Shown: positions 1-64,000 of the stretch, piece after piece
Numbering within the stretch: position 1 is the stretch's first letter
Layout of the letters: every line of letters starts with the position of its first letter
Assembly: GCF_000243155.2 (NCBI RefSeq)
Contig: NC_018017.1
Location: 2,294,001-2,358,000, forward strand
Reading direction: 5' to 3'
Length of the DNA: 64,000 bases
From: Desulfitobacterium dehalogenans ATCC 51507
GTDB lineage: Bacteria > Bacillota > Desulfitobacteriia > Desulfitobacteriales > Desulfitobacteriaceae
Program-made: the position numbers and the translations under genes
Notes under the pieces: generated by a model
What the model was told of the DNA's origin: nothing
What the model saw: the letters and a program-made list of their open reading frames with translations, nothing else
Database searches by the model: none

Positions 1-58
1 ACTCGAAATGGGTAACCTGTAAACTCTTAAACTGACTTGGAGGAGCTCTGCGAGAAAC

Positions 59-88
59 TTGACTGAATCGTTTCTACACTTTTATAAT
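59..88 (+). promoter_or_regulatory. sigma-A type promoter for the 250-residue protein gene
   Basis: A -35 box TTGACT (59-64) and a perfect -10 box TATAAT (83-88) are separated by 18 bases. This predicts a start near 95 and a leader of about 85 bases before the ATG at 180. Bases 1-22 end in a possible stop codon of a preceding plus-strand gene, but too little is visible to call it. Confidence 0.65.
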
Positions 89-179
89 AGAAGGATCAAC
101 GGCAAAAGTCAATACCTGGAACTATGTAAATAGTGGAATATCTGGAAAGACCATAAAATAATTCATTGGAGGAATCATA

Positions 180-932
180 ATGAGAGCACAATTCACCTTA
201 ACCCCTAGTGAGTCAAAACGGCTCATCGCTAAAGGAGTAATGGCTTTGCCTACCATTCAGAAAGCACTTAAAAGTCATACGGTCATTCTTGCCGGAGGAA
301 CGACCAACGGATTTCTTGTAGAAGAATTACTCAATGAAACGATTGAAGAAAAAACTCGTTACACTTTAGGCATGATTGCAGATGGAAAAACTGGAGAAAG
401 TAAAGAAGAGAATCGCATCCATCCCTTCATTATTTCAAAAGGCAAGGCCCTTGATAAATCCGTTCATTGGAAAGAATTCCTTCCTCAATTAGAACCAGGA
501 GATGTGTTCATCAAAGGCGGAAACGCCTTGGATTCTACAGGATTGGCGGCAGTGTTGGTCTCTAATTCCATGGCAGGTACTATTGGTGCAGCTTCAGGGC
601 CGCTCTATGCCAGAGGTGTTCAACTGGTTGTTCCCATTGGACTTGAGAAGTTGATTCCTGATGTTCGTGAAGCCGTTGAATTTATGGCCTCAGCTCCTGC
701 GGACACAGCTCTTGGTGCTAAAGTCGGTCTCGTCCCAATGCTTGGGGCGACAGTCGTTACTGAAATCACAGCTCTCGAAACCCTTTATAACGTTACCGCC
801 AAATGCATTGGTGCCGGTGGTGTTTCTGGTTCTGAAGGGGCGGTTACACTGGTTATCGACGGTGAAGCTTCTGAAATAGAGAGAGCACTGTCCCATATCC
901 AATCCTTCAAGGGAGAGCCACCCGTTCGTTAA
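180..932 (+). CDS. conserved-looking protein of unknown function, 250 residues
   Basis: I do not recognise the family. The start is supported by a GGAGG Shine-Dalgarno 8 bases upstream. The protein has no signal peptide or strong membrane segment. It is rich in glycine turns (AGGTTNG near residue 38, KGGNALD near 112, GTIGAASG near 132) separated by alternating hydrophobic and Val/Ile-rich stretches, which suggests a soluble alpha/beta fold that may bind a nucleotide or a phosphate. The C-terminal third (from about residue 180) looks like a small separate beta-alpha-beta domain. It has its own promoter and terminator and is therefore probably monocistronic. No function is assigned. Confidence 0.85.
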   Translation: MRAQFTLTPSESKRLIAKGVMALPTIQKALKSHTVILAGGTTNGFLVEELLNETIEEKTRYTLGMIADGKTGESKEENRIHPFIISKGKALDKSVHWKEFLPQLEPGDVFIKGGNALDSTGLAAVLVSNSMAGTIGAASGPLYARGVQLVVPIGLEKLIPDVREAVEFMASAPADTALGAKVGLVPMLGATVVTEITALETLYNVTAKCIGAGGVSGSEGAVTLVIDGEASEIERALSHIQSFKGEPPVR

Positions 933-939
933 TCTATTT

Positions 940-971
940 AAGGGCTGTTCATGGTTTAAACAGCCCTTTTT
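940..971 (+). terminator. Rho-independent terminator
   Basis: Perfect stem AAGGGCTGTT / AACAGCCCTT around an 8-9 base loop, followed by a T tract, directly after the stop codon at 932. Confidence 0.85.
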
Positions 972-1065
972 CTTATCATACATTTTGCCAGATCGTCCAA
1001 AATCCCAATGTCCGGAATTTGGAAGTAACCAGCGAAGAATAAAGCAAATAATATAGAGTAATAGC

Positions 1066-1113
1066 GAAAACCAAACGGTTCCCAGCCTCTTGGGCTTAGA
1101 AACTGTTTGGTTC
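1066..1113 (-). terminator. terminator-like hairpin after the LysM gene
   Basis: Arms AACCAAAC and GTTTGGTT enclose a shorter inner stem. On the minus strand the hairpin is followed by a short T-rich stretch. It lies 36 bases past the LysM stop codon. Confidence 0.55.
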
Positions 1114-1148
1114 AAATTTATTCCACCTTAAAAATTCATTAATTTAGA

Positions 1149-1517
1149 TCATACACAAGGAATAATGAGAACTTGACCGGGAAAAATCAGATCGGGATTA
1201 CTGAGATTGTTGGCAAGGATAATAGCTTGCATCGTTGTACCGAATTTCTGAGCTATTTTATAGACGCTGTCCCCTCTTCTCACAACATAGGTGACCGGTT
1301 CCGGTGCAGGCGGGGGGCAAGGCGGAGGACATGGCGGGGGGCATGGCTGAGGGCAACAAAGATCATGATGGCTATGATGCATACTATGCATACCATGCAT
1401 ACTTTCATGACCATAGCAGGATTGATAAGGATTTCCCATATCCATAGTCACCTGACCAGGATGAAAACATAGACCCTGAGCAATATATCTATTTTGCATG
1501 TTCATCGGATGGTTCAT
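1149..1517 (-). CDS. LysM-domain protein with a His/Met-rich and Cys/Pro-rich head, probable spore-coat protein
   Basis: Residues about 75-121 form one LysM module (motif YVVRRGDSVYKIA, ending in FPGQVLIIP), which binds peptidoglycan or related glycans. The N-terminal half is unusual: residues about 37-51 alternate His, Met and Ser, and residues about 53-72 are a CPPP repeat with two further cysteines. There is no signal peptide, as in many mother-cell-made coat and cortex-binding LysM proteins such as SafA-like proteins. A GAGGAGG Shine-Dalgarno supports the ATG at 1517. Metal binding by the His/Met/Cys segment is inference. No neighbour shares its strand. Confidence 0.85.
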   Translation of the reverse strand: MNHPMNMQNRYIAQGLCFHPGQVTMDMGNPYQSCYGHESMHGMHSMHHSHHDLCCPQPCPPPCPPPCPPPAPEPVTYVVRRGDSVYKIAQKFGTTMQAIILANNLSNPDLIFPGQVLIIPCV

Positions 1518-1773
1518 AAGATTTCCTCCTCAATTTATACAAGCATTCAAACACATACTTACCTGGATTCTATTCAAACCCATTCTTTCTGGCGTTTTCC
1601 TAATAGCAATATATGGAATTGCAGGAATAATGAGTATGTACCTTCAATTTTTTATTTTTATATAAAACATGCCTCTTAAGAGATCGATCTACCATAATAT
1701 AGTAATAAAAAATGAGACTTTTAGGGTGTATATAACAACTTCAGTTTTTTGAAAACAATTCTATAAAAGAGGA

Positions 1774-1802
1774 TTGACATTCATACAATAAAACTATAAG
1801 AT
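1774..1802 (+). promoter_or_regulatory. probable promoter of the ABC importer operon
   Basis: Perfect -35 box TTGACA (1774-1779), 17-base spacer, -10 box TAAGAT (1797-1802, 4 of 6). The predicted leader is about 105 bases and contains the hairpin at 1856-1881. The rest of the 395-base gap 1518-1912 is AT-rich, and I see no gene in it. Confidence 0.6.
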
Positions 1803-1855
1803 AATAAAAAATAGAATAGTTGTAGAATAGTAGTACAGTAGGTGTGAGGCATAAG

Positions 1856-1881
1856 TGCACCCCTGCGGAGGTGTATTTTTT
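1856..1881 (+). promoter_or_regulatory. terminator-like leader hairpin (possible attenuator)
   Basis: Stem GCACC / GGTGT with an inner CC/GG pair and a small bulge, immediately followed by six T. It sits between the promoter at 1774-1802 and the Shine-Dalgarno of the binding-protein gene, so transcription must read through it to express the operon. No alternative antiterminator stem or T-box signature was recognised in the short leader. Confidence 0.45.
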
Positions 1882-1912
1882 ATTGCCTAAATAAGAGGAG
1901 GTTTGTAGGAAA

Positions 1913-2938
1913 ATGAAAAAAGGTAGTTTAAAAAGAATGTTGGGAATTAGTTTAAGTCTTGTCTTGGCACTGGGCCTGGCCGGATGCGGCAGTACTGCGC
2001 CAAGCACTAAGGAAACCCCTCAGGGGGCAGCGCAAGGTTCTTCTGAAGAGAAACAAGTGAAGATTGGGATTATCCAAATTGTGGAACATCCTGCCTTAGA
2101 TGCCGCTCGGGAGGGCTTTTTGGAAACCTTTAAAGCTAATGGCTATGAAGAAGGCAAGAACTTAACCATAGACAATAAAAACGCTCAAAACGATCAGTCT
2201 CTTCTCAATTCGATCGCTCAAAAATTTGCCACCAGTGATCTCGATCTCATTCTGGCTATTGCCACTCCTTCAGCACAAGCTATGGCCAGTGCCACAGATG
2301 AGATCCCCATTTTGATTACAGCCGTTACCGATCCGGTGGAAGCCAAGCTGGTGGACAGCATGAATAAACCCGGCGGCAATATATCCGGAACTACGGATAT
2401 GAATCCCATTAAGGATCAATTAGAACTCCTGAAAAAACTGGTACCCACCGCCAAAACCGTCGGTGTCATCTATAATGCCGCTGAAGTAAACTCTGAAGTT
2501 CAAGTACGCATTGTCAAAGAAGAAGCTCCTGCTCTTGGCTTGGAAATCGTTACGACCACGGTGGCCAGCAGCGCCGACGTGCTGCAGGCAGCCCAATCCT
2601 TGATCGGAAAAGTCAACGCTATTTATGTTCCTACCGATAATATGGTTGTATCTGCCGCTCAATCCGTCGTTCAAGTGGCCAATGCCAACAAGATTCCTCT
2701 CATTTCCGGAGAGAGCAGCGTTGTCGATGCCGGCGGACTGGGAACCATTGGTATCAACTACAAGAACTTAGGGGCACAGACCGGTGAAATGGCTCTTCGC
2801 ATCCTTGATGGGGCTAAACCTGCCGATATGCCTGTCGAGGGTCAGAAAAACTTTGATATCGTCTTGAATCAAGAAGCGATTGACTTACTCGGAATCGAAG
2901 TCCCTGCCGACATTAAGAGCAAAGCAATCATTAAATAA
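1913..2938 (+). CDS. ABC transporter substrate-binding lipoprotein, TrpX/ABC_sub_bind family
   Basis: The N terminus is a lipoprotein signal peptide (Lys-rich start, hydrophobic core, lipobox LAGC with the acylated Cys near residue 25). It is followed by a Thr/Ser/Gln-rich linker and a two-lobed periplasmic-binding-type fold: KIGIIQIVEHPALD near residue 50, ITAVTDPVEAKLV in the middle and GESSVVDAGGLGTIGI late. This signature is typical of the PF04392 family, whose studied members bind aromatic amino acids. It is the first gene of a three-gene importer and would capture the substrate at the outer face of the membrane. Tryptophan or tyrosine as ligand is inference from the family. The start is supported by GAGGAGG about 10 bases upstream. 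Confidence 0.88.
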   Translation: MKKGSLKRMLGISLSLVLALGLAGCGSTAPSTKETPQGAAQGSSEEKQVKIGIIQIVEHPALDAAREGFLETFKANGYEEGKNLTIDNKNAQNDQSLLNSIAQKFATSDLDLILAIATPSAQAMASATDEIPILITAVTDPVEAKLVDSMNKPGGNISGTTDMNPIKDQLELLKKLVPTAKTVGVIYNAAEVNSEVQVRIVKEEAPALGLEIVTTTVASSADVLQAAQSLIGKVNAIYVPTDNMVVSAAQSVVQVANANKIPLISGESSVVDAGGLGTIGINYKNLGAQTGEMALRILDGAKPADMPVEGQKNFDIVLNQEAIDLLGIEVPADIKSKAIIK

Positions 2939-2974
2939 TCTAAATTAGAGATAAAATATTGAGGTGTGTTGATC

Positions 2975-3904
2975 ATGTTCTCCCTAAAAATTGTAGTAGG
3001 AACTCTAGAACTCGGACTTATGTACGCCATCATGGTCCTGGGAGTCTATCTAACTTTTAGAGTACTGAATTATGCGGACTTGTCTGTGGAGGGCAGCTTC
3101 ACTTTAGGAGCTGCCACCGCAGCCACCCTTATCTTTCAAGGCTATAATCCCTGGTTGGCCACGGCCATTGCCTTTTTTGTCGGCTGTATCGCCGGGATCT
3201 TCACCGGGATATTTCACACCAAATTTAAGATCACCGCTCTCCTGTCCGGAATTTTAACCATGACCGCTTTATGGTCTATCAATTTACGCGTTATGGGCAA
3301 AGCCAATATCTCTTTGCTCAAGACACGGACTATTTTTACTGATTTTAAAAGTTTTCCCGGTATGAATCAATATGGAACCCTGATCTTAGGCCTTTTAACG
3401 ATTATTATCCTCGGTATCCTGATCTACCTCTTCCTTAATACCGAAATCGGTTTGGCCTTGCGGGCCACCGGTGATAATGAACTGATGATCCGGAGCTTAG
3501 GGGTAAATACCGACGTAATGAAAATTCTCGGTTTGGGTTTATCCAATGGTCTCGTTGCTTTCTCCGGCAGCTTTGTCGCTCAACACCAACAATTTGCCGA
3601 CGCCAGCATGGGGGTCGGCATGATTGTGGCAGGACTGGCCTCCGTCATTATCGGTGAGGTTCTGGTGGGAACCTCCTCTATTGGTCGGACAATACTTGCC
3701 GTAATCTGTGGCGGCGTTATTTACCGAACCATTATCGCCATCGTCCTCCGACTCGGACTAGAGCCCACCGATTTAAAACTTCTCACCGCTGTTATTGTTC
3801 TTATCGCCCTCGTCTCACCCAGTTTAAAATCGAAATTCTCCGCGTTTAATGGCGGCATTTTGAGGAAGGGGGATTCCTATGCTAACAGTTCAGAATCTAA
3901 CTAA
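2975..3904 (+). CDS. ABC transporter permease (BPD_transp_2 family)
   Basis: An integral membrane protein of about 309 residues with eight or more hydrophobic segments. It includes the N-terminal YAIMVLGVYLTFR segment followed by NYADLSVEGSFTLGAA, the hallmark of permeases paired with PF04392 binding proteins, and the central GLALRATGDNELMIRSLGV loop that contacts the ATPase. Upstream in-frame GTG (2966) and TTG (2969) codons overlap or crowd the Shine-Dalgarno GAGG at 2961, so ATG 2975 is preferred. It lies 36 bases after the binding-protein gene and overlaps the ATPase gene by 26 bases, indicating translational coupling. Probably homodimeric in the complex. Confidence 0.88.
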   Translation: MFSLKIVVGTLELGLMYAIMVLGVYLTFRVLNYADLSVEGSFTLGAATAATLIFQGYNPWLATAIAFFVGCIAGIFTGIFHTKFKITALLSGILTMTALWSINLRVMGKANISLLKTRTIFTDFKSFPGMNQYGTLILGLLTIIILGILIYLFLNTEIGLALRATGDNELMIRSLGVNTDVMKILGLGLSNGLVAFSGSFVAQHQQFADASMGVGMIVAGLASVIIGEVLVGTSSIGRTILAVICGGVIYRTIIAIVLRLGLEPTDLKLLTAVIVLIALVSPSLKSKFSAFNGGILRKGDSYANSSESN

Positions 3905-4682
3905 GGTCTTCAATAAGGGAACTATCAACGAAAAGAAAGCCCTTGACCGTCTTTCCCTTGAGCTCGCCCCTGGAGACTTTGTCACTGTGATTGGTTCCAA
4001 TGGCGCAGGCAAGTCTTCCATGATGAACGCTATTGCCGGGGTGTTTATCCCTGATAGTGGAGAAATTTCTATTGATGGCACCACCATTACCAAATGGGCC
4101 TCCCATAAACGGTCGGGACTCATCAGCCGGGTGTTTCAGGATCCTTTATCAGGCACTGCCGCCTCGATGACCATTGAAGAAAATTTGGTTATGGCTTTGC
4201 GCCGGGGTGAGTCCCGTCGTCTGCGCTGGGCCTTAAATGTTAATAAACGAGATTACTTTCGTAATGAACTATCCAAACTGGGGTTAGGACTTGAAGGGCG
4301 CTTAACCACAAAAGTTAAGCTCTTATCCGGCGGACAACGTCAGGCACTGACCTTGCTTATGGCTACCCTTCAGAACCCAAAACTTTTATTGCTGGATGAG
4401 CATACCGCGGCTCTGGATCCCAAAACTGCCGAAAAAGTAATGGAGCTTACCTGCAAAGTGGCGCAAAGCTCCAAACTAACAACATTAATGATTACCCATA
4501 ATCTTGAACAGGCTCTTGCCGTAGGCAATCGGACAATTATGATGCATGAAGGTCGAATCATTCTTGATATTCGTGGCGTTGAACGTCATAACATGACCAT
4601 TGGCAGATTGCTGGATATGTTTGAAAAAGCCAGTGGTGTTCATATGAACAATGACCGGATGATGCTGGCCGGAACTCGTTAA
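3879..4682 (+). CDS. ABC transporter ATP-binding protein of the same importer
   Basis: A classic ABC ATPase of 267 residues: Walker A GSNGAGKSS near residue 39, Q-loop VFQDPL near 85, signature LSGGQRQAL near 149, Walker B LLLLDEHTAALDP near 168 and the switch histidine in MITHNLEQAL near 205. It energises uptake by the permease encoded just upstream. A GAGGAAGGGGG Shine-Dalgarno lies inside the end of the permease gene. The operon ends at a strong terminator 39 bases downstream. Confidence 0.93.
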   Translation: MLTVQNLTKVFNKGTINEKKALDRLSLELAPGDFVTVIGSNGAGKSSMMNAIAGVFIPDSGEISIDGTTITKWASHKRSGLISRVFQDPLSGTAASMTIEENLVMALRRGESRRLRWALNVNKRDYFRNELSKLGLGLEGRLTTKVKLLSGGQRQALTLLMATLQNPKLLLLDEHTAALDPKTAEKVMELTCKVAQSSKLTTLMITHNLEQALAVGNRTIMMHEGRIILDIRGVERHNMTIGRLLDMFEKASGVHMNNDRMMLAGTR

Positions 4683-4720
4683 AGAGGACGGTAAGCTTTC
4701 TGGTGCTAACACACCTCTTT

Positions 4721-4759
4721 CCCGATGATAAGTGGAGACACATATCATCGGGATTTTTT
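4721..4759 (+). terminator. Rho-independent terminator of the ABC importer operon
   Basis: Perfect 10-base stem CCCGATGATA / TATCATCGGG with a 12-base loop, then a T tract (4754-4759). Confidence 0.9.
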
Positions 4760-4795
4760 ATTAAGGTCTGAAAGTTCAGTCTCCTGGAATTCTCC

Positions 4796-5003
4796 AGGAT
4801 TTTGCTTTGCATCGGTCGCTCTATAAGCTGCGCGGACAAAACTAACGCGAAAAGCCCTCCGCTCCGTCGGGTTCCCGCCCAAATCGCTCCTGCTCAATGG
4901 GCGGTTGGAAACGTCCTGTTTCCAACCCGACTCCGCTGCGTGCTTTTCGCGAAGTTTTGTTTCCGCTCGCTTAAATTCGCTCCCTTTCGTAAAGCAAAAT
5001 CCT
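4796..5003. repeat. 208-base foldback (long imperfect palindrome), unknown element
   Basis: The ends AGGATTTTGCTTT (4796-4808) and its exact complement (4991-5003) close the structure. Further nested pairs are 4836-4855 with 4942-4960 (one indel), GTCGGGTT 4866-4873 with 4924-4931, CCGCCCA 4875-4881 with 4898-4904, and GTTGGAAAC 4904-4912 with 4918-4926. Short open frames here show no protein signature. It lies in a convergent gap between the importer terminator and the end of addA. It could be a structured RNA or a palindromic repeat element; I cannot tell which. Confidence 0.7.
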
Positions 5004-5094
5004 TGGGCTGTCTTCCGGGATCTGAACATGCGGATGTAGGATAGGCTCTCCGCCCCGGATAAAAAACCCAAAAGAGAATATAAAGGACCCACAA

Positions 5095-5276
5095 GCGTAG
5101 CTTTACGCACAAGAGCGAACGGATTTAGCGGAAGGGCGGTCAGGTCAACGAGGCTTTCTTAACGTAGCGCAGCCACCGGTTCACATGCAGAAAACAGCGG
5201 GGTTTGGCGTAGCTGTTAAGAAAGCGAGTTGACCAGCCCTGGAGCTATGGAGAGAGCGTTGTGCGTAAAGCTACGC
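5095..5276. repeat. 182-base foldback, second palindromic unit in the same gap
   Basis: An 18-base arm at 5095-5112 is perfectly complementary to 5259-5276. Inner segments also pair: GGTCAAC near 5142 with GTTGACC near 5228, and CTTTCTTAAC at 5154-5163 with GTTAAGAAAG at 5215-5224. No coding signal is evident. The 632-base gap 4683-5314 is otherwise empty apart from a terminator and a small hairpin near 4783-4798. Confidence 0.65.
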
Positions 5277-5314
5277 TACGCGACCCAAACAAGCCTTTTC
5301 CCCTCTGCCGGCGC

Positions 5315-8300
5315 TCACATCATAACCACCGATTCCAGGGCAGCCTGAATAACTTCTTTCGGCATGACAAACTCACGCTGAACCGACGTGGCATAGATTA
5401 CACACTCTCGAACAGGGATTTTGAGAAGCCTTTCTACAGCTAAAGCATACACCCCAAGCTGAAGTGCATAGCGATCGATCAAGGTTGGTTCCGGGTCAGA
5501 CACCCCCGCCAAATTATCGGTCTTAAAGTCAATGATTCGTGCCCAATGCTCCTGATGGGACAGAAGCACTGCGTCGATGATTCCCTGCACAAGAACAGGT
5601 TCTTTTTGGGTTTTGAGACGTAGTGAAAGGTTAAAGGGAACCTCTCTTCGTACTTCTTCAGCTTCAAACAGATGCCTGCCGCTGATTGAATCCAACAGAT
5701 TCCTTAATAAGGCAAGGGCTACCGCCCTCCCCTGCTCTACAGTCAGAATTTCCCGCCGGACTAATGAGTCGATATACTCCTTAAGCATGCTTTCGCGGAC
5801 TTCTTGGGAAAGACTATCCCAAATATCCCGCCAATCTGCCAAGGGTAAATGTTGAATAGCGGCGTGCACTGCCGTCCCTCTTTCTGCGGGAGTTAATTCC
5901 TTCTGAGATAAAATGAATTGAGGACGCAGAAAACCGGGAGTGGACAAGGAAGGTTGGAATTCGTATTCATGATCACTATACCATGGCAACTGTCGTTTCA
6001 ATTCACTGACACTGGTCTTGGCGGATTGATTGGCCCCTTCAGAGTATGGATATTGCCAGTCAAGCTGTTTAAAGACTTCCTCCTTAAAATTTTCCATATC
6101 TATGCCCATAGTTTCAGGTACTTGTGTCTCAGTAGTCTCGGCTTCCTCATGAATTGCTTTATCTTGGACAGTTTCCCCATCTTGAGAAAGCGCCCTTCCG
6201 GCAATCCTTTCATGAACGATCACTTTCCATTGAGATGAGCCATCGGGAAGTACACTCTCTAAGGGAGATCTGCCAAGTTTGAACAAATCCTCAGGATGAC
6301 GTATTAAAGCCGGCCCAATCCAATCCAAGTAGGTCTTAGCACCACGCAACTGGCCGTTAGGAAAGGCAATGCCGGAGCAAGACAAAGATAAGCTCTGCCA
6401 CTTGTTGATAGCTTCAATCAGCTTATGGTGATGACCAAAGAGGAATAGGCGCTCCTTTCCCCGGGTGAGAGCTACATAAAAGATCCGCAGCTCTTCGGCA
6501 AGAGCTTCTTGCCATAGACGTTCTTTCACGGCGTATTGAATAATGGATGGATAACGAACCTGGTTCTCAATATCTATTAATGGGATTCCAACTCCTAATT
6601 GTGAGTGGAGCAAAAGTTGACTGCTAAGGCTGCGAGTATTAAATCTCTTTCCCAACCCGGTCATGAAGACGACTGGAAATTCCAGACCTTTACTGGAGTG
6701 CACTGTTATGAAACGGACCACATTCTCCTTTTCCCCTACGGTACTTGCACTGCCCAGATCCTTACCCTGGGCTTGAAATTTCTCCAGGAAACGCAGGAAA
6801 CGGAATAAGCCCCGATAATTGGTTGCTTCATAACGACAGGCACGATCATAAAGGATTCGTAAATTCGCCTGACGTTGAGCACCGGAAGGTAAGGTTCCTA
6901 CATAGGCCAGATAACCAGTGTCTTCATAGAGATGCCATAGCAAGTCGGCCAGAGAGGTCCGCCGCGAACGCTGCCGCCACTCATGCAACTTGGGAAGAAA
7001 GGAATCAACCTTCCCTTTTATCTCAGGTGATGTATCGAGGATATGCTTAGTTTTAATCTCGATTTGAGGTAAGATCTCCTGGTGTTTTGCTAAAATCTCC
7101 CTGACTTCTGAATAGAATCCATTCCCAAGCTTCTCTTGTTGGTGAGCATTGCTTGCCCAAAAGGTCAGAACCATAGTCTCGTAAAAATCTCCTTTTGGGA
7201 GTAGAGAACGCAATTTCCCTAACTCTGTTCCATTCATGCCTACCAGAGGGGAACGGAGTACTGCCGCAAAGGGAATATCTAAACGTGGATTATCAATAAT
7301 TTTAAGTAAGGATAAAATTGTATCGACCTCATTGGTACCAAAATAACCACTGTTGGTTTCTGCATAGACAGGAATTCCTGCACTTTGAAATTCTTCAGCA
7401 TAGACTGAGGCCACGGATGCTAAGGAGCGCATGAGAATAACTATATCTGAATACTGTACCGGCCGATAATCACCCAGTTCCTTATCATAAACTTGAAACT
7501 CGTGCCCTAAGACCATCTTTTGAATACGAGCTGCAACCAAACGTGCTTCAATACGGGCGCTTTCCGCCTCTTCTATAGAAGACTCATCATCACCTGACTC
7601 CAACTCTCTATCCTGATCAAATCCCACGAATTCGTCTTCAGTTCCTCCATCTTGGCCTGTTGAAAGATCGATAGTCTTCGGATCAAATAAATGAACCTCA
7701 ATAGGGCCCTCGGCAGTTCTAAGTTCTGAGCTAGAGACAAATTTAGCCCCCGGTCTCAGGGCAGCCTGCTCGTCATAGGCAATCTCCCCTGCCCCCTCAG
7801 TCATGATCTGATAGAAGAGATAATTAATTCCTTGAATCACCTCAGGCCGACTACGGAAGTTCTGGTTGAGATCAATGACTAAATTGGGGGAAGCTTCCTC
7901 CCCCTCTCTATAATGAGGAAAATCCGCATACTTACGAAGGAAAAGTCCGGGATCTGCCATCCGGAAACGATAGATGCTCTGCTTAACATCCCCCACCATG
8001 AACAGATTGGCATCCTCTTCATGTTGTCGGGAAACCAGCTGTAAGATTCGCTCTTGAACCGGATTGATATCCTGATATTCATCCACGAGAACTTCCGCAT
8101 AATACTCCTGAAGTTTTAAGGCAATATCTGTAGGCTGTTTGTCCTTTGTCAATAGATGTAAGGCATAGTGTTCCAGATCTGAAAAGTCCACTATATTTTT
8201 TTGCCTTTTAGCTATTTGATAGTTTTGGGCAAACTGTTGGGTAACTTGAGCTAGAGTAGCAATCAACTCCGCCATCTTTTTTAGAAAAGGGATCTGCTCA

Positions 8301-9313
8301 GCCAAGGGCACAGAGAACACCGTATTCTTGATTTCGTCCAGTTTCTTTTTGGCTTCATCACGTGCTTTTTTACTTTCTTCTCGTAATCGCTTTATTTCTT
8401 CCTCATCCATCAAGGAGTCCATTGACCCCTTTTTGCTTCCTCGTGGGAGGCTTGGGAAAGCTGCCGCTGCCATAAAGGCAGTCTCGATTTCACTCCAGGT
8501 CCCTTTCTCCACTACTTTCTGTAAAAAATCCAGCCTGGATTTATCATCCTGTAGAGCGGGAGCATAATGAATAGGGCCGCCCTGCGATTCTGCTATCTGA
8601 TAAGCCCGCTCCAGTAAGACAAAGCCTTCCTCTACTTTATCCTGAATCCCCTGCCGAACCACCCGTCCCCATGGGCTTTGCATAAGGTCATCAAGGCTGT
8701 TCCAATCATAAGCTGCAGGCAGATCCTCCAGCCATTCTCCAGGATGGACCTGGCTCATAGCGAATTCGTGGAGCCTGAGGATGGATTCCATCAAGGGTTG
8801 ATCATCACGATCTGTGCCAAAGGCATCCACTAAACCTTGAAATGCAGGCGTCTCTTCTGAATAATAAGCTTCAAACAGATCTTCAAGAGTATCTTGACGA
8901 AGAAGATCCGCTTCCGCCTCATCCGCCACGCGGAAAGCAGGATCCAGCTCGATGAGATAGAAATACTGACGAATCAGCTCCATGCAAAATGAATGAAGGG
9001 TAGTAATACTGGCTCGGTAAAGTAAGGCTCTCTGTTGCAGTAGGTGTTCAACTTGAGCAGGTTCCGTCGCTGAAAAGAGAGCTTCATCCAAAGCTTTCCC
9101 TATTCGTTCCCGCATTTCTGCTGCTGCTGCTTTAGTAAAGGTTACTACAAGAAATCGATCCACATCGACTTTCTCGTCTGCATCGGTAATACGATTGAAG
9201 AGTCTTTGGACAAGGACCGCAGTCTTACCTGAACCAGCGGCTGCTGCCACGAGAATCTGCCCCTTCAAGTCAATGGCGGCCTGCTGTGCGGGGGTCCACT
9301 TTGGATTACTCAT
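5315..9313 (-). CDS. addA: ATP-dependent helicase/nuclease subunit A (AddA)
   Basis: AddA is the UvrD-like helicase and 3'-strand nuclease of the AddAB complex, which resects double-strand breaks and loads RecA at Chi. Visible motifs are Walker A AAAGSGKTAV near residue 27, helicase motif II DEYQDINP near 409, GDVKQSIYRFR near 441, TVHSSKGLEFP in the helicase core, the LTRGKERLFLFG motif VI region, and a C-terminal RecB-like nuclease with GIIDAVLL and the catalytic IIDFKTDN near 1263. At 1332 residues it is slightly long for the family. I take ATG 9313 as the start because AAAGGAGG lies 9 bases upstream. The start lies inside the end of addB (8-base overlap), indicating translational coupling. 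Confidence 0.96.
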   Translation of the reverse strand: MSNPKWTPAQQAAIDLKGQILVAAAAGSGKTAVLVQRLFNRITDADEKVDVDRFLVVTFTKAAAAEMRERIGKALDEALFSATEPAQVEHLLQQRALLYRASITTLHSFCMELIRQYFYLIELDPAFRVADEAEADLLRQDTLEDLFEAYYSEETPAFQGLVDAFGTDRDDQPLMESILRLHEFAMSQVHPGEWLEDLPAAYDWNSLDDLMQSPWGRVVRQGIQDKVEEGFVLLERAYQIAESQGGPIHYAPALQDDKSRLDFLQKVVEKGTWSEIETAFMAAAAFPSLPRGSKKGSMDSLMDEEEIKRLREESKKARDEAKKKLDEIKNTVFSVPLAEQIPFLKKMAELIATLAQVTQQFAQNYQIAKRQKNIVDFSDLEHYALHLLTKDKQPTDIALKLQEYYAEVLVDEYQDINPVQERILQLVSRQHEEDANLFMVGDVKQSIYRFRMADPGLFLRKYADFPHYREGEEASPNLVIDLNQNFRSRPEVIQGINYLFYQIMTEGAGEIAYDEQAALRPGAKFVSSSELRTAEGPIEVHLFDPKTIDLSTGQDGGTEDEFVGFDQDRELESGDDESSIEEAESARIEARLVAARIQKMVLGHEFQVYDKELGDYRPVQYSDIVILMRSLASVASVYAEEFQSAGIPVYAETNSGYFGTNEVDTILSLLKIIDNPRLDIPFAAVLRSPLVGMNGTELGKLRSLLPKGDFYETMVLTFWASNAHQQEKLGNGFYSEVREILAKHQEILPQIEIKTKHILDTSPEIKGKVDSFLPKLHEWRQRSRRTSLADLLWHLYEDTGYLAYVGTLPSGAQRQANLRILYDRACRYEATNYRGLFRFLRFLEKFQAQGKDLGSASTVGEKENVVRFITVHSSKGLEFPVVFMTGLGKRFNTRSLSSQLLLHSQLGVGIPLIDIENQVRYPSIIQYAVKERLWQEALAEELRIFYVALTRGKERLFLFGHHHKLIEAINKWQSLSLSCSGIAFPNGQLRGAKTYLDWIGPALIRHPEDLFKLGRSPLESVLPDGSSQWKVIVHERIAGRALSQDGETVQDKAIHEEAETTETQVPETMGIDMENFKEEVFKQLDWQYPYSEGANQSAKTSVSELKRQLPWYSDHEYEFQPSLSTPGFLRPQFILSQKELTPAERGTAVHAAIQHLPLADWRDIWDSLSQEVRESMLKEYIDSLVRREILTVEQGRAVALALLRNLLDSISGRHLFEAEEVRREVPFNLSLRLKTQKEPVLVQGIIDAVLLSHQEHWARIIDFKTDNLAGVSDPEPTLIDRYALQLGVYALAVERLLKIPVRECVIYATSVQREFVMPKEVIQAALESVVMM

Positions 9314-12300
9314 GTAAGTTATCCTCCTTTCCGGCACCTGCTTCATCTTCACCTAACCAGATGAGCTCCTGCGTCCTTTGACTATTGTCTGTATCCTTCA
9401 GAGGACTCTTTTGGTCGGATGCCAAACTATCAGGCACCGAAACGTACTGCTCAGAATCTTGGCTTTCCACACGATTCCAAAAATCTTCATCCTGTATAAC
9501 CGGTAAATTCCGATATTTATTCTCGGGCAGATAGGGATCAAAATGACATAGTGGTTTGTAGGAGCAAAATTGGCAGGCTGTATTCTTGCCCTGCTTATAA
9601 GGAGTAATTGAAATATCACCATTTAAGAGGGCCTCACCGCTGCGACGCAGGAAATACTGGAGATGCCTTCTGAGGAGGGCAAACTGCTCTTCCGTAAGAG
9701 TTGGAGAGCCCTTTTTGAATTCTCCATTCTTGTTGAATTTTACGCCCAGCAAGTTAGAATTCTCCAGGTCGCGATCCATGGCCATCAGGACCTGACGGTC
9801 GGCCAGTAAATAGCCCTTGACTTTAACCGCTTTAATACGATCCTTTTCTAATTCCTCAGGATAGAGCAGTGTTTTTGATTTCAGTTGAGGCTCAAGAACT
9901 GGAAAATATAAAAAACCTGCAGGGTGAATATTGTTTAGGCTTTTAAGATCTTGAGAGGTATCTTTGGGTATGGAGTCCATAAATGCCTCCGGTAGACTTG
10001 AGGATGATAATAGAATCTGTGCACCCTGCAAGGCCGCATCGAGGTATGCTAAAAGCTGCAAATCCAGTCCATAGTAAATCTGATTTAAGTTGACATGAGC
10101 TTCTCGGGATTTATAATCAAGAATCCTTAAGTAGATTTCATTACCGAGAATGGCCCCATCAATACGATCAATCTGACCTCTGAGAATAAGAGAGCTGCCG
10201 CCACTTAGTTCCACTTCCAACGGCGGTAATGTATCCTGAGGGCCAAATTTTACTTCCAATTCGATAGGCACGAACTCTCCCTGGCGGGCATGTTCCCCTA
10301 AGACTCGAACCGCATGATGGACGGTTCGCTTAAGCTTATGGGTTAAGTAGCGATAACGAGCATTGCTCAAAAGGATTTTGTTCTGCAATTGCAGGACGAT
10401 TTGATCGGCTGCCTCATTAACCAACTGCCAGGATTGCTCTTTATTGAGCTCTCCCCAATCAAGCTCCCTCTCTCTCAAGGCAACGGCATAATCATGTAAT
10501 ACTGCATGGAAGAATTGCCCCATATCCGGTGGGGAAAGACGGTAATTGGAGCGCTCTTTCAGCTTAAGTCCATATTGAGCAAAGTGGGCAAAGGGACAAC
10601 GTGCGAATTGTTCCAGTCGGGAAACACTGGTAACTAAACGTTTTCCATAAAGTTGCCTGGCCAAAGGTTGAGGCAGTTTCTCTTCATGGTTTTGATCGCT
10701 GATCCCTTTTTCCAGCAAAAGGACTTGGGGAAAAGCTTCAGTTTTGGTAAGAAACCAAGACCGTATTGCTTGCCATAAAGGAGAAAGAGATGTCCCTTGA
10801 CGGAGTTTCTGAAGATGAAGGGCGTAAGCCGGTAACAAAGCGTAGGGATGAGGAATGAGATCCAAATCTTCCGTATCAAGACTGAGATACCTTTCTTGTA
10901 ACCCAGGAAAAATCGCCTTCATCCGATTAATCACCGGAGACACCGTTAACCCTCTACCCTCCTCATCGGTAAGAGGATAGCTGATATATAACCGTTCTTT
11001 AGCACGGGTAAGTGCAGTATAGATAAAATAGTGTTCCTCGTACACCTGCACCTTTCCTTTGGGGGCCAGTATGATCCCTTTTCTTTCTAGACGGAGTCTC
11101 TCTAATTCATCAAAAACTCCTTCATTAGAAGGCTTTCCCGGTAGGATTCCATCATTGGCTCCTAATAAAAAGAGAACCGCCGTTTCAGGATTGCGGGATC
11201 GATCCAGTGAGCCTACCAAAACTTGATCATAGCCGGGAGGAATCAAGCCCAGCTTCAAATTCTCTAGACCAGAAGTAAGAATCATCGCAAAGTCAGCCAG
11301 ATCCATAACTTCCTCTCCTAAGCTTGCCACCATTTCATCCAAGACTTGTATCACAGCGTCCCAAATTTGGTTTTGCAATTGTGCCTCTGCTAAATCTCCC
11401 CGGCTACGGGCTACCTCAGCCCAATCCTGAAGATGTTCGGGAACCTTCAGGCGGATGAGGAGCTCATAAATTGCCTCAGTGATTTGAGCAACGGTTACAG
11501 GGCTGCCGCAAGCTTCATGGTGAGGACGGAGGGCTTGTTCAAGAGGGCTAAGTATTTCATAAATAATCCGTCGGACTTCGTTAAGATTTTCTGCTTCTTC
11601 TATGTCCTTAGGGTCAGGGTAATACTTCCAGGGGTGATTGCCTCTCCATGCACTGCCATGGATTCCATAAGCAAGGCAGTAGTTTTCCAATCGATCAATA
11701 CGGTCTTTACTGCACGGAAAGAAATCAGTTTTTAAACAGCGAAAAAGAGGCTCATAGGCCCAATCGGTTTGAACCGCTTCGATAGCCGATAAAAGCAATT
11801 CCAACAGAGGATGATGAATAACCGGACGTTTATGGTCTAAGAAATAAGGTATATCATGAGCATGGAAAACCTGTTCGATTATCCCTTGATAGCCCGCTAA
11901 ATCGCGGGTTACGACGCTACAATCCCGCCACATCTTGCCCTCCTCCCTGGCAAGGCGTCTAAGCTCCCGTGCGATTCCCTCGATCTCAGCTCTTTTATTG
12001 GCTGCGGGAAATAGGGCGATTCCCGGAGGATAGAGATCTGTGGAGCCCCCTGACTTAAATGCTTTAGTAGGATAAGCATTATAGAAACGCTCAAGATGCT
12101 TTAGCCCTGCATTCTGAAACCGATGGGTTTCCGTAAGTTCAACATAGGTGATGCGGGATTTAGAATCTCGGGCTAAATTAACAAGCCCTTGGTAAGTCTG
12201 AAAAGGCTCATAAAAAAGTTCCTCACCGGGCTTAAACTGAGGATTTCTCCCTTTAATCAGTTCAGGATCAAGGGGTAATGAAATAGTTATCTCAGAAACC

Positions 12301-12950
12301 GTTCCCAGCATGGATTGAATAATATAAAACTCTTGAGGTGTAAATCCTTTAAACCCATCCACCCAAATTCTCGCCCCATGGAGAAAAGGAGCCTGAGAGA
12401 TTTTTTCAGCCACCAGGTTCAGTTCGTCATCAGGATCCCTTACATCGAATCCTAAGGACTTATTCAATTCCTCATAGAGAAACGCTAATTCATAGGTCTT
12501 TTGTAATAGTAGTTCATCAGAATCTTGAATTCCTCTTAGTTGGTCCGGGGTGATACGGTAAATTTTAAATTCCGCAATGGCCTGAGCTAAGAGGTCAGCC
12601 ATTCCGGGACGGGTAGCCGAACGAGCAAACACCCGCAAATCAGAACGATATTTTAAAAGCAGGCGGCGCAAGAGCATTCTCTTGCCCACTTCTCCAATCG
12701 GTGTCTTTCCTCCCCCACCTAATTCCGAAAAAACTCGCCAACCTAAACGACGAAAGCTCAAGACTTGAGCTCTGAGTATTCCACCGGATTGAGGATCATG
12801 AGCCAAGCTCATCTCCATTTGATGGGTAGCCTGTTCAGGAACGAGAAGAATGAGAGGTAAGCCCTCAGGATTCTCCTGGCTTTCTCTACGTATCTCATTC
12901 AAGCAGAGTGTGCTTTTTCCCGTACCCGCCCGCCCCAATATAAAACGCAT
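9306..12950 (-). CDS. addB: ATP-dependent helicase/nuclease subunit B (AddB)
   Basis: AddB is the Chi-recognising, 5'-strand-cutting partner of AddA. The N terminus carries Walker A GRAGTGKST within the first 15 residues. The C-terminal nuclease has LRILDYKS near residue 947. The four iron-sulfur cysteines that hold the nuclease domain together are visible: FARCPF near 783 and the CxxCx5C cluster CQFCSYKPLC near 1124-1133. ATG 12950 (MRFILG) is chosen over upstream in-frame codons because it matches the conserved family N terminus and has GAGGTG just before it. 1214 residues is a normal length. It is the first gene of the addBA operon. Confidence 0.96.
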   Translation of the reverse strand: MRFILGRAGTGKSTLCLNEIRRESQENPEGLPLILLVPEQATHQMEMSLAHDPQSGGILRAQVLSFRRLGWRVFSELGGGGKTPIGEVGKRMLLRRLLLKYRSDLRVFARSATRPGMADLLAQAIAEFKIYRITPDQLRGIQDSDELLLQKTYELAFLYEELNKSLGFDVRDPDDELNLVAEKISQAPFLHGARIWVDGFKGFTPQEFYIIQSMLGTVSEITISLPLDPELIKGRNPQFKPGEELFYEPFQTYQGLVNLARDSKSRITYVELTETHRFQNAGLKHLERFYNAYPTKAFKSGGSTDLYPPGIALFPAANKRAEIEGIARELRRLAREEGKMWRDCSVVTRDLAGYQGIIEQVFHAHDIPYFLDHKRPVIHHPLLELLLSAIEAVQTDWAYEPLFRCLKTDFFPCSKDRIDRLENYCLAYGIHGSAWRGNHPWKYYPDPKDIEEAENLNEVRRIIYEILSPLEQALRPHHEACGSPVTVAQITEAIYELLIRLKVPEHLQDWAEVARSRGDLAEAQLQNQIWDAVIQVLDEMVASLGEEVMDLADFAMILTSGLENLKLGLIPPGYDQVLVGSLDRSRNPETAVLFLLGANDGILPGKPSNEGVFDELERLRLERKGIILAPKGKVQVYEEHYFIYTALTRAKERLYISYPLTDEEGRGLTVSPVINRMKAIFPGLQERYLSLDTEDLDLIPHPYALLPAYALHLQKLRQGTSLSPLWQAIRSWFLTKTEAFPQVLLLEKGISDQNHEEKLPQPLARQLYGKRLVTSVSRLEQFARCPFAHFAQYGLKLKERSNYRLSPPDMGQFFHAVLHDYAVALRERELDWGELNKEQSWQLVNEAADQIVLQLQNKILLSNARYRYLTHKLKRTVHHAVRVLGEHARQGEFVPIELEVKFGPQDTLPPLEVELSGGSSLILRGQIDRIDGAILGNEIYLRILDYKSREAHVNLNQIYYGLDLQLLAYLDAALQGAQILLSSSSLPEAFMDSIPKDTSQDLKSLNNIHPAGFLYFPVLEPQLKSKTLLYPEELEKDRIKAVKVKGYLLADRQVLMAMDRDLENSNLLGVKFNKNGEFKKGSPTLTEEQFALLRRHLQYFLRRSGEALLNGDISITPYKQGKNTACQFCSYKPLCHFDPYLPENKYRNLPVIQDEDFWNRVESQDSEQYVSVPDSLASDQKSPLKDTDNSQRTQELIWLGEDEAGAGKEDNLHE

Positions 12951-13110
12951 ACTCACCTCAAGTGCTCCTCTCGTGATTGGTATATCCATAATTAACATTA
13001 TAACATGGCGAAAGAACCCATTTTTAAGCTCTAAAAACTTATCCATTCTGTACGTATAAAAAAAGATAAGTCTAAATAAGATGTACTAAAACCTTTCCGG
13101 GAGGATCAAT

Positions 13111-13695
13111 GTGAAAAAAATCATCCCTTGGGTAATACTCATCATTTTGGTCTGTCTCATATTTTATCCTCAACCAAGTCGGTTCGCAAATACGACGATT
13201 CCAAAAATGAATTCTCATGTCCTGAATAAAGAAATCAGGCTACAATTACCCGCCACCATGCAAATTGTGGAGAATCGGATAGAGAATCGCCACCAGCTAC
13301 ACTACAGTGCTTATTTAAATGACGAACAGTTCGCATTGAGAGGATATATTCAATTATGGCAGATCGACGATCTTGAGCATTATCTTCAGAAAAGTAAAGA
13401 AATGAGCACCTTTGATTTTTATACTTATTCCCTTAATAACACCCACATCGGAGATTTTAAAGGAATCTTGAATAGTTGGGGGGCCTCTTTCGGAGAATCG
13501 GCCAAACTATCCGGCAAGGAATACTGGTTGCACACACCCAATCAAAAGGTGCTGAGAATCGTTTTCCTCACTAAGGATACTCATTTTAACGAAGAACAGT
13601 TAAAAACAATGGGCACTATTCTCTCTTCCCTCAATTGGTTAGGTGAGCCCGATATGAGCAAGCAAACTTATATTGAGATCATGGGAGAAAATTAA
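13111..13695 (+). CDS. membrane-anchored protein of unknown function, 194 residues
   Basis: I do not recognise the family. Residues about 4-22 form one hydrophobic helix followed by a short linker, so the rest is probably outside the membrane. The body has alternating strands and helices (LRGYIQLWQIDDLEHYL near residue 80, SWGASFGESAKLSGKEYWLH near 130) and could be a small ligand-binding or sporulation-associated domain. The start is GTG 13111: an ATG two bases upstream runs straight into a stop codon, and GGGAGG lies 7 bases before the GTG. It is followed after 22 bases by a lipoprotein gene on the same strand, a likely two-gene operon divergent from addBA. Confidence 0.8.
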   Translation: MKKIIPWVILIILVCLIFYPQPSRFANTTIPKMNSHVLNKEIRLQLPATMQIVENRIENRHQLHYSAYLNDEQFALRGYIQLWQIDDLEHYLQKSKEMSTFDFYTYSLNNTHIGDFKGILNSWGASFGESAKLSGKEYWLHTPNQKVLRIVFLTKDTHFNEEQLKTMGTILSSLNWLGEPDMSKQTYIEIMGEN

Positions 13696-13717
13696 TAATT
13701 ATTAAGGAGTGGCCAAT

Positions 13718-14041
13718 ATGCTTAACAAGCCGGCAAAAATAATAACTTGGGCAGGACTCATGTTATTTATGGGATTCCTTATCGCGGGGTGTGGTGCGAC
13801 GACTCCTACCGCTGCTCAAAGTGACCTAACCCCTAACCAAGCAGCGGAGCTAGTTTATCATGATTTATCCTTCCATAATATCGGTGTCGAAAAGGTAAAT
13901 GTAACTCAATGCACATTTAAGGATGCCCGTACAGCTGTAGTGGCTGTGACCTATTTAACTCTTGACGGAAGAAACATCTCACAGAATGTAACCTTAATCA
14001 AGTTGAATGGTCAATGGCAAATAGATGGTCACGATCACTAA
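13718..14041 (+). CDS. small lipoprotein of unknown function
   Basis: A protein of 107 residues with a lipoprotein signal: basic start, hydrophobic core GLMLFMGFLI, lipobox IAGC. The mature part begins with a Thr/Ala-rich linker and continues as a roughly 75-residue domain with a strand pattern (TAVVAVTYLTLDGRNIS, NVTLIKLNGQWQIDGH) like small NTF2-like or DUF-type secreted domains. ATG 13718 is chosen because AAGGAG lies 8 bases upstream; an in-frame GTG at 13709 overlaps that site. It ends 5 bases before the convergent YitT gene, leaving no room for a terminator outside coding sequence. Confidence 0.8.
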   Translation: MLNKPAKIITWAGLMLFMGFLIAGCGATTPTAAQSDLTPNQAAELVYHDLSFHNIGVEKVNVTQCTFKDARTAVVAVTYLTLDGRNISQNVTLIKLNGQWQIDGHDH

Positions 14042-14046
14042 ATCCG

Positions 14047-14892
14047 CTATTCAAGAGCGAATCCTTGCCCGACAACCTCAGAAGCGGTCTGCACGATAAT
14101 AAAAGAATGAGGATCTTCTTCCCGAACGATTCGCTTTAAATGTCCCAACTCAGATATGCTCACCACGCATAGTATGACATTTTTTTCTGCTGCAGAATAT
14201 CCTCCCTGTCCGTGAAGAAATGTCACTCCTCGTCCCAATTCTTGGAGAATGCGCTGAATCAATTGCTCCGATTGAATCGATATGATGGTTACTGATTTTG
14301 CAGGGAGACCACTGGATATTACATCCACTAGCTTGCTGAAAGTAAACATGGATACTAAAGTATAAAGAGCCATTTTAGGACCTAAGACCGCCCAAGATGC
14401 AATAATAATCAGAGCATTGATCACCAGCATCGTGGTCCCCATAGCCCAGCCAAAACGGCGCTGGATAACTTTAGCGATGATATCTGTTCCCCCCAGACTT
14501 CCACCTAAGCGGAATACAAAGCCTGAGCCAACTCCTCCGAGTACACCGCCATAAAGTGCACCAAGAAATACATCATTTAATTCTAGGGGTTGAATCCCTT
14601 TGAAAAAATCTAAAGCGATGGAATAAACAATAATTCCGAAAAAAGTTTTGATAACAAATATTCGATTAACTTCTTTCCAACCTAGGATAAACAGAGGAAT
14701 ATTGAGAACGAAGTTTACAATGCCGATCGGTAATCCTAAAGTATAGAATAAAAGTAAAGCAATCCCGCCGATGCCGCCTCCCCCAAGGCCCGCCTGTACG
14801 ATGAAGCCCTGGACGCTATAAGCGGCGATGATCGCTCCTAAAGCGATGCCAATAAACCTTCCGATCCTCTTTATCACATCCCACTTTTTCAA
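14047..14892 (-). CDS. YitT family membrane protein
   Basis: A protein of 281 residues with five or six N-terminal membrane segments, opening with the conserved GxGGGGIGGIALLLFY region, then a cytoplasmic C-terminal DUF2179 domain (SVTIISIQSEQLIQRILQEL... EDPHSFIIV). Both parts are diagnostic of the YitT/DUF161 family. Its members are widespread in Firmicutes, and their substrate or role is not established. The gene is transcribed alone from the minus strand. The 244-base gap after 14892 contains the terminator of the neighbouring sigma operon and no other gene I can see. Confidence 0.92.
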   Translation of the reverse strand: MKKWDVIKRIGRFIGIALGAIIAAYSVQGFIVQAGLGGGGIGGIALLLFYTLGLPIGIVNFVLNIPLFILGWKEVNRIFVIKTFFGIIVYSIALDFFKGIQPLELNDVFLGALYGGVLGGVGSGFVFRLGGSLGGTDIIAKVIQRRFGWAMGTTMLVINALIIIASWAVLGPKMALYTLVSMFTFSKLVDVISSGLPAKSVTIISIQSEQLIQRILQELGRGVTFLHGQGGYSAAEKNVILCVVSISELGHLKRIVREEDPHSFIIVQTASEVVGQGFALE

Positions 14893-15093
14893 GTGAAATA
14901 CCTCCTTATTCTCTCCATATATTATGCTTATCCAGAATTATTATATGTCCTCTCCTTTCATTCTTTGGCATCTCACTCCTATAACATAAGGTATTATGTA
15001 TTCCTTGAATAACTTTTCCCAGTAATAACACTATATTACCATGAAGATGAGTTGATGAAAATTAACTCTTGATGCTGCCGCCAAACAAAACAA

Positions 15094-15119
15094 AAAGCTT
15101 ACGCATCTATACGTAAGCT
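15094..15119 (-). terminator. terminator of the ECF sigma/anti-sigma operon
   Basis: Stem AGCTTACG / CGTAAGCT with an 8-base loop. On the minus strand it is followed by a T tract. Confidence 0.85.
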
Positions 15120-15136
15120 CTTTATATTGCTCTATA

Positions 15137-16414
15137 CTATTTTTGACGTCTGACTTTCTTAACCGCCTTATAGGCTCCAAAGAGACCGGCACCTCCAAGA
15201 AGGTAAGGCAAGGCATAAGCAATTCCTACAACAAGGTAGTTGATACCGTTCCAGGTAGAGCTGATGGTTTTTAGAACAGCATCTTTGGCAGCCTGCCAAG
15301 TATTAGCCCAAGCAACAGGTCGCCAAGGATCATCCACGCTGACAGGATTGGGAGTGTTCTGAAAGTTAATGCTTACCGTGGAATAGGCAACCTGATGATC
15401 CCAAAGTTTGACTTGCCCCTGCAGCTGTTCGATCTGCATGCGTGTACTGCTCAAATAACTTTCGATCTGCAGAATCTCATCCACTGTTTTGGCCTCTTTA
15501 AAAATCTCCAGATAGCGTGTTTCCTGAGCCAGTAAATTCTTCAATCTTGACTGAGTATCATAATATTCATTGGTAACGTCATCGGAATCGGTAGAGCTAT
15601 TTAAAACCTTGCCAAACTCCTCCAGACGACCCTTGAAACCCTCCAATTGCTGGGAAGGAATCTTAAAGGTGGCATAAGCAGAACTGCTGCTTTGATGGTT
15701 GTTTTCTGAAGAATGAACCACATATCCCCCGAGGCCAGTTATCTCCTGAGTAACCAGCGCAAGAGCTTGCGAGACATCCTCAACCTGGAGGCTTGCATTC
15801 ATACTATAGGTGATTTTCTTGGCCAAGCTATCATCGGCTGGAGGAGTCTGGGGTTCCGGAACAGGCATAATAGGAGCTATTTCTTCAGCTGAACTCCTTA
15901 CATCATCCGCCATGATACCCATCCTAGGCGCGGCACCTGCACCATAGTTGTTCCCATTCTCCATTTCGGATTTTAGAGCCGCTTCTTTTGGGGAATTGTT
16001 CATCCCAACACTGGTATTGGCCGCTGAATCCTGTGCGGTGAATTTCGCCATGAAACCTGTCCTAAATCCTTGGGAGGAGTCCTTAAGGCTTTCCATACCA
16101 ATACCAATAAAAGCGAACATAACAATAGCTGCTACCGGGAGGGCCAGTTTCCATTGCCATCTCCACCAAAAAGATTTTAGCCTTCTCTGAACTTTTTCCC
16201 GAAGAGACTCCTTTGGCGGGAGATCTGGAATAAGAATATTCCTCGGTGATTGACCGAGAGAAGCACTAAGCTCTTCCTCACGAATCTTCTCTAGAGCAAG
16301 CTGTTTAATCCGTTCTTTTTTCTCAGAATCAGAGCGAAGTTCATGAAAGAAAAGCCTCATAGCCTCTAAATCGCCCTCCTGCTCCCATAGGGTATATGCA
16401 TCCTTTTTCATCAT
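15137..16414 (-). CDS. DUF4349 membrane protein, putative anti-sigma factor
   Basis: A protein of 425 residues. The cytoplasmic N terminus (about 1-90) is followed by a membrane helix near residue 95-115, a long external DUF4349 domain (ITYSMNASLQVEDVSQAL near 210, GLGGYVVHSSENN near 235) with a coiled-coil segment near 300-345 (EAKTVDEILQIESYL), and a second membrane helix near 395-415. The start codon overlaps the stop of the upstream sigma-factor gene (ATGA), the usual arrangement of a sigma factor and its membrane-bound inhibitor. The signal sensed is unknown. Two in-frame ATG codons are adjacent; GGGGG precedes them. Confidence 0.85.
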   Translation of the reverse strand: MMKKDAYTLWEQEGDLEAMRLFFHELRSDSEKKERIKQLALEKIREEELSASLGQSPRNILIPDLPPKESLREKVQRRLKSFWWRWQWKLALPVAAIVMFAFIGIGMESLKDSSQGFRTGFMAKFTAQDSAANTSVGMNNSPKEAALKSEMENGNNYGAGAAPRMGIMADDVRSSAEEIAPIMPVPEPQTPPADDSLAKKITYSMNASLQVEDVSQALALVTQEITGLGGYVVHSSENNHQSSSSAYATFKIPSQQLEGFKGRLEEFGKVLNSSTDSDDVTNEYYDTQSRLKNLLAQETRYLEIFKEAKTVDEILQIESYLSSTRMQIEQLQGQVKLWDHQVAYSTVSINFQNTPNPVSVDDPWRPVAWANTWQAAKDAVLKTISSTWNGINYLVVGIAYALPYLLGGAGLFGAYKAVKKVRRQK

Positions 16415-16920
16415 CGAATTCCCCCTGCATTCTCCAACTCGTAATACTTTCGGAAGCTTTTCTTTGCACGATACAGGAGACTATCCACAGCCTGTTGAGT
16501 TATCCCAAGAATCTGAGCTACTTCGATTGCGCTGAATCCTTCTATAAGTCTAAGTTGTATTACTGCAACTTGTTGTTCAGAAAGCTTGGACAGCGTTTCG
16601 CTTACGCTTAACACGGTTAATAAATGGTCACTATGATCTTCTGTTGCCTGGGTCGATTTTATTTCCTCACTTAAAGATACTATTTGTATCCCTTTTCCCT
16701 TACGGGTTCGGTAGAAATCAGCAATATGATGATAAGCTATACGAAGTGACCAAGATTTCAACGAACTCTTACCCTCGAAACTTGGTAATGCTCGCCAAAC
16801 TTTAGTAATCACTTCAGCGGTTACATCCTCAACATCACTTTGCGGTACCCGCAAACGTACAAAACGGTAAAGAATAGGAAAAAGTTCTTCATAAATCTCA
16901 TCAAAGGAGTCCGTTTGCAC
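16411..16920 (-). CDS. ECF-type RNA polymerase sigma factor
   Basis: A protein of 169 residues with sigma region 2 (EELFPILYRFVRLRV, EVITKVWRALPSF, LKSWSLRIAYHHIADFYR) and region 4 (LSEQQVAVIQLRLIEGFSAIEVAQILGI with the helix-turn-helix), and no regions 1 or 3, as in group 4 sigma factors. It directs RNA polymerase to a small regulon and is presumably held by the DUF4349 protein encoded next. It starts at GTG 16920 with GGAGG 10 bases upstream. ECF operons are often autoregulated; I could not identify its own promoter with confidence in the 124-base upstream gap. Confidence 0.92.
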   Translation of the reverse strand: MQTDSFDEIYEELFPILYRFVRLRVPQSDVEDVTAEVITKVWRALPSFEGKSSLKSWSLRIAYHHIADFYRTRKGKGIQIVSLSEEIKSTQATEDHSDHLLTVLSVSETLSKLSEQQVAVIQLRLIEGFSAIEVAQILGITQQAVDSLLYRAKKSFRKYYELENAGGIR

Positions 16921-17044
16921 TATGAGGAAACCTCCTCTCTCTTTCTGACTAATTTAGACGATGGAACGCTTGAATATCTGACGATATTCTCTTTTTCTAT
17001 TCCCCATAAAAGAAAGAAATCCTGCCTATAAGACAGAATTCCAG

Positions 17045-18469
17045 CTACAGTAAAGGGGAAAGAAGGCGAGCTAAAGCGATTTGAAAAGAAAAGAGAGGTG
17101 TTCTGCTTTGGAGATCCTCTTGTGTCATCTGAATACTATCCGTTAAATCCTGTTCTTGATCGCGAACCAATTCCTCTGCAAAATCAGAACTAAAGATCAC
17201 TGCACTCAATTCAAAATCAATTTGAAAGCTTCGTATGTCAAAATTGGCAGATCCTACAACACTTATTTCTTTATCAATGGTTAATACCTTGCTATGCAGA
17301 ATCCCCTTTTGGTATTGATAGACTTCGACACCCGATGGAATTAAGTCGTTGAAATATGAGGAAGATGCAAGGAAAGTAAGCCTATGGTCAGGTTTTCCCT
17401 GGACTATGATTTTAACCGATACTCCCCTGGAGGCAGCGGTTTTTAAGGCCATAATCATGCTTTCATCCGGTATAAAATAAGGAGTAGTCACCACTATTTC
17501 CTTTTGAGCAGTACATAACATAGTAAAAAACAGTTCTTTTATGGCTTCATACTTCGAATCCGGTCCTCCTCCAATAATTTGTACAAGCTTTTCCCCGTCC
17601 GTCTTGCACTTAGGAAAATAACGATATTCCCTATGAATTTCCTTCGTAAGATAATACCAGTCATTGAAAAAGGTCTCCTGGATGGTGTGTACACTGGTTC
17701 CTTCAATACGTAGATGGGTATCCCGCCAAAATCCATAGTTGGAACTACGGGATAAGTATTCATCTCCAATATTGATGCCTCCAAGATAACCAATCCTGCC
17801 ATCAATGACCACCAGTTTCCTATGATTACGATAGTTCAAAGTAAAGAGTGCTTTCGGAAAGCTTAGGGGTAAAAACCACTGTATTTCTACTCCTGCAGAT
17901 TTCAGCTTCTTAGAAAAATCCTTCGAGAGACTACGGCTGCCCAGCCCATCGAAAACTAAACGCACCTTTATTCCCTCACAGGCTTTACGTATCAGGATCT
18001 GTTGAATAGTCCTACCAATAACATCGTCATGAAAAATATAGTACTCCATATGAATATGATCTCGGGCCCTTTCTAAATCCTGGAGTAATGCCTTGAACTT
18101 TTCTTGTCCATTATGGAGAAGGGAAACGGAATTATTTCGAGATAAAGGCGCAAAAGCCTTACTTAACAAGAGTCTTGACAGGCTTTTTGAGCCTATCGAC
18201 TCTTGGATATAGATCTCTTCTTTCAAGAATGCCTGCTTTTGCTGATGAGACAAACGAGGCAATCGTTCTCCCGGTATATGTTTCTGCCGAAATAACTTTC
18301 TTTTAATTGGAGTACAGCCGAAAACCATGTAGATTAGCAATCCGAGCAGAGGATTGATGGCAAGAAAGGACAGCCAAGAGGCGGTCTTTTCTGGATTGTT
18401 TTTTTCTAAGTATACAATAAGTAGCGCCAGTAAAAGAGCTAAGAATCCTAAACCTATAAGGAGTTTCAT
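17045..18469 (-). CDS. cls: cardiolipin synthase (phospholipase D family)
   Basis: This enzyme condenses two phosphatidylglycerols to cardiolipin and glycerol at the membrane. It has 474 residues: two N-terminal membrane helices (about 1-25 and 35-55), then two PLD domains with complete HKD motifs, HRKLVVIDGRIGYLGG near residue 215 and HSKVLTIDKEISVVGSANFD near 395. Length and layout match the bacterial Cls family. ATG 18469 is preferred to an upstream in-frame GTG (18481) because AAGGTG lies 9 bases before it. It is immediately downstream of the terminator that follows the chromate-transporter pair, so it must use its own promoter. Confidence 0.95.
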   Translation of the reverse strand: MKLLIGLGFLALLLALLIVYLEKNNPEKTASWLSFLAINPLLGLLIYMVFGCTPIKRKLFRQKHIPGERLPRLSHQQKQAFLKEEIYIQESIGSKSLSRLLLSKAFAPLSRNNSVSLLHNGQEKFKALLQDLERARDHIHMEYYIFHDDVIGRTIQQILIRKACEGIKVRLVFDGLGSRSLSKDFSKKLKSAGVEIQWFLPLSFPKALFTLNYRNHRKLVVIDGRIGYLGGINIGDEYLSRSSNYGFWRDTHLRIEGTSVHTIQETFFNDWYYLTKEIHREYRYFPKCKTDGEKLVQIIGGGPDSKYEAIKELFFTMLCTAQKEIVVTTPYFIPDESMIMALKTAASRGVSVKIIVQGKPDHRLTFLASSSYFNDLIPSGVEVYQYQKGILHSKVLTIDKEISVVGSANFDIRSFQIDFELSAVIFSSDFAEELVRDQEQDLTDSIQMTQEDLQSRTPLFSFQIALARLLSPLL

Positions 18470-18516
18470 CAAGTTTATCACCTTGTCCTGACACTGTTTT
18501 ACTCACTTAGTATTAC

Positions 18517-18545
18517 AAAAAAAAGCAACTTCAATGCGAAGTCAC
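18517..18545 (-). terminator. terminator after the chromate-transporter pair
   Basis: Stem-loop GACTTC / GAAGTT with a 5-base loop, followed on the minus strand by eight T, 10 bases past the stop codon at 18556. Confidence 0.85.
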
Positions 18546-18555
18546 TTTTTCAAAA

Positions 18556-19098
18556 TCAATCCTTCTTTCTTCCGTAGGCAAAATACCCAAAGACCATAGC
18601 ACTTATCACTAGGATACCAGGATGAATGTTCGTCATGAATATTATGGCGAGGGCTATTACAGCAATGGCCCAGGTACTTCGATATTTTTTAGGGAAGGCA
18701 TTTTTACCCAAATCATAAGCAGACTGAGCAATTAGAACCACCACTACAGGTCTTACGGCGATGAGAGCAGCACTCAGTGCCGGTGTATGAGAGTACCGTA
18801 TTAGCAGATCCCCTAAAATCACCACAGCAAACGTTGAAAGGAGAGTACCCAAGAGACCTGCAAAAGCACCAGGCCAACCTGCCACCCTATACCCCATGTA
18901 GCTTGCCAACTTAGTGGCAATGGGACCCGGTAATGAGTTCCCAATAGCTAAAGCATCCGCAAATTCCTCATCCGTTAGCCATTTATATCGAGTAACTGCC
19001 TCCCGTTGAATTAAGGGAATCATGGCAGGACCTCCGCCAAAACCCAAATTGGTTGCACGAGCACAGCCAATAAACACTTCCCATAACTTCTTTAACAT
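18556..19098 (-). CDS. half-size chromate transporter, second of a pair
   Basis: A 180-residue CHR-family membrane protein with the diagnostic N-terminal FGGGPAMIPLIQREAV and SLPGPIATKLASYMGYRVAGWPGAFAGLLGT motifs and five or six hydrophobic segments. Half-size CHR proteins function as heterodimers encoded by adjacent genes in opposite membrane orientation, as here with the gene at 19124-19651. The family expels chromate, probably with other physiological anions as natural substrates. A GGAGGTGATAA Shine-Dalgarno supports ATG 19098; the gap to the partner is 25 bases. Confidence 0.92.
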   Translation of the reverse strand: MLKKLWEVFIGCARATNLGFGGGPAMIPLIQREAVTRYKWLTDEEFADALAIGNSLPGPIATKLASYMGYRVAGWPGAFAGLLGTLLSTFAVVILGDLLIRYSHTPALSAALIAVRPVVVVLIAQSAYDLGKNAFPKKYRSTWAIAVIALAIIFMTNIHPGILVISAMVFGYFAYGRKKD

Positions 19099-19123
19099 AG
19101 TTTATCACCTCCGAGCAACACTC

Positions 19124-19651
19124 TTACTGAAAGACAATGATTCCAAAGATCATCGACAGAACAATCACAATTCCTGGGTGAAGCTTGAGCTTGTAAAGGC
19201 AGATAATGGCTCCCCCAGCTATGACCCAACTCCAAATACTTGGAAAAGCACTTAAGCCCATATCCAATGCTGTTTTAGCAACCAGGACAGTCACCAAAGG
19301 CCGAACCCCGGTTAAAGCACCTTTAAGTATAGGAGAATTGCTATGCTTCATCAAAAAACCCGTCAAAGCAATAACTAAAATAGAGGTAAGAGCTAAAGTT
19401 CCCAGCAAAGCGGCCAATACCCCCGGCCATCCCGCCACATGGTAACCAACATAACCGGACAAAAGAGTAGCAATGGGACCCGGTAATGAGGTTACAATAG
19501 CCAAGCCTTCAGAGAATTGCTCTATAGACATCCAACCATGATTGATGACTTCTGCTTGAATTAATGGAATGATGGCTGGACCACCACCAAATGCTAAATT
19601 GCTAGCACGGAAAAATGCTAAAAAGAGCTCTAGTAATTCCAACGATTTCAT
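19124..19651 (-). CDS. half-size chromate transporter, first of a pair
   Basis: A 175-residue CHR protein with the same signatures as its partner (FGGGPAIIPLIQAEVI near residue 20, SLPGPIATLLSGYVGYHVAGWPG near 55) and about 45 per cent visible identity to it by eye, consistent with an old tandem duplication. The GAGGAG Shine-Dalgarno abuts ATG 19651. An in-frame TTG at 19642 has ideal spacing, so the protein may be three residues shorter. It is first in the operon; the 181-base gap upstream holds the terminator of the next gene. Confidence 0.92.
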   Translation of the reverse strand: MKSLELLELFLAFFRASNLAFGGGPAIIPLIQAEVINHGWMSIEQFSEGLAIVTSLPGPIATLLSGYVGYHVAGWPGVLAALLGTLALTSILVIALTGFLMKHSNSPILKGALTGVRPLVTVLVAKTALDMGLSAFPSIWSWVIAGGAIICLYKLKLHPGIVIVLSMIFGIIVFQ

Positions 19652-19776
19652 CTCCTCATTCTACAAACCTCTCACATGGTTATCATTATAACAAAGACCT
19701 TCTCAATTGAGAATATTAAAAAGCAAAAAGGCCGTTGCAAAGCCTTCTCCTATGATAAGCATTCCTAGACATTAAC

Positions 19777-19802
19777 AAAGGGGCTGCAGCAACAGCCCCT
19801 TT
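19777..19802 (-). terminator. terminator of the CotF-like gene
   Basis: Perfect stem AAAGGGGCTG / CAGCCCCTTT with a 6-base loop, 31 bases past the stop on the minus strand, followed by a TTTG tract. Confidence 0.8.
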
Positions 19803-19832
19803 ATATCATTATCTAATTGTCCATTGTATTAC

Positions 19833-20351
19833 TTACTGAACATTGTACATACCGTGAGATTTCATATAATTAAAGAGTTCTTCGCCATGTTCCTGCTCTT
19901 CTTTTTGAATATGATTGAGAGCTTGCCTAAGATTTTTATCCTGAAATTCAAAAATTGCTGTATCATAGGTTCCAGAGATATACTTTTCAGTAGAGAGCAT
20001 ATCGTTGACCATATTAAAATCGTTTTGGCTGTAATTCTTGCTCCCTTGAGACTGGGTTCCGGACATTCCCTGCATACCCTGTCCCTGTTGTTGCATCCCT
20101 TGTCCCTGCTGTTGCATCCCTTGGCTTTGTTGTCCCTGACCTTGACTCATGGACGGAGCTTGACCGGCAATCATCTGATTGATGGTATCATAATGTTGCT
20201 GTTCATGAGAAGCAAGGGTTTGGAAGATCTGCTTAAGATTTGAGCATTCGGCTTCATTTGCATATTTACTATATTTTTGGATACATAACTCTTCGTGACT
20301 CTTTAAGTCTTCAAGAAACATTTGTTCTTTTTGGCTAAGTTGGACTTGCAT
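19833..20351 (-). CDS. CotF-like spore coat protein with a Gln/Met/Gly-rich insert
   Basis: A 172-residue protein. The two halves (residues about 5-65 and 110-168) each contain helical ferritin-like segments with acidic and histidine residues (DLKSHEELCIQKYSKYA, LASHEQQHYDTINQM; YISGTYDTAIFEF, HIQKEEQEHGEELFNYM), matching the Coat_F family. They are separated by a low-complexity stretch (about 70-105) built of repeated QQQGQGM units. The family is part of the spore coat. The His/Glu pattern could also bind metal, but that is inference. GGGAGGTG precedes ATG 20351. Confidence 0.88.
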   Translation of the reverse strand: MQVQLSQKEQMFLEDLKSHEELCIQKYSKYANEAECSNLKQIFQTLASHEQQHYDTINQMIAGQAPSMSQGQGQQSQGMQQQGQGMQQQGQGMQGMSGTQSQGSKNYSQNDFNMVNDMLSTEKYISGTYDTAIFEFQDKNLRQALNHIQKEEQEHGEELFNYMKSHGMYNVQ

Positions 20352-20519
20352 TAAGACACCTCCCTAAAATCTTAACCCTAGTGTTTACTAATAAATAAAA
20401 ACTATGTATCTATTAACCAAAAAACTTTAATTAAAAGCTTCACACTGAAACTTTTTTCTTTCTCCGGCGTACTTTAGAATGAAGAAGTAACATTATGTAC
20501 TATGGGAGGGGGTATTAAT

Positions 20520-20726
20520 ATGAATAAACGTCTTTACCGTTCAGGGAGAGAAAAAATGTTGGCTGGAGTTTGTGGTGGCTTGGGCGAGTATTTTGATGTG
20601 GATCCAACTCTTATACGGCTGGCTGTTGTTATTGCAATTTTTGGTGCGGGCATGGGATTTTTCGCCTATCTTATCGCTTGGATTGTTATTCCCAAGAATC
20701 CCGATCACAACTACTTACACCCATGA
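20520..20726 (+). CDS. PspC-domain protein
   Basis: A 68-residue protein that is essentially one PspC domain: [30 protein letters not shown] followed by one or two membrane helices ([23 protein letters not shown]). PspC proteins sit in the membrane and in other bacteria take part in envelope-stress responses; small stand-alone forms are common in Firmicutes. ATG 20520 is chosen because GGGAGGGGG lies just upstream; a more distal ATG at 20502 lies before that site. A terminator follows. Confidence 0.92.
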
Positions 20727-20767
20727 TTTTCTTTCGACTCCTTACCCAGAATGCTTCTAACCATAGA

Positions 20768-20800
20768 AATGCCCCTTGATGCAAATCAGGCGGGCATTTT
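20768..20800 (+). terminator. terminator of the PspC gene
   Basis: Stem AATGCCC / GGGCATT with a 17-base loop, followed by TTTCC, 42 bases past the stop. Confidence 0.75.
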
Positions 20801-20890
20801 CCTTTGCCCTCATACTTTATTGTAAAAGGGTTAAATTAATCAACAGGACTAGACTTTAACTTAAGAGAGATTTTAACCGGGAGGAATACA

Positions 20891-21196
20891 ATGTACAGAA
20901 TGTCGGAAGAACTACAACAAAAAGTCTTTAATAATTTTAAGAAAGTCATGGATAAACAAAATTCTGAACTTATCAATAAAGATTTATACTACCACCTTAA
21001 CCTTAACTGTAATTTCGTGGCTCATTTTAATCTGCAGGGATTTCGCGAAGCTTATTCCGGTGAGAACTTTAAAGCATTCATGGATTATTTTAACCCCGAC
21101 TCCCCCTCAAGTCAGTGGTTGGAAGCTCCTGAAATCAGTGCTGAATTCATTCCCCTCAATCGATCTATGGTGGAATATGTATCTCAAAACCATTAA
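20891..21196 (+). CDS. small protein of unknown function, 101 residues
   Basis: Not recognised. It has a good start (GGGAGGAAT before ATG 20891) and a terminator directly after it, so it is very likely a real gene. The protein has an N-terminal amphipathic helix (residues about 4-25), a middle part HLNLNCNFVAHFNLQGFREAYSG and an acidic/Pro-rich C-terminal half. No signal peptide or membrane segment is visible. It is convergent with the DUF6765 gene. Confidence 0.75.
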   Translation: MYRMSEELQQKVFNNFKKVMDKQNSELINKDLYYHLNLNCNFVAHFNLQGFREAYSGENFKAFMDYFNPDSPSSQWLEAPEISAEFIPLNRSMVEYVSQNH

Positions 21197-21205
21197 ATCA
21201 AAAAA

Positions 21206-21233
21206 AGTACCCGAGAATTTTTCTGGGGTACCT
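21206..21233. terminator. bidirectional terminator between convergent genes
   Basis: Stem AGTACCC / GGGTACC with T-rich sequence on both sides. It can end both the 101-residue protein gene and the DUF6765 gene. Confidence 0.8.
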
Positions 21234-21251
21234 TATAAAATGGCTGAAATA

Positions 21252-22367
21252 TTATGCTGGAAAAAACAACTGGTGTTCATTGCAATAATGTTGGAATTTT
21301 TTCTTATACCATTTAACAGCGAGTATAAAATGATACCAATGGGTGTTTTCAAAATTATCGACACATACAGCACCCTTTACTCGTCTGTTATTAAATTTTT
21401 TGGGATTATAATTAACAAAAGCCTGCCGCAACCATGTGTCATCCTCATAAGTCCATAGAGCTTTATCATTTTTTTCAAATAAACCATGTTTAAGCATGAG
21501 TTTCTGCCAATTCTTTATCCGGGCTTGATCATGTCCTTTAAATATAAGGGCCTGCCAAAGAAGGTCAAAATTATCGAACTTTATACTTTGATCCCGATGG
21601 TGTGGATACAAAGTTAAATAATGATCAAGATGCTGTTTAATCTTGTGAAATGCTCGCTGATATCTTTCCCGGTTATCTACTTCCACTCGTTTGTGAGATC
21701 CTCGAAAATCATCGCTATGGTCGTACTCATAGGACCAGACCAAATAGGGGAGATCAGGAAAATCCATAGCTTGAGCATGACCATAGGCAGGCATTACCCT
21801 ATCAAAATATTTTTCGATTTTCTCCCCACCCAAATCCCTGAGGAAATCTGTAAAATGTTCTCTATGCTGTAAAGAAATCAAAGTCTTAACTTGACAATTA
21901 TCAATGGCATTGACTTTACTTAACATTCCACTAAAGCCTTGATGAGAAAAAGTATCTGCAAAGGAGTGTAAAACCATACCAAATTTAATCAGATTATCTT
22001 CCTGGAATGCTTCAGCGAGTATGTCAAGGATAATAGGTGACTCTTCTTTGCAGCGAAGTTTTTTGGTAAATCGCTTCCCACTGCAGCCCGGTACAAAGTG
22101 AAAGGCGGTCGTATTATTCACCATGGACTCATAATTAAAGGTGTCCATACGAAAATACGAATGACAGGTCGCGATATTGAAGAAAGCCGGTGTATTGTCC
22201 ACTGAATCCAGCACTTCGTTTTGGGCAATATTTTGGAGAAAAATCAAGTTAATTTTAGCATCATCGACAAATTGGGAAGCATAGGCAATACGATTTGCGC
22301 TTTTCTTCTTAAATCCACAGGCTCTACTCAAAGCCAAAACCGCATAAAAATGAGCATCTTTCTTCAA
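21252..22367 (-). CDS. DUF6765-type protein, possible phospholipase C-like fold
   Basis: A 371-residue protein that resembles the DUF6765 family: an N terminus of the KDAHFYAVLALSRACGF type, a conserved His-containing helix FGMVLHSFADTFSHQGFSG near residue 135, and several further His and Asp residues. The spacing of histidines resembles zinc-dependent phospholipase C/S1 nuclease folds; that link is inference. I place the start at TTG 22367, because GGAGGGGG lies 5 bases before it and the product then begins at the family's usual N terminus. The ATG at 22388 lies upstream of that site. It is divergent from the DUF4474 gene. Confidence 0.75.
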   Translation of the reverse strand: MKKDAHFYAVLALSRACGFKKKSANRIAYASQFVDDAKINLIFLQNIAQNEVLDSVDNTPAFFNIATCHSYFRMDTFNYESMVNNTTAFHFVPGCSGKRFTKKLRCKEESPIILDILAEAFQEDNLIKFGMVLHSFADTFSHQGFSGMLSKVNAIDNCQVKTLISLQHREHFTDFLRDLGGEKIEKYFDRVMPAYGHAQAMDFPDLPYLVWSYEYDHSDDFRGSHKRVEVDNRERYQRAFHKIKQHLDHYLTLYPHHRDQSIKFDNFDLLWQALIFKGHDQARIKNWQKLMLKHGLFEKNDKALWTYEDDTWLRQAFVNYNPKKFNNRRVKGAVCVDNFENTHWYHFILAVKWYKKKFQHYCNEHQLFFPA

Positions 22368-22453
22368 TTTCTCCCCCTCCAATGCCATTAATTGACTAAT
22401 TTATGCACCATTCTATGCATGAACTCAATAATATGTACTGGAGGGGGATTTGC

Positions 22454-23335
22454 ATGTCGGATTTAAACCTTATATCGCAAGGGACAGGGGACGTTGAATT
22501 AGATAAGGCTATTGCAATCGCCGGGTATGCATATGATGCAAGCCAAGATATCTTCATCTCCACCATGGACCCTTGGCAAAGAAGTATTGGCTATTGTCGG
22601 CTTTATGACGAAGCGGCTGCCCCCATGGGGATGATCATTGACAGTGACCCTATCTACTTTGTTTATAAGAATAAAAAGTGGATGGTAGGTATCTGGAAAG
22701 GTCAATACGATATGGTCACCGGGGGAGAAGTCGGGGTCTACACCAATGGAGTCGGTGTGAAGTTTCCTAAAATCTTTACAGGAATCTACTATCAGTCGGC
22801 AGGCAATGAGGATTGCCTTCATATGGCCTTCACCCTCAAAAAAGGGAATCGGGTTCTCTTTACTCGGGAAGGCCGGCATTGGTGGCTTACGGGCTTTGTT
22901 TTGGGTGAGTTTTCGGAGCCCTCTGAACTCACTATGGACATTAAAATTACCCTGGAATCTGCAGAGATGCGGGATGCCTTTTTGGAGGGTATGAAAAAAA
23001 CGGGGTATTCTGAAAAGGATGTCAAGGTACACGGAAATACGGTATCCTTTACCTTTGGCCACCCCCGCTCTGCTCAGCCCTTTACCCGTACACCGAAAAC
23101 TGATCGGATTATTCAAAGAAAGAACGAGCTGCTCTGCCAAAGTTATCAGGAAATAACGAAACCCTATGCAACCTTCCCTGAAAAACTAGAAGCAATCAAA
23201 GAAGACCTTCCGGGTATGTATCGACTGATCATGAATATGGGTAAGAGCAAACAAGTGTTTGAAATCATTGTACTGCTTACCCTATTGGGAGCAGTCATCC
23301 TAACGCGACATGCCCAACGGCAGCTTGAAGACTAA
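22454..23335 (+). CDS. DUF4474 domain protein
   Basis: A 293-residue protein with the DUF4474 hallmark near the N terminus (IAGYAYDASQDIFISTMDPWQRSIGYCRLYDEAA) followed by a Trp- and Gly-rich beta region (KWMVGIWKGQYDMVTGGEVGVY) and a single membrane helix near the C terminus (VFEIIVLLTLLGAVIL). The function of the family is unknown; it is common in spore formers. ATG 22454 has GGAGGGGG upstream. The 86-base gap to the divergent DUF6765 gene must contain both promoters. Its 3' end overlaps the convergent ABC exporter gene by 4 bases. Confidence 0.88.
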   Translation: MSDLNLISQGTGDVELDKAIAIAGYAYDASQDIFISTMDPWQRSIGYCRLYDEAAAPMGMIIDSDPIYFVYKNKKWMVGIWKGQYDMVTGGEVGVYTNGVGVKFPKIFTGIYYQSAGNEDCLHMAFTLKKGNRVLFTREGRHWWLTGFVLGEFSEPSELTMDIKITLESAEMRDAFLEGMKKTGYSEKDVKVHGNTVSFTFGHPRSAQPFTRTPKTDRIIQRKNELLCQSYQEITKPYATFPEKLEAIKEDLPGMYRLIMNMGKSKQVFEIIVLLTLLGAVILTRHAQRQLED

Positions 23336-25152
23336 TGACCTCTAATTGGCCCTTGTTGGAGCAGAAACATTTTGTAATACAAGCCTTTTTGAGCGAGGAG
23401 TCCGTTATGATTGCCTCGCTCTACAATTTGTCCCTGATGTAAGACAAGAATAAGGTCGGCATCCTGTATGGTAGAAAGGCGATGAGCAATAGCGATCGTA
23501 CTGCGCCCTTGGCGCATTTTGTTTAAGGCTATTTGAATAGCATCCTCCGTCTCTGTATCGACACTAGCCGTAGCTTCATCGAGGATAAGTATTTTAGGTT
23601 CTCCGGCAATGGTCCGGGCAAAACATATGAGTTGCCGTTGACCACTGGAGAGTGTCGATCCCCTTTCATTGACAGGTTCCTGATACCCCTTTTCCAGCCT
23701 GTTGATGAATTTATCAGCCTCCACAAATTCTGCCGCAGCCTTGACCTCCCGTTCCTTGAGTTGGGGTCGATTGAGATGAATATTATCGGCAATATCTCCA
23801 ACAAATAGAAAAGGGTCCTGGGCGACAAGGCCAATCCGGGTGCGCAATTCCTCTTGTGAAAAGTCTTTTAAGGGTATACCATCAATCAGGATTTTTCCTT
23901 CATCAACAGGGTAAAATTTCATTAAGAGATTGGAAATCGTGCTTTTTCCGCTCCCAGTATGACCCACTAGAGCTACAGTCTCCCCAGGGCGAACAGTGAA
24001 GGAGATATTTTTTAATACTTCGGTGACACCGTCATAGGAAAAACTGACATCTCGAAACTCAATCTCACCTTTTTCTATAGTATGAGTAGGACTGTCATCT
24101 GCTTCCTGAAAAGAATTCAATCCAAAGGCGGTAGTGGTTCGTTCATCATCCAGCACTTCAAAGACCCTTTCCGCGGCGATAATAGCTTGCTGAAGCTGAG
24201 AAAGTCGCATTAAGATCATATTCACCGGGTCAATGAAACGATCCAGATAATTGATAAAAGCATAGAGCACTCCCACTTCCACCGGACCAATTATGGATTC
24301 CAGACCAAAGAAACCTAAGACCAAAATCAAGGCAAAGGTATACAGTAGATCCACTGCCGGACGCATAAGGGTGCTTTCCAATTTAATATTGGCAATGGCC
24401 GCACCATAATATTTCTCGTTGATCCCAGCAAATTTCTTTTGAAAGATTTTTTCCTGCCTCATCATTTGAATAATATTCATACCTTGGATGGACTCATTGA
24501 GCATAGCATTAAGCCGGCTAAGTTCTGCCCGTGAAATCCTGTATATCTTAGAGCTAATCTTGCGGTAGATTTGCATTAAACCAATGATTATAGGGAGAAG
24601 AAGCAAGCAGAAAGCAGCTAATCGAACATCCAAGCTAAACATAGCGATAAATATACCCAAAAGAAAGACTATATTCTGTACATAGGTTGATAGTACACCG
24701 ATATAAAGATCTTTAATTGCCTCAGTGTCATTGGTGACCCTTGAGACTAAGGCTCCTGCCGGAGTCCGATCAAAGACACTCATGGCCAAATATTGAACCT
24801 TACTGAAAATATCCACCCTGATTTGTTGAATAATGAGTAAGGCGATTTTATTAAAACGGATCAATTGATGATATTGAAGGAAGGAAGCTAAGATAACCAA
24901 CAGAAGATATCCTCCCCCAAGGAGAATTAAAGGTATTGGATCAAGAAGGCGAGGGGTTAGGTAATCATCTAAAAAGACTTTAATCAATACGGGCCCGGCT
25001 ACATCGGCCGCGGTGCCCAAAACGAGCAATATAAAGGCAAAAACCAGGGCTTTAATATGAGGTTTCAAATAGTTAAGGAGCCTGAGGATAGTCTTCCCCT
25101 GCCCGGCGAGACCGGCTTTGTGCTCCAAATCTTCGGAAATAAGTGTACTCAC
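23332..25152 (-). CDS. heterodimeric ABC exporter, subunit with the canonical ATP site (BmrD/YheH-like)
   Basis: A 606-residue half transporter with six membrane segments (residues about 35-320) and an ATPase domain: Walker A GHTGSGKST near residue 400, Q-loop LVAQDPFLF, signature LSSGQRQLICFAR, Walker B ILILDEATASVD with the catalytic Glu, and switch His in AIAHRLSTI. Its partner has Asp at the catalytic position, so this subunit probably provides the hydrolytically competent Walker B. Studied relatives export drugs, lipids or peptides; the substrate here is unknown. The start codon overlaps the stop of the upstream subunit (ATGA). Confidence 0.93.
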   Translation of the reverse strand: MSTLISEDLEHKAGLAGQGKTILRLLNYLKPHIKALVFAFILLVLGTAADVAGPVLIKVFLDDYLTPRLLDPIPLILLGGGYLLLVILASFLQYHQLIRFNKIALLIIQQIRVDIFSKVQYLAMSVFDRTPAGALVSRVTNDTEAIKDLYIGVLSTYVQNIVFLLGIFIAMFSLDVRLAAFCLLLLPIIIGLMQIYRKISSKIYRISRAELSRLNAMLNESIQGMNIIQMMRQEKIFQKKFAGINEKYYGAAIANIKLESTLMRPAVDLLYTFALILVLGFFGLESIIGPVEVGVLYAFINYLDRFIDPVNMILMRLSQLQQAIIAAERVFEVLDDERTTTAFGLNSFQEADDSPTHTIEKGEIEFRDVSFSYDGVTEVLKNISFTVRPGETVALVGHTGSGKSTISNLLMKFYPVDEGKILIDGIPLKDFSQEELRTRIGLVAQDPFLFVGDIADNIHLNRPQLKEREVKAAAEFVEADKFINRLEKGYQEPVNERGSTLSSGQRQLICFARTIAGEPKILILDEATASVDTETEDAIQIALNKMRQGRSTIAIAHRLSTIQDADLILVLHQGQIVERGNHNGLLAQKGLYYKMFLLQQGPIRGH

Positions 25153-26936
25153 GAAAGCCCACCTCCCTCTTGTATCAGACTTTCCAATTGTTGAGCCTGA
25201 TAGGTTTCAGCATACCAGCCTTTATTCTCCATTAATTCTGTATGGGTACCTCTCTCTAATACTTCCCCATTCTGAAGTACTAAAATCAAATCGGCATGCT
25301 CAATAGCACTAAGGCGATGGGCAGAGATCAATGTGGTTTTTTGACTGCGATTGCTCTTCAGCTCCAGAAGGATTTGCTTTTCTGTCTTAGCATCCACAGC
25401 CGATAAAGAGTCATCGAGAATCAATACCTCTGGATTAAGAAGCAGGGCCCGGGCAATAGAAATCCGCTGTTTTTGTCCTCCTGATAAAGTGACTCCCCGA
25501 TCCCCCACAAGGGTCGCATAGTGCTCTTCAAATCGTTGGATATCTTCATGGATACAGGCCATTTTAGCCGCTTTTTCAATTTCTGAAGGGTGGGCATTGG
25601 GTTTGCCCAAAGCAATATTTTCAGCAAGAGTTGTGGAGAAAAGAAAGTGCTCCTGGGGGACATAGCCAAAAATTCCTCGTAAGCTATCTAGAGGCATCTC
25701 CTGAATAGAGATACCGCCAATACGAATCTGTCCTTCCATTCCCGCGAATTCACGTAGGAGGGCGCGAAAAAGGGTGGTTTTGCCGCTTCCAGTTTTGCCA
25801 ACTACACCAAGTGTCTGTCCTTCCTTAAGAGTGAAATGGATGTTTTTTAACACAGGTTTTTTCTGATTTGGATATGTAAATTGATCGAGAGCATAGAAAA
25901 TATCTCCCTTAGTCATTTTTTTGGGCTCAGCCATGCTTCCTCCAGTGACTCCATGTAGGGGAACCTGATCCTGAACTTCGGACTCGACATCAAGCAATGC
26001 CTTAACACGATCATAGGAGGCTCTTCCTCGTTCCATAATATTGAACAACCAGCCAAAGGCAAGCATTGGCCAGATAAACTGTCCCAGGTAGAGGGTGAAT
26101 TGAGTAAGTTGGCCGAGAGTAAGCCGCAAATTTACCACTTCATAGGCTCCAAAGGAAATTGCCAGGAAAAAGGATATTCCTACAATCAACATAATCGAGG
26201 GATCATAGAGGGAATCAACCATAGCTACCGCCTGATTCTTCTTGACTACATCATCGGACAGCTTACGGAAGGACTCAATTTCCGCCTCTTCTTGACCAAA
26301 GGCCTTCACGACGCGTACTCCAGAAATATTTTCCTGAACCTTATCGTTAAGATCGCCGAAAGCCTCTTGAGCTTTGAAGAAACGGTCATGAAGCAATGTT
26401 CCGTAATAACTGGAGACCCAGGCCATAATTGGCATAGGCAACAAGGTAATGAGTGTCAATTTCCAACTCAGGAAAACGGCCATGGAAAAGACAACAAACC
26501 CGCCAGTAACTAAAGAATCCACCAAGGTCAATACTCCCATCCCCGCGGTCACTTCAATCGCTTGTATATCGTTGGTGGCATGAGCCATTAAATCCCCGGT
26601 CCGATACTTTTGATAAAAGCTGGGTGACATACGGGTAAAATGCTTAAATAGCTGCTGGCGCAACAATCGGCTTAGACGAGCCGCCGCTCCAAAAATCAGG
26701 ATACGCCAGCTGTAGCGAAGAATGTAGGACAAAATACCTAAGCACAGGAGTATCAAGAGCCATGGCCAAAGGGTTTCCATAGTTAAGGTCTGGTTGGTTA
26801 CCCCATCAACAACCTTGCCGACAATATAAGGAGGACATAGATTGATCAGCGCAAGTACGATAAGGAGAATAATTCCGGTAATATAGCTCAATTTTTCCTT
26901 CTTAAAAAACCACATCAAATCGATAAATAAGCGCAT
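25149..26936 (-). CDS. heterodimeric ABC exporter, subunit with a degenerate ATP site (BmrC/YheI-like)
   Basis: A 595-residue half transporter with six membrane helices (about 18-310), then Walker A GKTGSGKTT near residue 375, Q-loop YVPQEHFLF, signature LSGGQKQRISIAR and Walker B VLILDDSLSAVD, where Asp replaces the usual catalytic Glu. This asymmetry is the mark of heterodimeric exporters such as BmrCD and TM287/288. ATG 26936 (MRLFID) is preferred over further upstream in-frame codons; GGGGTG lies before it. It is first of the two-gene operon. Confidence 0.92.
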   Translation of the reverse strand: MRLFIDLMWFFKKEKLSYITGIILLIVLALINLCPPYIVGKVVDGVTNQTLTMETLWPWLLILLCLGILSYILRYSWRILIFGAAARLSRLLRQQLFKHFTRMSPSFYQKYRTGDLMAHATNDIQAIEVTAGMGVLTLVDSLVTGGFVVFSMAVFLSWKLTLITLLPMPIMAWVSSYYGTLLHDRFFKAQEAFGDLNDKVQENISGVRVVKAFGQEEAEIESFRKLSDDVVKKNQAVAMVDSLYDPSIMLIVGISFFLAISFGAYEVVNLRLTLGQLTQFTLYLGQFIWPMLAFGWLFNIMERGRASYDRVKALLDVESEVQDQVPLHGVTGGSMAEPKKMTKGDIFYALDQFTYPNQKKPVLKNIHFTLKEGQTLGVVGKTGSGKTTLFRALLREFAGMEGQIRIGGISIQEMPLDSLRGIFGYVPQEHFLFSTTLAENIALGKPNAHPSEIEKAAKMACIHEDIQRFEEHYATLVGDRGVTLSGGQKQRISIARALLLNPEVLILDDSLSAVDAKTEKQILLELKSNRSQKTTLISAHRLSAIEHADLILVLQNGEVLERGTHTELMENKGWYAETYQAQQLESLIQEGGGLS

Positions 26937-27021
26937 AGGGCACCCCATTCGAAATAATTCAAACTTCGAAAACATAATAGCATATTTTCAATAAGTCCTA
27001 CAGAATTAATTGATTGCATAT

Positions 27022-27054
27022 AAAAACACCTGCCGTCCATAAGCAGGTGTTTTT
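27022..27054. terminator. bidirectional terminator
   Basis: Perfect 12-base stem AAAAACACCTGC / GCAGGTGTTTTT with a 9-base loop. On the minus strand it ends the small gene at 27148-27285 and lies upstream of the ABC exporter. The rest of 26937-27147 shows no gene. Confidence 0.85.
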
Positions 27055-27147
27055 CCATTGTTCGCGTGCACTTAAAAGTGCGTCTCAATGTCAGCTCGGG
27101 TTTAAGTTTACTCTTTAGTGAGAATTTTGTCAAGAAATATAATCCTC

Positions 27148-27285
27148 TTAAATTCGTTCTTTGGAATGACCTTGACCGATCTTATCATTGTCATGGGCAT
27201 CAAAGGGGGGAATTTTATCTCCTGGGTTTAGATTCTTCTCACGTATAACCTCAACGACATTTTTCTTTTCCTTGGGCTTGGACAT
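27148..27285 (-). CDS. small 45-residue charged protein of unknown function
   Basis: A short open frame with an excellent Shine-Dalgarno (AAAGGAGG, 7 bases before ATG 27285) and its own terminator downstream. The product is highly charged and hydrophilic: a Lys-rich start (MSKPKEKKNV), a central NPGDKIPPFDAHDNDKIG and a basic C-terminal end. No membrane segment or signal peptide is present. I do not recognise it; small acid-soluble or spore-associated proteins have a similar character, but no signature supports that. It is divergent from the CMD-family gene. Confidence 0.7.
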   Translation of the reverse strand: MSKPKEKKNVVEVIREKNLNPGDKIPPFDAHDNDKIGQGHSKERI

Positions 27286-27427
27286 ATAACTCCTCCTTTA
27301 CTTTTTCAATTATCTCATCATCTTTAGAATACCCGAAGAATGAAAAAATAATATGAGTAATTTCTTTTGCTTTCTTCTCTGTTTGGTTATACAGTAGAAG
27401 TAAATAAAATGAATTGGAGGTTTTTTT

Positions 27428-27730
27428 ATGGCTTTACCCCCTTTCTTAACAGCTCTGGAAGGATATGACTCTACCTTTGCCCAAGAAATTGAGAAAATAG
27501 CTTCCCTTTCCTTTCAAGAGAACAGCCTTGATGAGAGAACAAGGACATTAATAGCTCTTGCTCTTGATACTGTCCTAGGAGCTTCAGAAGGAGTTGCCAG
27601 CCTAGCGAGCCAAGCCCGCCAGTTAGGAATCTCTGATCAGGAAATCGCTGACACATTACGCCTTGCCTACTTTACATCCGGTTGTTCCGTCCTAAAAACA
27701 TCTTTCGCAGCCTTCGACAAAAAGGAGTAG
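27428..27730 (+). CDS. carboxymuconolactone decarboxylase-like (AhpD-fold) small protein
   Basis: A 100-residue protein with the CMD/AhpD helical core: FAQEIEKIASLSFQENSLDERTRTLIALALDTVLGASEGVASLASQARQLGISDQEIADTLRLAYF. The family often carries a CxxC peroxidatic pair in the VLGASEGV position; here it is GASE, so the redox-active cysteines are absent and thiol-peroxidase activity is unlikely. GGAGG lies 8 bases before ATG 27428. The DUF1294 gene follows after 4 bases, so the two are cotranscribed. Confidence 0.85.
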   Translation: MALPPFLTALEGYDSTFAQEIEKIASLSFQENSLDERTRTLIALALDTVLGASEGVASLASQARQLGISDQEIADTLRLAYFTSGCSVLKTSFAAFDKKE

Positions 27731-27734
27731 TTTC

Positions 27735-28019
27735 TTGGTTAATTTGCTTAATCTTTGGCCAATGGGGATTTTTTACTTAATAATAAATGGGTTCTGTTTT
27801 TTTCTCATGGGACGGGATAAATATCTTGCCCGTAAGAAGCGCCGGCGAATTCCCGAAAAATGGCTCTTTACCTTAGCCTTTTTAGGGGGCGCACTAGGGG
27901 TTTTCTTGGGAATGCAGATTTTTCGGCATAAAACCAAACACAATACCTTTGTGTTTGGAATCCCCTTACTTTTGGTATGGAACCTGTTTATTATGTATGA
28001 ACTAGGACAGCACCTTTAG
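27735..28019 (+). CDS. DUF1294 membrane protein
   Basis: A 94-residue protein with three hydrophobic segments and the family signature: FLMGRDKYLARKKRRRIPE followed by LFTLAFLGGALGVFLGMQIFRHKTKH. It is usually a stand-alone small inner-membrane protein of unknown role. The start is TTG 27735, chosen because AAGGAG, within the last codons of the upstream gene, lies 7 bases before it. Confidence 0.88.
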   Translation: MVNLLNLWPMGIFYLIINGFCFFLMGRDKYLARKKRRRIPEKWLFTLAFLGGALGVFLGMQIFRHKTKHNTFVFGIPLLLVWNLFIMYELGQHL

Positions 28020-28081
28020 AGCCTTTCTGCAGTAAATTACTTCAACAGGACAAGCAATGATTATGAATCGAAGCAAGATTA

Positions 28082-28130
28082 TGACACAGTAAGGGCAGAT
28101 GCCATGAAGGCAACTGCCCTTACTGTGTCA
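28082..28130. terminator. long bidirectional terminator hairpin
   Basis: Perfect 16-base stem TGACACAGTAAGGGCA / TGCCCTTACTGTGTCA with a GCC/GGC inner pair. It lies between convergent genes and includes the stop codon of the minus-strand gene (28128-28130). Confidence 0.8.
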
Positions 28131-29270
28131 CTTTGCTTTTGTAGTCACAGTCAATTCCAACTCGGGTGTGGTTTGTTCTAAAGGCTGTAAATTCTTCTTC
28201 TTAGTGCTTAGCTCGTAACTGCTTCTCATCCGCTTGGATGCCCAGCGCATTTCCGTGGCCACCACAGCCACCTCCATAGTGGCCCGCAGGAAGTACACAC
28301 CGCTGAAATGCTTTTGCCATTGATCCATCCTTTGGTCAAACTCATTCCAAAAATCTTGATCAAGAGTTCTCAATGGTGTGGCGGGGACATAGGTAAAGCT
28401 GAGGTACAAACTATCCCGAAGTGCTCCTAAGATCCCTTTTCCAACAAGGATATAGTCCAAAAGGCTTTGAAACTCATGACTTATTTCTTGACCCATTTGA
28501 GGAGGTGAATCAGGCGCCTGGCGCCGTTTAACTCTTTGGCGGGTCATTTCTTCTATATTTTCTCCACGTTCGATAAATCCCCGGCAAAGCTCCAGGAGTC
28601 GTTCCATAAGCTGCATCTTATCTTTAGAGCTAAATTCCTCCCGGGCATGCTCATAAAGCTCCGTCACTTCTTCCAGCCGCTTTTCCAGCAATGTCGTCTT
28701 AACCTTTTCATAGTTATTGAGTGATGTTGAATCCACATAGTGTTTAAGGCTATTCAAAAAGAACTCAGACGAATCGTAAAGAAGAGTATATAATTTTTCT
28801 TTAAAATGCTTTTTGTATCGCGGGGGAGCAAGAACCCGATTAATGGTAAGAGCTACCGCCAAACCAATAAAAATACACAAAGCTCGTGAAATAGCATGTT
28901 CTAAAAATTGGTCGGGAGGAGCATCAAGGATGAAGATTATGGAAACAATCCCCAAATTCACACTTCGCCACCCCATACGATTGGAAATTGCGATCATTAA
29001 AATAACAACCAAGCCAATTATATAGGGGTTGGTTCCCACTGTCAGTCCAACAACAATAGCTAATGCCACAGCCAAGATATTAATAGTGATCTGTTCCCAG
29101 GCGTTAGAGAGGGCTTTGCTCACTGAAGGCTGCATATTGATGGCCACAGTAATTGCTGCAAAGCTCGCCGGCTCCACTGAAAATATCTGGCAGATTAATA
29201 ACGCAACTGCTACACCCAGTCCGGTCTTGAGAATTCTCGGACCAAACCAATTCCTAAACTTAGAAAACAG
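28128..29270 (-). CDS. aromatic-acid-exporter-like (ArAE/FUSC) membrane protein, probable CTG start
   Basis: The N-terminal part has four or five membrane helices with the family signatures VEPASFAAITVAINMQPSVSKAL and LGTNPY-like repeats. The C-terminal part (from about residue 150) is a cytoplasmic helical domain with repeated charged heptads. Homologous sequence continues in frame upstream of the first GTG at 29177 (KTGLGVAVALLICQIF), so the real start must lie further up. Between that region and the next in-frame stop there is no ATG, GTG or TTG, but CTG 29270 lies 6 bases after AAGGGTGA. I infer a CTG start. A sequencing or mutational frameshift is the alternative. Gap 29271-29389 shows no gene. 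Confidence 0.8.
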   Translation of the reverse strand: MFSKFRNWFGPRILKTGLGVAVALLICQIFSVEPASFAAITVAINMQPSVSKALSNAWEQITINILAVALAIVVGLTVGTNPYIIGLVVILMIAISNRMGWRSVNLGIVSIIFILDAPPDQFLEHAISRALCIFIGLAVALTINRVLAPPRYKKHFKEKLYTLLYDSSEFFLNSLKHYVDSTSLNNYEKVKTTLLEKRLEEVTELYEHAREEFSSKDKMQLMERLLELCRGFIERGENIEEMTRQRVKRRQAPDSPPQMGQEISHEFQSLLDYILVGKGILGALRDSLYLSFTYVPATPLRTLDQDFWNEFDQRMDQWQKHFSGVYFLRATMEVAVVATEMRWASKRMRSSYELSTKKKNLQPLEQTTPELELTVTTKAK

Positions 29271-29389
29271 GAAAAATCACCCTTCCCGTAATATATGTAA
29301 CTAGAGTATAGTCCTGAGCGAGTACTTTGGCAAGTTGGCAGTATTCCGTAGGAAGGACTGACAAGGATAAAAATATCACAATAATTCGA

Positions 29390-30574
29390 CTAAATTTTAA
29401 TGATTGTTTTTGGAGCATTGGTAAGAAGACGAGCACCTTTTTCTCCCTCAATAACAAGAGTATCCTCCACACCAATGGCTCCTTCCCCAGGAAAGATGAA
29501 TTTAGGCTCGACGGCTATAGTCATTCCCGGAGCTAATATCTCCTGAGCTCCTTTACTGATGGTCGGAAGTTCGTCCAGCTCCAGTCCTACCCCATGACCT
29601 ATGAAACGCACTCGATTATTCTGAAACCCCATAAAATGATCTGCATAAGGAGTCTCCTTTTCAACCCAGTTCAATATTTCTGCATAGACATCCCCGGCCT
29701 TTCGTCCTGGGATAAGGGCCAGGCGAGTTCTCTCCTGGATTTCACAGCTGATCCTATAGGCTTCCTCCATTTCTTTCGAAGGCTCCCCCATCACCAGCAT
29801 TCTCGTGGCATCCATCTGATACCCTTTTTGGGCAATGACTAAATCCATCATGATCATATCCCCTGCCTGAATTGGAGTATGAGAGGGACCTAGAGGATGA
29901 GCAAAGGATGCTCCTAAGCCGACAACCGGCCCATCAAAATAGCCGGGAATTGCCCCTTGTGGTCCAGCTACCACCCCGCCAAAATGAAATTCAAAGCCAA
30001 AAGCTCGGGTACGAAGCATGGTTTCATGTCCCAGCGTTCTCGCTTTTGCCTCCAGAAGACCTTCAAACTCAATTTCACTCATGCCGGGACGAAGCACTGT
30101 TGAAGCATATTCCAATAATTGTGTATAGATTCGCCCATTTTTTTCAATCTGTGCAATCTCCCATTCAGATTTTGCAGCGCGTAAAAGCCGCAATGGGTAG
30201 GAAATGTCTACCAGATCCGTCTTGTCAAACACCTTTTTATATCTAAGATAATTCGCAACAGGCAAAACATCATATTCCAGCCCCATGACCTTGGGGAGGG
30301 GATGGCCATGCTCAGAGATCGATTCAGGCAACTTGGAAATACCCGTCAGTGGGAAGACTTCCCAAGAAGACTCAGCCCGAGCTCTTTCTATATTTCGATA
30401 GACCAACACCAGGGGGTTCCCTTTTTGGGGTATATACAGATGAACGTTTTGGGCTGTCCCTGTAAAATACAGGGTGTCTGCCCGTTGAACCAAGAGTGCC
30501 CCATCTACTCCTTGTTGTACAAGAATATCTTGAAACCCTTTAACTCGACGCTCACATTCTGATTTTGGAAACAT
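29390..30574 (-). CDS. Xaa-Pro aminopeptidase-family metallopeptidase (M24)
   Basis: A 394-residue protein with an N-terminal creatinase-like domain (about 1-150) and a C-terminal pita-bread domain. The five metal ligands are visible: Asp in MMDLVIA and in YQMDATR, His in FIGHGVGLELDE, Glu in VEPKFIF and Glu in GVEDTLVI. It should remove N-terminal residues preceding proline, or act as a related dipeptidase, in the cytoplasm. GGGAGGG precedes ATG 30574. It lies downstream of the beta-oxidation operon but behind a terminator, so it is probably independently expressed. Confidence 0.93.
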   Translation of the reverse strand: MFPKSECERRVKGFQDILVQQGVDGALLVQRADTLYFTGTAQNVHLYIPQKGNPLVLVYRNIERARAESSWEVFPLTGISKLPESISEHGHPLPKVMGLEYDVLPVANYLRYKKVFDKTDLVDISYPLRLLRAAKSEWEIAQIEKNGRIYTQLLEYASTVLRPGMSEIEFEGLLEAKARTLGHETMLRTRAFGFEFHFGGVVAGPQGAIPGYFDGPVVGLGASFAHPLGPSHTPIQAGDMIMMDLVIAQKGYQMDATRMLVMGEPSKEMEEAYRISCEIQERTRLALIPGRKAGDVYAEILNWVEKETPYADHFMGFQNNRVRFIGHGVGLELDELPTISKGAQEILAPGMTIAVEPKFIFPGEGAIGVEDTLVIEGEKGARLLTNAPKTIIKI

Positions 30575-30599
30575 CCAATCATCCCTCCCGAAAGAAAAT

Positions 30600-30621
30600 A
30601 ACCCAGGCCATATCCTGGGTT
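30600..30621 (-). terminator. terminator of the beta-oxidation operon
   Basis: Stem AACCCAGG / CCTGGGTT with a short loop, then a T-rich tract on the minus strand, 63 bases past the crotonase stop codon. Confidence 0.8.
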
Positions 30622-30683
30622 AGTATTCTATAGAATTGCAGCATTTCCTCTCTAAAACTAAGAGGTTCTATGATTATATTCCC

Positions 30684-31466
30684 CTACTTCCCCAGAAATT
30701 CAGTTTGCGTTTTCTCGAGAAAAGCCCTAAAACCATTTTTACGGTCTTCGGTATGGAAGGTCAGAGCAAATACCTCTGCTTCATAATCCTGCCCACTGAT
30801 GAGATCCATATTTGCCCCTTTATAAATTGCGCTTTTGGTTAACTGTACGGCGATTGGCGCTTTGGAGGCAATCCTCTTGGCCATAGCCATAGCTTGTTCC
30901 TGAAGGTCTTCTTTGGGATAAACCCGGTTAACCAGGCCCATGCGAAAAGCCTCCTGAGCATCAAACAGATCGGCTGTAAGGAGAATTTCACTGGCTCGTC
31001 CGCTCCCTACTAAACGCGGGAGCCGTTGTGTGCCGCCAAAGCCCGCCGGTATACCCAGGTTCACTTCCGGCTGCCCGAATCGGGCATTCTCACCGGCCAG
31101 TCGAATATCACAGGCCATCGCCAGTTCCAAACCTCCACCCAAAGCAAAACCATTAATGGCGGCAATGACCGGTTGGGGCAGACTCTCGATCAGATTCATC
31201 AACCTCTGTCCTAATTGGCTGAAAGACCTTGCTTCCATCGGGGTTTTCGTGTTCATTTCGGCAATATCGGCACCGGCTACAAAGGCTTTTTCGCCGCTTC
31301 CCGTAAGAATCACGACCCGTATGGAGGAATTATTGGCCAAATCATGAACGACCTGACTGAGTTCCTGCAAGGTAACCGTATTAAGAGCGTTTAAGGCTTT
31401 GGGGCGGTTAATCGTTACAGTGGCAATCTGCTCATGATATTCAACCAGGATATTCGAATACGTCAT
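30684..31466 (-). CDS. crt: enoyl-CoA hydratase (crotonase)
   Basis: It hydrates crotonyl-CoA to 3-hydroxybutyryl-CoA. At 260 residues it has the normal crotonase length. The oxyanion-hole segments AFVAGADIAEM near residue 62 and NGFALGGGLELAMACDIRLAG near 104, and both catalytic glutamates (PEVNLGIPAGFGGTQRL near 134 and RASEILLTADLF near 155), are present. It is last in the beta-oxidation operon, 10 bases after the thiolase gene, with GGGGGAG before ATG 31466. Confidence 0.95.
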   Translation of the reverse strand: MTYSNILVEYHEQIATVTINRPKALNALNTVTLQELSQVVHDLANNSSIRVVILTGSGEKAFVAGADIAEMNTKTPMEARSFSQLGQRLMNLIESLPQPVIAAINGFALGGGLELAMACDIRLAGENARFGQPEVNLGIPAGFGGTQRLPRLVGSGRASEILLTADLFDAQEAFRMGLVNRVYPKEDLQEQAMAMAKRIASKAPIAVQLTKSAIYKGANMDLISGQDYEAEVFALTFHTEDRKNGFRAFLEKTQTEFLGK

Positions 31467-31476
31467 ACTTCTCCCC

Positions 31477-32655
31477 CTATCTCTCTACAATCAGGCTAAC
31501 TCCCTGACCTCCGCCGATGCATAAAGTCGCAAGCCCTCGATGTCCATCCCGCCGTTTCAATTCATGAAGAAGGGTGACCAAGACGCGGGTGCCGGAAGCA
31601 CCGATGGGGTGCCCTAAGGCGATGGAGCCGCCATTGACATTAGTCTTTTCCACATCCAATCCCAGCTCCTGGGTAACGATAGCGGCTTGGGCGGCAAAGG
31701 CTTCATTGGCCTCCACCATGTCAATATCGGCAATGGTTAATCCGGCTTTTGCCAAGGCTTTTCGTGTCGCAGGGATCGGTCCGGTCCCCATGATCAGAGG
31801 ATCCACCCCGGCAGAAGCCCAAGAAGTGATTTTGGCCAGGACCGCTAATCCCAATTCCTCAGCCTTCTCTTTGGACATGACGACCACTGCAGCAGCTCCG
31901 TCATTGATCCCTGAAGCGTTGCCCGCAGTTACCGTACCCTCTTTCTTAAAGGCAGGCCTCAGCTTAGTTAAAGTATCGGCAGTAGTGCCGAAACGGGGGA
32001 ACTCATCCTGACTGAACACCAGAGGCTCCCCTCTTTTTTGAGGGATTTCCACAGGAACAATCTCTTCATCGAATAATCCGGATTGGATAGCGGCCTCAGC
32101 ACGGTTTTGACTGCGCAGTGCCAAAGCATCCTGATCCTCCCGGGAAATCTGGAATTGCTCAGCGATATTCTCGGCGGTCAATCCCATGTGAATATTATGG
32201 AAAGCATCGGTTAGACCATCCGTGATCATGGTATCCACCAGGCTGTCATTGCCCATTCGATATCCTTTTCTTGCTTTAAGAAGGGCATAGGCTGATGATG
32301 ACATGCACTCCATGCCGCCGGCGACAATAATATCCGCATCACCGGCCAGGATCGCCTGCGCCCCACAGATTACCGATTTAAGTCCGGAACCGCAGACCTT
32401 ATTCAGGGTCCAGGCGGGCACTTCTTGAGGAATTCCTGCTTTAATTGCTGCTTGTCTGGCAGGGTTTTGACCTGCCGCAGCACTGAGTACATTCCCCATA
32501 ATGACTTCTTCTACTTGTGCAGGCAGGATTCCGGCCCGTTTGATCGCTTCCTTGATCACGATAGCTCCCAGTTCGGCTCCTGTAAAGTTCTCTAAAGTTC
32601 CCCCAAAGGATCCAAGGGGTGTACGAACAGCACTGACAATCACTACTTCTCTCAT
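31477..32655 (-). CDS. acetyl-CoA acetyltransferase (thiolase)
   Basis: It cleaves acetoacetyl-CoA to two acetyl-CoA, or condenses them in reverse. The 392 residues include the nucleophilic Cys in [11 protein letters not shown] near residue 88, the His in [14 protein letters not shown] near 347 and the second Cys in LCIGGGQG near 378. ATG 32655 (MREVVIV) is preferred over an upstream in-frame ATG because GAGGAGG lies 7 bases before it and the product then matches the family N terminus. It is separated from the upstream CoA-transferase gene by a tandem 114-base repeat. Confidence 0.95.
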
Positions 32656-32692
32656 GACGTTCCTCCTCAAGGTAATGACACCTAAATTTTAT

Positions 32693-32920
32693 AAAGAAAA
32701 CCCGGCTTCGCCGAGCCTTAAATGCATGCTCGCAAATAAGGCGAAGTCGTTGGTTGCCCTTATGCTTAGAAAGTATATAGCGCAAGCTTATACTTTCTGA
32801 TAGTGTAAAGAAAACCCGACTTCACCGAGCCTTAAACGTATACTCGTAAATGAGGCGAAGTCGTTGGTTGCACTTATGCTTAGAAAGTATGTAACGCAAG
32901 TTCATACTTTCTGACAGTGT
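32693..32920 (-). repeat. tandem 114-base repeat (two copies) with conserved hairpins
   Basis: Copies at 32693-32806 and 32807-32920 are the same length and differ at about 13 to 15 positions, mostly transitions. Each has a hairpin of the form GTATA(T)AGC-GCAA-GCTTATAC near its end. In the second copy this is GTATG(T)AAC-GCAA-GTTCATAC, so two base pairs changed on both sides and pairing is kept. A second stem, GGCTTCGCC with GGCGAAGTC, lies in the first half. The repeat fills the intercistronic gap exactly from the stop codon of the CoA-transferase to near the thiolase Shine-Dalgarno. Confidence 0.9.
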
Positions 32921-34257
32921 TAAGCAAGCTTAGCAGTCCTTCTCCAGATACCCATTTTTTCTGCATCTTTAATCAGGTCATCGCGGAAATTGGGGTGAGC
33001 GATGGAAATCAGAGCTTCGGCACGTTCCCAGGTGGACTTCCCTTTCAAATTGACGATGCCGTGCTCAGTCACCACATAATTAACCATGGCGCGATGGGTT
33101 GTGACGATAGCACCGGGAGTTAATATGGGGTTAATCCGCGATCTTATCTCGCCATTCTTAGCTTTGTAGGTGGACTCTAAGCAGATAAAAGATTTACCGC
33201 CTTGGGAATGATAGGCGCCTAAAGTAAAGTCCACTTGTCCGCCTGTTCCGCTAATTTGACGAGTTCCAGAAGATTCTGAACATACTTGGCCGAATAAATC
33301 GACTTCGACGCAATTATTGATCGCGATAACATGATCATTCTTGGCTATGATCCAAGGATTGTTCACATAGTCTACAGGGTAAATCGCGCAACTGGGGTTG
33401 TTATGAAGAAAATCATAAGTTTTCTGAGTTCCCATAGAAAAAGTATAGGTTAGTTTATATCTATCAATCTGTTTTCTGGCGCCGGTAACACGTCCGGCTT
33501 CCACCATCTCCACAAAGGCCTCTGTCATCATCTCCGTATGGACACCCAAATCTTTGAGGTCGGATTGAGCAATAATCTTACCCATAGCATTAGGCATACC
33601 ACCAATACCCAGCTGAATGCAGCTTCCATCTACGAGCTCAGGCATAATAAATCCGGCTATTCTGTTATCCAACTCGGTAGGAGGAACGGGTTGAATCTGA
33701 GGCAACTCCCATTCTGTTTCCACGATATGATCCACAGCAGAAATATGAATGGCCTCTTCCAGACCGCCCAGGCAACGGGGTATTTTCGGATTCACCTCAA
33801 GAATAATGATTTTTGCTTTTTCCAGCATTGCTTTGGTATGAGAAACTTGAGGCCCGAAGTTAAAAAAGCCTTTCTCGTCCATGGGTGCTACCGGGATCAT
33901 GGCTACGTCCACATCAAGAAAACGTCGATAATAGCTGGGCAGTTCATTATAGAGGATCGGGCTGTACCAGCAAACTCCCTGATCGTGCAGTTTACGGTCT
34001 AAACCACTGAAATGCCAGTTATTATAAACGAAATGCCTAGCCTCCGGATCAACCTTGACCACCTCGGGCATCCTCACTGCCGTGACAGCCCGAATCTTTA
34101 CATCCTCAAGCTCATCTTTGCGAGCTGCCAAAGCTTTATCCAAGACAACGGGCTGACCGGTAAAGGAGCCATAATCCACCCAATCCCCTGATTTAACCAC
34201 ACTCACAGCTTTTTCCGGTGAAGTCAGTTTGCTTTGATACTCTTCTAAAATATTCAA
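32920..34257 (-). CDS. butyryl-CoA:acetate / 4-hydroxybutyrate-type CoA-transferase
   Basis: A 445-residue member of the acetyl-CoA hydrolase/transferase family. Landmarks are GDWVDYGSFTGQP near residue 24, the CoA-binding glycine motif QLGIGGMPNAMGK near 220, the region with the likely catalytic Glu (QVCSESSGT near 325) and ISGTGGQVDFTLGAYHSQGGKSF shortly after, which is typical of butyrate-class transferases. It would activate a short-chain acid by CoA exchange with acetyl-CoA, releasing acetate, which fits the acetate transporter gene next door. Substrate preference cannot be fixed from sequence alone. Confidence 0.9.
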   Translation of the reverse strand: MNILEEYQSKLTSPEKAVSVVKSGDWVDYGSFTGQPVVLDKALAARKDELEDVKIRAVTAVRMPEVVKVDPEARHFVYNNWHFSGLDRKLHDQGVCWYSPILYNELPSYYRRFLDVDVAMIPVAPMDEKGFFNFGPQVSHTKAMLEKAKIIILEVNPKIPRCLGGLEEAIHISAVDHIVETEWELPQIQPVPPTELDNRIAGFIMPELVDGSCIQLGIGGMPNAMGKIIAQSDLKDLGVHTEMMTEAFVEMVEAGRVTGARKQIDRYKLTYTFSMGTQKTYDFLHNNPSCAIYPVDYVNNPWIIAKNDHVIAINNCVEVDLFGQVCSESSGTRQISGTGGQVDFTLGAYHSQGGKSFICLESTYKAKNGEIRSRINPILTPGAIVTTHRAMVNYVVTEHGIVNLKGKSTWERAEALISIAHPNFRDDLIKDAEKMGIWRRTAKLA

Positions 34258-34369
34258 ATCCAGCTCCTCCTTGTTCTTTGCCCTAATAAAACAACATGGT
34301 TAGTTGATTAAACGCTCCTCCACCCTAATCCGAAATTCTATAGTATTAACAAATTATAATAATAAGACC

Positions 34370-35008
34370 TTACATTTTTTTAGCATTGCCAACAGGTGCG
34401 GGGGCATTTTCTTTGATCCAAGGCTTTGTAAGAGGAAGTATCGTTTTACCGTATGTGGTATTTAAAATTAAGGCTGCCGAAAGATACATGGCCAGAATTC
34501 CTGCAAAGAGAAGAGCGTAGCCGGCTACAGGTTTGAATGCGGGGCTGAGGACTCCTAAATCGAGGAAAGCAACTTGGACAACGGCGATATCTACAAGAAT
34601 AACGATCATAGCTAGGATACTTGTTCCCTTAAAGTAAGCCGGAGTCCACATCACAAGACAAAATGCCAGAACGAGCCAAGCCCAGCCATCAATACGAGTA
34701 TCTAGGGGTATCGACCATTGTTGAGCTGCCGCGAAGTATTTAACAAAAAACTCCAATCCTCCGACAAGCATAAAAAATGCTGAAAAATATAGGAAAACGT
34801 TCCCACCGAGAATCTGACCTTCTTTTAACTCAATAGCACCGACAATGACTTGAGTAACAAAGCCGCCGATCAACCAACATCCCAGCAGAGGCATTGCTCC
34901 TGCAGTAACCTTGCCGCTTAACAAAGCAAAAAAAGTAAAGCAAGCAACCCCTAGAGCGACCAGACCTGCGGGCGAAGGATTTGCCCATCCCCCATTATTA
35001 TTCGACAT
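34370..35008 (-). CDS. acetate/succinate transporter, GPR1/FUN34/YaaH (SatP) family
   Basis: A 212-residue membrane protein with six hydrophobic segments and the family-defining N-terminal motif NPSPAGLVALG near residue 10. The family moves acetate and related small carboxylates with protons. Its place between the oxidoreductase and the CoA-transferase suggests export of acetate made by beta-oxidation, or uptake of short-chain acids. The start lies behind GAGGGG. The 98-base gap upstream contains a perfect 9-base palindrome at 35045-35064 that lacks a T tract. Confidence 0.93.
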   Translation of the reverse strand: MSNNNGGWANPSPAGLVALGVACFTFFALLSGKVTAGAMPLLGCWLIGGFVTQVIVGAIELKEGQILGGNVFLYFSAFFMLVGGLEFFVKYFAAAQQWSIPLDTRIDGWAWLVLAFCLVMWTPAYFKGTSILAMIVILVDIAVVQVAFLDLGVLSPAFKPVAGYALLFAGILAMYLSAALILNTTYGKTILPLTKPWIKENAPAPVGNAKKM

Positions 35009-35044
35009 AATTTAATCTCCCCTCTTGCTTTTTGACCTATTATC

Positions 35045-35064
35045 CGTCGAAAAACTTTTCGACG
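35045..35064. promoter_or_regulatory. perfect palindrome between EMO and acetate-transporter genes
   Basis: CGTCGAAAA / TTTTCGACG with a 2-base centre. With no T tract on either strand it is more likely a protein site or an RNA processing or stability hairpin than a terminator. Confidence 0.4.
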
Positions 35065-35106
35065 CTTGGTCAATTATTCCGTTTTTTCTGTTGTTTTTGC
35101 TTTTCC

Positions 35107-37185
35107 TTAAGACATTCTTTCAACGAGAATCTCTGCAATATCCAATACCTTCACTCTTTCCACGGCCTCACGGGCAGCTATACCGTCATTGATCATGGTT
35201 AAACAGAATGGGCATCCTGTACTCACCACTTCTGTGCCTGCTGCCATGGCTTCGTCCGTGCGCATCTCATTGATACGTTGGCCATGATGCTCTTCCAGCC
35301 ACATTCTTCCGCCACCTGCACCGCAGCAGAAACTCTTCTCGTGATGACGAGCCATTTCGGTAATATGGAAGCCGGCAGCTTGAAGTAATCTTCTGGGTTC
35401 TGTGTAGATTGTGTTATAGCGGCCAAGATAACAGGAATCGTGATAGGTAACGGATCGAGTATTTAACCCCCTTTCCGAACCACCGCCTGCTTTATTAAGC
35501 TTTAATCTACCGGAGGCTAATAGTTCGTTTAAATATTCGGTATGATGAAGCACTTGATAGTTCCCGCCAAACTCAGGATATTCGTTCTTAAGAGTATTAA
35601 AACAGTGAGGGCATTGAGTAATGATGGTTTTTACTCCGTATCCATTCATCGTCTCAATATTTTCCTGAGCCAACGCTTGGAAAAGATATTCATTCCCTAA
35701 GCGGCGGGCTGAATCACCACAACATTTTTCCTCACTGCCTAAAATAGCAAAATTGACTTCCGCTGCCTTCAATAGTTTTACCAATGCTGCCGAGACCTTT
35801 TGATTCCGTGCATCAAAGGATCCGGAACAACCTGGAAAATAGAGAATTTCAGCCTCCGGATTTTCTTCCAGGGTTAAACATCCCACAGTTTTCAAAAAAT
35901 CTCCTCGAGAGGACCAACCAATTCCCCAAGGATTGCTGTTGTTTTCCATATTACGGAATGCTAATTGAGCTTCCGGAGGAAAACGTGATTCCATGAGCAC
36001 CAGGTTACGGCGCATATCAATGGTTTTGTCCACGTGCTCAATAAAGATTGGGCATTGTTCTTCACAGGAGCGGCAGGTAGTACAGTCCCAAAGATCTTCT
36101 TCGGGAATCACATCACCGATGAGATAAGGCAAACCCAGCTCTTCTTCAGTGAGAGCTTCTGCGGCGGCAGCAATTTCGCTTCCTTGTGCGGCGACCTCAA
36201 GGGCAGGCTTTGCCCTGTGAGCCTTTTTCAGCGCTCTACCTGTCTCTTCTATATAAGCACCCATATCCTGAATAATCTTTTTAGGATTCAGGTGTTTACC
36301 ACTTAAATAAGCCGGGCAGTTATCCTGGCACCTTCCACAGCGCAAACAAGCATCCGTGTTGAAAAGAGTCTTCCAGCTGAACTCACTAAGCTTGCTTTTT
36401 CCATAAGTTTCGAGACCCTCATCTTCAAAATCGATGTTCTCCGGGATGCCAATGGGACCATGGTGCCGTAGAAATTGATTGGCGGGCGCAAGGAAGATAT
36501 GGGAAAGCTTGGAGTAGGGAAAATACCCGAAAAAAAACATCACTAAAATGAAATGGAACCACCAGAGAAAAGCATGAATTCCTTCCAGGGTTGAATTGCT
36601 TAAGCCCTTGAAAAGCGGTGCCATAGCATACCCAACAAAAGCATACATACCCCAGGGATCTTCGATAGCTGCCATGCGGACAGCTTGGATGACAAAGCCA
36701 GTGAGTAAAATAGTGAGGATAAGAGCTAAGACAATGGCATCATCCTTTTTATTATCAAGGCGATCCGGACGCTGACCATAACGCCGCCAGATGGCCATCA
36801 GACAGCCAATGATGGCCAATAGCCCAAAAGCATTGGCAGTTATCTTGATAAAGATATAGAGACCGCCGTTAAACATATTGATCCCGAAGTCGGCCTGCAT
36901 AGCCACAATAATGGTTGCAAAAAACAGCAGCACAAACCCCCAGAAGATAAAAAGGTGCATTATCCCAGGGAAACCTTCTTTTAAGATTCTTTTGTGTCCT
37001 AATCCATAAACAAAGATATCGCCAATTCTTTTGACCATATTTTTCCTGCGGTTCTCTGGCTGTCCTATTTGCCACAATTTATAACGCTGATAAAAACCAT
37101 AGCAAAAAAAGCCGAGAGCTATGATCAACATAGGGTAAATCAGCCAGTGATGTTCAATATTCCAATAAAGCTCCCGTGTCGCCAT
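35107..37185 (-). CDS. membrane heme b/iron-sulfur oxidoreductase, ETF:menaquinone oxidoreductase (EMO) type
   Basis: A 692-residue fusion. Residues about 1-260 contain six membrane helices with histidines typical of the NarI-like cytochrome b domain. Two ferredoxin-type 4Fe-4S motifs follow (CLRCGRCQDNCP near 280 and CTTCRSCEEQCP near 372), then two heterodisulfide-reductase-type CCG domains (FPGCSG, KCCGDSA, QCPHC near 452-515; HDSCYLG, FCCGAGG, GCPFC near 585-657). Proteins of this build next to etfBA pass electrons from acyl-CoA dehydrogenases through ETF to menaquinone. ATG 37185 has GGGGAG 8 bases upstream. Confidence 0.9.
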   Translation of the reverse strand: MATRELYWNIEHHWLIYPMLIIALGFFCYGFYQRYKLWQIGQPENRRKNMVKRIGDIFVYGLGHKRILKEGFPGIMHLFIFWGFVLLFFATIIVAMQADFGINMFNGGLYIFIKITANAFGLLAIIGCLMAIWRRYGQRPDRLDNKKDDAIVLALILTILLTGFVIQAVRMAAIEDPWGMYAFVGYAMAPLFKGLSNSTLEGIHAFLWWFHFILVMFFFGYFPYSKLSHIFLAPANQFLRHHGPIGIPENIDFEDEGLETYGKSKLSEFSWKTLFNTDACLRCGRCQDNCPAYLSGKHLNPKKIIQDMGAYIEETGRALKKAHRAKPALEVAAQGSEIAAAAEALTEEELGLPYLIGDVIPEEDLWDCTTCRSCEEQCPIFIEHVDKTIDMRRNLVLMESRFPPEAQLAFRNMENNSNPWGIGWSSRGDFLKTVGCLTLEENPEAEILYFPGCSGSFDARNQKVSAALVKLLKAAEVNFAILGSEEKCCGDSARRLGNEYLFQALAQENIETMNGYGVKTIITQCPHCFNTLKNEYPEFGGNYQVLHHTEYLNELLASGRLKLNKAGGGSERGLNTRSVTYHDSCYLGRYNTIYTEPRRLLQAAGFHITEMARHHEKSFCCGAGGGRMWLEEHHGQRINEMRTDEAMAAGTEVVSTGCPFCLTMINDGIAAREAVERVKVLDIAEILVERMS

Positions 37186-37250
37186 ATCCCATACTCCCCT
37201 TTCCAATCCATGACCATTACCCTTTATCCTTACCTCTATTTTTTATTGAT

Positions 37251-37276
37251 GGGGGTACTGTCTTAGGACAGCACCC
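37251..37276. promoter_or_regulatory. hairpin in the etfA-EMO intercistronic gap
   Basis: Nested pairs GGGGT/ACCCC and CTGTC/GACAG around a TTA-containing loop, with no T tract on the minus strand. The 179-base gap 37186-37364 holds no other signal. It may tune relative expression of the genes on either side. Confidence 0.4.
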
Positions 37277-37364
37277 CATCTCCAACTTGAGTCCTCTCCG
37301 TTTACAGTGGTGAACTCCCGCTTCCAAGCTGCTCTAAATGGGTGAATTCCCCTGTCCAAATCTC

Positions 37365-38363
37365 TTACTCATTCACTAATTTCTGAAACTCTTCAGTAAG
37401 AAGAGGGACGACTTCAAACAAATCCCCAACGATACCATAATCGGCAACGTTGAAAATAGGAGCTTCAGGGTCTTTATTGATAGCAATAATGTACTTGGAC
37501 GCTCCCATGCCGGCTATGTGCTGGATAGCTCCGCTAATACCACAGGCCACATATAAGGTGGGGGCTACAATACTCCCTGTCTGTCCTACTTGAAATTGAT
37601 TATCAATCCATCCTGAATCCACTGCCGCTCTTGAAGCTCCTACTGCTCCCCCGACAACATCGGCTAATTTTTCAAGAATAGCAAAGTTTTCTTCCGCTTT
37701 CATGCCCCGACCACCGGAGACAACAAAATCTGCTTCAGTTAGGGCTGGTCGGCTGGTAACTATGAGAGCCACATCTTTCACAATGACCTTAAGATCTGCC
37801 GGGTCGATGTTTACCGTTGCTTCGATGACTTCGGTTTGCCTTGCCAGGTCCGGCTCTGATATTGGGAAAGATTTAGCCCTTACCGTAGCAAGACTTGGTC
37901 TACTTAAGATCTCTACAAAACTATAGGCACTGCCTGTATAAACAGGGCGTTTGTAGAGAAGGAATTTTTCCGGATCCACTTCAATATCGATAACGTCTGA
38001 GGCAAGGCCGATCCCTAGACGTTGGGCAAGACGAGGAGCTAAATCTTTTCCCACTGCCGTATGACCTAACAGGAAGGCTTGAGGCTCCTTTTCCTGAATA
38101 AGCTTTGCCAGAGCGGAAGTATAGGCGCCGGTGGTATACTGGGCCAATTGAGGGGAGTCCAGTAAGAAGACCTGGTCAGCTCCATAACTGGCGGCTTCCT
38201 GTGCCAAGTTGGAGATCCCATCCCCTGCAATGACCGCTACCAGTGGTTCCCCTGTAAGGTCAGCGATTTTCCGTCCTTGACTTAATATTTCCAAGGATAT
38301 TTTACGAACCTTCCCATCAGCTTGTTCGACAAATATCCAGATTCCCTTTGGCATATAACTCAC
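37365..38363 (-). CDS. etfA: electron transfer flavoprotein, alpha subunit
   Basis: A 332-residue protein. The N-terminal domain (about 1-200) is the ETF alpha/beta fold; the C-terminal FAD domain has the conserved [14 protein letters not shown] near residue 247, [23 protein letters not shown] near 268 and [20 protein letters not shown] near 302. With EtfB it forms the flavin carrier that takes electrons from the two acyl-CoA dehydrogenases encoded upstream and hands them to the membrane oxidoreductase encoded downstream. It lies 23 bases after etfB with GGAGTGAG before its ATG. Confidence 0.96.
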
Positions 38364-38386
38364 TCCTTTACTGTGTTCATTACCGA

Positions 38387-39160
38387 TTAGAGTACTTTAG
38401 CCTCTTCACGAAGGATTCGTGCTAATTCATGGGTGGCTTCCGCCGATTCACCAGGAAGGATTCTGCCCCCTTGTCTTGGATTAGGCAGAGTATATTGGGT
38501 AACTTTTGCCTGAAGCACTAAATCAGAGGGATCAAGTCCTAAGTCACTTAGTTTAAGGGTTGTCAGTGGTTTTTTCTTCGCTTTCATAATTCCGGCTACC
38601 GATGGATAACGCACCTCATTAATTCCTTGAACTACGGTGATGACAGCCGGTAGTGATACCTCAAGAGTTGCCAGACCTCCGTCGATAACCCGCAGGGCTG
38701 TTGCTTGACTGCCGTTAAGCTCAAGTTTGGTGACGCTACTGATCGAAGGAAGCTCTAATTTCTCGGCCATGCGCACGGCGACCTGAGCTGAGCCATTATC
38801 TGTATCCATGACTCCTGCCAGAATGATGTCGTAGGGAATGGTCTCCACCGCTTTGGCAAGTATGGCAGCGGCACTTCCTTCATCCACTTCCCCTAGGGCA
38901 GGGTCATTAATGTGAATCGCTTTATCGGCTCCCATGGCTAGGGCACTGCGGATTGTCGCTGTGGCTTGATCTCCCCCAAGGGTAATAACGGTTACTTCAC
39001 CGCCAAATTTCTCCTTCATTCGGAGAGCTTCTTCGATGGCGTACTCATCCAAAGGATTGATAACCAGAGTGACCCCATTGGCATCTATTTTTCCATCCTT
39101 GTTCAAGGCAATTTTAGCTTCTGTATCAATCGTTTGTTTAACGCATACCACAATGTTCAT
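38387..39160 (-). CDS. etfB: electron transfer flavoprotein, beta subunit
   Basis: A 257-residue EtfB with the family N terminus MNIVVCVKQTIDTE, INPLDEYAIEEALR near residue 35, GGDQATATIRSALAMGADKAIH near 62 and MDTDNGSAQVAVRMAEKL near 118. It pairs with EtfA and holds an AMP- or FAD-binding site depending on the ETF class. I cannot assign bifurcating behaviour from sequence alone, and the presence of EMO rather than a hydrogenase or Rnf gene argues for a simple menaquinone-linked path. It starts 11 bases after the acyl-CoA dehydrogenase gene. Confidence 0.96.
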   Translation of the reverse strand: MNIVVCVKQTIDTEAKIALNKDGKIDANGVTLVINPLDEYAIEEALRMKEKFGGEVTVITLGGDQATATIRSALAMGADKAIHINDPALGEVDEGSAAAILAKAVETIPYDIILAGVMDTDNGSAQVAVRMAEKLELPSISSVTKLELNGSQATALRVIDGGLATLEVSLPAVITVVQGINEVRYPSVAGIMKAKKKPLTTLKLSDLGLDPSDLVLQAKVTQYTLPNPRQGGRILPGESAEATHELARILREEAKVL

Positions 39161-39171
39161 AGGGTATCCTC

Positions 39172-40314
39172 CTACTCTTTTAAGACATGACTGCCGATGA
39201 CAATACGTTGTACTTCACTTGTTCCCTCATAAATCTCAGTGATCTTGGCATCCCGCATCATCCGCTCTACAGGATACTCACGAGTGTATCCATAACCACC
39301 GTGCATTTGGACCGCTTGAGTGGTTACCCACATGGCTGTCTCTGAAGCATGGAGTTTAGCCATAGCCGAAGCTTTGGAGACGGGCTTATGCTGGGTAGCC
39401 AGGTAAGCCGCTTGATAAACCAATAAACGGGCAGCCTCGATCTGAGTGGCCATATCCGCTAATTTAAATTGATTGGCTTGGAAATGAGCGATGGGCTGGC
39501 CAAATTGTTCTCTTTCTTTAGCATATTTTTTGGCTTGCTCATAAGCCCCTTGGGCAATGCCTAAGGCTTGGGAGGCAATGCCGATTCTGCCGAAGTCCAA
39601 GGTGACCATGGCTACTTTAAACCCTTGTCCTTCCTGGCCTAAGAGATTTTCCGCCGGGACCCTAACATTATCAAAGACCAATTCATAAGTGGCCGAGGAG
39701 CGGATCCCCATCTTTTTTTCTTTCTTGCCAAAAGTAAAGCCCGGCATGCCTTTTTCTAGAATGAAAGCAGCGATTCCCTTATTCCCTTTGCTTTTATCCA
39801 TCTGGGCAGTAACCACATATGTATCGGCTTCATAGGCGTTGGTGATAAAAATTTTGGTGCCATTGATGATATAATCATCGCCATCCTTAACTGCGGTGGT
39901 TCGGGTTCCTGAGGCATCAGAACCGGCCATGGGTTCAGTTAAGCCAAATGCCCCCATTTTCTCTCCACTTGCCAATGGGACAAGATATTTTTGTTTTTGT
40001 TCTTCCGTACCAAAGAGGTAGATAGGATTAGCACATAAACTGGAATGAGCGGACACAGTTACTCCAACTGAGGCGTCTACCCGTGATAATTCCTCAATCG
40101 CTATGGCGTAGGACAAATAATCAGACTCCACACCGCCGTATTTCTCGGGAAAAGTGATTCCCGCCAGACCCAATTCCGCCATTTTGTTCCATATCTCACG
40201 AGGAAATTCTTCTTTTTCATCCCGTTCTTCAGCGCCTGCTGCACACTCATTCTCAGCAAAATCCCTTACCATTTTCCTCATCATGACATGGTCTTCGCTT
40301 AAATCAAAAATCAT
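39172..40314 (-). CDS. acyl-CoA dehydrogenase (short-chain/butyryl-CoA type)
   Basis: A 380-residue flavoenzyme oxidising acyl-CoA to enoyl-CoA with ETF as acceptor. It shows FAD/substrate signatures [15 protein letters not shown] near residue 124 and [14 protein letters not shown] near 195, the [23 protein letters not shown] segment near 340, and the catalytic Glu in [17 protein letters not shown] near 365. Together with its paralogue at 41218 it brackets hbd. Length and motifs match short-chain butyryl-CoA dehydrogenase. GAGGGGAG precedes its ATG. Confidence 0.95.
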
Positions 40315-40356
40315 ACTTCTTCGTCTCCCCTCATTTTTTCTAAATATCTCTACCCT

Positions 40357-41196
40357 TTAATAGGCATAGAAACCTCTTCCCGTTTTTCTCCCCAACCAAC
40401 CTGCCTTGACATATTTTCTCAATAAGGGACAAGGTCGGTACTTATCTCCAAGCCCTTCATGAAGCACTTCGCAAATAGCAAGTACAGTATCCAAACCGAT
40501 AAGATCCGCCAGCGCCAAAGGGCCCATGGGGTGATTGGCTCCCAGCTTCATGACATCGTCGATAGCCTCCGGTTTGGCAATCCCTTCGTTAAGCGTCCAA
40601 ATCGCTTCGTTAATCATCGGAATCAGAATACGATTAGCTACAAAGCCCGGGGCATCATTGACTTCTACGGGGGTTTTCCCCATAGCAACGCTCAGGTTTT
40701 CAATCTCCCTATAGACCTCATCACTGGTTGCCAGTCCGCGAATGATTTCCACAAGCTTCATCACAGGGACCGGATTCATAAAATGCATGCCAATCACTTT
40801 GTCCGGACGCTTGGTGCAAGCTCCGATTTCTGTGATAGGCAATGAGGATGTGTTGGAAGCCAATATAGTATGCTCTGGGCAAAGTTTATCTAGGGTTTGA
40901 AAAATTTCCGATTTAATAGTCATATTTTCAATAGCTGCTTCGATGACTAAATCGGTTTGAGCCGCATCTTGAAGAGAAACACTGGCCTGAAGCCGTCCGA
41001 GGATGGTTGTTTTTTCTTCGGAAGAGAGTTTGCCCTTTTCCACGCTGCGGTCCAAGTTCTTTTCAATCCCTTTAAGACCGCGGGCTACAAACTCCTCCTT
41101 GATATCATTGAGGATCACGGCGTACCCTGCTTGAGCGGCCACTTGGGCAATTCCGGAGCCCATTTGCCCTGCTCCGATGACCATAATCGTTTTCAT
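40357..41196 (-). CDS. hbd: 3-hydroxybutyryl-CoA dehydrogenase
   Basis: A 279-residue NAD(P)-dependent enzyme oxidising 3-hydroxybutyryl-CoA to acetoacetyl-CoA. The Rossmann motif is [18 protein letters not shown] (residues about 7-24), and the catalytic histidine is in [17 protein letters not shown] near 138. The C-terminal dimerisation domain has [19 protein letters not shown] near 184. GAGGAGG precedes ATG 41196, 21 bases after the upstream acyl-CoA dehydrogenase. Confidence 0.96.
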
Positions 41197-41217
41197 AACT
41201 TGTTCCTCCTCATGTTC

Positions 41218-42363
41218 TTAGATTTTATTTCTTAAATGTTTGGCAATGACAATCCGCTGAATTTGGTTTGTACCTTCATAGATCTGGGTAATCTTGGCAT
41301 CCCGCAGATAACGTTCTATAGGATAATCTGTGATGTAACCATTTCCCCCGAAGATCTGCATAGCATCATTGGTTACTTTGACCGCCATTTCAGTAGCAAA
41401 TAATTTGGCCATGGAGGCCTCTTTACTGTAAGGCAATCCCTGGACCCGGTTGGCTGCGGCCTGATACACCAATAAACGAGCGGCTTCCAGTTGAGTAGCC
41501 ATATCCGCAAGCATGAATTGAATCCCTTGGAAATTCATAATCTCCTGTTTAAATTGAACCCTCTCCTGAGCATAGGCCAGAGCCGCTTCAAAAGCGGCCT
41601 GAGCAATCCCCACAGCCTGGGCTCCAATCCCTATTCTGCCATCGTCAAGTAATGCCATAGCGATTTTAAACCCCTGTCCTTCTTCCCCCAATCTGTTTTC
41701 AACAGGGACAACCATATCCTCAAAAATCAATTCACAAGTGGATGAGCCGTGGAGCCCCATCTTCTTCTCCTTTTTCCCTATGATAAAACCGGGGGTACCC
41801 GCATCTACTAGAAAAGCTGTAATTCCACGTGAACCTTTCGTACGGTCGGTAGAAGCCAGCACTGTATAGACCCCGGCATAGCCTGAATTGGAAATAAAGC
41901 GTTTGCTGCCATTGATCACATAATGATCACCACGGCGCTTTGCAGTTGTTACTAAACTCGAAGCATCGGACCCTGAGTTGGGTTCCGTGAGTGCAAAGGC
42001 TCCAAGCATCTCTCCTCTGGCAAGTTTCGGCAAATACTTCTGTTTTTGTTCTTCCGTACCAAAATAAAAAATAGGAAAAGTGCCAATGGTTGTATGAACC
42101 GCCATGATTATGGTAGTGGAGGCACAACCCCGGGCGAGTTCCTCAATGGCTAAGGTGTAAGAAATAAAGTCTGAACCGGCCCCTCCATATTCCTCCGGTA
42201 TAGGGATTCCCATAAGTCCCAGTTCGCCCATCTTATGTACTAACGTCAAAGGAAACTCGTGACTTTCATCGGTATAAGCTGCTTGGGGAATTACCTCTTC
42301 CTCTACGAAATCTCTTACCATTTTTCTCATCATTATTTGATCTTCCGTAAGGTTAAAGTTCAA
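41218..42363 (-). CDS. acyl-CoA dehydrogenase, first gene of the operon
   Basis: A 381-residue paralogue of the dehydrogenase at 39172, with the same signatures ([52 protein letters not shown] and the catalytic Glu in [17 protein letters not shown]). Having two divergent copies in one operon suggests different chain-length or branched-chain specificity. It starts at TTG 42363 with AAGGAGG 8 bases upstream. A perfect sigma-54 promoter lies 78 bases before the start. Confidence 0.94.
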
Positions 42364-42440
42364 TGAACGCGACCTCCTTGCAGAGTATCTATTTTGGTAT
42401 CCCTAGAAATACCTGAATCTTATAAATTATCTGTTTATAA

Positions 42441-42456
42441 TGCAAATTACGTGCCA
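42441..42456 (-). promoter_or_regulatory. sigma-54 (-24/-12) promoter of the beta-oxidation operon
   Basis: On the minus strand the sequence is TGGCACG-TAAT-TTGCA, an exact match to the sigma-54 consensus including the invariant GG and GC with correct spacing. The predicted transcript starts near 42430, giving an untranslated leader of about 65 bases. The adjacent sigma-54 activator gene supports the call. Confidence 0.93.
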
Positions 42457-42566
42457 ATGTGAATTAGATTTTTATCTCAAGTTCATGAAGGACCTGAATT
42501 CATTGGTTTATTTTCTAAATTTTTAAAATATTTCATCTATTTGTACATGTGAACTCAAAGTTTATA

Positions 42567-42655
42567 TGTCTCAAAAAACGGACATTATTTTGACAAGAAA
42601 TTAAAAAAGGCTGGAATTCCAGCCTTTTACATCCCTATGTCCACAAAAAAGGACA
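42567..42655. promoter_or_regulatory. pair of inverted-repeat sites, candidate enhancer sites for the sigma-54 activator
   Basis: Two 18-base sites of the form TGTC-N10-GACA (42567-42584 and 42638-42655) with A-rich centres, identical at 13 of 18 positions. They lie about 110 and 180 bases upstream of the -24 element, the usual distance for activator-binding sites. Confidence 0.55.
42604..42628 (-). terminator. terminator of the sigma-54 activator gene
   Basis: Perfect palindrome AAGGCTGGAATTCCAGCCTT with a T tract on both strands, between the two inverted-repeat sites. Confidence 0.85.
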
Positions 42656-42702
42656 CTGTCTCAAAACAGCAACAGTGACTCCTCGCAAAGACATTGGTTG
42701 AA

Positions 42703-44814
42703 TTATCCTTGAATATTATATTTAGCCAGCTTTTTATATAGAACAGAGCGGTGAATCCCCAAGATTCGTGCAGCCTGTACCTTGTTGCCTTGAACGCGGC
42801 GGAGAGTTTTATCAATAATTTCACGTTCTGCTGCTTGTAAAGCATACTCCAGGGTCTGCTCCGTACCTAATGACATTGTTTCCATGACTCCCGGCAAAGC
42901 CAAATGCTTCGGCAAAACCCAGGCTTCATCACAAATTACTATGGCCCGTTCCAAGATATTCTCCAGTTCACGAATATTGCCCGGCCAATCATAAGCACAT
43001 AAATGAGTAATACTTTCCGGTCTCAAGCCCTGAATATCCGTACCCAGTCTCTTATTGATTTTTTCAATTAGTCCTTTGGCAATAAAACCAATATCCTCTT
43101 TACGCTCTCTTAATGGTGGCAGATCGATGGCAAGAACGTTAAGGCGGTAATAGAGATCAAGGCGGAATTTATGTTCCATCACCATTTTGTGCAGATCCCT
43201 GTTCGTAGCTGCAATAATCCGCACATCGACTTTTATGGGTTCTGTCCCACCTAAACGCTCAACTTCACGTTCTTGCAGCACCCGCAGCAGCTTGGCCTGC
43301 ATACCCAAAGACATATCGCCGATTTCATCAAGAAAAATAGTCCCTTTGTCAGCAAGTTCAAATTTACCGGGCTTTCCGCCTTTCCGAGCCCCCGTAAACG
43401 CTCCTTCTTCATAACCAAAAAGTTCTGATTCCAGCAGGTCTTCCGGCAAAGCTGCACAATTCACTTTTATATAAGGCCCATTACTGCGATTACTTGATTT
43501 ATGAATAGCGTGGGAAAAGACTTCTTTCCCTGTACCGCTTTCACCCAGGATCAGAATGGTAGAGGTTGTTTGCGAGGCACGATGTGCTAAGGATTTAGCT
43601 TTTTTCATTCTGGGACTTTCGCCGATAATATCATCAAAAACGAATTGAGAGGAATGGAACTTGCCTAACTCTTCTTTGTAGTAAGCAAGATTCTCTTCCA
43701 GGCGCATGACTTTTTTCGCAAACATTTTGGCAATTTCCATATTTTTGAAGAGGGTCTTGGCCAATGCCCCTACGACTTTACCTTCCCGTTCAATGGGGAC
43801 CCGCATGATGATAAAATCACGCCCCTTAAGATGCCAGGTCTCGCCGAATTGCGCTTTACCTGATTTTAGGGTCTGAGGGAGATTAGAATTAGGACTGATA
43901 TCATTAATCTTTTTGCCGATGACATCCTGTACTTTAACCCCTATGACATCCAAAAAGAATTGGTTCATTAAGACAATATTCTCTTGATCATCGATGACGA
44001 CCATGCCTTCATAAGAATTCTCAACCACAGCCTCCAGTGTTGCCATCAGCTTTTCATTGGAATTTAAACGATGGCTCACCTCTTCCAGTTCAGTAATATC
44101 TTTAAACACGGCCACTGCGCCAAGAACCTTGTGCCCTAATATGATGGGCAGGAAGTCTGCTTTGGTGTTAAGCTCACCGTAGCTCATAGGAATTCCCCGC
44201 AGTTCCTCACCCGTTGCCAGCGCTTTATAGGTTAAGGAGTTCGGGAAAAAGTTTTTAATGGGTTTACCCAGTACTTCCTCGGCATTAAAACTCAGCAATT
44301 TTTCCGCAGATGGGTTAAAGAAAACGATACGCCCTTGAGCATCAATAGCCACAACAGCATTATGAACAGCTTCGATGGTTTGGCTGATATAGAAATCCAA
44401 GTCGTTCAGCAGTTGGTACAACAGGAACAGATTATCATAAAATTTGAATTCTCCTTGGTACTCTCCCTTGGTATCGACCACAAAGGCTGTGGGCCACCCT
44501 TCTGTAATTAGGATATTGAGATTAAAAAGCAGGCTATTCTCTTCCGGAAGCAGCCAATCTGCCGGCCGTATATAGGAGGCAATGGGCGCCTTAGGATCAA
44601 ACTTCCCCTGGGTTAAACTTTCAATAATATCGGCAGTACCTAAGACACCTATAAATTCCCTTTTTTTACTTACTACCGGTATATGTGTACGGCCCTCGTT
44701 TAAAATAATCTGCAGAGCATCGGCCAATAAAGTCTCTTCATCAAGATAAAAAGAGGAGAGAATCAATTCCTGGCTATCCAGCAAAGAAAGACCACTTGAA
44801 ATAAAGCCATTCAT
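42703..44814 (-). CDS. sigma-54-dependent transcriptional activator (CBS-PAS-PAS-AAA+-Fis)
   Basis: A 703-residue enhancer-binding protein. Residues about 15-130 form a CBS pair (GRTHIPVVSKKREFIGVLG), which commonly binds adenine nucleotides. Two PAS domains follow (about 145-250 and 260-370: VVAIDAQGRIVFFNPSAEKLL and MVVIDDQENIVLMNQFFLDVIG). The AAA+ domain has Walker A GESGTGKE near 426, the sigma-54 contact loop GAFTGA near 473 and Walker B IFLDEIGDM. The C-terminal 40 residues are a Fis-type helix-turn-helix. It lies just upstream of the sigma-54 promoter and very likely controls the beta-oxidation operon in response to an energy or redox signal. Confidence 0.95.
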   Translation of the reverse strand: MNGFISSGLSLLDSQELILSSFYLDEETLLADALQIILNEGRTHIPVVSKKREFIGVLGTADIIESLTQGKFDPKAPIASYIRPADWLLPEENSLLFNLNILITEGWPTAFVVDTKGEYQGEFKFYDNLFLLYQLLNDLDFYISQTIEAVHNAVVAIDAQGRIVFFNPSAEKLLSFNAEEVLGKPIKNFFPNSLTYKALATGEELRGIPMSYGELNTKADFLPIILGHKVLGAVAVFKDITELEEVSHRLNSNEKLMATLEAVVENSYEGMVVIDDQENIVLMNQFFLDVIGVKVQDVIGKKINDISPNSNLPQTLKSGKAQFGETWHLKGRDFIIMRVPIEREGKVVGALAKTLFKNMEIAKMFAKKVMRLEENLAYYKEELGKFHSSQFVFDDIIGESPRMKKAKSLAHRASQTTSTILILGESGTGKEVFSHAIHKSSNRSNGPYIKVNCAALPEDLLESELFGYEEGAFTGARKGGKPGKFELADKGTIFLDEIGDMSLGMQAKLLRVLQEREVERLGGTEPIKVDVRIIAATNRDLHKMVMEHKFRLDLYYRLNVLAIDLPPLRERKEDIGFIAKGLIEKINKRLGTDIQGLRPESITHLCAYDWPGNIRELENILERAIVICDEAWVLPKHLALPGVMETMSLGTEQTLEYALQAAEREIIDKTLRRVQGNKVQAARILGIHRSVLYKKLAKYNIQG

Positions 44815-44970
44815 GTTTACCTCACCTCACTACCTTCTGTAAGATCATTTTTATGAATTGAACTCTAATAATATTTAGAAAGGGGCAACGCTGCAAATTA
44901 TATACTATTCCTAATTTTCTGTATTTAATCGGTAAATCCTCTTTTTCCCCAATTAATTATTTGAATTAGA

Positions 44971-45013
44971 GAAGAAGAATCCCGCTGCCGGCTGCAGCAG
45001 CGGAAATTCTTCT
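44971..45013 (-). terminator. strong hairpin after the DUF2922 gene
   Basis: Arms GAAGAAT and ATTCTTC enclose CCGCTGC / GCAGCGG. It ends the small-gene cluster on the minus strand, before the sigma-54 activator gene. The rest of 44815-44970 shows no gene. Confidence 0.65.
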
Positions 45014-45034
45014 CATTCTCCCCGACTTGTTCCG

Positions 45035-45187
45035 TTACGGCTCAAGAGGATCGTACAAATTCTCCGTCACATTCTGAACCACTTCTTGGGTCAGGCCCTG
45101 TTTAGGGTTGGAGAGCGTGATCCCTGCCGATTTGCCGCCGCTGGTCAGGAAAGATAACCTGATCACACGGTTCGTTGAAATAGGCAA
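45035..45187 (-). CDS. DUF2922-like small protein
   Basis: About 50 residues with the family pattern VIRLSFLTSGGKSAGITLSNPKQGLTQEVVQNVTENL. DUF2922 genes usually sit directly behind a DUF1659 gene, and here the end of a DUF1659-like frame lies just upstream. The start is uncertain: TTG 45187 has GGGGGTG 6 bases before it; GTG 45196 would add three residues but overlaps that site. The role of the pair is unknown. Confidence 0.7.
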   Translation of the reverse strand: MPISTNRVIRLSFLTSGGKSAGITLSNPKQGLTQEVVQNVTENLYDPLEP

Positions 45188-45227
45188 TATATTCACCCCC
45201 TTCCCTGAGACATTTTTCCAGGGTCCT

Positions 45228-45410
45228 TACTCCTCTTCAAGCAGCTGTGAGTTCCTGCTTACGGTGATATCCACAACCTGATCCGTCACCAGGCTGAACA
45301 GCGCGGTGGCGATCTCGTGGAGGTCCTCATCCGTAGCCGTGGACTTCAGGCCGGTGATGCCCTTCTTCCTGATCAACGGGCTGCCGGAAGGCGTGGTCCC
45401 TGTCTCGCCT
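45228..45410 (-). pseudogene. 5'-truncated DUF1659-like gene
   Basis: In the frame different from the DUF3102 gene, the minus strand encodes TPSGSPLIRKKGITGLKSTATDEDLHEIATALFSLVTDQVVDITVSRNSQLLEEE followed by a stop. The normal N-terminal 10 to 20 residues and start codon are missing, because a stop codon closes the frame near 45414, exactly where DUF3102 sequence begins. It looks like the downstream half of a deletion joint. Translation could only come from an internal start. Confidence 0.7.
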
Positions 45411-45698
45411 CAAATTACCAACTGGCTGGTAATTTGCATCACCTTTGCCTGAGGTGAGCAACTTAGGCCCATATTCCTCATAGAGGCGCATGAGATTCCT
45501 GGCTGTGCTTCGGGAATAGCTCACTGACTCCGCCAGCCATTTCAGCCATTCCCCATGGGGCAGCAGGGCCTTGGCTTCCTTTAGGCGCTTGCCGATCTCC
45601 ACGGCGCTGATCAGCAGAATTCTACAAGCCTGCTGTCTTATAATCAGAATTTCCGTAGCGATATTTGAGGGCTTGCGTTCGGTGTTCATAGGATTCAT
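45327..45698 (-). pseudogene. DUF3102 protein, 3' end replaced by out-of-frame DUF1659 sequence
   Basis: Residues about 1-90 match DUF3102 (ISAVEIGKRLKEAKALLPHGEWLKWLAESVSYSRSTARNLMRLYEEYG), a DNA-binding-like family often linked to mobile or phage genes. After YQPVGNL near residue 95 the sequence becomes Arg/His/Glu-rich and is simply the DUF1659 gene read in another frame. The expected continuation of the family is absent, so the gene is truncated by deletion. GGGATGGG lies before ATG 45698, and a 10-base inverted repeat at 45727-45755 lies in its promoter region. Confidence 0.75.
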
Positions 45699-45726
45699 TT
45701 TGGCTACCCATCCCTTTTGATGCTTT

Positions 45727-45755
45727 TTTATAAACTATGTGGCCAAGTTTATAAA
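45727..45755. promoter_or_regulatory. inverted repeat upstream of the DUF3102 gene
   Basis: TTTATAAACT (45727-45736) and AGTTTATAAA (45746-45755) are exact complements separated by 9 bases. It is centred about 43 bases before the start codon and is a candidate operator, perhaps for self-control. Confidence 0.5.
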
Positions 45756-45774
45756 AGTGAGGGATTGTACGCAA

Positions 45775-45806
45775 AAAAGCCGTTGTCAGCAGACAACGGA
45801 GCTTTA
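45775..45806 (-). terminator. Rho-independent terminator
   Basis: Stem CCGTTGTC / GACAACGG with an AGCA loop and T tract on the minus strand. It separates the LysR/Xre fragments from the DUF3102 gene. Confidence 0.8.
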
Positions 45807-45870
45807 TAAATCAAATTATAGATCGCCACGATATTCAGCTTTTTAGAATCATCCCGAGGCTATCCTGATA
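45805..45870 (-). repeat. 66-base duplicated fragment of the LysR-type gene
   Basis: Matches 46382-46447, inside the LysR pseudogene, with only about 8 differences and no gaps. It is isolated from any open frame here. Confidence 0.85.
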
Positions 45871-45925
45871 CATTTCCCTACCACCATCAATTTCCCCGGT
45901 AGTTTTAGTCCCTAATTCAAGCAAT

Positions 45926-46051
45926 TTAGATGGCTTTATCCGCAAGTTGGTCTTGAGTCATGCCCTCCCTCTTGCGATAATAGGCAATATTCAATCCAAG
46001 AGCTATATATTTATCTCTGTTTTCAAGGGCAATTTTTGTACTTCTGGCCAT
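45926..46051 (-). pseudogene. truncated Xre-type helix-turn-helix protein
   Basis: A 41-residue frame with GAGGTG 7 bases before ATG 46051. It reads like the first part of an Xre repressor (ALGLNIAYYRKREGMTQDQLADKA) and stops within the first half of the helix-turn-helix, with no continuation in any frame nearby. It could still be translated but cannot form the complete DNA-binding domain. Confidence 0.7.
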
Positions 46052-46182
46052 ATACAATCACCTCAGTAAAAGCTTATCGCGCAACGCAGCCGATATACAT
46101 AAGCTGATTAAGAACTATCTTGATAGGTGTAAGGAGTAATGCAACCAATATTATTTCGAGGGAAAATAAGTACCCCTTGAAT

Positions 46183-46790
46183 TCAGATTTCTTGGCGCAT
46201 TTTCTCCAAGAATTTCTCTGCCGCTTTCGAAAACACCTGATATTTCTTCCAAACGATATTTAAATGCGCTTCTACTCGTGGCTCCAGTGGCTTAAAACAA
46301 AGACCGCTGGAGCTGGTGGTGTTCATCTGTTTATCCAAACACAGCGCATAGCCAATCCCTTCCTCTACCATGAGCACTGCATTATAAATCAGATTATAGG
46401 TCGCCACGATATTCAGCTTTTCAGAATCATCCCGAAGCCATCCCGATAGTTCATTACCGGCAAGAGCCTGTCTGGAGCAGAGCAGTGGTATATCCCGCAG
46501 GTTCTTTGGCCCTATGCTGTCCAGAGCGGCCAGGGGGCTGTCTTTTCTCATCAGTAAACCCCAGGTATCTGTTGCCGGAAGACGCAGATAATCATATTTT
46601 TGGATGCTCGCCGACCCAATAATGACTCCGAAATCCAATAGCCCTTTATCATTACATCATCGGCATTCCCGCTGTACAGATGATACTGGATATGGGGATG
46701 TTCTTCCTGAAGTTTTTTTACTACTTTGGTAATAAGCCGCATGGCATCTGTTTCCCCGCTGCCTATGTAAATATCCCCGTTGATGAACCC
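46183..46790 (-). pseudogene. LysR-type regulator, N-terminally truncated and frameshifted
   Basis: The minus strand encodes a LysR effector-binding domain in two frames: GDIYIGSGETDAMRLITKVVKKL upstream, then after a small deletion near 46636-46650 LDFGVIIGSASIQKYDYLRL through to the C terminus KFLEKMRQEI. The DNA-binding helix-turn-helix domain (about 85 residues) is absent; sequence beyond about 46790 belongs to the opposite-strand lipoprotein gene. It cannot act as a transcription factor. Confidence 0.85.
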
Positions 46791-46795
46791 TATGC

Positions 46796-47332
46796 GTGAT
46801 TGCTTTGATGGGTTGCTCGAATAACCCTCCGTCAAACTCACCAGCGTCTGCGCCGTCTGTAAGTACCTCCGCACCTTCCTCAACTCCGACAGAATCGTCA
46901 AAGCCCTCCCCTCCTCCGGCAGAATCGGGCACACAGGAACCACCGCCTGCGGAGCAGGATACGCAAACAGAACGTAATGCCATGCCAAGCTTAACCCTTC
47001 GCATTGGCAACAAAAATTTCAGGGCAACCTTATATGACAATGATTCGACACGGGCGCTGCTGAAGAAGCTGCCCCTGACCTTGACTATGGATGAACTGAA
47101 CGGGAACGAAAAGTTCTACTTTTTTTCAGAAAAGCTTCCTGCCGCCAGTGAACGGGTAGGGAGTATCAAGACCGGTGATTTGATGCTCTACGGCTCCGAC
47201 TGCCTGGTGCTGTTTTATGAGAGTTTTCCCACTTCGTACAGCTACACAAGGCTTGGCACCATTGACGATGTGACCGGATGGACCAATGCTCCGGGGAGCG
47301 GCAGTGTTGAAGTGACTTTTAGCATTAACTAA
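46796..47332 (+). CDS. lipoprotein with cyclophilin-like domain, signal peptide shortened
   Basis: A 178-residue frame. The lipobox is LMGC only seven residues from the first usable codon (GTG 46796); an in-frame stop lies 9 bases before it, so the usual 15-residue signal peptide is missing. A Pro/Ser/Thr-rich linker (residues about 8-60) leads to a cyclophilin-like beta barrel: LRIGNKNFRATLYDNDSTRALLKKLP near 65, KTGDLMLYGSDCLVLFYESF near 125 and YTRLGTID. The intact domain but lost N terminus points to truncation at the LysR junction. Export is doubtful. Confidence 0.75.
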   Translation: MIALMGCSNNPPSNSPASAPSVSTSAPSSTPTESSKPSPPPAESGTQEPPPAEQDTQTERNAMPSLTLRIGNKNFRATLYDNDSTRALLKKLPLTLTMDELNGNEKFYFFSEKLPAASERVGSIKTGDLMLYGSDCLVLFYESFPTSYSYTRLGTIDDVTGWTNAPGSGSVEVTFSIN

Positions 47333-47340
47333 GTAATACA

Positions 47341-47380
47341 GCCTGCCTGTGGCCTTCCTTTTGATCGGCCACAGGCAGGC
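47341..47380. terminator. 14-base perfect hairpin
   Basis: GCCTGCCTGTGGCC pairs exactly with GGCCACAGGCAGGC across a 12-base loop, 9 bases after the lipoprotein stop. The T tract is weak, so termination is likely but not certain. Confidence 0.6.
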
Positions 47381-47418
47381 ATTGCTCTATGAAGCGTTGG
47401 AAAGGAATGGTCATATTC

Positions 47419-47661
47419 ATGAAAAAGAAACTATTAGCGCTGCTGATTGCATTCTCTATGCCGGCAATTTTCCTTTTCACAGGCTGTGAACAAGCCGCAC
47501 CGAATCTTTCTGCCCAGGCAAAACCGCCACAAAACAGTGAGCAGACGGGAACAGCATCATCGGAAAAAGAGGAAAGCACAGTGCCGGGACTATCTAAGCT
47601 ACAAAGTCCTGACACTGCCCCCATTTTAAGTGTATTATTTTATCACTTGATAAATTTCTAA
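47419..47661 (+). pseudogene. lipoprotein gene fragment, 3' truncated
   Basis: A convincing lipoprotein signal (MKKKLLALLIAFSMPAIFLF, lipobox FTGC) and a Ser/Glu/Gln-rich linker, then after residue about 68 an unrelated hydrophobic tail that runs into the 3' end of the BlaR1-like gene on the other strand. No folded domain follows, so the gene has lost its body. It resembles the neighbouring lipoprotein in layout. Confidence 0.65.
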
Positions 47662-49029
47662 GGTTCCACTACTATAATCGACTATCTCTGTCGGCTTATA
47701 TGTACTATCAGAGTCTATGAAACCACGTGACCATTCAAACACATTTTCAGAATTAGACTCGCTTTTAATATATACCCTGCAGGTATCACCGCTAAATCCT
47801 GCACAATGACTACCTTCATTTTGTGTTATAAGAGTAAAGTTTATTGGTGCACTGACTCCTTTAAATGAAAATATCAAATCCTCATAAGCTTCTGCAATCA
47901 AATATGTCTGTGTTGGATTTGTATCTGAAAGTTCAAAAGAGATACTTTCTAATAACACAACATCTTTCCTTATTGGACTACCATTAACAAATGATATTGG
48001 CGTTGGTGATTCTTGGTTTTCGTTTTCTAATGCCATTTCAACAGCATCACTACTAACCGCAAATGCAACACCTGTACTTAATGTCAATAACAAAATAGCG
48101 CAGGCTATGATTACCCCAACTCGCTTTTTGCCAGCATCCATAATTGAAGAAATCCGTTCTTTCATTCCTTTTTTGCCTCCATAAAAACTGGTAGAAAGTG
48201 CGGTTTTCACTTTTGATTGACATTGAACCACACCGATAATTGCTTCGCTATACTGCTGGCGCATATCTGCATCTATACTGCGTACCACCTCGGCATCACA
48301 GGACATTTCGCATAGTGCATCAATCGCCTTTGCCATCAGATATACAAGGGGGTTAAACCAGTGAATTGCTTTTGCAGACAGCACTAAGCACCTATACCAT
48401 AGGTCTTTGCGCTTGTAATGAACAAGCTCATGATTGAGAATAAACCGAAGCTCATCCTTTGGAAACTTCGTGGTCGGCAGCAGTATTTTAGGTTGGAAAA
48501 ATACTATTAGCATAGGAGTGCCAATACTTAAACACTGATAAAGGTTAATTTGCTTTGATATACCTAACTCTGCCTTTAGGTTTTGGAACAGGCTCAATAT
48601 CTGTTCGTCTGTAATTGTTTCACACCAGCGCTTTGTCATCTTTATAAAACGATAGTGCTTTACCGTGTGATAGACAAGAAAAGCTATCATTCCGGCCAGC
48701 CACACCGCCGCCGCAATTTGCCACCATGATAATGAAATATGAGATACGTCCGAGGATGACAAAGCGCTTTCAACCGGGCCTGCGATCTGTGTTCTATTGC
48801 CTATTTGAATAGTAGGTGTCGCTGTTTCAGTAGGAATTATCTTGACAAAGGGATTGTCAAACTGGGGCCGGAAAGGGATAATCAATCCAATCACAATAAT
48901 CAACCATGCGTAATACCGCCCCTTAGCGGAATACCGCTTTGCCAGCAATGGCGTAACCGCCATATAAAACAAAGCAATAGCCGACATGGTAATTGAACAG
49001 GTTAGAAGCGTGACGATAAAACTTTGCAC
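47635..49029 (-). CDS. BlaR1/MecR1-type membrane metallopeptidase (M56)
   Basis: A 464-residue protein with four membrane helices in residues about 1-310, the zinc site NHELVHYKRKDLWYR near residue 198-212 and a downstream Glu-containing segment ALCEMSCDAEVVR. This is the antirepressor build that cleaves or inactivates BlaI. The external C-terminal domain is not a penicillin-binding domain; it is a short beta-rich module of unknown ligand (YLIAEAYEDLIFSFKGV). It starts at GTG 49029 with GGAGGGG upstream, one base after the blaI-like gene. Confidence 0.9.
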   Translation of the reverse strand: MQSFIVTLLTCSITMSAIALFYMAVTPLLAKRYSAKGRYYAWLIIVIGLIIPFRPQFDNPFVKIIPTETATPTIQIGNRTQIAGPVESALSSSDVSHISLSWWQIAAAVWLAGMIAFLVYHTVKHYRFIKMTKRWCETITDEQILSLFQNLKAELGISKQINLYQCLSIGTPMLIVFFQPKILLPTTKFPKDELRFILNHELVHYKRKDLWYRCLVLSAKAIHWFNPLVYLMAKAIDALCEMSCDAEVVRSIDADMRQQYSEAIIGVVQCQSKVKTALSTSFYGGKKGMKERISSIMDAGKKRVGVIIACAILLLTLSTGVAFAVSSDAVEMALENENQESPTPISFVNGSPIRKDVVLLESISFELSDTNPTQTYLIAEAYEDLIFSFKGVSAPINFTLITQNEGSHCAGFSGDTCRVYIKSESNSENVFEWSRGFIDSDSTYKPTEIVDYSSGTLEIYQVIK

Positions 49030-49030
49030 A

Positions 49031-49408
49031 CTAACCCCTCCGTTTCTTTGCCCATTGGAGCAATTCGTCAATATCCTCGTCAGTTACCGCCTTATCTTCG
49101 TATAGTGTGTGAACAAGGTCAAGAAACGAATTGTCATGGTACTGCTTCATAAAATTACTTGTTTCAAACTTCAAATAGTCCTCTTTGCTGACCAAAGGAT
49201 AATAGGTTCGTTCTTTTCCGTTTTTCTCCGTGCGTAAAAAGCCGCGGTCTACCAGCCGGAGCAACATGGAAATAGCAGTTTGCACTTTCCACTCTTTTTC
49301 ATTACCAAGCTGCTCCATAATCATATTGGCTGTAATGGGCGGTTCGTTCGCCCAAATTACCTTCATGATGTCAAACTCCGCGTCCGGCAGTTTTCTCATC
49401 GTGCTCAT
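49031..49408 (-). CDS. BlaI/MecI family repressor
   Basis: A 125-residue winged-helix repressor: LPDAEFDIMKVIWANEPPITANMIMEQL then KEWKVQTAISMLLRLVDRGFLRTEKNGKERTYYPL and a C-terminal dimerisation helix bundle. The true start is ATG 49408 (AAGGAG upstream); an apparent longer frame has no Shine-Dalgarno. It should repress its own operon through the operators seen at 49424-49460 until the BlaR1-like protein inactivates it. The inducing signal is unknown. Confidence 0.93.
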   Translation of the reverse strand: MSTMRKLPDAEFDIMKVIWANEPPITANMIMEQLGNEKEWKVQTAISMLLRLVDRGFLRTEKNGKERTYYPLVSKEDYLKFETSNFMKQYHDNSFLDLVHTLYEDKAVTDEDIDELLQWAKKRRG

Positions 49409-49423
49409 GATATCAACTCCTTT

Positions 49424-49460
49424 TAGACAATTGCCTATGTTCAAATTATACACTTGCCTA
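49424..49460 (-). promoter_or_regulatory. two BlaI-type operators
   Basis: TAGACAATTGCCTA (49424-49437), a near-perfect palindrome, and TATACACTTGCCTA (49447-49460). They share the CCTA half-site and lie 23 bases apart between the -10 box and the start codon and over the -10/spacer region. Confidence 0.65.
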
Positions 49461-49473
49461 AAATGGATATCAA
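49445..49473 (-). promoter_or_regulatory. promoter of the blaI-blaR1-like operon
   Basis: On the minus strand, -35 TTGATA (49468-49473), 17-base spacer, perfect -10 TATAAT (49445-49450). The operators overlap it, which fits repression by BlaI. Confidence 0.75.
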
Positions 49474-49545
49474 GCATATTCATGCTATTTACAAAAAATT
49501 CATATTTCCGCACTTTTCTCCGGTTTCCGCAAAGCGGCAAGCAAT

Positions 49546-49588
49546 TCTACTGTGGCCACAGTAGAGATTTTTCGTGCCGAAAAATCTC
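49546..49588. repeat. two adjoining perfect palindromes
   Basis: A 20-base perfect palindrome (TCTACTGTGG / CCACAGTAGA, 49546-49565) is followed directly by the hairpin GAGATTTTTCG-TGC-CGAAAAATCTC (49564-49588), at the 5' break of the permease fragment. Confidence 0.7.
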
Positions 49589-49881
49589 TTGTTGGTCTAT
49601 TCGGTAAAAATGAAGGCTTCGGCGTGCTCATAGCAGCAACCATCGGCGTACCTTTGTATGTTTGCGGAGGCGCTACGGTCCCTCTTCTACAGCAATGGTT
49701 GTACAGCGGTATGAGTATGGGCGGCGCGGCGGCTTTTATGATTACCGGCCCCGCCACCAAAATTACAAACCTTGGTGCTTTGAAAATTGTGCTGGGGATA
49801 AGACACTTTCCGCTCTATTTGGCTTTTACGATTGCCTTTGCCTTCGGAACAGGAATGATCGTCAATCTAGTGATTTTCTAA
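49552..49881 (+). pseudogene. permease fragment (PF03773/ArsP-type), 5' truncated
   Basis: The 109-residue frame matches only the C-terminal third of a predicted permease: GVLIAATIGVPLYVCGGATVPLLQQWLYSGMSMGGAAAFMITGPATKITNLGALKIVLG. The conserved YVCGG and GPATK segments are intact, but the first half of the family, with the earlier helices, is gone. The break coincides with the palindromes at 49546-49588. Not expected to be functional. Confidence 0.8.
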
Positions 49882-49915
49882 TTTCTTTAAGCGATAGGTT
49901 TGTTGAAGCAGGACG

Positions 49916-50239
49916 TTAATCCAGGTCTTGAATATTCATTTTATCAAGCTGAGAGCGAATTTTCATTTTTTCTCTACAACCAAAATAGATGCCGAGTAGA
50001 ACGATAGTTGGAATATTACTGGTTAAAAATGTCGAAGCGATAAGCATAACTGACGCGCCGCCAGTCATTCCATCATAAACAGCTATTCCCAGAACCATCA
50101 ACAAAGAATTGAGCAATGTGATCATAGGAGGTATCAGTCCAAGCCATTTGCTCCTTTTCTTTGCTAAAAATATTTGAAGAAAAATCACTCCTATTAACAA
50201 CGCAGGCATCAGAAATAACATGATTGGTGCGATCTCCAT
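49916..50239 (-). CDS. small membrane protein of unknown function
   Basis: A 107-residue protein with three hydrophobic helices (residues about 5-25, 33-55, 62-88) and a charged C-terminal tail. Not recognised. It follows the DUF2089-like gene by one base, so the two form an operon and may work as regulator and membrane target. Confidence 0.75.
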   Translation of the reverse strand: MEIAPIMLFLMPALLIGVIFLQIFLAKKRSKWLGLIPPMITLLNSLLMVLGIAVYDGMTGGASVMLIASTFLTSNIPTIVLLGIYFGCREKMKIRSQLDKMNIQDLD

Positions 50240-50240
50240 A

Positions 50241-50540
50241 TTATTCAGCCCCTTTCATTTTCTTGTATTCTGAAATCAATAGTTTAGCCGTTTCAAAATC
50301 TATCTTGTCATTGACAGCCAATCGCTTGATCAGCGAGATGTAAGGTTCATTTGCTGTATCTTCATTTATTTGAATCTTTTGTATTAACTTATCAAGCCTA
50401 AGCCTTACGGTGGGATAAGTGACTGAATACTGATTGGCAATCTCCTTTAATGAACCTGAAGCCAGGAGAAATTTTTTGATGAACGATACATCTTCATCAT
50501 CAAGGTTTGTCATCCATTCGGGTACAACGTCTATTCCCAC
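50241..50540 (-). CDS. DUF2089-like helix-turn-helix protein
   Basis: A 99-residue protein: PEWMTNLDDEDVSFIKKFLLASGSLKEIANQYSVTYPTVRLRLDKLIQKI, the DUF2089 pattern with a helix-turn-helix in the centre (residues about 35-60). The C-terminal part is a short helical tail. GTG 50540 is chosen because AAAGGAGG lies 7 bases before it. It probably regulates the adjoining membrane-protein gene. Confidence 0.8.
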   Translation of the reverse strand: MGIDVVPEWMTNLDDEDVSFIKKFLLASGSLKEIANQYSVTYPTVRLRLDKLIQKIQINEDTANEPYISLIKRLAVNDKIDFETAKLLISEYKKMKGAE

Positions 50541-50703
50541 AGCCACACCTCCTTTAATAATATTAAATATATAATTAAATATTATTAAAGGAGCATTCCT
50601 GTAGTAGTCAAAAATGAGCTTTGTCAAAAAGAAGACCTCACGTTACAATTTGAAAGGACTGTTGGCCAACAGAATCCAATCAAAATAACGGAGGTCATCC
50701 CAA

Positions 50704-51986
50704 ATGAATTTTACACAAAACGAGAAGCTAAAGCAACTATCTGAAAGAAGTATTGTGATCGGAGTGGACATCGCCAGCGAGCTTCATTATGCCAGGGCAT
50801 TTGACTGGCGAGGAGTCGAGCTGGGCAAGGTCTTCAAGTTTGAAAACAACGCTGAAGGATTCAAGGATTTCCATGCATGGATTGAACGTTTAAAAAGGCA
50901 AGCACAAAAGGAATGCATAGTGGTAGGCGCAGAACCAACCGGTCATTACTGGTTTAGCCTGGCATCTTACCTAAAAGAGCAAAGTATTAAGCTGGTCCTC
51001 GTCAACCCGTTCCATGTAAAGCGTAGTAAGGAGCTTGATGACAACCACCCCAGCAAAACGGATGCTAAGGATCCCAAGACCATCGCTAAGCTGGTCATCG
51101 AGGGCAGATACAATGAGCCCTATATCCCGGAAGGAATCTATGCAGAACTGCGAATAGCGATGGTTTGCAGAATGCGCATCCAAAAGGAATTGAACAGTAT
51201 AAAAATCGCATTCAGCGGTGGCTGAAAATCTACTTTCCCGAGCATGAAACGGTATTTGGAAAGTTTGATGCCACAAGTAGCATGCTGGTATTGCAAGTTG
51301 CTCCGCTACCTAAGGACATTGAAAGGCTGGGAGTAGAAGGAATAAACCGAATTTGGAGAGACAACAAGTTGAGAGCAGTGGGAATGAAAAGGGCTAAGAG
51401 CCTGTATGAAGCTGCTCAGAAGAGCATCGGTTGCACCGAAGGAGAGTCTTGTTCCCGAATGGAAATTCAGCTATTACTCCAAGACTATCACACTAAAACG
51501 GCACAATATCAGGCAGTCGCTGAAACCATCGATGGGTTGTGCCGTCAGATACCCGAAGTAGCCAAGTTGCTTGAAATTAAAGGTGTTGGCCTCGTTACCG
51601 TGGCAGGTTTTCTCTCCGAAGTTGGAGATATTAGACGCTTTAATTCTCCAAAGCAAATTCAAAAGCTAGCGGGTCTAGCCTTGCGAGAGAGTAGCTCGGG
51701 TAAGCACAAAGGACAGACCACGATCAGCAAGCGCGGCCGCGCACGACTAAGGGCGATTCTATTTCAGGCAGTAATGCCGCTCGTCGCCAAAAACGCAGAG
51801 TTTGCAGAGATACACACCTACTATACGACCAGGCCCAAGAATCCCCTGAAGAAAAAGCAATCGTTAATAGCCTTAAGCTGTAAACTGATTCGGGTGTTTT
51901 ATGCCCTATTAACAAAGGATATAGACTATGACCCGAACAAGCTAATACAGGACATTCATCGTCCAGTTGAGTATTTAGCAGCGTAA
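50704..51986 (+). pseudogene. IS110-family transposase, frameshifted
   Basis: The N-terminal DEDD RuvC-like domain is in one frame (IGVDIASELHYARAF near residue 18, VVGAEPTGHYW near 78, KTDAKDPKTIAKL near 120). The C-terminal Tnp20 domain with the catalytic serine region (LEIKGVGLVTVAGFLSEVGD, ESSSGKHKGQTTISKRG) continues in the -1 frame. The switch is at a run of five A near 51199-51203, where one further A would restore a protein of about 427 residues. Mutation, sequencing error or, less likely, slippage could explain it. Confidence 0.9.
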
Positions 51987-52245
51987 CAGAATAGCAGAGA
52001 AACCATAAAAAGTAAACGGTCTGTGGGTAAAGCGTCACCACAGAAGCGAGTCATCCAGGTAACCTAACAAGACACAAGAGCTGGTAGTCAGTCGAATAAA
52101 TCACCATTAGAGCAAAGACTCGGTTGAGGAGCATAACTGACACCCAATCATGGATAGGTGGAACGAAGGAATTTAGGGCGGATTTATCATCTTGACCCTG
52201 TTAGACATGGGAGGTTTACCACCGTGAGAATAATGGGTTTACAAC
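51987..52245 (+). ncRNA. candidate bridge-RNA region of the IS110-family element
   Basis: Some IS110-family elements, chiefly the IS1111 group, carry their guide (bridge) RNA in a long 3' non-coding end. This region is about 260 bases, unusually long for an insertion sequence. It contains a 7-base perfect stem TCTGTGG / CCACAGA (52020-52044), a long-range pair GTCAGT / ACTGAC around a 40-base loop (about 52089-52137) and CACC / GGTG. Role inferred from family knowledge and layout only. Confidence 0.4.
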
Positions 52246-52508
52246 GGCCAACATATGCTAAAAAAGCAGACGTTTGCTTTGCTATACCCAAATTCTCTGA
52301 ATTAGGCATTCTATGCGAATTCTATCCGTGGTGAGCTAGTTTGTTTGGTAAGGAATTCTATGAAAAAGCGAGATATTCAAAGAAAATCAAAAGATATTAT
52401 AGGGAGGTGTTTAATTATACTTTAACAAAAAAGCAAGGTATAGCAATTGCATATTCCTGAAATCAATATTCTGCTGCATGGCACCAAAGAAAGCAGCACC
52501 CCTATAAA

Positions 52509-52551
52509 AAACGGGGCACGGTGGCCATGAGTTGGCTACCGTGCCCCGTTT
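52509..52551. terminator. long perfect hairpin
   Basis: A 14-base perfect stem AAACGGGGCACGGT / ACCGTGCCCCGTTT extended by GGCC/GGCT pairing. It lies between the IS110 element and the end of the GGDEF pseudogene. Apart from this, 52254-52633 shows no gene. Confidence 0.6.
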
Positions 52552-52633
52552 GCAAGGATGATGTTCCACTGGATGCTCATCCAGAAAATCCACCGGGTTA
52601 ATTTTGTCTATATTTCAAAAGCCATATGTATGT

Positions 52634-54238
52634 TCATAGCTTAAAAACAACCTTATTCCTTCCGCTGGTTTTGGCTAGATACTGACAATTATCAGCTCTT
52701 GTTATTAAATCCTTTTTCTTGACGTTAGCGGTTGAACAGTATACTGCGCGCCGATGCTAACGGTCAGGTTGCCACCCGGCTGTTTATCCTGAAACCTGAA
52801 ATCATAATCTTCCACAGTCTTTCTGATCTTTTCCGCAACCATTTCAATCCCTTTCTCTGAAGTCTGACAGCAGATAGCGGCAAACTCTTCGCCGCCGTAT
52901 CTGCATAATATATCAGTCGGGTATAATACCCCTTTAACAACCGTAACGATTGTCTGTAAAAGCTCATCTCCCGCCAGATGTCCATTATTGTCATTATAGA
53001 TTTTAAAATAATCTATATCAAACATGATTAACCCAAAATTATTGACACTTTTTTCTGATTCCTGACCGTATGCCTGGAGCCTGTCTACGAGGTCAATCTC
53101 CTGCTGTAATCTTTCATCAAAGAAATATCTATTATAAGACTGCGTCAGCCAATCCCGGGTTGCCAGACTCTGCAGCCTCTCGTTGAGCTGCATAACCTCC
53201 TTCAAATTATTTTTATGCTCAGTAATATTCTTTTTTAAAATGATCGTTCCTATAGGATGGCCGCTGACATAAATAGGTGTGATTTCCACCCTATAATAGA
53301 CAATAGCTTCACCCATGGGCTTGGGCATTTCAAAGCTCACTTTTTTTGCTCACTAACAGCTTCGTCCAAAAAGCTCTTGAACTTCTGGACATCGGGATCA
53401 CTATAATTCTCTTTGATTATGGCCATAATGCCGATTTTTCTGGATACCCCGGTAAAACCGCCCAGAAAAGCTTGGTTGTAATCAATAATTTCAAAATCCT
53501 CATCAACCACCACATAGCTGTCAGAAATCAAGTCAACAACCGTTTGCAAGGCGATAGGTATTACGTTCAGGAAATCAAATTTAACCGTGGCTATTATAAA
53601 AAAGCTAATCGTCACGGCAAAGGCAATATTTTCAATTGCTGTTGACCAATCAAAGATCTTAAATGTGCTGATCGCATCAATGATCAGGGAAATCATCATG
53701 CCAATACATATTAAGGAGGATTGTTTGGAGAAAACCCCATAGTTTTTTATGGAAAAAATCACGAGATAGGCCAAGCCAATTCCTATACACAAATAGGAAT
53801 ATAGTGTATGTATGGTAAAATAGATACCAAAATCTTGCTTGGAGGGTATCAGGCTAAAGGTAGTGTAGAACAAGTGATGACTCTGATTCGTAAGCAGCAC
53901 CCCAATAGAGATGACAGGAACAACCAACAACAGTGCATGCTTCCATGTGAACTTTATTTTGGTTCGGGCAAATATTAATCCGGTAAACAATATTGAAATC
54001 GATACAAAAATCGTACCCAAAAAAATACAGCCGCTCACAAATTGCCAGTATCCATGGGACATTGTCAAACGTCATGTACGATAATACTGCGATATTCCAT
54101 AGGAGAATGCTGGCCGTTATACTTAAAACTGCATAATGAATTTGCTTTTTCGGCGTTTTTGGCGATTAACAACAAGAAATATGATATCACCAAGGTGGAT
54201 AAAACCAGCAGCATATTAATGATACTGACATTGTCCAA
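52634..54238 (-). pseudogene. 7TM-PAS-GGDEF diguanylate cyclase with several frameshifts
   Basis: Reading across frames gives a membrane sensor: N-terminal helices from a TTG start at 54238 (GAGGAGG upstream), more helices (FTWKHALLLVVPVISIGVLL), a PAS domain (SDSYVVVDEDFEIIDYNQAF) and a GGDEF domain (GLIMFDIDYFKIYNDNNGH, active-site GGEEF near 52885). Frame changes are needed near 54140 (A run), 54025 (run of seven T), 53340 (between PAS and GGDEF) and 52735, after which ADNCQYLAKTSGRNKVVF completes the domain out of frame. It would otherwise make cyclic di-GMP. Confidence 0.85.
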
Positions 54239-54308
54239 AGTATAAAATCCTCCTCATGCTTCGTAACTATAGGGGCGGGTGGCTGGATCTTTATAGGAAA
54301 TGATCCAG

Positions 54309-54332
54309 AATGATGCTTTGCATCATTTTTTT
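54309..54332 (+). terminator. terminator-like hairpin, plus strand
   Basis: AATGATG-CTTTG-CATCATT followed by a run of T. No plus-strand gene precedes it, so it may be a relic. Confidence 0.55.
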
Positions 54333-54400
54333 CAGTCTAACATAGGGTTATCAAGTGTTCAATGCAAAAATGGCGACATTACATTACGAACGAATTGGAA

Positions 54401-54445
54401 ATCGGGTAGGAGGCTAACCAACTAATGATTAGCCTCCTACCCGAT
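54401..54445. repeat. 17-base perfect hairpin
   Basis: ATCGGGTAGGAGGCTAA (54401-54417) pairs exactly with 54429-54445 across an 11-base loop. It lies 78 bases past the stop of the DUF4179-like gene. Without a T tract it is not a typical terminator. The 284-base gap 54239-54522 holds nothing else but the hairpin at 54309-54332. Confidence 0.7.
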
Positions 54446-54522
54446 TCATCGGCTCACTTGACTGAAATATCCCAAAGAAAGCATCCCCGATTGGAGATGC
54501 TACCCTATATGCTCATCCCAGC

Positions 54523-55584
54523 TTAATTCTTAACACTTTCAATGGAAAAAGTGACCCGCCAATTACCATCGACTTTCAGGCCAGAAGTAACAAAGTCGCC
54601 ATACAAGGTATAGCCCCCGATTTCATCTTGGGGAATATCAAAAACGTAATTGCCATAATCAATTCGTCCTGGTTGTTCGTATTGATTTGAAAAAGCGAAG
54701 CTATAATTGTGATCAACTCTATTCCCGTTGCCATCTTTTAAATAGAAAAAGCCATGATTGTCGTTGTCCGATGGTTCTTTTACGGCTGTTTGAATATGAA
54801 GTTTACCATCAATATAACCTATGCCGGTTAGACTAATGCCATCTATTGAAAATTCGCTCATAGGGGCTGATGGCGTAAGTGCAATAGGTTTTTTATCACC
54901 GCCCACAAACTTTTTATAATCTAACCCACCTCCGCCATTAGATGAAACTATTTGTGTGCTTTCAGCAACATCAACATCGGAAAGAGCAATCGGCACCAAA
55001 ATGTCCTTGTAATTTTTTTTATGACTTAAAAATTCACGCACTGAAAAGGTTATTTTATCGCTAACAATATTTTTGTTGCCCCATTCTTCAATCGTGATTA
55101 AAAAGGTTGCCGTTTTTGTGCTGTCATCATAGCCCACACGCTCACAGTGTGCAGCACTGTTAAACGGACGGTTTATCGAATAGCTGTCGAACAAATCGAT
55201 GGTTGCGTCAACACGATTTTGCTCTGTCAAATCCTGCATAGTAATATACACTTCGGCAATGTTGTCATGAATGTATGCTGAAACTACATCCATTTTAATT
55301 CCATTGTCCTCATCAGATTTTTGCACAATCAAAAACAACTGTGCAACCTGTGGGGAAACCAAATACATCAGCTGATATATGGGCTCAACATTGGCAGCTA
55401 ACACAGGCATTGCCAGCGAAAGACCAATGCAGATTGATACAAGTGCCACTGCCGGCTTGCGCAATGAGTTAAGCGGTTTTTGGCGGCTACGTGCTTTATT
55501 GCGAGTTGTTTGAATTGCTGAATCAACTAAGGTTTCATTCGGTTTGATTTGATTAAAGAGATTTTTATAAGTTTCTCTAAACAT
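54523..55584 (-). CDS. DUF4179-like membrane anti-sigma factor
   Basis: A 353-residue protein. A cytoplasmic N terminus of about 45 residues (ETLVDSAIQTTRNKARSRQ) presumably binds the sigma factor, one membrane helix follows (residues about 46-66) and then a large external beta-rich domain (YIHDNIAEVYITMQDLTEQNRVDATID; FSIDGISLTGIGYIDGKLHIQTAV). The gene overlaps the sigma-factor gene by 8 bases. ATG 55584 is preferred to the ATG 6 bases upstream, which sits on the AGGAGG site. The ligand or stress sensed is unknown. Confidence 0.82.
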   Translation of the reverse strand: MFRETYKNLFNQIKPNETLVDSAIQTTRNKARSRQKPLNSLRKPAVALVSICIGLSLAMPVLAANVEPIYQLMYLVSPQVAQLFLIVQKSDEDNGIKMDVVSAYIHDNIAEVYITMQDLTEQNRVDATIDLFDSYSINRPFNSAAHCERVGYDDSTKTATFLITIEEWGNKNIVSDKITFSVREFLSHKKNYKDILVPIALSDVDVAESTQIVSSNGGGGLDYKKFVGGDKKPIALTPSAPMSEFSIDGISLTGIGYIDGKLHIQTAVKEPSDNDNHGFFYLKDGNGNRVDHNYSFAFSNQYEQPGRIDYGNYVFDIPQDEIGGYTLYGDFVTSGLKVDGNWRVTFSIESVKN

Positions 55585-56065
55585 AATCATCCTCCTTAAT
55601 TACTGCTTTTAATGCCGCTCTTGCTCTTGTCAGCTGGGTGCGAACCGTAGAGTTTTTCCTATTCAATACTTTGCCTATTTCTTCAATGGACATATCCTCA
55701 TAATAGAACAAGTGGATAACCCCTCGATATTTAGGCGGCAACTTTTGCAGCTCATGGTATAAGTCCATATTTTCTTTTGTTTCAAATGCAATATCATCGT
55801 CAATTGGCTGAGCATTTTTGAACCACGAGCTGCTCCAAAAGCTTTTGGAGCAGTTTATGGTTACTCGTATGAACCATGCCTTACGATGTTCTTCCTCATG
55901 AAACACAGGCTTTTTTTTGATAAAGCGAAGGAACACCTCTTGGAAAATTTCATCTGCATCGTGCCGTGTTCCCATGCGAGCAAAAGCGAGGCGGTATACC
56001 AGATCAGAATACTGCTTAATAATTTTTTCTTCGCAATCGTCCGTACGCAATGATTGTTTTTCCAC
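55577..56065 (-). CDS. ECF-type RNA polymerase sigma factor
   Basis: A 162-residue sigma factor with region 2 (YSDLVYRLAFARMGTRHDADEIFQEVFLRFIKKKPVF, HRKAWFIRVTINCSKSFW) and region 4 (LPPKYRGVIHLFYYEDMSIEEIGKVLNRKNSTVRTQLTRARAAL). It starts at GTG 56065 with GGGAGG 8 bases upstream; a nearby ATG is out of frame. It is coupled to the DUF4179-like inhibitor and is the second sigma/anti-sigma pair in this window, from a different ECF subgroup than the one at 16411. Confidence 0.92.
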   Translation of the reverse strand: MEKQSLRTDDCEEKIIKQYSDLVYRLAFARMGTRHDADEIFQEVFLRFIKKKPVFHEEEHRKAWFIRVTINCSKSFWSSSWFKNAQPIDDDIAFETKENMDLYHELQKLPPKYRGVIHLFYYEDMSIEEIGKVLNRKNSTVRTQLTRARAALKAVIKEDDYV

Positions 56066-56133
56066 TTCATAGGCCTCCCTTCACTACTAACACTTTCGAT
56101 ATATGCCAAAAGCTACAATGAAATTGAAAAAAA

Positions 56134-56159
56134 TTTAGCGTGCTCATAAGCACGCTAAA
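56134..56159 (-). terminator. terminator of the VOC gene
   Basis: TTTAGCGTGCT-CATA-AGCACGCTAAA, a perfect 11-base stem, with a T tract on the minus strand. Confidence 0.88.
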
Positions 56160-56206
56160 GGCAGATGTATTGTAAACTTTCAGATTTACAGGAATATCAT
56201 GATTTT

Positions 56207-56632
56207 CTATAACAACGCAAAATGGGCATTCTCGATAATTGATTTCATTTCACATAAGCAAAAAGGGTGTCCGGCGGGGTCAAGCATAACTCTCCAATTA
56301 TTAGAAAATTGCTCATCTGCGATTGTTGCTCCACAATGGATTGCATATTGAACTGCTTTTTCTAAATCATTAACGGCGAAGTCTATATGTGCCATTTGCT
56401 GTTGAGCTTCAGGCTCTTCCGGCCACACAGGCGGTTTATACTCAGGATTCCGTTGAAACAATATACCAGGATATGCTCCCTGATTGGTTCCTGGAGCGTA
56501 TACACATGCCCAATCTTCATCGATAAACATTATTTCCCACTTGAGCAACGCCCCATAAAATTTTGCTAATTCATGCGGGTCTTTGCAATCCACTGTAAAT
56601 GAGTACATTTTTATTTTTAATTCATCATCCAT
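56207..56632 (-). CDS. VOC superfamily (glyoxalase-like) protein
   Basis: A 141-residue protein with the two beta-alpha-beta units of a glyoxalase-like domain: MYSFTVDCKDPHELAKFYGALLKWEIMF at the N terminus and MAHIDFAVNDLEKAVQYAIHCGATIADEQFSNNWRVMLDPAGHPFCLCE at the C terminus. Metal-ligand positions (His in the second unit, the terminal Glu) are present. The substrate is unknown; relatives include resistance proteins and lyases. GGGAGG precedes the ATG. A copy of the dispersed hairpin repeat lies about 75 bases upstream. Confidence 0.88.
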   Translation of the reverse strand: MDDELKIKMYSFTVDCKDPHELAKFYGALLKWEIMFIDEDWACVYAPGTNQGAYPGILFQRNPEYKPPVWPEEPEAQQQMAHIDFAVNDLEKAVQYAIHCGATIADEQFSNNWRVMLDPAGHPFCLCEMKSIIENAHFALL

Positions 56633-56705
56633 AACGCTAATACCTCCCTAATATAAATAATCTACACTTCAACCTCCTATTTACCTGCATGATGCGATAT
56701 CTTTA

Positions 56706-56762
56706 AATCCATAATATCACATTTTCATGTACCATCCCCTTGGCGGAACGATATGTCTCTTT
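56706..56762 (-). repeat. dispersed hairpin repeat, copy 1 (degenerate)
   Basis: Core CCTTGGCGGAA (about 56738-56748) with the flanking AATCCAT..TATCAC block also seen in copy 4. The left stem arm is degenerate. Confidence 0.6.
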
Positions 56763-56854
56763 GGAGCAATAGTGTTAAAAAGACTTTTACAATTAGGTCA
56801 AACGATACCGACCAAGCAGGCGATAAATTGGAATTTGACTGTTGCGCATTATGC

Positions 56855-57673
56855 TTATTCTCCACCCAGCCATTGGTCGGCGTGGTGACCGCCGAGCCAA
56901 TACCAATGAGGATGGTCTAATTGCCACAGCTCGCTGTTTTTATAGTATTCCTGCTCTCTTTCAAGAATTTGCTTATCTTCACCGTAGGAGACTTCACGGA
57001 CAATCTCCATTTTCCCGTTTATAAGCTCCCTTTCCACTAATCCGTACCAATCGGTATCCAATTTATTCGTAACGACATATTCACCATCTATAAATTTATA
57101 AATACTGCCACCCCAATATCCTGCACCTGAGCCTCCGGCTGAGTAAATACACTCTTTCTCCGCATCAAGTGCAGGATTACAAATTTCAGCAAATGATTTT
57201 GATGCTGCAAACGACGATGTTTCCGTATTCCATAGCCAACAGTCATACCACGTATTGCTGTGCGCGCCCCCGAAAGAGTTCAGGATAATCACATCCTTAT
57301 ATCCGTCGAAGTTCACATCTGTAACGTGAAGTCCCATTGTGTCCATCATTCCATTGTAGACGTGGTAACCGATTACCTTGCCTTCTAAAATCTCCGAAAA
57401 ATCCGCTGAGAGGATGGATTCGCCGTTTTCGTCATAAACATTAAGGCCCATAACAAAGCCGTACATCCATTCATCCTCTCTCTGCACCACCCCTGTCGCC
57501 ACAAAGCGATATTCAGGCATACTCTCATGCAAACGGGCCTGAATTTCATATGTATGTAGTCCCGGCAAGGGGTCAGGCGAATCCGTCGGCTCTAAGGTCA
57601 TGGGAGGAACATTACAGCCACTTATACCCAAAAAGAAGATAAGCAAAGTCAAAAGATAGATGCTTTTTTTTAT
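56855..57673 (-). CDS. lipoprotein with an FG-GAP-like segment, probable ATA start
   Basis: The mature protein has an FG-GAP/calcium-loop-like motif VTDVNFDGYKDVIIL near residue 115 and an aromatic C-terminal half (GAGYWGGSIYKFIDGEYVV). The lipobox is ISGC. From the first in-frame TTG (57652) the signal peptide is too short and lacks a basic start. Reading on upstream gives a normal KKSIYLLTLLIFFLGISGC signal if ATA at 57673 is the start, with AAAGGGTG about 9 bases before it; a stop lies two codons further up. ATA in place of ATG may be a loss-of-start mutation. Function unknown. Confidence 0.65.
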   Translation of the reverse strand: MKKSIYLLTLLIFFLGISGCNVPPMTLEPTDSPDPLPGLHTYEIQARLHESMPEYRFVATGVVQREDEWMYGFVMGLNVYDENGESILSADFSEILEGKVIGYHVYNGMMDTMGLHVTDVNFDGYKDVIILNSFGGAHSNTWYDCWLWNTETSSFAASKSFAEICNPALDAEKECIYSAGGSGAGYWGGSIYKFIDGEYVVTNKLDTDWYGLVERELINGKMEIVREVSYGEDKQILEREQEYYKNSELWQLDHPHWYWLGGHHADQWLGGE

Positions 57674-57788
57674 ATTCTATCACCCTTTATTATGTAAATA
57701 ATCCTCAGTTCAAAGCTACTCGACAAATTCCTGTTTGTCTTTGAAATATTCCGATTTTTAAATATTATAGTACGTTTTTCCACATAAG

Positions 57789-57829
57789 AAAAGACACAAC
57801 TTTCCCTTTGACGGAAAACGGTGTCTTTT
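57789..57829 (-). repeat. dispersed hairpin repeat, copy 2
   Basis: Stem AAAAGACAC / GTGTCTTTT with inner TTTCC / GGAAA. Compared with copies 3 and 4 the outer pair is changed on both sides (GACAC/GTGTC instead of GACAT/ATGTC). On the minus strand it ends in T-rich sequence, so it could terminate transcription. The rest of 57674-57984 shows no gene. Confidence 0.75.
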
Positions 57830-57984
57830 GCATTAACAGTATAAAAAAGATTTCTCACTTATTTCATAGAAAGTCTTTTCAAAGCTTTGGTATTTTAGCT
57901 CAAGTTCTTATTTGTCTATCAATTTTAACAAAGTGGTACAAATAGTGAAAAAAGTTCTTCCCATGGCAAGGAAAAGATAAGTCA

Positions 57985-58329
57985 TTAAACATTGGCATCT
58001 GCTGCAAAAGCCTCTGAACCCATTGGTGAAATTGTGACGTAAAGGCGCAAGACATCTTCGCCGATGTTTATAACCTGCAAGCTTTCCTGCCCATCAACCT
58101 GTATTAACTCGCCCACTTGCAACGAGGTCTCATTGCCATCCGTGACAACCTTGGCATCACCCTCCATGACCTGCAGGAAAAGGGTTGATTCCAGATGGGT
58201 GTGTCCCGGTAGTATTTCCCCTTTTGCAATGTTTAGAACAAAGGCAATTACATTATCGCTTTTGAAAAGCATCCGCTTGGCGATTTTCCCTTGGGGCTCA
58301 TGAAAATAATCATTGAAAATAAACTTATT
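57985..58329 (-). pseudogene. cupin gene disrupted by IS256-family insertion
   Basis: The remaining frame encodes a small cupin barrel (LPGHTHLESTLFLQVMEGDAKVV, LQVGELIQVDGQESLQVINIG), the class of stand-alone one-domain cupins. Removing 58330-59682 and one copy of the 8-base repeat rejoins it perfectly to AAAGGAGGG and an ATG at 59691-59693, giving MNKFIFNDYFHEPQGKIAKR before residue M at 58272 and a 115-residue protein. The insertion lies two codons after the start, so the native protein cannot be made; a shorter product from the internal ATG 58272 is conceivable. Confidence 0.93.
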
Positions 58330-59682
58330 GAGAGTGTAAAATAAATTGTGCTTTTAGCGATCCTCTCTATATAATTTAAAGCATGAGGAGAGGTTAAAAG
58401 AATGGCTAAAAAAGACAAGACTCCCAAAATCATGACCAGTGAACAGATGAAGGAATTTATCAAAGAAAACAACATCCAGACGGTTGAGGATATCCAAAGT
58501 GTCCTTAAGAATCTCTTTGCTGAAACGCTGCAGGGCATGCTGGAAGGCGAATTGGATACCCAGCTGGGCTATACCAAGCATGATGATACCAACAAAGCTA
58601 CCGACAATCGGAGAAATGGACATAGTTCCAAGTCGGTTCGCAGCGATTATGGTGAAGTGGAACTCGAGGTTCCGAGAGATCGTAAAGGCGAATTTGAGCC
58701 GCTGATCGTGAAGAAAAACCAGCGTAATGTCACCGGAATTGAAGATCAGATCATCGCTCTGTATTCTAAGGGGGTTAGCACCCGAGACATTCAGAGCCAC
58801 CTGGAACAGCTCTATGGGATCGGTGTATCCCCCACTCTGATTTCGAATGTAACGAACAAAATCATGCCGACCATCAAAGAATGGCAAAGCCGTCCTCTCC
58901 AGAAGACCTATGCGATTGTCTTTCTGGATGCGATCCACTACAAGGTAAAACAGGAGGGCATGATTGTCAATAAAGCCTCCTACATGGTCATCGGCATCGA
59001 CATGGATGGGCGCAAGGATGTTTTAGGAATCTGGATCGGGGAAAATGAAACCGCGAAGTTCTGGCTGGTCGTATTGAACGAGCTTAAGAACCGAGGTGTT
59101 GAAGATATTCTGATCATCAGCGTCGATAACCTAAAAGGCTTTAATGAAGCGATTCAAGCGTGCTATCCCAAGACCGAAATCCAAAAGTGCATCGTTCATC
59201 AAATCAGGAACAGTGTACGATTTGTTAATTATAAAGATCTGAAAAAAGTAACCGGGGCCTTGAAGCCCATTTATTCCGCTGCCTCAGAACAAGCGGGATT
59301 AGAGGCATTGGAAGATTTCAATCAAGCCTGGGGAGGCAAATATCCCCTGATTATGAATTCTTGGCGAAACAACTGGCCTGAACTCTCAACCTTCTTCAAG
59401 TATCCCCCTGAAATTCGGAAAATCATCTATACGACGAATATCATTGAGAGCTACCATCGCCAACTCAGGAAAGTAACCAAAGGGAAGACGATTTTTCCAA
59501 CCGACGATGCTTTACTCAAAATGCTCTACCTGGTCACCCAGGACGTGATGAAAAAATGGACTGGGCGTGTACATAATTGGGGACAAATCCTGTTGCAGAT
59601 GTCTGTATTTTTCCCAGATCGGGTTGCTCAATATTTACCATGATAGGTTGGATACTAAAAGCACAAAGTTCTTTACAGACCC
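58330..59682 (+). mobile_element. IS256-family insertion sequence, complete
   Basis: 1353 bases bounded by imperfect 28-base terminal inverted repeats (21 of 28 matching, perfect inner block TTGTGCTTTTAG) and flanked by an exact 8-base target duplication AACTTATT at 58322-58329 and 59683-59690. Target size and transposase agree with IS256. It carries one intact transposase gene and may still be mobile. Confidence 0.95.
58402..59643 (+). CDS. IS256-family transposase (mutator type)
   Basis: A 413-residue DDE transposase with full-length layout: N-terminal DNA-binding part (QGMLEGELDTQLGY near residue 48, NRRNGHSSK near 70), then the catalytic residues Asp in VFLDAIHYK near 176, Asp in SVDNLKGF near 240 and Glu in NIIESYHRQLRK near 348. 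The Cys-His pair KCIVHQIRNS typical of IS256 is present. No frameshift or stop is seen, so it should be active. AGGAGAGG lies about 10 bases before ATG 58402. Confidence 0.96.
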   Translation: MAKKDKTPKIMTSEQMKEFIKENNIQTVEDIQSVLKNLFAETLQGMLEGELDTQLGYTKHDDTNKATDNRRNGHSSKSVRSDYGEVELEVPRDRKGEFEPLIVKKNQRNVTGIEDQIIALYSKGVSTRDIQSHLEQLYGIGVSPTLISNVTNKIMPTIKEWQSRPLQKTYAIVFLDAIHYKVKQEGMIVNKASYMVIGIDMDGRKDVLGIWIGENETAKFWLVVLNELKNRGVEDILIISVDNLKGFNEAIQACYPKTEIQKCIVHQIRNSVRFVNYKDLKKVTGALKPIYSAASEQAGLEALEDFNQAWGGKYPLIMNSWRNNWPELSTFFKYPPEIRKIIYTTNIIESYHRQLRKVTKGKTIFPTDDALLKMLYLVTQDVMKKWTGRVHNWGQILLQMSVFFPDRVAQYLP

Positions 59683-59889
59683 AACTTATTCATAGATAAC
59701 CCTCCTTTAATTTAAAACTTAAATTTTAATATACCCCTATTTTGGCATATAATAACTGATTCCTTTTCTACAAAATGTTCAAATATATAAAAAAAGCACC
59801 TCACGGGGAGATGTTTTTACCGTAAAATAGTGAAAAAAAGATTTTTAGAATAACAGCAACTGATAGCCCGACCGACAAATCAGGTTTTA

Positions 59890-60332
59890 TTAAACTAATC
59901 TCATATATAAAATCGGATAAGGATTTCCTTGCTCGTCTGTGCTAGTTCTTTTATATACCTGAAACCCCATGTGTTCATAGAAGCTTTTTGCTTGCGGATT
60001 TTGTTCATTCACCCCTAATTCGTTTATAGAATAGTTTTCCATACCATAATGTAAAAGTTGTTTTCCCAATCTCTTTCCTCTATATTGGGGGGAAATAAAA
60101 AGCATTTCCAATTTTCTTTCTTCAATTCCCATAAATGCAACAGGTTTCTTTTCATTATTGACTGCAACAATCAAATGAGCTATCGAGTTCAAAGCCTGTG
60201 GAATATACTTCGCAATATTTTAATCTCTGAATCAGATAAAAATAAATGTGCTTCTCTAACTGATTTATCCCAAACTTCAAGTAGTTGCTCTATTAGGACT
60301 GGATTTAATTCGTTGACTTCAATCAGTTTCAA
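59890..60332 (-). pseudogene. GNAT acetyltransferase, frameshifted
   Basis: The C-terminal part is a GNAT domain with the acetyl-CoA loop QYRGKRLGKQLLHYGMENY and the ending ARSFYEHMGFQVY-like NPQAKSFYEHMGFQVYKR. The N terminus (KLIEVNELNPVLIEQLLEVWDKSVREAHLFLSDSEI) is in another frame from a TTG at 60332. The break is at an A run near 60220, where one extra A restores EIKNIAKYIPQALNS. The substrate is unknown. Confidence 0.8.
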
Positions 60333-60394
60333 TATTTTATAGCTCCTTGTCAAATTCCCGTTTATCTATTTGACTGAATAAGGTCTTGAATCAA

Positions 60395-60456
60395 TGATAC
60401 CGTATTTGATTACATAAAAAAAGACATAACATTTCCTTGGCGGAAAGCTATATCTG
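60395..60456 (-). repeat. dispersed hairpin repeat, copy 3
   Basis: AGACATA / TATATCT stem (one mismatch) enclosing TTTCC-TTGGC-GGAAA, with the upstream ATGATAC block related to GGTATCAC in copy 4 and a shared GACAAATTCC-like flank near 60350. Confidence 0.7.
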
Positions 60457-60528
60457 TTTGAAACAATAATGTAAAAAAATTTTGAACTAGAAGTCATTCT
60501 GTGCAATCCATACCCATAAAATGAACGT

Positions 60529-60987
60529 TTATCTATCAATCATTTCAACTTTTTCCGTTCGTCCCATTAATGCATAATACCTTCGCCATTCAGTTAACGA
60601 TTGAAGAGGGATATATACATCATTTATTAAAAGATGTTCCGTAATACTTTCTGGGTGCAAAGAACAGTCATATTCTTTTCCTTTATGAATAATAACAAAA
60701 CCTGCCATCACATCAACATCAACCTCATCAATTGTAAATTCAAGAAAATGCCTTGTTTTATATCGAACATTTGGATTTGGCAATTCTAAATCTCCATACT
60801 GCTGTAGTATTTTTTTTAGTTCTTTTATATGATCCTCCATTGCCATAATATCAATATCCTGAAATACATCTGCTTTTCCTTTCAAGTATAGCAATAAGGA
60901 GCCCCCTACAGCCCAAACAATATTATTTTCATTTAATGCTTTGCCTATCTTTGATAACACACTTAATTTTTTTTCTACATCCATCAT
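60529..60987 (-). CDS. nucleotidyltransferase-fold protein
   Basis: A 152-residue protein with the polymerase-beta-like start IVWAVGGSLLLYLKGKADVFQDIDIMAMEDH: the GGS motif followed by DIDIM gives the two metal-binding Asp residues. A later acidic strand, EVDVDVMAG, supplies the third. The C terminus is helical (LTEWRRYYALMGRTEKVEMID). This fold occurs in antibiotic nucleotidyltransferases and in stand-alone toxins or housekeeping proteins; the family does not fix the function here. It is followed by hairpin repeat copy 3 and preceded by copy 4. Confidence 0.8.
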   Translation of the reverse strand: MMDVEKKLSVLSKIGKALNENNIVWAVGGSLLLYLKGKADVFQDIDIMAMEDHIKELKKILQQYGDLELPNPNVRYKTRHFLEFTIDEVDVDVMAGFVIIHKGKEYDCSLHPESITEHLLINDVYIPLQSLTEWRRYYALMGRTEKVEMIDR

Positions 60988-61032
60988 AACTTCCTTTTAA
61001 ATACAGCTTATCTAGGCTATAAACGAGCGTTA

Positions 61033-61090
61033 AATCCATGGTATCACGAAAGAAAAGACATAGCAATTCCTTGGCGGAAAGCCATGTCTT
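61033..61090 (-). repeat. dispersed hairpin repeat, copy 4
   Basis: The best-preserved copy: AAGACAT (61055-61061) / ATGTCTT (61084-61090), inner TTCC-TTGGC-GGAA and the upstream block AATCCATGGTATCAC. Four bases downstream lies the tRNA-like fragment. Confidence 0.75.
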
Positions 61091-61093
61091 GAT

Positions 61094-61121
61094 TGGTGTC
61101 GATGGCCGGAGTCGAACCGGC
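61094..61121 (-). other. 3' end fragment of a tRNA (tRNA-Leu-like), possible attachment-site remnant
   Basis: On the minus strand GCCGG-TTCGACT-CCGGC forms a perfect T arm, followed by the seven-base acceptor strand CATCGAC, discriminator A and CCA. The 5' acceptor, D arm, anticodon and variable arm are absent upstream. Such isolated 28-base tRNA ends are typical of attachment-site duplications left by integrative elements. The Leu assignment rests on resemblance of the T arm and acceptor and is uncertain. Confidence 0.7.
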
Positions 61122-61151
61122 ATGAGTATTAAAATGTTTTTATAAAAAGAA

Positions 61152-61184
61152 AATAGCGACGTGTTTTTGCCAGACGCCGCTATT
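61152..61184 (-). terminator. terminator of the DUF2200 gene
   Basis: AATAGCGACGT / ACGCCGCTATT (one mismatch) with a T-rich tract on the minus strand, 24 bases past the stop codon. Confidence 0.8.
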
Positions 61185-61207
61185 GGGGATTCTTATAAGA
61201 CTTGGAT

Positions 61208-61558
61208 TTATTCTCTTAATATTTTCTGCATTGCTTTACCTTTAGCCAACTCGTCAATTAGTTTATCCAAATATCGGATTTGCCGCATTAATTCATCCTC
61301 TATTTCTTCCACCCGATATCCACAAATTACTCCTTTGATCAGTGAAGCATTGGGATTAATATGAGGTGCTTGTTTGAAGAAGGTTTCCAGATCCACTTTA
61401 TCAATTATTTGTTGTTGTAATGACTTTTCATCATAACCGGTAAGCCAAAAAATGATTTCATTTACTTCTTTTTGTGTTCTTCCTCTTTTCTCTGCTTTTT
61501 GTAGATAGAGCGGATAGATGCTGGAAAAAGACATTGTAAAAATTCGCGGTTTCTCCAT
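61208..61558 (-). CDS. DUF2200 family protein
   Basis: A 116-residue protein matching DUF2200 over its whole length: [39 protein letters not shown], then [45 protein letters not shown]. It is a small cytoplasmic helical protein of unknown function, fairly widespread. AAAGGAG precedes ATG 61558. Downstream on the same strand follow its terminator and the tRNA-like fragment. Confidence 0.92.
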
Positions 61559-61617
61559 TTGGGAATTCTCCTTTGCTTTTTATCAAAAACAATGACACAT
61601 TATCTAAATACTGCACA

Positions 61618-61916
61618 TTAACTATGAGAAACCTTCATCAACCTATCCTCCAATTGAGCAAGAACCAAAGGCCATGCTTGTTTGTGCTTATCCTTCGATT
61701 CTTCATCTGAAAACCCTGCATGCTTTAATCGTAATATTGTTCCACCCTCAACCTCTTTTAATTCCACAGTCACAACCGTTTCAGCACCTTTGGTTCCCTC
61801 AGCACCCGTTAGCCATGTAAGTTCAACCAGTTGGTCAGGCATAAGTCTAAGAAAACGACCATAGTGAGGATGACGATTCCCCTCATAGGCTGTTTCAAAG
61901 TAGAAAACAATGGATT
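61618..61916 (-). pseudogene. SRPBCC/AHSA1-type protein, N-terminally truncated
   Basis: The C-terminal half of an AHSA1-like domain is present: [62 protein letters not shown]. The frame can be followed upstream to about 61916, where a stop closes it, and the first 50 to 60 residues of the family are missing. A shorter product from ATG 61842 would not fold as the full helix-grip domain. Confidence 0.75.
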
Positions 61917-61949
61917 ATATATGTAAGATATAAATCTCTATCCGGGGTA

Positions 61950-62819
61950 TTATAATATATTTAAATAAGTTTTTTGTTGAGGGGCGGGAAAAGCGCTGTC
62001 AATTCTATGCCAATCTTCTTCATCGATCGAGATATTATAAACTTGGGCATTATCCTTGACATGGTTAAGTTGAGAAGCCTTAGGTATGGCAATGACATTC
62101 TCCTGCTGTAAAACAAAGTATAGGAGTATTTGTTCAACGGTTATGCCATAGTTTTGAGCAATCTCTTGAACTAATGGGCTTCGGGCTATTTTTTGCCGTG
62201 TACTCAGATTATGAGCCATGGGGCAGTAAGCCATCATAGGTACTTGATGAGCTTTGAGCCATGGCTGTAAATCATATTCAGTCCCCCGGGAATTTAAGTG
62301 ATAGAGCACCTGATTTGTTGAACAGCTATCTCCTCCGGGTATTTGCCAAAGCTCTTTCATATCTTCCGTATCAAAGTTGGACACGCCCCAATGATTAATC
62401 TTTCCCTGAGCTACTAATTCGTTCATGCACTCCACCGTTTCCGCAAGAGGGATATTCCCCCGCCAGTGGAGCAGATACAGATCAAGATAGTCTATGCCAA
62501 GACGCCTTAGGGAAGCCTCACAGCTCTTGAAAATATTCTTGCGCCCAGCATGGTGAGGGTAGACTTTCGAGACGATATGAAGGGTTTCCCGAGGATAAGG
62601 CTTGATCGCTTCTCCTACTAACTCCTCGGCCGCTCCGTCTCCATACATCTCGGCCGTATCGATCAAGGTCATTCCCCATTCGATTCCCATAGCCAGGGCT
62701 TTGACCTCTTGCTGCCATAAGCGGCTTTTCTCCCCCATGTACCAGGTCCCTTGGCCAAGTTTGGGCAGTTTTGTTCCATCGGGCAGTAGGACTTCTTTGG
62801 TGATTTTTTTATGGTTCAC
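61950..62819 (-). CDS. aldo/keto reductase
   Basis: A 289-residue NADPH-dependent oxidoreductase with the TIM-barrel signatures: catalytic Asp and Tyr in IDTAEMYGDGAAEELVGEAI near residue 54, catalytic Lys in HIVSKVYPHHAG near 85, catalytic His in DLYLLHWRGNIPL near 118 and the cofactor-binding IPKASQLNHVKDN near 250. It reduces aldehydes or ketones; the substrate is unknown. It starts at GTG 62819 with GGGAGG about 9 bases before it. It is 15 bases after the lipoate-ligase gene and probably cotranscribed. Confidence 0.93.
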   Translation of the reverse strand: MNHKKITKEVLLPDGTKLPKLGQGTWYMGEKSRLWQQEVKALAMGIEWGMTLIDTAEMYGDGAAEELVGEAIKPYPRETLHIVSKVYPHHAGRKNIFKSCEASLRRLGIDYLDLYLLHWRGNIPLAETVECMNELVAQGKINHWGVSNFDTEDMKELWQIPGGDSCSTNQVLYHLNSRGTEYDLQPWLKAHQVPMMAYCPMAHNLSTRQKIARSPLVQEIAQNYGITVEQILLYFVLQQENVIAIPKASQLNHVKDNAQVYNISIDEEDWHRIDSAFPAPQQKTYLNIL

Positions 62820-62833
62820 TCTCTCTTCCTCCC

Positions 62834-63841
62834 TTATACGTCTTTTACCTTTTTATCAATCCATTCTTTCATATCTTGAAGAATCATCTGATCTTCTTCC
62901 TGAATCTGAAGTGACTCTAAGGCAAGAAGCAATTCAGCACTATTTAGAGTTCGGTTAAGAAATGAAGCACTAATCTCCTGGATGAGGTGAGCATTCATAG
63001 CATCGGAATAGATAGTTGAATCAATAATCTTGCCTTGGCGCAGAGTGAAGCCTAATTCTATCCCGCCCCAAGGAAAACGGGTTTCCAGAACAAGGTCAAA
63101 TTGCGGCGTTTTACCGTACCGCCAATCCCAGGAAGAATATTTTTCATAAAGTCCACTAAGATCATAATCCCCGTCTGTTATATGCATCGGGTCCGAACAC
63201 GCACCGTATAAGCTTTGAAAGCTTTCCATCAAGGTCCCCTTCATCTCCTCAATGGACAAATTTGGTAAACAATTGCGGAGGTTGGTAATCCGGGATTGAA
63301 CCGACTGTACTCCCTTGGCCGCCATTTTTTCCTTGGATACTTGAAGGTACTTCCCTACTTTTTCCCCATCTACATGGACAAGAACTGTACCGTGGTGGTA
63401 AGCCTTATCTTTTTCAAAGTAAAAAGCATTCCCTGAAAACTTTTTCCCATCCACTGTCAGATCATTGCGACCGGTAAATTCTGCTTGAATACCTAAGCTG
63501 TTCACTCCCCCCAAGATGACCTGGAGCTGTCGATGCAAATCATAAAGCTCCCGATCCATAATAAAGGTGAAATTGAGGTTGCCTAAATCATGAAAAACTG
63601 CCCCTCCTCCGGAAAGGCGGCGGGCAAGTTTTCCCCCATCCTGTTCAAGAAGGGTGCAGCGGCATTCTTTCCAGGGATTTTGATTTCTTCCTATGACAAC
63701 AGTATTTTGATTTTGCCAAAGATAAAGGATGATCTGATTTTTCTCCACCTTATGGAAAAGGAATTCTTCCAGGGCCAGATTATACCAAGGGTCAAAGGAA
63801 TCAGAGAACACAATTTTGGTCTTTACGGTTTGACGAGACAT
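62834..63841 (-). CDS. lplA: lipoate-protein ligase A
   Basis: A 335-residue enzyme that activates lipoate with ATP and attaches it to lipoyl domains. Hallmarks are WYNLALEEFLF near residue 20, the RRLSGGGAVFHDLGNLNFTF lipoate-binding loop near 76 and KFSGNAFYFEKDKAYHHGTVLV near 135. A C-terminal accessory domain (residues about 250-335) is present, as in two-domain LplA. ATG 63841 is chosen because GGGAGG lies 9 bases upstream; the in-frame ATG at 63850 sits on that site. It is first of a two-gene unit with the aldo/keto reductase. Confidence 0.94.
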   Translation of the reverse strand: MSRQTVKTKIVFSDSFDPWYNLALEEFLFHKVEKNQIILYLWQNQNTVVIGRNQNPWKECRCTLLEQDGGKLARRLSGGGAVFHDLGNLNFTFIMDRELYDLHRQLQVILGGVNSLGIQAEFTGRNDLTVDGKKFSGNAFYFEKDKAYHHGTVLVHVDGEKVGKYLQVSKEKMAAKGVQSVQSRITNLRNCLPNLSIEEMKGTLMESFQSLYGACSDPMHITDGDYDLSGLYEKYSSWDWRYGKTPQFDLVLETRFPWGGIELGFTLRQGKIIDSTIYSDAMNAHLIQEISASFLNRTLNSAELLLALESLQIQEEDQMILQDMKEWIDKKVKDV

Positions 63842-63908
63842 GGGTACCATCCTCCCAAAGAAAATTTAAGAGCAAATTAAAACATATAGCATTACCTGGA
63901 GTTATCTT

Positions 63909-64000
63909 CTATTTTTTCCGAAACAGATAGTTCTTCATCACTTCCTTAGGGACGAGACTGCCACCGGTTGCCCAAACCAGATGGGTTCCTTTCTCCAATG
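63909..64000 (-). CDS. dsdA: D-serine ammonia-lyase, C-terminal end only (runs off the window)
   Basis: The last 29 residues before a TAG stop read LEKGTHLVWATGGSLVPKEV and then MKNYLFRKK. The THLVWATGG(G/S)xVP signature near the C terminus is characteristic of the PLP enzyme DsdA, which deaminates D-serine to pyruvate and ammonia. Too little is visible to judge integrity. The gap of about 67 bases to lplA shows no clear terminator. Confidence 0.75.
   Translation of the reverse strand, partial: LEKGTHLVWATGGSLVPKEVMKNYLFRKK

Follow-up and report, generated by a model that had tools for sequence, protein, structure and literature searches.

A predicted sigma-54 switch with a linked activator and enhancer-like palindromes at a C4 beta-oxidation operon of Desulfitobacterium dehalogenans

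The window analysed here is a stretch of 64,000 nucleotides of the D. dehalogenans ATCC 51507 genome (NC_018017.1, positions 2,294,001 to 2,358,000). It contains an operon of ten genes, all on the minus strand, that runs from a first acyl-CoA dehydrogenase to a crotonase (Table 1). The intergenic gaps measure 10-158 bp, except for one of 249 bp between the CoA-transferase and thiolase genes. As proposed in the initial annotation, which had been made from the sequence without database searches, the short-chain beta-oxidation set is complete: thiolase, crotonase (the enoyl-CoA hydratase), HBD, two acyl-CoA dehydrogenases, EtfBA and a CoA-transferase for CoA activation are all present, with the C4 substrate length taken from the best-matching families, several of which score under their cut-offs. 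The relatives of the CoA-transferase in the PDB are 4-hydroxybutyrate CoA-transferases. By comparison with its S. wolfei analogue Swol_0698 (PMC3582634), the DUF224 protein is probably an Etf:menaquinone oxidoreductase. A hairpin in the gap between etfA and the DUF224 gene (37207-37364) was considered as a terminator and rejected, as it is followed by AATAAAAAATAG and not by a T-tract, and its fold z is only -1.4.

Table 1. Features of the activator and operon region, in 5' to 3' order on the minus strand, and a second sigma-54 site elsewhere in the genome. Positions are those of the window unless a locus is named.
Feature	Position	Strand	Remarks
Sigma-54 activator (EBP), 703 aa	42703..44814	-	CBS - PAS - PAS - AAA+ - Fis HTH (Pfam)
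Predicted enhancer (UAS 1) TGTCCTTTTTTGTGGACA	42638..42655	-	TGTCY-N8-RGACA palindrome, centre ~-216
Intrinsic terminator of activator gene, between both predicted enhancers	42605..42628	-	10-bp stem then TTAATTTCTT
Predicted enhancer (UAS 2) TGTCCGTTTTTTGAGACA	42567..42584	-	TGTCY-N8-RGACA palindrome, centre ~-145
Sigma-54 promoter -24/-12 element TGGCACGTAATTTGCA	42441..42456	-	Exact consensus; GG-N8-TTGCA conserved in 15 of 15 orthologous spacers
Short-chain acyl-CoA dehydrogenase 1	41218..42363	-	TTG start after AAGGAGGT
3-Hydroxybutyryl-CoA dehydrogenase (HBD)	40357..41196	-	NF004474, 469 bits, over cut-off 408
Acyl-CoA dehydrogenase 2	39172..40314	-	
Electron transfer flavoprotein beta subunit (EtfB)	38387..39160	-	
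Electron transfer flavoprotein alpha subunit (EtfA)	37365..38363	-	
DUF224-type membrane iron-sulfur oxidoreductase	35107..37206	-	Pfam: haem-b-like domain, 4Fe-4S, two CCG
YaaH/AceTr acetate transporter family, weak match	34370..35008	-	Under cut-off in both libraries
Butyryl-CoA:acetate CoA-transferase-like protein	32920..34257	-	TIGR03948, 630 bits, cut-off 675
Insert, two tandem ~120-bp dispersed hairpin repeats	32671..32919	-	23 matching genomic places; fold z = -7.1
Acetyl-CoA C-acetyltransferase (thiolase, thl)	31477..32670	-	
Short-chain enoyl-CoA hydratase (crotonase, crt)	30684..31466	-	
Intrinsic terminator closing the operon	30599..30622	-	9-bp stem then TTTTCTTTCG
Second sigma-54 site with divergent PAS-EBP	L062 11178-15555 (G000:C1 ~537-541.6 kb)		Before CoA-transferase and thiolase

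A -24/-12 element of the GG-N10-GC form, TGGCACG-TAAT-TTGCA, lies upstream of the operon, 77 nt from the TTG start of the first acyl-CoA dehydrogenase gene, which agrees with the 78 bases given initially. Transcription is predicted to start at about 42430. The initial annotation had reported an exact-consensus site at this place and no such site before any other gene cluster of the window, and both statements hold. The pattern TGGCACG-N4-TTGCW has a single exact match in the window, and the weighted -24/-12 score of this site, 17.5 of 17.8, is the maximum over all positions, the runner-up reaching 15.3. Weaker look-alikes with two mismatches are found at 4342 and 45423, and window matches with up to three mismatches are no commoner than in shuffles (57 versus 73). 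The whole genome (4,321,753 bp) contains five exact matches, compared with none for a reversed-pattern control, and a single copy of rpoN. At least three of the five have an EBP gene no more than about 2 kb away: the present site, one at 175746 that precedes a permease-like gene, and one at 539859 that precedes a CoA-transferase/thiolase pair and whose divergent neighbour encodes a PAS-AAA+-Fis EBP.

The next gene upstream encodes, as first proposed, a sigma-54 activator. Its product combines a sigma-54 interaction AAA+ domain (Sigma54_activat, E=8e-73) with a Fis HTH, two PAS domains and a CBS domain, and no receiver domain was found in the Pfam scan. The best NCBIfam model is PrdR (NF041552), which covers residues 254-700 with 553 bits, below the cut-off of 795, and the AtoC model (NF008469) gives 346 bits against a cut-off of 714. 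The identification of the EBP as PrdR or AtoC was therefore dropped, both scores being under the curated cut-offs. The sensor part differs among relatives: CBS and two PAS domains are observed in Desulfitobacterium and in genome G009, more distant members of the family have CBS and a single PAS, and the EBP of Acididesulfobacillus/CEB3 has no CBS match. The region 5' of the activator gene (45035-47040) is a patchwork of gene fragments, among them a DUF3102 protein and a LysR substrate-binding fragment, with a short piece that recurs between 45.8 and 46.4 kb, and suggests decayed or inserted DNA.

The spacer between the activator and the first gene of the operon measures 339 bp and harbors, in order, one palindrome, the activator terminator, a second palindrome, an AT-rich stretch and the promoter. 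The two 18-bp palindromes, of the form TGTCY-N8-RGACA, were overlooked in the initial annotation and are centred about 216 and 145 bases 5' of the predicted start. They are likely enhancers, to judge by the statistics of the predicted sites and by their position 100-250 bp upstream. Clostridial UAS have been reported at distances of 100-250 bp and in the form TGT-N10-12-ACA (PMC6615313), and since the palindromes at -145 and -216 fit both the distance and the form, we count them in favor of a sigma-54 switch, the anatomy of which they complete. Over the whole genome, TGTCY-N8-RGACA is no more frequent than expected by chance (16 places, a control pattern having 15), and only this spacer contains a closely spaced pair, 71 bp apart. 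A regulon of several operons under the same EBP is thus unsupported.

We searched for homologues of the EBP in 61 genomes and read 20 loci. In 14 of them the EBP gene is followed by beta-oxidation genes, giving 15 spacers including that of the window. The pattern GG-N8-TTGCA was found exactly once in each of these 15 spacers, compared with a shuffle expectation over all of them of 0.46 on average and 3 at most in 300 shuffles. Strict palindromes number 16, in 10 of the 15 spacers, whereas 232 kb taken from elsewhere in the loci contain none and shuffles give 0.007 on average; as the motif was derived from these same, mutually related loci, the counts measure conservation and not independent events. 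EBP paralogues without adjacent downstream beta-oxidation genes (L048-L053) have neither a palindrome nor a promoter match within two mismatches. In these comparisons, promoter, activator and operon have been kept together across the family. In a relative from the same genus (L047, G003:C1:2012000-2031000), the orthologous EBP is broken by a transposon-like insert, and a further copy of this element separates etfA from the DUF224 gene. This locus lacks the first acyl-CoA dehydrogenase and keeps the promoter and palindrome. It constitutes a natural test case for activator loss.

The exact consensus, the five genomic matches compared with none for the control, the adjacent EBP, the single rpoN and the conservation in 15 of 15 spacers support a sigma-54 switch. 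At the level of sequence, the promoter, palindromes, conservation and gene content can be regarded as established, and we estimate at about 0.85 the probability that a sigma-54 switch with its activator and enhancers drives the C4 operon, most likely toward oxidation. RpoN-RNA polymerase would be held in a closed complex at TGGCACGTAATTTGCA. The CBS-PAS-PAS-AAA+-Fis activator may bind both palindromes, in the 3' flank of its own gene, and then loop to the promoter and open it using ATP, presumably in response to a cytoplasmic signal sensed by its CBS/PAS domains. The transcript would encode a reversible C4 beta-oxidation pathway and end at the terminator after crt, with the DUF224 protein coupling Etf to menaquinone. 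In the likeliest direction, butyrate or crotonate would be oxidised and the electrons passed to menaquinone.

The consensus match might instead have arisen by chance, with a sigma-70 promoter driving the operon. By our own estimate, a genome of uniform base composition would contain about one exact match by chance, and a weak sigma-70-like match is found at 42525-42553, although such matches are no commoner than in shuffles. However, the site is conserved in all 15 loci, each time beside an EBP gene and in 10 of them together with palindromes. In view of this conservation we rejected a chance match, an origin that we consider highly improbable. The extent of the unit is less clear. The initial annotation had about 12 kb (42363 to 30684) switched on as one unit, and the co-regulation that this implies is supported by published proteomics. 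The cluster ACL20879-ACL20889 of D. hafniense DCB-2, which includes the sigma-54 regulator and which we equated with the present one gene for gene by annotation and order only, rose 2- to 47-fold with H2/acetate relative to lactate, as measured by comparing H2/fumarate with lactate/fumarate (PMC9888536). The reported changes are 20-fold for crt, 17-fold for thl, 19-fold for the CoA-transferase, 4-fold for DUF224, 23-fold for EtfA, 19-fold for EtfB, 47-fold for an acyl-CoA dehydrogenase, 13-fold for HBD, 2-fold for the first acyl-CoA dehydrogenase and 4-fold for the EBP; ACL20882, at the position of the YaaH-like gene, is absent from the proteomics table (PMC9888536). The stoichiometry is uneven because the first acyl-CoA dehydrogenase and DUF224 rise just 2-4 fold. 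This co-induction supports co-regulation, and neither butyrate as inducer nor a direction of the pathway. Against a single unit, the repeat insert before thl may cut read-through in this genome, which leaves the extent unsettled. The insert, which resembles a REP/MITE-type element, is possibly an attenuator within the operon. It folds strongly, many repeat copies have a conserved CGGCGAAGCCGGGTTTTCTTT-like end, with GGGTTTTCTTT as a frequent terminal sequence, and the gap at the same place in the close relative G002 is only 24 bp. The sigma-54 unit could thus end at the CoA-transferase, with thl and crt mostly expressed from elsewhere. We regard this as unlikely, as repeat copies lie in every orientation relative to genes, including between same-strand genes, which makes a dedicated terminator role doubtful. 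Moreover, no sigma-70-like promoter was found on the operon strand in the gap before thl, and thl and crt rise with the rest in DCB-2, though DCB-2 may lack the insert. One 12-kb transcript is therefore likely, though not assured.

The same sigma-54 switch could also serve synthesis, from acetyl-CoA through butyryl-CoA to butyrate via the CoA-transferase, which on H2/acetate would provide an electron sink or a route to energy. The known inducing condition in DCB-2, H2/acetate, counts against the oxidative direction, and its authors favour butyrate synthesis (PMC9888536). The CoA-transferase is similar to butyryl-CoA:acetate transferases, the solved structures closest to EtfA and to the first acyl-CoA dehydrogenase include bifurcating Etf-type complexes, and the operons known to be under sigma-54 control in clostridia carry annotations for synthesis (PMC6615313). 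On the other hand, DCB-2 is not known as a butyrate producer, and the DUF224 protein of the Etf:menaquinone type suits respiratory oxidation; in the scheme for S. wolfei, DUF224 and EtfAB take the electrons of butyryl-CoA to menaquinone (PMC3582634). Butyrate and crotonate are reportedly used as donors in the genus Desulfitobacterium (PMC3306737), and growth on butyrate is described for A. acetoxydans (PMC8982180), in which a related locus (L046) is found. Synthesis is hence a possibility of some weight but the less probable one; we favor oxidation about two to one, without considering the matter settled. More tentatively, and with some doubt, the family-wide one-component CBS-PAS EBP might sense internal energy or acyl-CoA/redox state, not external butyrate, and switch a bidirectional menaquinone-linked C4 pathway. 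If so, the same operon would oxidise or form butyrate according to electron supply, via DUF224. The sigma-54 switch supplies a definite set of regulator, enhancers and promoter with which the control of C4 acid metabolism can be tested in organohalide-respiring Desulfitobacterium and in sulfate reducers related to it, and it suggests a mechanism behind the co-induction of the cluster in published D. hafniense proteomes.

AtoC of E. coli is the sigma-54 activator of atoDAEB, a short-chain fatty acid catabolic operon, and the present locus likewise associates a sigma-54 activator with a short-chain fatty acid operon. AtoC is a two-component response regulator, whereas this EBP carries CBS/PAS sensors. 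The closest curated EBP model, PrdR, is the proline reductase regulator of C. difficile, and its target operon differs. Butyrate oxidation in S. wolfei similarly involves acyl-CoA dehydrogenases and an EtfBA adjoining a DUF224 membrane iron-sulfur protein, but there the genes are scattered and the DUF224 protein is described as constitutively expressed (PMC3582634), whereas here they form one EBP-linked operon. Sigma-54/EBP control of butyrate-type operons, by CrbR, XcgR and YctR, was described in Clostridiales by Nie et al. 2019, with CrbR and XcgR using the same kind of palindrome (PMC6615313), and a 2025 survey found the predicted sigma-54 regulons of Clostridia to be enriched in beta-oxidation enzymes (PMC12316311). 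The Clostridium system shares with the present one an EBP, multiple upstream TGT-ACA palindromes, a sigma-54 promoter and a C4 acyl-CoA operon; it differs in being a synthesis operon with no DUF224 gene in the listed operon (PMC6615313). Beta-oxidation operons of Desulfitobacterium or Desulfosporosinus do not appear in the main-text table of that study (PMC6615313). The regulator-operon pair described here is thus absent from that table, yet plainly of the same kind as the clostridial cases, and its sigma-54 control is well supported as an ordinary case of a regulation known in clostridia.
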